From a virus: a stretch of DNA of 20,381 bases. A program made the translations under genes and the position numbers. How positions within the stretch are numbered: the stretch's first letter is position 1; every line of letters begins with the position of its first letter. The notes under the pieces were generated by a model. That model had not been told where the DNA came from and ran no database searches. It was given only the letters and a program-made list of their open reading frames with translations. The stretch spans positions 1 to 20,381 of IMG/VR virus record IMGVR_UViG_3300031225_000015. One strand, written 5' to 3'. Positions 1-20,381 of this stretch are shown here, one piece after another.

Positions 1-580
1 CTTTCTCAAAATCGTCTGTGCGTACGCGATCTACAATCCAAGTGTAGTCAAGATCATCGTACACGTCGACTTCGGGCGAGGCGTGAACAGTGCCAAGGAT
101 TGCAACTTTGTGGGGAGCCCCTGCTTGGTTGGCGACGACGACAAGATCACCTTTGCAAAGTTTCGCGGCCAACTCCCACGTGACTTTATAGATGTATTCT
201 TCCATGTCCAACCCAAAGGACACGGCAGCCGTTGTTACGGTAGCTTCGTTCGCCAGAGTTGCCAAAGTATTGTAGTTCATTTTAATTTTCCTTGTTTCTT
301 CGATGAGTGAATAAAATAAAGAATTAGCTTTCCACGTCTCGAACACTGACGCCTCTAGCTTTATCAGCGAGCCTTTCGCCCTACGCCCCCAATCTTCTGT
401 CGTTTCAAGGTAGATCATGTGCCCACTGCACCGTACTTTACAGAGAACTACCTTCTGTTCTTCTTGATTTCCCATGAAAAGGATCGGGTCTCCTGACGCG
501 ATTCTATCAGAAAGAGCTTCAAGGGTTGTCAACGCTTCACCGTTGTGGTATACCCCTTTGTTTATACTTTTTAATTTCAT
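1..580 (-). CDS. Hypothetical phage protein, C-terminus cut by window edge
   Basis: An uninterrupted minus-strand frame starts at ATG 580 and runs off the left edge (193 codons visible). The start overlaps the stop of the upstream gene as ATGA, with GGAGA directly before it and AAGG further upstream. A second in-frame ATG at 280 has a better-placed site (AAGGAAAA, about 7 bases), so the gene may make a shorter product or may be two genes joined in frame. Residues 1-100 form one soluble segment. The part after residue 100 contains KGDLVVV, HKVAILGTVH and DYTWIVDRV, which resembles a recurring family of small phage proteins of unknown function. No catalytic motif or membrane span is visible. 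Function unknown. Confidence 0.7.
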   Translation of the reverse strand, partial: MKLKSINKGVYHNGEALTTLEALSDRIASGDPILFMGNQEEQKVVLCKVRCSGHMIYLETTEDWGRRAKGSLIKLEASVFETWKANSLFYSLIEETRKIKMNYNTLATLANEATVTTAAVSFGLDMEEYIYKVTWELAAKLCKGDLVVVANQAGAPHKVAILGTVHASPEVDVYDDLDYTWIVDRVRTDDFEK

Positions 581-1431
581 TCTCCGGGTACCTTGAATTT
601 AGGAACAGACGTGGGCTTGCCGGATTTCGACTCAAGCCTTTTTAAAAGTTCAGATACTCCCTCCTTTTTAGCAATGATCTCATCGTTGTGCCTTTTGGCG
701 TCTGCAGCGTGCACGATGTTTGCCGGAATACTATTACAGATAGCAAAGTCTGCTTCGGTGGGGACAGCCCCCGGTACTCTGAAGCTCGGAACAGCTTTTT
801 TTGAGCCGCCGTAGGCCGCGACCATTTCCTCTTTAGTTATGGCCGGCCAGAGCGGCACCTTAGTCAGCCAGTCAGGTGTCACTGTTTCGAATTGCGCGGT
901 GCGGAATGCAGGGAGAGTCATTTTGTGGTTGATGTGGGCCTGATAAGCGGCTGTTGTGGGAAGAATATCCCGAAATTCAGGATAGACTACTTTTGGGTGC
1001 GGGGTACCACCTTCTGGTAGCGCCTCCGGAAAGTCAAAGAGAACGTCATAGAGCTTTGCATACTCATGAGGCTTGCCTCTGTTTCTTTCAAAGTTCTCTA
1101 GCATACGTTTCCAACAGCGAAAAAGCCACGTATAATTTTCGCGGCCTTCGCAAAGCCAGTCTAACGCCGGGTCCTCCATGTTGACGCCTGCGAGCATTAC
1201 GTAGCCCATCAGCTGAATTCTTCGGCCACTGCTGTCGAGCGCGTCGGTGTGGTGAACCCACCACTTGCGGTCGTTCCCGTTGTGCTTCACCCACAGAGGT
1301 CCGAAGCCGTCCAATCTGCGGTGGCAGCAGCTCATTAACTGCGCAGCTTCCATCAGCATTTTTGTCAGGTGGATATCACAGAGCTCGTCGGCGGCTCTCT
1401 CTGGGTTTTCGTTTGTGTAGAAAATGTTCAC
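577..1431 (-). CDS. Conserved phage protein of unknown function (MNIF family)
   Basis: A 284-residue soluble protein. Its N-terminus (MNIFYTNENPERAADELCD, then IHLTKMLMEAAQLMS) matches the recurring phage pattern MNIF.LD.DP..AA...CD.HV.KM..E.AQ.L, found in many environmental podo- and myoviruses without an assigned role. Residues 50-160 are rich in Trp, His and Arg (KWWVHHTDAL, NYTWLFRCWKRML). The C-terminal 70 residues look like a less ordered charged tail. The ATG at 1431 overlaps the stop of the helix-turn-helix gene (ATGA), suggesting translational coupling. The conserved Cys, His and Asp of the N-terminal motif could bind a metal or form an active site, but this is a guess. Confidence 0.8.
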   Translation of the reverse strand: MNIFYTNENPERAADELCDIHLTKMLMEAAQLMSCCHRRLDGFGPLWVKHNGNDRKWWVHHTDALDSSGRRIQLMGYVMLAGVNMEDPALDWLCEGRENYTWLFRCWKRMLENFERNRGKPHEYAKLYDVLFDFPEALPEGGTPHPKVVYPEFRDILPTTAAYQAHINHKMTLPAFRTAQFETVTPDWLTKVPLWPAITKEEMVAAYGGSKKAVPSFRVPGAVPTEADFAICNSIPANIVHAADAKRHNDEIIAKKEGVSELLKRLESKSGKPTSVPKFKVPGE

Positions 1432-1649
1432 AAAAGCTCCTTTAAGTCACGAATATCGACGTTGATTCCGAAATACAGACACAGCTTCACAAACGTTGCA
1501 AGCCTGGGCTGGAAGATCATACCCGAGGCCCACCTGTCGTAAGTGCCAACAGAGATGTTTGCGCCAACCGCCACGTCAGTCCGGCACGAGTTTCTGAGCA
1601 GAAGCTGTATGAGGTGAAAAGCTTCGTAGTAACTCATTTTAGTATTCAC
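1428..1649 (-). CDS. Small Cro/XRE-like helix-turn-helix protein
   Basis: A 73-residue protein with the layout of a lambda-repressor-like HTH: TDVAVGANISVGTYDRWASG (residues 24-43) followed by PRLATFVKLCLYFGINV. The S..T..RW..G turn-recognition pattern and the L..L...LGI third helix are typical of Cro/C1 domains. There is nothing outside the DNA-binding domain, so it would act as a small dimeric regulator. The start is GTG 1649, with AGAGG about 6 bases upstream; ATG 1637 is an alternative. It overlaps the membrane-protein gene before it by 11 bases. Targets are unknown; the ATGACT direct repeats at 13999 and 16899 are candidate operators by inference only. Confidence 0.65.
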   Translation of the reverse strand: MNTKMSYYEAFHLIQLLLRNSCRTDVAVGANISVGTYDRWASGMIFQPRLATFVKLCLYFGINVDIRDLKELL

Positions 1650-1884
1650 GGCACACCTCTTTGTATGTGAATTGGGGAACTCCTTCAGTGTTTCTTCCTA
1701 AATATTCAGAAAACTCTGTTGAGCAGATCTCTCGCGGTTGTGAGAAAACGAGTCTTTCCATATGTGTGCCGACTGCAGGCGCAATCACAAAACAGCCAAA
1801 AAGAAGCACCAGGATGCCCCAGGAGTCTTCACTTGAAGGCTGTTTCTGCGCTTCCACCTCTGATAAGCCGCATGACAAACGCAT
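1639..1884 (-). CDS. Small single-span membrane protein
   Basis: An 81-residue protein. The start was placed at ATG 1884, which has AGGAG about 6 bases upstream; TTG 1887 is one codon earlier. One hydrophobic segment (WGILVLLFGCFVIAPAVG, about residues 22-39) follows a short polar N-terminus, and the C-terminal 40 residues are polar. This suggests one membrane span, orientation not determined. It overlaps the preceding gene by 56 bases, more than most junctions here, which lowers confidence slightly, but the frame is closed by a stop that overlaps the next gene's start in the usual way. No family recognised. Confidence 0.55.
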   Translation of the reverse strand: MRLSCGLSEVEAQKQPSSEDSWGILVLLFGCFVIAPAVGTHMERLVFSQPREICSTEFSEYLGRNTEGVPQFTYKEVCREY

Positions 1885-2311
1885 CAAAGTCTCCTTCGTC
1901 TATTTTCTTAAACAGCCAGGTAGCGCTGTAACCGCGCGAGTCTGTTATTATCCATTCGGCGTCTTCATCCTCCGGTGCCTCACAGTCCCCCGGTCCCGCT
2001 CCAGGAAACGTGTGTTGCTTCCAGTCTTTCGCGGGAGTGTACTCACTGATGTGAACCCCGGCGGGTATCCCGCAGATTGTTACGTCGTAATGTATCTTTA
2101 GCTTTTTCGGGGGCTTGGTCTTGTAGACGTAGTGTCTCAGGGCGAGCAGAGCGTCTCTGTACTGTCCCAAAGCTGCACCACGACTTTTTAATTTCAGTTT
2201 ATTCGCGGACTGAAGCCGCCGGAGTCTTTTGTTGAGAGACAACCGCAGCTGATTTAATGGGCTATCCGGGCTACTGCTGATTTTAAACGGAATCCTTATT
2301 TTTTTGGGCAT
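1829..2311 (-). CDS. Hypothetical phage protein
   Basis: A 160-residue protein with a strongly basic N-terminal third (Lys/Arg-rich to about residue 70, for example LNKRLRRLQSANKLKLKSR) and an acidic middle (DCEAPEDEDAEWII). The basic stretch could contact nucleic acid. The middle segment VTICGIPAGVHISEYTPAKD resembles small phage proteins with a two-sheet core, but I cannot name the family. The ATG at 2311 has GAGG 7 bases upstream and overlaps the previous gene by 16 bases. Confidence 0.7.
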   Translation of the reverse strand: MPKKIRIPFKISSSPDSPLNQLRLSLNKRLRRLQSANKLKLKSRGAALGQYRDALLALRHYVYKTKPPKKLKIHYDVTICGIPAGVHISEYTPAKDWKQHTFPGAGPGDCEAPEDEDAEWIITDSRGYSATWLFKKIDEGDFDAFVMRLIRGGSAETAFK

Positions 2312-2610
2312 ACAAAAACCTCAGGGAGTAAAGACAGTTTTTCTAAGTAAAGGCTGACCTTGTCTGAGTCACACCATCCCAAAACTTTGGCATGATGCTT
2401 TTCTTCTTTTAGCAGAGCACCTGTGATGTTACCATTCCTGTCGATAGGCGCAATCTCAAAAAAGCCCTCTGCGCCGCCCATTGAGTTTGAGTCCCTTATA
2501 ACACTGAGCGAATAACCGTTTTTGAAAGTGACGACAAAAGAAGTCTTGTCCCCGAGTGAATTGTCCCAGAGTCTGAGCACCCGCAACGCAACTTCGCTGT
2601 TGAGAATCAT
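2296..2610 (-). CDS. Conserved small phage protein (NGY.LSVIR family)
   Basis: A 104-residue protein containing FKNGYSLSVIRDSNSMGGAE followed by GFFEIAPIDRNG, and near the C-terminus LGWCDSDKVSLYLEKL. This order (NGYG.SV.RG...GG.EGLYE.A.ID....., then LG..........L..I) recurs in small proteins of many unrelated phages whose function is unknown. No catalytic motif is visible. Start and upstream stop overlap as ATGA at 2607-2610, suggesting coupled translation with the HD hydrolase gene. Confidence 0.72.
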   Translation of the reverse strand: MILNSEVALRVLRLWDNSLGDKTSFVVTFKNGYSLSVIRDSNSMGGAEGFFEIAPIDRNGNITGALLKEEKHHAKVLGWCDSDKVSLYLEKLSLLPEVFVCPKK

Positions 2611-3161
2611 AGCGTAAATACCTCAGAAGTCACGTCACTCAGAAAAGTATGCGCGGTCTTTTTCTCTTCCAGGAAGAAAAATAGCGCATTTGCTGGCATG
2701 AGACCGCGTTCCGAGAGCCCATTCAGTATTTTCACACAATGTTGCTGCATGCCTGACAGCGAAGTGTTCCCCAGCGCAACTTCTTCGCGCGCCCACAACC
2801 AGAGGTCTAGCATGTCAACGGCTTTCAACCACTGCTTTTCTGCGCGGTTCAGGTCAAAGGCCGGCGTCAGCTGCTCAAGGAGTATAGTTTCGAATGCTGC
2901 CAATTTCTCTTTTATCTCCGGAAACTGCTGTTTGAGAGGCGTCGGAATGTCTCCTGTCCAACGCTCCGGCACGTCGTGCCAGAGAACTGCCCGGTAGAGC
3001 GTGGGGGAAGGGTTTGGATGCAGAATTGAGATTAATGCCGCCATGTTAAAACTATGGTGGCCAACCGAATATTCTCTGAAAAGCGTTTTAGCGTGGCACC
3101 TGCTAACAAAGGCTGCCTCGCGAATTGCTTTCACTCTGGTGCTTGTCTCAAGCTTTTTCAT
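2607..3161 (-). CDS. HD-domain phosphohydrolase, YfbR-like 5'-nucleotidase
   Basis: A 184-residue protein with a complete metal-binding HD set: RCH (21-23), H35/H36 in the GHHSF motif, H62-D63 in LWHDVPE, and a final Asp at 116 (KAVDMLD). The segment TGDIPTPLK (69-77) is diagnostic for the YfbR/YGK1 group, which removes phosphate from dNMPs. A role in nucleotide pool management during phage replication is likely. The start was set at ATG 3161 because AAAGGA lies 7 bases upstream; a TTG 30 bases earlier has no comparable site. Phage HD enzymes of this superfamily include the dATP triphosphohydrolase DatZ, but no PurZ gene lies in the window, so that reading is not supported. Confidence 0.82.
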   Translation of the reverse strand: MKKLETSTRVKAIREAAFVSRCHAKTLFREYSVGHHSFNMAALISILHPNPSPTLYRAVLWHDVPERWTGDIPTPLKQQFPEIKEKLAAFETILLEQLTPAFDLNRAEKQWLKAVDMLDLWLWAREEVALGNTSLSGMQQHCVKILNGLSERGLMPANALFFFLEEKKTAHTFLSDVTSEVFTL

Positions 3162-3555
3162 CGGAGTTCCTTTTTTCGAAGTAATCTTCAAGAAGTTCGC
3201 AGAAGCGGTATCGAGACTTGCTGAGAGTTTGTTCCACTACGCTAACAACAGCAAGCCCCTGTCGTGCTGGCTCTGAGCGCGCCCTCGAAAACTTTTCAAG
3301 AGAATCGGCGGCAAGATAATACACTGCATCTCCGGTGTCGACCTTAAATAGGGCGTAAGAGCCGTCTTTACCTTGCCCCAGAAAGACCGTGTCGAAAAAC
3401 TCCTCGAGGTCTTCAGGCTCTTTCATAATTTCGCCGGTGTGTGACACTATGGCGTAGCTGATCCTCCCAAGAGGGGCCGGACCTAACTTGAGAGTGTCGT
3501 CGCTGCCGGCGGTAAGGTAGTACGTCCAGTTTCGTTCGTCGATCAGTTTAATCAT
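3148..3555 (-). CDS. Hypothetical phage protein
   Basis: A 135-residue soluble, mildly acidic protein. ATG 3555 was chosen because it overlaps the stop of the upstream gene by 8 bases; the frame extends upstream to 3636, but that part lies inside the coding region of the membrane-protein gene and reads like a shadow. Alternating hydrophobic residues (ISYAIVSHTG, GSYALFKVDTGDAVYYLAAD) suggest a beta-rich N-terminal domain, and the last 35 residues are predicted helical and charged. The ribosome site is weak, so coupling from the upstream gene is likely. Family not recognised. Confidence 0.65.
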   Translation of the reverse strand: MIKLIDERNWTYYLTAGSDDTLKLGPAPLGRISYAIVSHTGEIMKEPEDLEEFFDTVFLGQGKDGSYALFKVDTGDAVYYLAADSLEKFSRARSEPARQGLAVVSVVEQTLSKSRYRFCELLEDYFEKRNSDEKA

Positions 3556-3778
3556 TAGCGAGCACCGCTTGGATATACTGTAAACAAATGTAGCGTCGGC
3601 CCTCAATCTCTGCGTCCATAGCGCACATAGCCGCAATTGGGTCTGCTCCTTCGGTCACCATCTGCAACATCACGTCCTTTGTTTTGAGGTTTGCTGCCAG
3701 AATTGAGCTGACAATCACAATCATAACAGCGGCGAGAGTCACCCATATTACCGCATAAAGCTTATCTTCATTGGCCAT
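3548..3778 (-). CDS. Small membrane protein with Cys-containing C-terminal domain
   Basis: A 76-residue protein from ATG 3778, chosen for the GGAG 7 bases upstream (earlier in-frame ATGs at 3838 and 3790 lack a good site). After seven polar residues comes one membrane span (YAVIWVTLAAVMIVIVSSIL, about residues 8-27). The segment GADPIAAMCAMDAEIEGRRY with a second Cys shortly after resembles small phage membrane proteins that carry a G.DP..A.CA motif. It follows a hairpin at 3802-3820, so it may be the first gene of a lower-expressed segment. Function unknown. Confidence 0.7.
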   Translation of the reverse strand: MANEDKLYAVIWVTLAAVMIVIVSSILAANLKTKDVMLQMVTEGADPIAAMCAMDAEIEGRRYICLQYIQAVLAND

Positions 3779-3801
3779 ATCTTTCTCCATTTTGATTTTA
3801 A

Positions 3802-3820
3802 AGCCCCTATAAAAGGGGCT
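3802..3820 (-). terminator. Terminator-like hairpin after the 114-aa gene
   Basis: AGCCCC and GGGGCT form a perfect 6-bp stem around a 7-base A/T loop, 8 bases after the stop at 3828. On the minus strand it is followed by TTTAAAA, a weak U tract, so termination would be partial. A processing or mRNA-stability hairpin is equally possible. Confidence 0.5.
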
Positions 3821-3827
3821 GTGGTAT

Positions 3828-4172
3828 TTAAAGATCACTCTCGAATTTTTTCCACTCGCCTAAAAGAAACGACTCTCGTCCGAGCTTACTTGCTGGTTCA
3901 TAAGCGCAGCGCTTGGCCAGTTCTGTCTGAATTTTTTTGTGCTGTTCAGGGTGAAGACGCTCCATAATTTGTCGATGCAGGTCCGCGTTTGTGTCCCACC
4001 AAAACTGCTGATCAATCATTTGCCCTGGAGGCCCTTTTGCGGGGCGTTGGGAGGTTACAACCATTTTAGTGTAGAAGCGCAGCGCCTCAATTACGGCCAC
4101 TTGTGCCATTGCCCCGTAGTCGCTGAATTCCATCAATTCTTCTACAAACTCTGTATTACTTTTTGGCTGCAT
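3828..4172 (-). CDS. Conserved phage protein of unknown function (LMEFSDYGAMAQ family)
   Basis: A 114-residue mostly helical protein. Residues 8-33 (EFVEELMEFSDYGAMAQ, then VAVIEALRFY) match a recurring phage pattern, LMEFS..GAL.Q.FVI.AL..Y, seen in hypothetical proteins from several phage groups. The C-terminal half (QFWWDTNADLHRQIMERLH) is more variable. The start at ATG 4172 has AAGGGA about 7 bases upstream and overlaps the 59-aa gene before it by 17 bases. No enzymatic motif is visible. Confidence 0.72.
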   Translation of the reverse strand: MQPKSNTEFVEELMEFSDYGAMAQVAVIEALRFYTKMVVTSQRPAKGPPGQMIDQQFWWDTNADLHRQIMERLHPEQHKKIQTELAKRCAYEPASKLGRESFLLGEWKKFESDL

Positions 4173-4335
4173 TTAAGCTTCCCTTAGGTTGCGGCTTTAG
4201 TTCCATTAGCAGTGCGTCCATCGCCATGACGTCTAAGGGGTCTAAGCGGAGGTCTCTCTTATTTGCCTCAATATGAACATGGCCGTCAAGGCACACACTC
4301 CATAAATGGCCAGAAACGGTTTTATATGTTTGCAT
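4156..4335 (-). CDS. 59-aa hypothetical protein
   Basis: A short frame of 59 codons filling the space between the ligase gene and the 114-aa gene. ATG 4335 has GAGAGG about 6 bases upstream, and the stop overlaps the next start by 17 bases, matching the packing style of the region. The sequence (TVSGHLWSVCLDGHVHIEA, then RDLRLDPLDVMAMDALL) looks like two beta strands followed by a helix. No family recognised. Confidence 0.65.
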   Translation of the reverse strand: MQTYKTVSGHLWSVCLDGHVHIEANKRDLRLDPLDVMAMDALLMELKPQPKGSLNAAKK

Positions 4336-4355
4336 TCTTTACCTCTCTTATTGCA

Positions 4356-5711
4356 TCATGCCATCGCTCTTATGCTGTCGAGTGTGTCGGTGTCGCCCTT
4401 GTCAAACCTGAAGTCACTGAATCTAGGCAGAAATAAAGAAAACGTTTCGCGGTTCTTTGCGTTGATCAGCTCGTTGAACGTCACTTCCATAACTTTTCCT
4501 TCGTAAATGGCGTCCCAGTTTCTGTGAATGTCTTCCCGCATCTTGTCGGTGAAGCCCGACACATCTACGTACACTAAGCCGTCGTCCGTTCCGCATCTCA
4601 CGGAGCCAAAGAGTTTTTCGTTTTTGCCGGTGCCAGGCGTGAGCTCGATCATACGCAGGTCGGCTTCATGCTCTGCTTTGATCTTGACTTCGTGTCTTGA
4701 TGTGCCTTTCTTCCAGAGCCCCCGAGGATGCTTAATGACAGTACCTTCCCCGCCATGCTGCATAACCTCCTCCGCGTGCCCTTGCGCGTCCTCGTAAGAG
4801 AAGACTGTGCGATACTCCACGAAAGAAACGACGGTCAGATTAACGGAGAGGAGATGATTTTGAAGGGTCTGCTTACGTCTAGTTTGAGGGTCTTCGTGAA
4901 CACCTTCGGCGGCAGCGCTGAGAGGGATCGCATCCCAAAGGGTGTAAGTAATCGAGCAGCCTTCCGGCAATTCGTCACGGCCTTTCAGAAGACTATTGAA
5001 AATGCCGTTGCTGGCCTTCCTACGCATCAGAACGCCCCCACGCATTATTCCCAGCTCCCCCGAGTAACGCATGCTGTCTTTCAGGAATAGTAGCTCTCTT
5101 CTCAATGCCTGCCACGCGGGACCGGTCATGTCGAATTTCTGTCCCGCTCTAGTGTGCAGCTGCGGCAAAAGGTCTGGGTCCTTGGGAATGCTCAAATTAG
5201 CGAACATGCCGTCCATCTTGACTTGACTATCAACGCCTTCCTCCCAAGGCCACTCACCAAGGTTTACGTGCTTCGGTAAAGAGCAACGCATATACGGAAA
5301 CGCCGGGATAATCCCCTTTCCGAGAGCCCTCTTGGCAGCCTTGTTCACGATAGCCGCTCCAATTCCGGCGCGTAGGTCTTTGTTTAAGATCCTTTTGAGA
5401 AGTTCTTGCGAGGACGCTCTCAGCACCCTGAATTCGGCCTCCAGAACTTCATGTGCCACATGGCCTGTCAGCCGGCGAGTCGAGAGGTCGTCTAGCGTCC
5501 TCCAGGTGCCTTCGTCGAAGCACCCCTGGCCAGCCCCCACGAGCGGCGTTTGAAGGATGCCGTAGGTCACCAGAGGGTCCAGGGCAGCGACGAGCACGCG
5601 CCGAAACTCGTCCTGCGGCAGCATCGCCGCCAAGAGCTCTTCTTTTTGTTTTGTGGAAGAAGTTGAGTTGATATATTCAATAACATCAAAGATATCTTCG
5701 GAATTCTGCAT
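4356..5711 (-). CDS. ATP-dependent DNA ligase
   Basis: A 451-residue ligase of the nucleotidyltransferase superfamily, close in size to T4 gp30. Residues 1-150 form an N-terminal helical domain. The adenylated lysine is K165 in motif I (QVKMDG). Motif IV is EGTVIKH (322-328) and motif V is HEVKIKAE (340-347). The C-terminal OB-fold includes KLFGSVRCGTDDG and ends with the ligase signature NRETFSLFLPRFSDFRFDK. All key residues are present, so the enzyme is probably active and seals nicks between lagging-strand fragments, together with the phage polymerase, exonuclease and primase-helicase encoded upstream. The ATG at 5711 has AAAGG about 8 bases upstream. Confidence 0.93.
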   Translation of the reverse strand: MQNSEDIFDVIEYINSTSSTKQKEELLAAMLPQDEFRRVLVAALDPLVTYGILQTPLVGAGQGCFDEGTWRTLDDLSTRRLTGHVAHEVLEAEFRVLRASSQELLKRILNKDLRAGIGAAIVNKAAKRALGKGIIPAFPYMRCSLPKHVNLGEWPWEEGVDSQVKMDGMFANLSIPKDPDLLPQLHTRAGQKFDMTGPAWQALRRELLFLKDSMRYSGELGIMRGGVLMRRKASNGIFNSLLKGRDELPEGCSITYTLWDAIPLSAAAEGVHEDPQTRRKQTLQNHLLSVNLTVVSFVEYRTVFSYEDAQGHAEEVMQHGGEGTVIKHPRGLWKKGTSRHEVKIKAEHEADLRMIELTPGTGKNEKLFGSVRCGTDDGLVYVDVSGFTDKMREDIHRNWDAIYEGKVMEVTFNELINAKNRETFSLFLPRFSDFRFDKGDTDTLDSIRAMA

Positions 5712-5715
5712 GAAT

Positions 5716-5913
5716 TTAGCCTTTAAGGTTTTTGATTAACAGCGAGGGCTGACCTCTGTCTAACGGCCAATGGCGCTCTTGACCGCAGTCAACGCAGATC
5801 TTCAAATTCTGCGAGCGGAGTCTCACTACAGTTTCACATTTACAGTATTTCAACGGGATCTCCTTGATCCCAGGGTAGGGTTTTTCCTCCAAGTTGTTTG
5901 AAGTCTTCTTCAT
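5716..5913 (-). CDS. Small zinc-ribbon protein
   Basis: A 65-residue protein with a C-x-C (23, 25) and C-x-x-C (40, 43) pair spaced as in a zinc ribbon, followed by RHWPLDRGQPSLL. That pattern (ribbon, then W.L..GQ.PL) recurs in tiny phage proteins placed next to replication genes. ATG 5913 has AAAGGA about 6 bases upstream but lies 74 bases inside the helicase gene. A TTG at 5853 with AAGGAG 6 bases upstream would give a 45-residue protein starting just before the ribbon and overlapping the helicase by 14 bases, which fits local packing better. Role unknown; nucleic-acid or protein binding is likely. Confidence 0.7.
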   Translation of the reverse strand: MKKTSNNLEEKPYPGIKEIPLKYCKCETVVRLRSQNLKICVDCGQERHWPLDRGQPSLLIKNLKG

Positions 5914-8545
5914 TGCTATCCTTTGATACTTTAGTGACGTTACTTTCTATAACCTCATCAATAGCCATGTATCGCCCCGTTTCAGGAATAAATCGGGCAC
6001 CGGGGACGCGACCGGTTAGTCCCATTGTTCTTGCTTTTAAAACTGACATTTTCAGGCAATTTTGTTCCGCTACGCTGTCGGCAGTCATCGGTCGAGCAAA
6101 CGCAATAATATCAAAAGGAATCTGTTTTGTCGAGCCTGAGTTATGGGTGATGGTGTGGTTGCCTAAAAGAAAGCGCCCATTGCCGTCAAGCACAAAACCA
6201 TAGTAGTCTTGTACACCCAGCGCCTCAACAGTGATGCCTCTCTTTAACGCATTGGTCTGTCTATCAACTTTGTTAACCTTCTGCGTAGGGATTTTATCAA
6301 TATTCCCAGAGATCATGACTTGAAATATCTCGGAGCCATTTGAAGAATAATCACTTGAAATTATCTGAGACCTCATGGTACTGTAGAGGCCAAGAGATCT
6401 TGCAATGCTTTTCACCGTTTTTGCAAGTTCTTGCTCTTTCTGGTAGAAATAAAAATGACTGTCACGTGTTGAGTAAGAGCCATCTGTATCAAGCAAGCCC
6501 GCAAGAAGCTCTAGTCGCTGCGCTCTGCTGGCATATTGGTAAGCTGAAGGGATATGTTTATTTTTAAACAAGGCGAGGTCTTTCAACTTGTTAAGCATTT
6601 CTCCTTTTGTTTCTGTTATGAAGTTGAAATATTCTTTGTTGACATCTTTTGGACTTTTCAAGACTACGCCAAGCTCATTAGCCACTCTTTCAACAATACC
6701 TAAGCGAGCTGCGTCCATGATTCTGAAAGCGGATTTAGAGCCATCGCCAAGCCAAGCGCCTAAAGAGTAAGGTGGGATAAGAAGCTCTTGATGAGGTAAA
6801 TCATAACCCTCGCTGTAGTGTTGCTTACATCTGTGTTGAAAACTGTCACTTTTATTTAAGAAATCTTCTACAGAAATATCAAATAATTTGTCATTACGCG
6901 ACACTGTCAAGACATGGTCTTCATTACAAATGAAAGAATCATTTGAGGTTTTTGTTGTCACTCTGTACATTTGCTGCGAGCCGCGCTTTAACTTTAAAAT
7001 CTGCCTAGGCTGGCCGTTGTCACCAATTAGGCAATTTCCGACTTTTAAATTTTGGACTAGTTCAGAAGTACCGTCCGAAAGCAAGATTTTCGTGTCTCTA
7101 GCAAGGCAGCCTTTTATATCATCTAGAGAAGGCAATCTTCCGTCTTCGAATGATTTTTTGTCGTTTGGGGTCTTCCGCAAGTGTGACACAAGACCAATCC
7201 ACACGTCTGGATATTTCTTAACTAATCTTAAGAGATCATTCATTATCTTGTCTTGCGCCTCGTTCCCTTGCAGGTTGTCTGTGCCCTCTGAGACTAATAT
7301 TGTTATGTGGTCTATGAAAAGTTTCTTACAGCCTACTAGACACATGTACTCTAATCGGTCCATCACACTGCCGTCACTGACAGAGCCTTGGTGATCTAGT
7401 ACTTCTAAGCGATCACCCGCAAACACTTGATCAAATCCCACTTTCAATTCAGCCAAAGGTATCTCTTCTATGGCTCTGTTGCGACGCAACTGCATTCCTG
7501 CTAACGCTTTTCCTGTGTCTCCGGGAGACTCTTCTAAGCTCACTATGCCTACTCGCTCTTCAGAAGTCTCTAGCGTATGCAGTATTATTTCACGCATCAA
7601 AGTACTTTTGCCACTGCCTGTTCCGGAGATAAATAGCGCTATTTCGCCGCCGCGCATTCCCTTTATCTTCGAGTTTAAGCCTGCTAAGCAAGGGGGATAG
7701 GGAATAGAAACAACTGTGTCTGCCGCTTCAATCGCTGCCCATATGGCATCTCTCTTGATTATCCCCGAAGGTGTGTAGGAGGCAGAGTCAAAAATGCAAC
7801 TCATCAGGGCTTTCTCGCCTAAGTCCACTAACACTTCGTTTGCGTCGTTCTTGGGTAGTTTTGTGATGAGTGCCTTGTCGTAACCAACTATTTTTGCGGC
7901 TATTTTTTGAGCTTTGTGGCCTGCGTCGTCTTCATCAAAACAGATTACGACTTCTTTAAAAGAGCGGATCCAAGAGCGATGCTCGACTAGGTGCTCGGCC
8001 ATGGCTGACGAAGAGATACCTACAATAGGGTAAAACTTATTGTAGCGCCGATAAGACGCTTCGGCTACGGCAAGTGTGTCGCACTCACCCTCGCAGATGA
8101 TCAGCCTTTTGCCGCCCCCGTTAAAATGTTCCTGCCCAAAGAGCATCTTTGAGCCGCTGGGCTCCCAACTGAATTCTTTTGGAAGTTTTCGTATTTTATT
8201 CTTCTCTCCGCTCTCGTACGGATAGTAGTGGTGATCAATGTTTCCATCTTCGTTGTACGAAATGCGAACGCCGTAAAACGTAGTTATGTCTTTAGTTATA
8301 GCTCTTGCTTCAAACCCTCTTATTTTGTAGGTTAAAATTTCTGCAGCACTTCTCCGCTTCATTGTGAAATTTTTAGGGCTGGGTGGCGGCGGTTTTGGAA
8401 CATCAACCTTTCCGCTTACAACTTGCTCTTTTGTAAATGCTTTTTCACAAGAGAAACACTTAGCGCCTCCGTCCTCGTAAATTTGCAGCGCATCTGATGA
8501 CGTGCACGATAGACAAGGACGGTTCTTTCCAACTATCCTGCCCAT
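5840..8545 (-). CDS. gp4-like DNA primase-helicase precursor with intein
   Basis: A 901-residue precursor. After removal of the 323-residue intein the mature protein would be 578 residues, close to T7 gp4 (566). Order of domains: zinc-binding domain (C11, C14, C30, C33); TOPRIM primase core (ICEGECDTL at 150-158 and CFDEDDAG at 202-209); RecA-like helicase with Walker A GTGSGKST (308-315), catalytic Glu in SLEES (338), Walker B KKLFIDH (407-413) and H3 GLVSHLRK. The intein splits motif H4 between KG and SGSTKQ. The C-terminal tail is acidic but lacks the terminal Phe that T7 gp4 uses to contact its polymerase. The ribosome site is weak, so coupling from the preceding small gene is likely. Confidence 0.95.
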   Translation of the reverse strand: MGRIVGKNRPCLSCTSSDALQIYEDGGAKCFSCEKAFTKEQVVSGKVDVPKPPPPSPKNFTMKRRSAAEILTYKIRGFEARAITKDITTFYGVRISYNEDGNIDHHYYPYESGEKNKIRKLPKEFSWEPSGSKMLFGQEHFNGGGKRLIICEGECDTLAVAEASYRRYNKFYPIVGISSSAMAEHLVEHRSWIRSFKEVVICFDEDDAGHKAQKIAAKIVGYDKALITKLPKNDANEVLVDLGEKALMSCIFDSASYTPSGIIKRDAIWAAIEAADTVVSIPYPPCLAGLNSKIKGMRGGEIALFISGTGSGKSTLMREIILHTLETSEERVGIVSLEESPGDTGKALAGMQLRRNRAIEEIPLAELKVGFDQVFAGDRLEVLDHQGSVSDGSVMDRLEYMCLVGCKKLFIDHITILVSEGTDNLQGNEAQDKIMNDLLRLVKKYPDVWIGLVSHLRKTPNDKKSFEDGRLPSLDDIKGCLARDTKILLSDGTSELVQNLKVGNCLIGDNGQPRQILKLKRGSQQMYRVTTKTSNDSFICNEDHVLTVSRNDKLFDISVEDFLNKSDSFQHRCKQHYSEGYDLPHQELLIPPYSLGAWLGDGSKSAFRIMDAARLGIVERVANELGVVLKSPKDVNKEYFNFITETKGEMLNKLKDLALFKNKHIPSAYQYASRAQRLELLAGLLDTDGSYSTRDSHFYFYQKEQELAKTVKSIARSLGLYSTMRSQIISSDYSSNGSEIFQVMISGNIDKIPTQKVNKVDRQTNALKRGITVEALGVQDYYGFVLDGNGRFLLGNHTITHNSGSTKQIPFDIIAFARPMTADSVAEQNCLKMSVLKARTMGLTGRVPGARFIPETGRYMAIDEVIESNVTKVSKDSNEEDFKQLGGKTLPWDQGDPVEIL
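6140..7108 (-). mobile_element. Intein with LAGLIDADG homing endonuclease in helicase
   Basis: Residues C480-N802 of the primase-helicase precursor. Block A starts CLARDTKILLSDG; block B carries the conserved His (NEDH, 541-544, with Asn where Thr is usual); blocks F and G are YYGFVLDGNGRFLLGN and HTITHN, followed by Ser803 as the +1 nucleophile. Two LAGLIDADG motifs, YSLGAWLGDG (593-602) and LLAGLLDTDG (680-689), both keep their acidic residue, so the endonuclease may be active. The site in motif H4 corresponds to the classic DnaB intein site. Hand counts of three 60-base lines inside gave 27-33% GC (others 42-48%) against 50-60% in lines of the host gene and ligase, consistent with separate ancestry. 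Confidence 0.95.
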
Positions 8546-8549
8546 GAGG

Positions 8550-8735
8550 TTACTTCACTGCGTTGAGGATAAGAATATTAGTGAGCCCGAAAACTACTAA
8601 CTTGAGGCCCAGAAGGCCTTGATCTGGGATAAGCCTTAGAAGCTCTGTCGCAATAACTAGGTTACCCGCAACTATGAAAAAGAACCCAATAACTGAGCCC
8701 AGGGCCGCGAGGGCGGTCAGGTATTTAGTTGCCAT
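8550..8735 (-). CDS. Small two-span membrane protein
   Basis: A 61-residue protein that is almost entirely hydrophobic: one span near residues 5-28 (ALGSVIGFFFIVAGNLVIA) and a second near 40-58 (GLLGLKLVVFGLTNILIL), separated by a short polar loop (RLIPDQ). ATG 8735 has GGAGG 7 bases upstream and overlaps the nuclease-like gene by 11 bases. Size and topology would suit a holin or a membrane-anchoring factor, but its place inside the replication block argues against lysis. No family recognised. Confidence 0.72.
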   Translation of the reverse strand: MATKYLTALAALGSVIGFFFIVAGNLVIATELLRLIPDQGLLGLKLVVFGLTNILILNAVK

Positions 8736-9189
8736 TGGGTGCCTCCATATTTAGAATTCTATTGAGTCTCTCTTTATGTCTGTCAGTTATCATTTCTTTC
8801 ACCTTCCAGGTTACTTTCTCAATTCGCTTGTTGTACCACATGTCTGTAGTAGGCGCTTCAACTAAACAAAGCGACCAAGTTTCAGCGTAGCCCACAGTTC
8901 CTTTGGTTTTGTACTCTTCTAAACAGAAGAACTCAAACTCTTCGCGCGGGCGATGCTCGAACATTTCGTTTAAGATATTGGAAGACGACGTGTATTTCCT
9001 CCAACCCGTCTCAACCCCTGACCTGGTTTTAAAACTCTTCTTACCTAGATAAAAGCGCTTAAGAAAGTTATCCCGAATCACGTAAACGAAACCGGAGCCT
9101 TTACCCATTTGCGCGGGAAACTGCCAGTGGCCGTTGTTGAAGTCCGGTAGAGCGCCTTTAAAACCTTGCGGGGGCTGTGGTAGTCGCAT
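8725..9189 (-). CDS. GIY-YIG-like putative nuclease
   Basis: A 154-residue protein with FVYVI (34-38), then FYLGKKSF (46-53), WRKYTSSSNIL (63-73), TKGTVGYAE ending at E103, and MWYNKRI (117-123). This order matches a recurring phage family (VY.I......YIGKK......W..Y.GSN..L......TKGEM.Y.E......YYN..I) related to GIY-YIG endonucleases. E103 would be the metal ligand. No T7 gp3-like endonuclease I was found in the window, so this could serve in resolving or degrading DNA branches, but that is inference. ATG 9189 has AAGGA 6 bases upstream; overlap with the DUF4326 gene is 32 bases. Confidence 0.68.
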   Translation of the reverse strand: MRLPQPPQGFKGALPDFNNGHWQFPAQMGKGSGFVYVIRDNFLKRFYLGKKSFKTRSGVETGWRKYTSSSNILNEMFEHRPREEFEFFCLEEYKTKGTVGYAETWSLCLVEAPTTDMWYNKRIEKVTWKVKEMITDRHKERLNRILNMEAPNGN

Positions 9190-9478
9190 CTGCTTTCCTT
9201 TTTTCGATAATTTTTTCTAATTCTTCCACAATGACGTCACCGTGGCAAGGTCGGGGTTTACAGAAGCAGCCCAACCGAAGCCCCAACAAATCAGCAATGT
9301 CACGATCTGTTATTTTAGTTCCCCTGCGGAGTTCTGCGAAGTACGCTCTAAACTTCTCAACAACGTCTTCGCGGGAGCCGTCTTTACCGATTATGAAAGG
9401 ATTACCCCATTTGGAGCCGCGCCCGATGTAGACATCATACGGCTGATAGTTCTTGTTGACCACCACAGTTTTCCGCAT
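9158..9478 (-). CDS. DUF4326 domain protein
   Basis: A 106-residue protein that is essentially one DUF4326 domain: VYIGRGSKWGNPF near residues 17-29, then GSREDVVEKFRAYF and the C-terminal signature LGLRLGCFCKPRPCHGDV. The Gly-rich and Cys/His motifs are fully conserved. The biochemical role of this family is not established; it is frequent in phages and is found beside nucleotide and DNA metabolism genes. ATG 9478 shares its A with the exonuclease stop (TGATG), with GGAG about 8 bases upstream, so the two are probably translated in a coupled way. Confidence 0.88.
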   Translation of the reverse strand: MRKTVVVNKNYQPYDVYIGRGSKWGNPFIIGKDGSREDVVEKFRAYFAELRRGTKITDRDIADLLGLRLGCFCKPRPCHGDVIVEELEKIIEKRKADATTTAPARF

Positions 9479-10293
9479 CAGCGCATCTCCATGACAAAGG
9501 GCCACTCTTTCAGCGTGAAGTAGTCGTTCCAACTTTTCTGTATATGAATTAGTTTACCATTCGCTAATAGGTAATCTTCCCACTCCCCATGATAGACCTC
9601 AAAGTACATACCGCAGACAACTTCCTGGCACTGCTCAGGTGTGTCGCAGTGTTCGATAGCCTTAAGAGCTTTGACAGGGCCAATTCGAGGCAGTCCGGGG
9701 ATATGGTCAGTAGGGTCGCCTGACAGCAGCTGTGAATAGTAGAGCTGCATGGCCGAGAGGTCAGTGACTTCTTCCAGCACTTTCTTCTTGAGGTTGTAGT
9801 GTTTTCCGGGAATGCATTTTAGGTCTTTGTCAATGGAAGCGACCACGAAAGGTATGTCGTAAAATCTACACTCTTCAGCCCAAATACGAAGTAAGTCGTC
9901 GGCTTCTTTGTCGCCAGCATGTAACGCTAACCCCTCTTTTACAGCGTAATCCCGGATCATCTGGACAAAAGGATTCGGAATGCGCCACTTACCGCGATCT
10001 CTTTTATACTCGTGGTATATTCGGTCTCTGAAGTTCTTTCCGTCTTTCATTGCCATCAACATGTTGTCGCTGAAAAGCGCCTCTGACAAATCTTTGAGAA
10101 TGCTGTGAAACAAGTTTACACACTTGCCCCAGGTTTTGACGTCGTCTCTTGGGCTGTAGCCGGGGATGCTTGCTGCGCCTTTGAACCGGTCCATGTCAAT
10201 CCCGTGCAGTCTGAAATACTCCACTTTCTCGCCCCAGGCTCTTTCACAGGCCATATGGGCAACGACGTCTCCGTCGGTTAAAATTACTAACAT
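9478..10293 (-). CDS. gp6-like 5'-3' exonuclease (FEN/PIN family)
   Basis: A 271-residue flap-nuclease family protein. Metal ligands are visible in LTDGDVVAH (D7, D9), GDKEADDLL (E130, D132, D133) and ASIDKDLK (D155, D157). The helix-3-turn-helix DNA-binding element is GDPTDHIPGLPRIGPVKA (192-209). Length and gene position next to the polymerase match T7 gp6, which removes RNA primers and degrades DNA 5' to 3'. The start was set at ATG 10293 because GGAG lies about 8 bases upstream; a GTG at 10308 precedes it without a better site. It overlaps the preceding gene by 7 bases. Confidence 0.9.
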   Translation of the reverse strand: MLVILTDGDVVAHMACERAWGEKVEYFRLHGIDMDRFKGAASIPGYSPRDDVKTWGKCVNLFHSILKDLSEALFSDNMLMAMKDGKNFRDRIYHEYKRDRGKWRIPNPFVQMIRDYAVKEGLALHAGDKEADDLLRIWAEECRFYDIPFVVASIDKDLKCIPGKHYNLKKKVLEEVTDLSAMQLYYSQLLSGDPTDHIPGLPRIGPVKALKAIEHCDTPEQCQEVVCGMYFEVYHGEWEDYLLANGKLIHIQKSWNDYFTLKEWPFVMEMR

Positions 10294-10490
10294 GCTGTTC
10301 TCCTGCACAATACTTCAATAAGCTCTTGAGCAATCTCTACGCTGGTTTGTAAAAAAGCGGCGAGCTCTTCGGCCTTTGCATTAGTCGTCACGCAGCGCCC
10401 CTCCAGGGTGGCCATCTCTACATCAGTGTCGCAGCAAGTAAGGCGATAGTCGTTAGCGTCTTCTCCGACGATATGTACGCAGTCATGCAT
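10287..10490 (-). CDS. Small hypothetical protein
   Basis: A 67-residue acidic protein from ATG 10490, which overlaps the stop of the Cys-rich gene by 8 bases, as is typical here. A TTG at 10535 with GAGGG nearby would add 15 residues but would overlap the previous gene by 53 bases. The first half has several Cys (CVHIVGED, LTCCDTD) and the second half looks like a helical hairpin (AEELAAFLQTSVEIAQELIE). No known family. The start is uncertain. Confidence 0.6.
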   Translation of the reverse strand: MHDCVHIVGEDANDYRLTCCDTDVEMATLEGRCVTTNAKAEELAAFLQTSVEIAQELIEVLCRRTAC

Positions 10491-10662
10491 CTTGTTGAAG
10501 TCCCATGTAGCATCTGTTACAACGTTCACTTTCAACTGCGCCCTCTAACTCCTCCTCTGCCGTAACGCGCGCTGCGCAGATTACGCACTCGTAAGTTTGT
10601 ACGCAGAACTCGCAAGGTGGGTTGATGTGGCAAGAGCAACCTTCATCTATGATTTCACTCAT
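10483..10662 (-). CDS. 59-aa Cys-rich, probable zinc-binding protein
   Basis: A short frame with eight cysteines arranged as C-x-C (9, 11), C-x-x-C (17, 20), C-x-x-C (27, 30) and C-x-x-C (48, 51), enough for two zinc sites. ATG 10662 has AAGGA 7 bases upstream and overlaps the preceding stop as ATGA, and its own stop overlaps the next gene. The Cys spacing and ribosome site make it convincing as a gene. Function unknown; a zinc-ribbon adaptor of the replication or transcription machinery is possible. Confidence 0.7.
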   Translation of the reverse strand: MSEIIDEGCSCHINPPCEFCVQTYECVICAARVTAEEELEGAVESERCNRCYMGLQQDA

Positions 10663-10838
10663 TTGATTTTCCTTATAACTGTTTGTTGCGCCTTGCTTTG
10701 TACTGAGAGCGAGATGTCGCCTTCAGGCGTCCCAAATGTGAGCTTTACTTTCTTATCTGCGTCAGCATGGCAAATGGCCTGGAACGCCAGCTGCCACTCT
10801 ACTTCAGTTTTGATGTTTACGAGAACGACTTGACACAT
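10659..10838 (-). CDS. 59-aa hypothetical protein after DNA polymerase
   Basis: A 59-codon frame that starts at ATG 10838, two bases after the polymerase stop, with GAGG about 10 bases upstream inside the polymerase 3' end. The sequence has a strand-helix-strand-strand character (CQVVLVNIKTEVEWQLAFQA, then VKLTFGTPEGDISLSV). The TGA overlaps the next start as ATGA. No family recognised. Confidence 0.65.
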   Translation of the reverse strand: MCQVVLVNIKTEVEWQLAFQAICHADADKKVKLTFGTPEGDISLSVQSKAQQTVIRKIK

Positions 10839-10840
10839 GT

Positions 10841-12781
10841 TCAGTGTACCTCATACCAGTTGTCTCCGGTTTTACCTTCGCCATCCATGATTGTGATTCC
10901 AAACAGCTTAGGGCCTTCTTGGAAAGCTTTTTGGCCTAGTTCAGCGGCTCTTTCAGCAAACTCTTCGGGTACTTGGAAGTCCAGTTCGTCATGCATGAAT
11001 ATGCATGGCTTGTAAGGGATTTTTTCTTCTTGTAAGTAGCGTCTCAAAAGCAAACAAGCGCCTGCACATGTTGCTTTTTCACACGACTGCAGAAGGTATA
11101 CGAGCAGTTTGTGGAAGGAATCTACGTAGATTCGAACGCCGCCAATCGAGGGAATGTATCCATTATTGTTACCTCTTGTTGACGTCGCCCGATAAACTTT
11201 CGCCAGCTTCTCCAGCAAAGCTTTAAACCCTGGGACGGCTGCGGTAAAGCCTTTCTTGAGTGTGTTGCCTTGTTTGTCTTTCTGTACGCCAAAAATGTAA
11301 CCCCAGAGTTTTCCGCCAGAGGCCCCGAAAAGGAAAGCATAGAGAATACGCTTTGCAGCACTTCTTTTCTTTCCGGCGAGGACTTCTTCAAGACTGTGTT
11401 CTGCGTCAGCCTTTGCACCTTGCATCACAAGGTACTGATCCCAGTCAATGCCCATGCTCCCCAGCACTTCTTCTAGCTTACTCGCATTATAAGTATGAAT
11501 GTCCTCGTGTAGTAAAATTCGAGTAAATTCGTCATTATTCAAGTAATGCGCAAGGCCCCTTGCTTGGTTGCCTGAAGAATCACAGCCAACTACTTTCCAG
11601 CCCTTGTCGGCTTTAAACAGAGAACGCATTTCAGGGCCGTAAAGAGAGTCGCTGGAAGGTACATTTACAACAATCTTGTGACGGGCTCTCATACTGGGGG
11701 TGCCAAGGGTGAAGCAGGAACCGCGCAAACAGCCGTCTCCGCCTATGTTTTCAAGCCAAGTATTGAGGATGCTGTGACGTGATCTGATAGTGCGATATTC
11801 AGAATACAACTTGCCGTCGCCGCCAAGAAACTCCAGAGAATCGTCGGTGATTTTTGGAGTTGTTCGGACTTTCTCAAACGTCACTGGGTTTTGCTTTGAA
11901 TTGTACTGTGTTGGCACCCAGCCTTCTCTGAAGAGGAATATTTTGACGTCGGCGACGGAGCTCAGCTTGAGGTGATGAAACTCAACACGACTATAAGAAC
12001 CGTCAACTAATCGTCCTGCATCTTCCTGCCCCTCTTCGGGATCAATTCGAAACCAGTTTGCGGTGTGCTGATTGTAATCGCCGTTCTTTTTCCATTTAGG
12101 CTCTTTTGCGGGTACTTCGCCCTTGCAAGCATCGACGGCAACTGTCTTGATACCGAGCTTTGATTCCAAGAGTTCTGTTGTGCTCGCAATTTTGTCTGTC
12201 ATCTCCGCAAACAAGACTTTTGCGGATTCTTCATCAAAAGGCCATCCGTACCATTCTGCCTCTGCGCACCAACTTGAAATTGCATGTTCTGCCTGAAGAT
12301 AATGAACTACGTTGGCATTTTCACTGGCCAGGCCTGTAAACTCTTCAAGCAAATAGTTATAAACTTTTAAGTTCAAGTCTACGTCTCTTTCGCAGTACAG
12401 CAACATTTCTTCCGAGTACTCGTGAAAATCTTCAAAGTCAAGCTTGTCGTACTCAAAGTATAAACCCCAAACTTTAAGAGAATGGCCGGCATCCCCAAAA
12501 CGCTTGTAATTTAACACTTGGCTCATGAGCAGGGTGTCGTGTATTCTGCAGCTATGAGGCAAGTCAAAATCAAAATGTCGCTTCAACACTAGCAGGTCGA
12601 AGCCAATTATATTGTGGCCGATAACAACCTCAGCCTTGCCGAGCTTCTCACGCCAGCCTTCATCGCCTTCAAGATAGTAAAATTTTTCTTTTGTGTCAAT
12701 GTCTTGAAGGTAAACTATCCAGCAGCGATCAAAAATCCAGAGATAGCCATTCGTTTCGATATCGAATACGTATTTTGACAT
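10841..12781 (-). CDS. T7-like family A DNA polymerase with proofreading exonuclease
   Basis: A 646-residue polymerase. The 3'-5' exonuclease domain is complete: Exo I FDIETNG (D7, E9), Exo II GHNIIGFDLL (D62), Exo III YCERDVD (Y129, D133). Palm motif A is CDSSGNQARGLAH (D401), the O-helix motif B is RSAAKRILYAFLFGA (R473, K477, Y481, F485), and motif C is FMHDELDFQ (H597-E599). The end GEGKTGDNW parallels the T7 gp5 C-terminus. It is 58 residues shorter than T7 gp5, and the thumb region that holds the thioredoxin-binding loop in T7 (about 215-300 here) is shorter and different, so host thioredoxin may not be its processivity factor. No ribosome site lies close to ATG 12781; a hairpin precedes it. 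Confidence 0.95.
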   Translation of the reverse strand: MSKYVFDIETNGYLWIFDRCWIVYLQDIDTKEKFYYLEGDEGWREKLGKAEVVIGHNIIGFDLLVLKRHFDFDLPHSCRIHDTLLMSQVLNYKRFGDAGHSLKVWGLYFEYDKLDFEDFHEYSEEMLLYCERDVDLNLKVYNYLLEEFTGLASENANVVHYLQAEHAISSWCAEAEWYGWPFDEESAKVLFAEMTDKIASTTELLESKLGIKTVAVDACKGEVPAKEPKWKKNGDYNQHTANWFRIDPEEGQEDAGRLVDGSYSRVEFHHLKLSSVADVKIFLFREGWVPTQYNSKQNPVTFEKVRTTPKITDDSLEFLGGDGKLYSEYRTIRSRHSILNTWLENIGGDGCLRGSCFTLGTPSMRARHKIVVNVPSSDSLYGPEMRSLFKADKGWKVVGCDSSGNQARGLAHYLNNDEFTRILLHEDIHTYNASKLEEVLGSMGIDWDQYLVMQGAKADAEHSLEEVLAGKKRSAAKRILYAFLFGASGGKLWGYIFGVQKDKQGNTLKKGFTAAVPGFKALLEKLAKVYRATSTRGNNNGYIPSIGGVRIYVDSFHKLLVYLLQSCEKATCAGACLLLRRYLQEEKIPYKPCIFMHDELDFQVPEEFAERAAELGQKAFQEGPKLFGITIMDGEGKTGDNWYEVH

Positions 12782-12791
12782 GTTCTTAATA

Positions 12792-12809
12792 GGGAGGTTT
12801 TCACCTCCC
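12792..12809 (-). promoter_or_regulatory. GNRA hairpin before the DNA polymerase gene
   Basis: GGGAGGT and ACCTCCC form a perfect 7-bp stem with a GAAA tetraloop on the minus strand, ending about 10 bases before the polymerase ATG. The stem contains GGAGG, the only strong Shine-Dalgarno-like sequence nearby, so it is buried in the structure. No U tract follows, which argues against a terminator. It may regulate polymerase translation or mark an RNA processing site. Confidence 0.6.
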
Positions 12810-12821
12810 CCCCTCTTAGGC

Positions 12822-13418
12822 TTACATGCATTCGCCCGGCATGGAAGGCATGGCTGCTAGCCACGTGTGAACCAGGTCTGCTGTAATAGGCTGGCAATTG
12901 TTTTCCATGTAAAGTATTGCATACATTTTGTAAAACAAACTCTTTTTGCGCTCTTGCAGCGGACTGTCTTTTCTGCCCAGGCGCTCCATATACTTGGATT
13001 CTTGGAGATCAACTGCGGCGAGGAAGACAACAGGGTTGCTGTATTTTTCTTTGCGGCTCTCGATGTCAAGCCAGCCAAGATCAGGCAGTCCTTTAAGCAT
13101 CCCCCGGTAGTAATCCGGATTAACTGCTTTGTCTGTTGGAATGCTCTCAACCCCAGGCGGCATCTGTGTGCTGCTGCGATGCCACTGGTACCTTTCCAAT
13201 GCTAGTATCCAACTCTCGTAAGCGTCCAGATCGTGCATCGCAAAAGTTGTTTTTTCAGAGTGATCGGTCACATGCAAGATATAATTGTTGAACAAACCTA
13301 GTAAAGTCTGACTTTTAAAGTCTGCCAAAAAATCAGTCAAATGCGGGTCTGTTGTGGTGGCAACTCTTCGGTATTCACCTGATTCGGTTTTTAACATCAC
13401 ATCAATTGTGTAGCGCAT
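12822..13418 (-). CDS. DUF3310/gp1.7-like protein (possible nucleotide kinase)
   Basis: A 198-residue protein with two parts. Residues 1-85 are a beta-rich domain of unknown type. The C-terminal part has VNPDYYRGML, then DLQESKYMERLGRKDSPLQE followed by RKKSLFYKMY, which parallels the DUF3310 pattern (P.HY....., then GN..KY..R.G.K......DL.KA..Y) found in T7 gp1.7, a dGMP/dTMP kinase. The usual His of the HY pair is Tyr here, so activity is uncertain. It lies between the SSB and the polymerase genes, which fits a role in dNTP supply. The fit is by pattern only. Confidence 0.55.
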   Translation of the reverse strand: MRYTIDVMLKTESGEYRRVATTTDPHLTDFLADFKSQTLLGLFNNYILHVTDHSEKTTFAMHDLDAYESWILALERYQWHRSSTQMPPGVESIPTDKAVNPDYYRGMLKGLPDLGWLDIESRKEKYSNPVVFLAAVDLQESKYMERLGRKDSPLQERKKSLFYKMYAILYMENNCQPITADLVHTWLAAMPSMPGECM

Positions 13419-13423
13419 TTCTC

Positions 13424-13987
13424 TTAAAACCTCGGAGTTTCTCTGGCTTGGTCTGAATCTGCTGTCGGCTCTTTCTTCAAGTCTTCTTTCTTTTCCGGAG
13501 GAGCTTCTTCAGGCTCAGGATTTACAACTGTGGTACCGCCTTCCTGCTCCTCGAAATCATCGTCGTGAACTTTTGGGACGTAAACAATGTGGTGTACCAG
13601 TTGAATACCCATCAAGACTGAAACAATTTGAGTCCCGCCTTCGTCTTTCGGCGCTTCATATTGGTACACGCGGACGTGGCCGATAGAGCCGTTGCCGATT
13701 GACGTTGGATCCACGTCGTTGAGCTCGCCGTCGATAATTGTCGGCGGAGCGCCGTTGGAACCGTCAGCTTTGACACACTTTTTACGAAGATTCGCAGAGA
13801 AATATGTCTCGCCCTCGTCAGGCACAATAGCTTTCACTTTGATGTTTGCCGCTTCCCACTCTTTCTTTTGTACTTTATCTGTGGTGCGCAACTGAACGTC
13901 CCAAGAAGGTTTCACTCTGCTGAAGCGGGTGTTCGGTTTTTTCGGATTAACCTGGGGATACCAAATTTCACAGTTTCTGAGAATCAT
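13424..13987 (-). CDS. gp2.5-like single-stranded DNA-binding protein
   Basis: A 187-residue protein. The N-terminal two-thirds form an OB-fold-like core with ILRNCEIWYPQVNPKKPNTR near the start, GNGSIGHVRVYQYEAP (98-113) and SVLMGIQLVHHIVYVPK, the usual layout of phage DUF2815/gp2.5-type SSBs. The C-terminal 45 residues are acidic and low complexity and end in Phe, as in T7 gp2.5, where the acidic tail and final Phe contact the polymerase and helicase. ATG 13987 has AAGG 7 bases upstream. It is the first gene after a terminator and a promoter-like element, so it probably starts the replication transcription unit. Confidence 0.88.
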   Translation of the reverse strand: MILRNCEIWYPQVNPKKPNTRFSRVKPSWDVQLRTTDKVQKKEWEAANIKVKAIVPDEGETYFSANLRKKCVKADGSNGAPPTIIDGELNDVDPTSIGNGSIGHVRVYQYEAPKDEGGTQIVSVLMGIQLVHHIVYVPKVHDDDFEEQEGGTTVVNPEPEEAPPEKKEDLKKEPTADSDQARETPRF

Positions 13988-13998
13988 GTTATTACCTT

Positions 13999-14015
13999 AG
14001 TCATTTAACAGTCAT
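13999..14015 (-). promoter_or_regulatory. Candidate phage promoter or operator P2 (ATGACT repeat)
   Basis: On the minus strand the element reads ATGACT-GTTAA-ATGACT, two half-sites 11 bases apart. It matches the element at 16899-16915 in 15 of 17 positions and sits 11 bases before the SSB start, just after a terminator hairpin. GACT followed by A/T-rich sequence recalls the core of T7-type promoters. A regulator binding the direct repeat is the alternative. Confidence 0.6.
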
Positions 14016-14017
14016 TT

Positions 14018-14049
14018 AAAAAGCCCGTCGCCGGGTTAAATTAACGGGC
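14018..14049 (-). terminator. Intrinsic terminator between the acidic-protein gene and SSB
   Basis: GCCCGT (minus strand, 14049-14044) pairs with ACGGGC (14028-14023), followed by TTTTT (14022-14018). A smaller alternative stem, CCCG-GCGA-CGGG, with a GNRA loop lies inside. It is 28 bases past the stop of the 135-aa gene, so it would separate the RNA polymerase unit from the replication unit. Confidence 0.65.
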
Positions 14050-14076
14050 AGTATCAAGCGAGATGCGCGAGAAAAA

Positions 14077-14484
14077 CTACGCGGCATCCCATTCGTCCAG
14101 CTCGCTCCGGAGCTCGGGCGGCATTTCTAGGTCATCGCTGAACAAGAAGATTCTGCCAAAGCCATCATTAACAAGTACCAGGACTTGCCAGATGTTACCC
14201 GACCTTTCGGCGTATTCCCATCTGACGAACTCTGTGCCAGATGGAAATTGAGCTAAATTGAGCATATGCCCACTTTCTTTCAGAAGTTCAACTTCCGGAT
14301 AATCCTGCGTCAACTCTCCCGAAGACTCCATGTACACCAGATGGCCCATGTGGTCCATCGTAAGATCTTCTTCCGGATCATCCACAAAATTTCTGAAGCA
14401 GAGATCATATTGCTTCATTGCCACTTCTTTTATTTCAGGGTTTTCTAGGGCCTCAATGTCGGCCAGCGATTTCATTATGATCAT
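14077..14484 (-). CDS. Acidic hypothetical protein downstream of RNA polymerase
   Basis: A 135-residue strongly acidic protein (for example VDDPEEDLTMDHMG and SDDLEMPPELRSELDEWD). ATG 14484 overlaps the RNA polymerase stop as ATGA, with GGAG 11 bases upstream; ATG 14475 is an alternative. The centre (FPSGTEFVRWEYAERSGNIW, then QVLVLVNDGFGRIFLFSDD) alternates strand-like segments. Its high negative charge and coupling to the polymerase gene would suit a polymerase-binding or DNA-mimic protein, but that is a guess. Family not recognised. Confidence 0.7.
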   Translation of the reverse strand: MIIMKSLADIEALENPEIKEVAMKQYDLCFRNFVDDPEEDLTMDHMGHLVYMESSGELTQDYPEVELLKESGHMLNLAQFPSGTEFVRWEYAERSGNIWQVLVLVNDGFGRIFLFSDDLEMPPELRSELDEWDAA

Positions 14485-16712
14485 GAAAAACAATACTCCG
14501 AGTCAAGTACTAAAGATAAGTCTAATGTGCCTTTGTTTAGCTGAGCGTCGTCTGCGCCAATGTCTTCAAAGATAGCAGCTAGGGGCTCTGTTTGGTAAAG
14601 CTCTAAAAAGGACTCACGAACAATTGTGTATAAATCGTCCATGTCAGCCAGCAGCGCGCCAAAAGAGTCGTGAACGGTTGTCACGGGAAAATTGGCGCGG
14701 CAGCTTGTAACAGTTAAGTGGGCTGCGTCAAGACTGTGAATAATGTTTGGGGATGCTCCTTGTGATTGTTTCCCTTTAGATGGTTTTGGAAGCTCCAGAT
14801 AAGAGATACTGAGCTGGAGAGTGTTTTCGTAATAGCCGGTTTTCTTTTTCTCCCCCGACGGTGGTCCGTATTGTACCCAGGTCTTCTTAACTTCTCCTTC
14901 AACGTAATGTTGGACTACCGGGAAGTGCGTTAGCGGTACTGTCCAAGAAAGAAACTCACCGGCTTTTTCGGCAGCTTTGCCCGCTTGCTCAAAAGTAGAC
15001 AGCAAACGCATGGGCCTTTCCAGACAAGTTTCGCAAACTTTGAAGAGGCTTCTCCCCAGATAGGCACCCCAGGAGTGCTCCATAAAAGTCAGTAACTCTA
15101 TGCCGTGCCGCCTTGAGTCATCGATAACCTGTTCGCCAAGACCGTAGGGCTTTGCTCCATACGGAAGAGTCATAGTTCCTCTTTTAACAACTTTCCGCTT
15201 GTGCTTTGAGTCGTGGATTCTTAACCAGAAAACAGGAGCGGCTCTCACTAATATGGCTCTGTACTTTTCTCGGTACGCTAAGAGTTCTTTGACTAGCTCT
15301 TTTCGCGTCTCGGTCCGGGGCTCCGTGGCATGCACTCGCTTTTTGATTTCAATGATCGTGTCTATGCATTTTTCGGCAGTCTTAATAGCCCTCCCCGACA
15401 TCTCGGCTTTTGCGCGGTCTAGCTCTGCCCACATGTGGTGTGCCACAAACATATACAAGTCACCGGGAAGTTCTGAAGGCACAAGATTAACGTGAGGGGC
15501 GGTTATTTCGTCTAGCATTAAAGCTGAAAGATGCTGGCTTCCGTTGTTGGTTCCGTCTACAAACGCTTCTAAGTGGGATTCATAGGAGTAGTCGTCTGAA
15601 TCCCCCATTTGGTGTAGCCGCAGCTTTAAGAATTCTTGGCATGCCGCTAAAAACTGCCAAGGCTTGTCTGCATTCATCCAGTTCTGATTTACTTTCGGAT
15701 TCTCGGCATAGGAGACAATTATCTCTTCGTTGTCAAGTACCCACATGTACCTGTCTTTCAAAGGTATCTTGTCTGTTTTTGCCTCGTCCTCTCTTCCGGC
15801 GTCACCTGCCCAATTGGAAGAGATACTCACGCACAGCCAAAAGAAGCCCTGTTTTCCGATAGCCTTCTTGTCATCTCGCAGTAGTAGCCCTTTGGCTAAG
15901 TCTGAGCCTTGCTCGTTAAGGTACGCTGTAGAAACATACTTGCGACCTCGAAAATCAAACGTGTACAAGTGGTAAAAAGTGCTGTGTAAGAACCTGGCGG
16001 CGATGTTGCTAATTGCTCGCGTTTCTCTCATTTTAGTGGACCGCGCTTCAGAGCTGTGGGCGCGCCAGATATTATTGAACGCAGCTGCTCTGTTTCGGAA
16101 GGCCCATAAATGGATCTCGTAAACGTCCCGGTTGATCCGCCAGCCTGTCTGCTGGGACTTGTTTACTGTTTCAAACACAAGCGGGTGGTCTTCTGGGGTT
16201 AGTGTTTCGCGTATCTTGTGGTTTGTTTTGACCAACAGAGCTCCTGTCTCGTGGCGGAAGCTCTCCCAATCAGCATAAGGGGTTTCTGAAGGTATTTTTT
16301 GAATAGTGGCCGGAGGTAACTGCGCCCAAAGTTTTTGGATGCCCTCGTCGTCGACAACTTCCACAAGATACGTGGCGTGTCGCCCTTTGCCACTCGGGCC
16401 TATTTTTACTTTGATATAGCCGAGCTGTTCGAAACTGTATAAAATAAACGCTCCGGTCTTCGCGGCTAGGGCAGTATCTTTTTGTTTACTTTCTTGGGAA
16501 AGCAGTTTGCGGCCAATCGCGCAAATCGTTTCGGTTAGAAATAAGGGTGCGGGGTTCAGCCCTTTTTTAGGTCTTGTATACAAGTAGACCGTTCCGATTA
16601 TGTTCCCGATGTGGGCCTCTAAGTTTACTTCTTTGAGGTACTTCAATGGGTTTCGTGGGGAGATCTCTGTGGACACTCTATGATTCAAATTGCCCAGAAT
16701 TCTCTCAAACAT
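14481..16712 (-). CDS. T7-like single-subunit phage RNA polymerase
   Basis: A 743-residue polymerase. The catalytic core is complete: DFRGRKY (253-259), metal-binding D386 in FVDGTNNGSQH, R506, K510 and Y518 in KRKVVKRGTMTLPYGAK, and D682 in TVHDSFGALLAD. The end, LVLDSEYCFS, parallels the T7 C-terminal foot. It is 140 residues shorter than T7 RNA polymerase (883), nearly all from the N-terminal domain, and the specificity-loop region (about 631-656) is about ten residues shorter, so its promoter must differ from T7's. ATG 16712 has AAAGGA 7 bases upstream. It would transcribe the phage genome from elements such as those at 16899 and 13999. Confidence 0.95.
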   Translation of the reverse strand: MFERILGNLNHRVSTEISPRNPLKYLKEVNLEAHIGNIIGTVYLYTRPKKGLNPAPLFLTETICAIGRKLLSQESKQKDTALAAKTGAFILYSFEQLGYIKVKIGPSGKGRHATYLVEVVDDEGIQKLWAQLPPATIQKIPSETPYADWESFRHETGALLVKTNHKIRETLTPEDHPLVFETVNKSQQTGWRINRDVYEIHLWAFRNRAAAFNNIWRAHSSEARSTKMRETRAISNIAARFLHSTFYHLYTFDFRGRKYVSTAYLNEQGSDLAKGLLLRDDKKAIGKQGFFWLCVSISSNWAGDAGREDEAKTDKIPLKDRYMWVLDNEEIIVSYAENPKVNQNWMNADKPWQFLAACQEFLKLRLHQMGDSDDYSYESHLEAFVDGTNNGSQHLSALMLDEITAPHVNLVPSELPGDLYMFVAHHMWAELDRAKAEMSGRAIKTAEKCIDTIIEIKKRVHATEPRTETRKELVKELLAYREKYRAILVRAAPVFWLRIHDSKHKRKVVKRGTMTLPYGAKPYGLGEQVIDDSRRHGIELLTFMEHSWGAYLGRSLFKVCETCLERPMRLLSTFEQAGKAAEKAGEFLSWTVPLTHFPVVQHYVEGEVKKTWVQYGPPSGEKKKTGYYENTLQLSISYLELPKPSKGKQSQGASPNIIHSLDAAHLTVTSCRANFPVTTVHDSFGALLADMDDLYTIVRESFLELYQTEPLAAIFEDIGADDAQLNKGTLDLSLVLDSEYCFS

Positions 16713-16715
16713 TTT

Positions 16716-16847
16716 CTAATCCTTTGTCAGCGTCTTGTAAAGTAAGAATACCACCAAACAAATGCCTGCGATAAGTGCTGCCTTGATAAGTAAGGTCACT
16801 ACGATAAGTAGCATGAGAAAACCCTCAAGACCGTTATTCTTCCGCAT
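16716..16847 (-). CDS. 43-aa single-span membrane protein upstream of RNA polymerase
   Basis: A 43-residue frame with a basic N-terminus (MRKNNG), one long hydrophobic segment (residues 10-36, including LMLLIVVTLL and ALIAGICLVVFLL) and a basic end (YKTLTKD). ATG 16847 has GAGGG about 5 bases upstream, and the stop lies 3 bases before the polymerase ATG, whose ribosome site is inside this gene, so the two are probably coupled. Function unknown. Confidence 0.65.
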   Translation of the reverse strand: MRKNNGLEGFLMLLIVVTLLIKAALIAGICLVVFLLYKTLTKD

Positions 16848-16857
16848 CAAGCCCTCT

Positions 16858-16875
16858 CTAATTGTCTCTGATCAT
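16858..16875 (-). other. Five-codon leader frame with strong ribosome site
   Basis: AGGAG 8 bases upstream of ATG 16875 opens a frame of only five codons (MIRDN) ending in TAG, 10 bases before the next start. It may be a leader peptide coupling translation to the 43-aa gene, or a remnant of a deleted gene. Confidence 0.3.
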
Positions 16876-16898
16876 AAATTCTCTCCTGTGTTAGTTAA

Positions 16899-16915
16899 AG
16901 TCATTTAGTAGTCAT
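16899..16915 (-). promoter_or_regulatory. Candidate phage promoter or operator P1 (ATGACT repeat)
   Basis: On the minus strand ATGACT-ACTAA-ATGACT lies between a T16 tract and the small genes leading into the RNA polymerase. It matches the element at 13999-14015 in 15 of 17 positions. Its start resembles the T7 promoter core (GACT.ACTA). The position, downstream of a strong terminator and upstream of a gene block, is what a promoter needs. Confidence 0.6.
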
Positions 16916-16931
16916 AAAAAAAAAAAAAAAA
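16916..16931 (-). repeat. 16-base homopolymer (T16 on the minus strand)
   Basis: An uninterrupted run of 16 A on the plus strand (T on the minus strand), between the terminator hairpin at 16946-16971 and the P1 element. It starts 14 bases after the hairpin, too far to be its own U tract. It could bend DNA or cause polymerase slippage. The exact length may be affected by sequencing error. Confidence 0.85.
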
Positions 16932-16945
16932 TAAAGGTACGTTAT

Positions 16946-16971
16946 GACCCTCAGCCCGAAGGCCAAGGGTC
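16946..16971 (-). terminator. Strong intrinsic terminator with UUCG loop
   Basis: An 11-bp stem (16961-16971 with 16946-16956, two G-U pairs) closed by a TTCG tetraloop, 7 bases after the stop of the 89-aa membrane protein. The exceptionally stable UUCG loop and the position at a unit boundary support termination. The directly following bases are not T-rich; the T16 run lies 14 bases further on. Confidence 0.75.
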
Positions 16972-16978
16972 TGAAACG

Positions 16979-17248
16979 TTAAGCCGTTTCTGCACCTTTT
17001 TCTTCTTCCGGCTTTCCTTTGAAGAACCTGGGGAAAAGGCTCAAAACAAAGAAAACACCGGATCCCGCCATTACTGCCAGTTGAGCGGCAAGTAATGCAG
17101 AGGGTACTACGATCAAGAAGCCCAGAATTGAGGGCGACCTGAAAAATAACACTGCGAAGGCTATGCCTGCAATGATTGCGGCCATCATCAGCGTGTTTGC
17201 CACTACTGTGACAAAACTAGCTTTTACTGCTGGGGTTTTAGTTTTCAT
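16979..17248 (-). CDS. Two-span membrane protein (holin candidate)
   Basis: An 89-residue protein: a short basic N-terminus (MKTKTPAVKA), a first span at about residues 12-36 (TLMMAAIIAGIAFAVLFF), a second at about 41-72 (ILGFLIVVPSALLAAQ to VFFVLSLF) and a charged tail (KGKPEEEKGAET). Two spans with both ends inside match class II holins, and it is the last gene of the block that holds a peptidase-type endolysin. This is inference from topology and neighbours only. ATG 17248 has AAGGGA about 8 bases upstream. Confidence 0.7.
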   Translation of the reverse strand: MKTKTPAVKASFVTVVANTLMMAAIIAGIAFAVLFFRSPSILGFLIVVPSALLAAQLAVMAGSGVFFVLSLFPRFFKGKPEEEKGAETA

Positions 17249-17271
17249 AATATTTTTCCCTTAATTTATTT

Positions 17272-17502
17272 TCAGCGCTTCTCAACTCTGCAAGCTGAGG
17301 CGGCACCATTTGTGAAAAGCCATTGCAGGCCGTCAAGGCCAATAACTTTATTTTTCGGCACTTCTCTCCAACCGTCTTCGAAAAGACAAGTCAACTCAAA
17401 TTCTCCGCTTTGCACTTTCAGAACTACTTCGGGTGGCCCTACATAGGCAGCCACGGAAGCAATTAGTGAAAGCGCAATTACCAGCCACAAGCATACTTTC
17501 AT
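17272..17502 (-). CDS. Small exported protein with signal peptide
   Basis: A 76-residue protein whose start was set at ATG 17502, with GGAGG 5 bases upstream. Residues 1-20 (MKVCLWLVIALSLIASVAAY) form a typical signal peptide with an A-x-A-like cleavage site, so the mature protein of about 56 residues is periplasmic. The mature part has two Cys (in ELTCLFEDG and ASACRVEKR) that could form a disulfide, and the pattern TC.F.DG.......G..W.F.NG....C recurs in small secreted phage proteins of unknown role. There is no lipobox, so it is not an obvious spanin lipoprotein. A role in the envelope during lysis or superinfection exclusion is possible. Confidence 0.72.
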   Translation of the reverse strand: MKVCLWLVIALSLIASVAAYVGPPEVVLKVQSGEFELTCLFEDGWREVPKNKVIGLDGLQWLFTNGAASACRVEKR

Positions 17503-17503
17503 T

Positions 17504-17875
17504 TCAGCCTCCTGTGAGCGCGGGCTCTCTTTTACCGAGGACATTCCACGCTTCGCCCCAAGTCATCTCACTGTCAAATACAAGCTCGTGTTTGCTAGCT
17601 TCTTTGTTCTGAAGCTGGCCATCGAAATTGCATATGAAATGCCAACCAAAATAGATATTACCTTTCGGTGAGCAATGCCTAGTGACATGTCCTAGAGTCA
17701 TTTCCATGACTTTCACACCAAGCTCTTCCAGCATCTCTCTGCGGCAGGCTTGCATAATTGTTTCCCCTGGGTCTACTTTGCCTGTGGGGAGTGTCACAGT
17801 GCCTCGCTTTTTGTGGTACAGCATAGGCGTGCCGTTGAAGTTGACCAGTACTGCCGAAACGTAATCAGTCGCCAT
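17504..17875 (-). CDS. Nudix hydrolase
   Basis: A 123-residue protein with an exact Nudix box G-x5-E-x7-R-E-x2-E-E-x-G at residues 32-53 (GKVDPGETIMQACRREMLEE, then LG). The fold around it (VSAVLVNFNGTPMLYHKKRG before, HVTRHCSPKGNIYFGWHFIC after) is standard. Such enzymes hydrolyse nucleoside diphosphates linked to another moiety; the substrate (a damaged dNTP, NAD derivative or capped RNA) cannot be told from the motif. ATG 17875 was chosen because GAGG lies 9 bases upstream and it overlaps the preceding gene by 11 bases. Confidence 0.88.
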   Translation of the reverse strand: MATDYVSAVLVNFNGTPMLYHKKRGTVTLPTGKVDPGETIMQACRREMLEELGVKVMEMTLGHVTRHCSPKGNIYFGWHFICNFDGQLQNKEASKHELVFDSEMTWGEAWNVLGKREPALTGG

Positions 17876-17999
17876 CTTCGTTATCCTCTGTTTTCTTGTT
17901 GCCAATTACAGCCAAGATGACGCCGAACAGCTTCATCACCACGTTTAGCGTAATGTTTACAATTGCAACTACCATCAAGATGATCAATAGAACATTCAT
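17865..17999 (-). CDS. 44-aa membrane protein, copy B of a tandem pair
   Basis: A 44-residue protein: hydrophobic residues 3-33 (VLLIILMVVAIVNITLNVVM, then KLFGVILAVIG) and an acidic tail (NKKTEDNEDGD). ATG 17999 has AAAGGA upstream inside a 27-base leader identical to that of the next gene copy at 18158-18184. It is 41% identical to copy A over 39 residues (16 of 39, by hand), most other positions being conservative changes. A small lysis or envelope protein is plausible. Confidence 0.75.
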   Translation of the reverse strand: MNVLLIILMVVAIVNITLNVVMKLFGVILAVIGNKKTEDNEDGD

Positions 18000-18023
18000 A
18001 AGACTTTCCTTTTTCAAAGCGGG
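17997..18023 (-). repeat. Leader repeat of copy B (identical to 18158-18184)
   Basis: A 27-base segment covering the ribosome site and start codon of copy B is identical to the one at 18158-18184, 161 bases away. The coding sequences behind the two copies have diverged, so the leader is either under selection or kept identical by gene conversion. Confidence 0.9.
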
Positions 18024-18028
18024 GGGTT

Positions 18029-18160
18029 TTACTGCGACAGTATCTCTTCTTCTTTCTTGGCAGCAATCGCGTGTATAACGATGCTGAATATCTTAATGAT
18101 GATGTTGAACGCGATGCTTGCAATTGCGAATACCACGAAAATGATTAAGAGAATGTGCAT
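18029..18160 (-). CDS. 43-aa membrane protein, copy A of a tandem pair
   Basis: A 43-residue protein: hydrophobic residues 3-33 (ILLIIFVVFAIASIAFNI, then IIKIFSIVIHAIA) and a charged tail (KKEEEILSQ). ATG 18160 has AAAGGA about 7 bases upstream. One Lys inside the hydrophobic stretch (K23) is kept in both copies and may split it into two short helices or an amphipathic surface. It lies directly after the M15 peptidase gene, so a holin-like or envelope role is possible. Confidence 0.75.
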   Translation of the reverse strand: MHILLIIFVVFAIASIAFNIIIKIFSIVIHAIAAKKEEEILSQ

Positions 18161-18184
18161 AAGACTTTCCTTTTTCAAAGCGGG
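18158..18184 (-). repeat. Leader repeat of copy A (identical to 17997-18023)
   Basis: First copy, in reading order, of the 27-base leader shared by the two small membrane-protein genes. It contains the AAAGGA ribosome site and the ATG. Confidence 0.9.
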
Positions 18185-18237
18185 AGAGGGTTTCTTTCTT
18201 CTTCATATAAGATACCATTTTTCCCGCGTTTTTCTGA

Positions 18238-18702
18238 TCACTTTTGTCGCGCTAAAATTTCAAGAAACAACTGAGGGTCGTTTACGAAGTAAACATAGCC
18301 GTCGTCCGCATTCCGTACCCACATAAGCCTGTCGGACCGCATGTCCAGGTGCATCATGGGCATCGCGACGCCTCCCAACACTGTGTCCGTGTAGAGCCCA
18401 ATTCCGCCGAAGCCCGTCTGTTGCGCCTCCTGCCAAATCACAAAAGCCGCTTTCCAGGACGGCAAGAATAGATCAGTAGCGTCCGAGCGCCTGGTGCCTT
18501 TCTCCGTGGAATGGCGGCTACTGCTCCCTTTGCGGCGAATGTGCCCCTCGTAAAGCGGTGAAGGTGTCATGTAGCACCAGTAGGGGACTTTGCTTCTGAG
18601 GCGGAAAACCGCATGCAACAGTAGCGGATCAAGCATATCGCCTGCATCCCCAGGCCATTCAGATCTCTTAAAGCGGTTTGTAAGTGACCAATTAGTTTGC
18701 AT
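18238..18702 (-). CDS. M15-type peptidase, probable endolysin
   Basis: A 154-residue protein with the layout of phage M15/DD-peptidase-like enzymes: SSRHSTEKGTRRSDATDLF (61-79) giving zinc ligands H64 and D77, FGGIGLYTD (98-106), and MMHLDMRSDRLMW (116-128) giving H118 with D120 alongside. In this family the enzyme cleaves peptide cross-links of peptidoglycan. There is no signal peptide, so release would depend on a holin, and candidate membrane proteins follow at once (18160, 17999, 17248). A virion-associated peptidase is the alternative, as it lies near the tail fibre gene. ATG 18702 has AAGGA about 9 bases upstream. Confidence 0.75.
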   Translation of the reverse strand: MQTNWSLTNRFKRSEWPGDAGDMLDPLLLHAVFRLRSKVPYWCYMTPSPLYEGHIRRKGSSSRHSTEKGTRRSDATDLFLPSWKAAFVIWQEAQQTGFGGIGLYTDTVLGGVAMPMMHLDMRSDRLMWVRNADDGYVYFVNDPQLFLEILARQK

Positions 18703-18860
18703 CTAATGTTATCCTTATGAAATTCACAATTTGCTGAAAAAATCCGGCCTCGACAGTCAACGCGTGTGTGGCGTTTGAACTGAATTCGAGACCGGGGTAG
18801 AGGCAAAAATAGAGGGCTGCGTCGGGCAGCTCTCGAAGTGCGTTGAGACAGGGCCAGAGG
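18692..18860 (-). other. Open frame without a clear start between GNAT and endolysin
   Basis: After the GNAT stop at 18861 a different frame stays open until TAA at 18694-18692, overlapping the endolysin start by 11 bases as real junctions do here. Its translation looks protein-like (NALRELPDAALYFCLYPGLE and EAGFFQQIVNFIRITLDAN). The only start codons far enough upstream are TTG 19030 and TTG 19078, inside the GNAT gene and without good ribosome sites. It may be a small gene with an unusual start, the end of a frameshifted reading, or decayed sequence. Confidence 0.35.
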
Positions 18861-19382
18861 CTAGCTGTGTGCGATTTTCCGACTGGCCAATCCCGACGGC
18901 CTGGGTTTCTGGAAAATGCCCGTGGCGGCCAACTCCGGGCTGTAGCTGCGCGTTTTTCGCATTGCGATGTGCCCGCGACGCTCCCATCCGAAGCGCTCCA
19001 GCAGCTTAGTGAAACGATGCTCCTCGTCAAAATGGGAACCCGTTGACATGACCATCCAGTAACCTCGTGCCTCCGCAAAATCGAACAATGCGTTATGGAG
19101 GAGCTTAACGGCTTTGGCGGCTTTCATGCCGGGGCACCACGAGCAGTAATACTTTTGCTTGTACACCGGGAAAGACATGTGAAGAATCTCTTCTGGTTCG
19201 GCATACAAGAAGGCCACAACTTCGCCGTTGTCTTCCGCGACTCTCATGAAGTAGTTTGACTTGATTACTGCTTTCGCGAACTCTCGGGCGGGTTTGGTTG
19301 TGACCGGCAGCCAGTCATCCATGGTGGCGTACTTATGAAAGCACGCGATTATTTCACTTGTGGTAGCTTTTCTGATTCTCAT
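18861..19382 (-). CDS. GNAT-like N-acetyltransferase
   Basis: A 173-residue protein from ATG 19382, one base after the tail-fibre stop. It begins MRIRKATTSEIIACFHKY, then has VAEDNGEVVAFLYAE (strands 2-4), the acetyl-CoA-binding region around SWCPGMKAAKAVKLLHNAL, and ends its fold with KLLERFGWERRGHIAMRK, as GNAT enzymes do. The pyrophosphate-binding loop is not a textbook R-x-x-G-x-G/A, so acetylation activity is probable rather than certain. The 28-residue tail after that has no counterpart in the fold. Substrate unknown; being beside a fibre gene it may modify a virion protein or a host target. Confidence 0.65.
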   Translation of the reverse strand: MRIRKATTSEIIACFHKYATMDDWLPVTTKPAREFAKAVIKSNYFMRVAEDNGEVVAFLYAEPEEILHMSFPVYKQKYYCSWCPGMKAAKAVKLLHNALFDFAEARGYWMVMSTGSHFDEEHRFTKLLERFGWERRGHIAMRKTRSYSPELAATGIFQKPRPSGLASRKIAHS

Positions 19383-19383
19383 A

Positions 19384-20381
19384 TTATCCACACATATAAA
19401 TGCAGGCGACCATTTTAATGGTATCTGGCTCGTCCGCCCACACAACGGGCTCCAGAGCGCGAGCCACGACTACTCGCATATCATTTCCATGATAAGCCTG
19501 ACCCTTACCTGGTACTGCCGAGCTAGTGATAAAATCACCAACCTCAATATTGCCATTGGCATTGCAAACGTTGACTTGGCCTTCGCCGACGCCGTTGACC
19601 GACACTCGGTAGTAGTCCTGCTTGAGAAGATTGTATTCGGCCTCGGGCGTAGTGCTTAGTGCTGCTGGGCTGATATCGTGCCCAAAGTCTTGAAGCTCTT
19701 GACTGCTTACAATCGCTCCGAAATTTCCTTTCGATTCTGCTACCGATGTGAGGTCCAAAATGCAGATAACACTTGAGACGCTACTCTTGCCTGCAACGGC
19801 AATGACTTCAACAATATCGCCAGCTTCGTAAGAAGGGCCATCTTTAATCAGTAGTCCATCGTGAGAGCCCGTAAAAGGTGAGTAGTTAGAGCCGGGGCCG
19901 CCGGCATAGAAGTCGTGATTTTGGCCAACCCCTCTTACGCCGATACCTGAGCTATTTTGACCGAAGCCGTCTACGCCGATGAAGTCACCGACACCCTTTA
20001 CGCCTCTGCTATCACCAAAGCCAGCAATGCCGCCGTCTTGGCCACCACCACCAAGACCGACAATCGCAGGACCGTTGCCGGAGTTTCTTGCGTAAAATGC
20101 GCCAGAGTACGAATTGTCATTGTAGCAAGCGAGTGCCTGAGAGGCGTTTCTAGCGTCGAAAAACGCTTGGATTGTGCCGCCACCGATGGGAGCGCTAAAA
20201 GTATCACTGATTTTTACAGCTACATCACCGCTAGAATTGTAAGCCACGAAAGCATTATTTGAGCCCTCCATAGCGACTCTTGGGTAACCGCTAGCGGTTT
20301 TTACTACGCCGCCCACAACTGCCCCTGCTTCAACGGTGCCACTAAACGTACCACCAGCCGTGTTAAGATCACCACTAAACG
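19384..20381 (-). CDS. Tail fibre or receptor-binding protein, N-terminus outside window
   Basis: An open frame enters from the right edge and runs 331 codons to TAA at 19386-19384. The visible start of the frame has strand repeats (FSGDL, then TFSGTVEAG). The middle is rich in Gly repeats (GIAGFGDSRGVKGVGDFIG, GVDGFGQNSSGIGVRGVG), as in trimeric beta-helical fibres. It is followed by a domain with SPFTGSHDGLLIKDGPSYEA and GDIVEVIAV that recurs at the C-terminus of marine phage structural proteins. It ends with a compact domain (PGKGQAYHGNDMRVVVARAL, then IKMVACIYMCG). It probably forms the distal adsorption part of the tail. A GTG at 20316 is internal, not the start. Confidence 0.82.
   Translation of the reverse strand, partial: FSGDLNTAGGTFSGTVEAGAVVGGVVKTASGYPRVAMEGSNNAFVAYNSSGDVAVKISDTFSAPIGGGTIQAFFDARNASQALACYNDNSYSGAFYARNSGNGPAIVGLGGGGQDGGIAGFGDSRGVKGVGDFIGVDGFGQNSSGIGVRGVGQNHDFYAGGPGSNYSPFTGSHDGLLIKDGPSYEAGDIVEVIAVAGKSSVSSVICILDLTSVAESKGNFGAIVSSQELQDFGHDISPAALSTTPEAEYNLLKQDYYRVSVNGVGEGQVNVCNANGNIEVGDFITSSAVPGKGQAYHGNDMRVVVARALEPVVWADEPDTIKMVACIYMCG

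Follow-up and report, generated by a model that had tools for sequence, protein, structure and literature searches.

The stretch of viral DNA analysed here (20,381 nucleotides, hereafter the window) encodes on its minus strand a primase-helicase resembling gp4 of phage T7, and its motif H4 very probably harbours a class 1 intein of the PI-SceI lineage, a mobile element predicted to splice itself out of the helicase and to home into alleles that lack it. After translation, the Hint domain would excise itself: Cys1 of the intein would attack after Gly479, Ser803 would take over the thioester and Asn802 would cyclise, joining KG to SGSTKQ and restoring the DNA-binding loop of H4. In co-infected cells, cleavage of the intein-free H4 coding sequence is predicted for the LAGLIDADG domain, and the intein would then be copied into the cut allele by recombination. 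From sequence, we infer that the window's copy splices and that its endonuclease cuts DNA. The unspliced helicase would be inactive, because H4 is a DNA-binding loop, as described for DnaB (Kelley et al., 2018; PMC6195587) and by homology for gp4.

Host protein and insertion point

The precursor gene (positions 5840..8545, minus strand) encodes 901 amino acids with the intein in frame, and was identified from its open reading frame and from Pfam, phrog_239 and T7 gp4 matches. Residues 1–479 and 803–901 are the gp4-like exteins. The N-extein (7109..8545, minus strand, 479 residues) contains a Cys4 zinc region with CxxC pairs (8447–8515, minus strand), a Toprim domain and a RecA-like core, with the Walker A motif SGTGSGKST at 7601–7627 (minus strand). 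The C-extein (5843..6139, minus strand, 99 residues) starts with SGSTKQ, its first serine being Ser+1, as defined by the empty alleles of relatives. The extein sequence matches the primase/helicase family phrog_239 with an E-value of 7.3e-116 and contains a Pfam Toprim_2 match. A profile made from 18 intein-free relatives matches T7 gp4 (6n7i) over positions 8–546 with an E-value of 7.6e-91, aligning DLRGSGALRQ of gp4 to DDIKGSGSIKQ of the relatives. Zinc region, Toprim domain and RecA-like helicase are thus present in a single chain with homology to gp4, and the phrog_239 and 6n7i matches bear out the T7-type primase-helicase that a sequence-only reading of the window had named as the host.

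The intein sits between Gly479 and Ser803, in DDIKG-SGSTKQ of motif H4 (a hyphen within a motif marks the insertion point). The first half of the motif, DDIKG with Gly-1, is encoded at 7109..7123 and the second half, SGSTKQ with Ser+1, at 6122..6139 (both minus strand). The insert starts with a cysteine directly after DDIKG and ends in HN before SGSTKQ. At this point, DDI(K/R)GSGSIKQ runs on uninterrupted in more than 20 related phage genes, a count that is not a frequency, since the loci were found via chosen peptide patterns. Comparison of the intein edges with these uninterrupted sequences makes the boundaries exact to the residue. The exteins restore the conserved host sequence, so that their proposed rejoining as KG-SGSTKQ within H4 is confirmed by the empty alleles; had relatives kept the segment as an unspliced domain, the intein reading would have been in doubt, and they show precise empty alleles instead. 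Directly after the insertion point, the window allele reads SGST (6122–6139, minus strand), and relatives have SGSI or SGSV.

Intein architecture

The intein comprises 323 residues, Cys1 to Asn323, with a Hint domain and a LAGLIDADG endonuclease; precursor residues 480–802 map exactly to 6140–7108 (minus strand, as are all its motifs). Block A, CLARDTKILLSDG, contains the Cys1 nucleophile (7070..7108), and block B, SFICNEDHVLTVSR, contains Asn62-x-x-His65 (6896..6937), comparable to Asn76-x-x-His79 in PI-SceI. The two LAGLIDADG motifs, SLGAWLGDG (6740..6766) and LLAGLLDTDG (6479..6508), provide the acidic residues Asp122 and Asp209. Blocks F and G, YYGFVLDGNGRFLLGNHTITHN, end with the penultimate histidine and the terminal asparagine (6140..6205). 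The class 1 residues Cys480 (Cys1), Asn802 and Ser803 are present and invariant among the aligned relatives, as are His65 of block B and the penultimate His322 in ten aligned sequences. Block A Cys1, NEDH of block B, both LAGLIDADG motifs and the HN-S end are kept in relatives, barring some degenerate endonuclease motifs.

In Pfam, the insert matches Hom_end_hint (E = 8e-20) and LAGLIDADG_3 (E = 7.4e-7), both exceeding the curated cut-offs; the intein N-terminal model TIGR01445 stays below threshold on it (19.5 bits, with 24.5 required). Structures of PI-SceI, the VMA intein, are the closest solved relatives, with E-values of 2e-17 by sequence and 1.2e-24 by profile. An AlphaFold model of the intein, calculated from a ten-sequence input, has a pLDDT of 85.6 and a pTM of 0.86, and its top eleven PDB matches are all PI-SceI, with TM-scores of 0.74–0.80 of query length (0.80 for 1lwt) and an E-value of 1.2e-23 for 1dfa, which identifies the Hint fold. 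Blocks A, B, F and G and the two LAGLIDADG motifs, already noted in the sequence-only reading, are therefore upheld by Pfam, the PI-SceI matches and the alignment, and the absence of any intein match, which would have spoken against that reading, was not what was found. The precise empty alleles, the conserved Cys1 and HN-S residues and the PI-SceI fold speak against an ordinary inserted domain retained in the mature helicase, and we give that reading almost no credence.

The asparagine in place of threonine in block B had been put forward as a possible cause of slow N-terminal cleavage. PI-SceI has N76-A-T-H79 and all nine aligned relatives share the asparagine, so there is no reason to expect slow cleavage; to judge by the alignment, asparagine is the normal state of the PI-SceI-type lineage and no sign of slow splicing. 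The GC content, stated earlier to be well below that of the host gene in several lines of the intein, is indeed lower in the intein, but the gap is modest (41.1%, versus 45.7% in the N-extein and 44.4% in the C-extein).

Empty, occupied and decaying alleles

Contigs L001, L002 and L004, from other metagenomes, contain the window's version unchanged, which argues against an assembly error. Other inteins at the same junction are present in L003, L051, L052, L053–L055, L056, L068, L069 and L070. Those of L053–L055 and L068 are mutually close, leaving at least seven clearly different inteins at the exact site besides that of the window. A scan of cellular genome contigs with the intein alignment found no relative.

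The window and L003 are 92.0% identical in the DNA of the intein, and only 69.7% and 58.2% in that of the N- and C-exteins; synonymous divergence (dS) is 0.28 in the intein and saturated in the exteins. In the extein tree, L003 pairs with the intein-free L007 (support 100/100); in the intein tree, it pairs with the window (99/99). On either side of the insertion, the identity of L003 and L007 is about 92%, extending for 5.4 kb in the upstream and 1.7 kb in the downstream direction, with the similarity interrupted at the H4 site. In a patch of 40 bp upstream and 10 bp downstream of the insert, the two show 13 differences, with 2.6 expected (P ~1e-6), the window siding with L003 at ten of these and with L007 at two; as the 50-bp range was picked after seeing the data, this P value and that of the following contrast are optimistic. 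Outside the patch, the window sides with L003 at 30 sites of the gene and with L007 at 36, making the contrast with the patch a modest one (Fisher two-sided P = 0.026). Such a patch would be expected of a short co-conversion tract that came from a window-like donor, and because of it we favour gain of the intein by L003 over loss by L007. L007 itself has SASIKQ at the insertion site (5408–5425), not SGSIKQ, and may not be the exact ancestral allele of L003.

What the three alleles show, at the level of their DNA, is horizontal transfer of the intein together with exchanged flanking DNA adjoining it. Comparison of near-identical phages with and without the insert indicates that it is a selfish element passed from phage to phage. 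L003 and L007 form a near-isogenic natural pair, with and without the intein, and the window, which is of a diverged lineage, supplies a donor-like allele; together they are an unusually clear record of transfer between phages, and with them the endonuclease's target range can be tested directly.

The same pattern could stem from older transfer and ordinary phage recombination, if the intein were splicing-competent but fixed and immobile, its endonuclease dead or dispensable. Degenerate-looking endonuclease motifs among relatives fit this alternative: the first aspartate is replaced by asparagine in L051, the second by glycine in L069, and both are lost in the more distant intein of L039. Against it, the window, L003, L052, L053, L056, L068 and L070 have kept both catalytic aspartates, and the exchanged patch hugs the insert. 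The endonuclease part is also under purifying selection between the window and L003 (dN 0.032, dS 0.31), and dN/dS is about 0.1 to 0.25 per domain, indicating purifying selection on both domains. We regard an immobile intein as unlikely. A homing cycle predicts a mix of intact, decaying and empty alleles, and intact, decaying and empty alleles are what is observed.

The insert might also act as a switch, keeping the helicase inactive until splicing is triggered by a signal, for instance single-stranded DNA, redox state or hexamer formation. An insert in the DNA-binding loop should indeed block function, and other inteins splice conditionally, for instance DnaBi1 of Mycobacterium smegmatis (PMC6195587). 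However, DnaBi2, the H4 intein of the same DnaB, splices fast and is insensitive to stress (PMC6195587), and in the window's intein all splicing residues are intact, the block B asparagine being normal for its class. Furthermore, a near-isogenic phage does without the intein, which shows that a switch is dispensable. Conditional splicing is very improbable here.

Comparison with known inteins

PI-SceI, the VMA1 intein of Saccharomyces cerevisiae, is the best PDB match by both sequence and fold, and shares the combination of Hint and LAGLIDADG domains, the NxxH of block B and the HN terminus. It is longer (454 residues, compared to 323), and its host protein and insertion site are unrelated; the sequence match to the window's intein leaves its residues 57–206 unaligned. 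The inteins of Klebsiella phage JD001, Salmonella phage St162 and Vibrio phage 1.009.O belong to the same broad clade, with 33–37% identity over their full length. They also reside in a nucleic-acid motor, but in the Walker A motif (GK-T) of a different helicase and not in H4. A structural match over the whole intein, with 31% identity, is BFVD entry A0A6J7WW61, an 860-residue 'TOPRIM domain containing protein' of an uncultured Caudovirales phage, which is probably another intein-bearing phage primase.

The H4 inteins of DnaB (Ssp DnaB and M. smegmatis DnaBi2, site a) resemble that of the window in motif, Gly-1, Ser+1 and class, but their host is DnaB, not gp4. In PDB constructs, the Ssp DnaB intein is inserted at ESG-SIEQ; in the aligned motif, KG-SGSTKQ lies two residues upstream of this. 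Invasion of the same helicase loop in both enzymes, as suggested from the sequence, therefore stands for the motif and not for the insertion point. The label DnaB-b used in that suggestion was swapped: in Kelley et al. (2018; PMC6195587), 'a' denotes the H4 site and 'b' that in the P-loop. Structures of the Ssp DnaB intein are absent among the PDB sequence matches of the window's intein. In a partial search of the literature, including that on T4 mobile elements, phage CBB and jumbo phages, we found no description of an intein in a T7-type primase-helicase; a TOPRIM intein has been described in mycobacteriophages. The H4 insertion site in this enzyme is apparently undescribed so far, and extends the set of loops in replicative helicases that inteins have invaded.

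Walker A inteins in the same enzyme family

In L039–L041 and L044, members of the same primase-helicase family, H4 is uninterrupted and a 318-residue intein is inserted in the Walker A motif, at SGTG-SGKST (4934–5887 in L039), with both LAGLIDADG aspartates lost. In the intein tree, that of L039 groups with the H4 inteins (98/97), but its branch is long (1.88) and identity is only 35%. One lineage might have hopped between the look-alike G-SG sites of Walker A, SGTG-SGKST, and H4, KG-SGSTKQ, by ectopic homing, in which case a selfish element would be sampling the catalytic loops of one enzyme; we consider this decidedly unlikely. Vibrio phages RYC and 1.101.O have Walker A inteins at GK-T and GK-S, unlike the SGTG-SGKST of L039. 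All these gp4-like proteins are the same or a related primase-helicase, and their inteins are of the same broad family as that of the window. The two Vibrio phage proteins (L060 from 1.101.O and L059 from RYC) are primase-helicase-like and carry the annotations 'hedgehog/hint' and 'putative helicase'. An alignment with RYC suggests that the intein of 1.101.O starts with a serine (GDTSVGK-SFCAGT...HN-STF). Inteins at GK-T are also found in helicases of Klebsiella, Salmonella, Escherichia, Pseudomonas and Vibrio phages.

Neighbouring genes

The primase-helicase gene belongs to a region in which genes for an ATP-dependent ligase (4356–5711), an exonuclease (9478–10308), a DNA polymerase (10841–12781) and a single-subunit RNA polymerase (14481–16712), all on the minus strand, form a T7-like replication cluster. 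A gene for a DUF4326 protein (9158–9532, minus strand; 1.4e-26) adjoins the replication genes. Just upstream of the helicase gene is a gene for a SegE-like GIY-YIG endonuclease (8725–9189, minus strand; PF19835, 6.3e-14). Similar open reading frames are likewise located upstream in the intein-free L007 and in L026.
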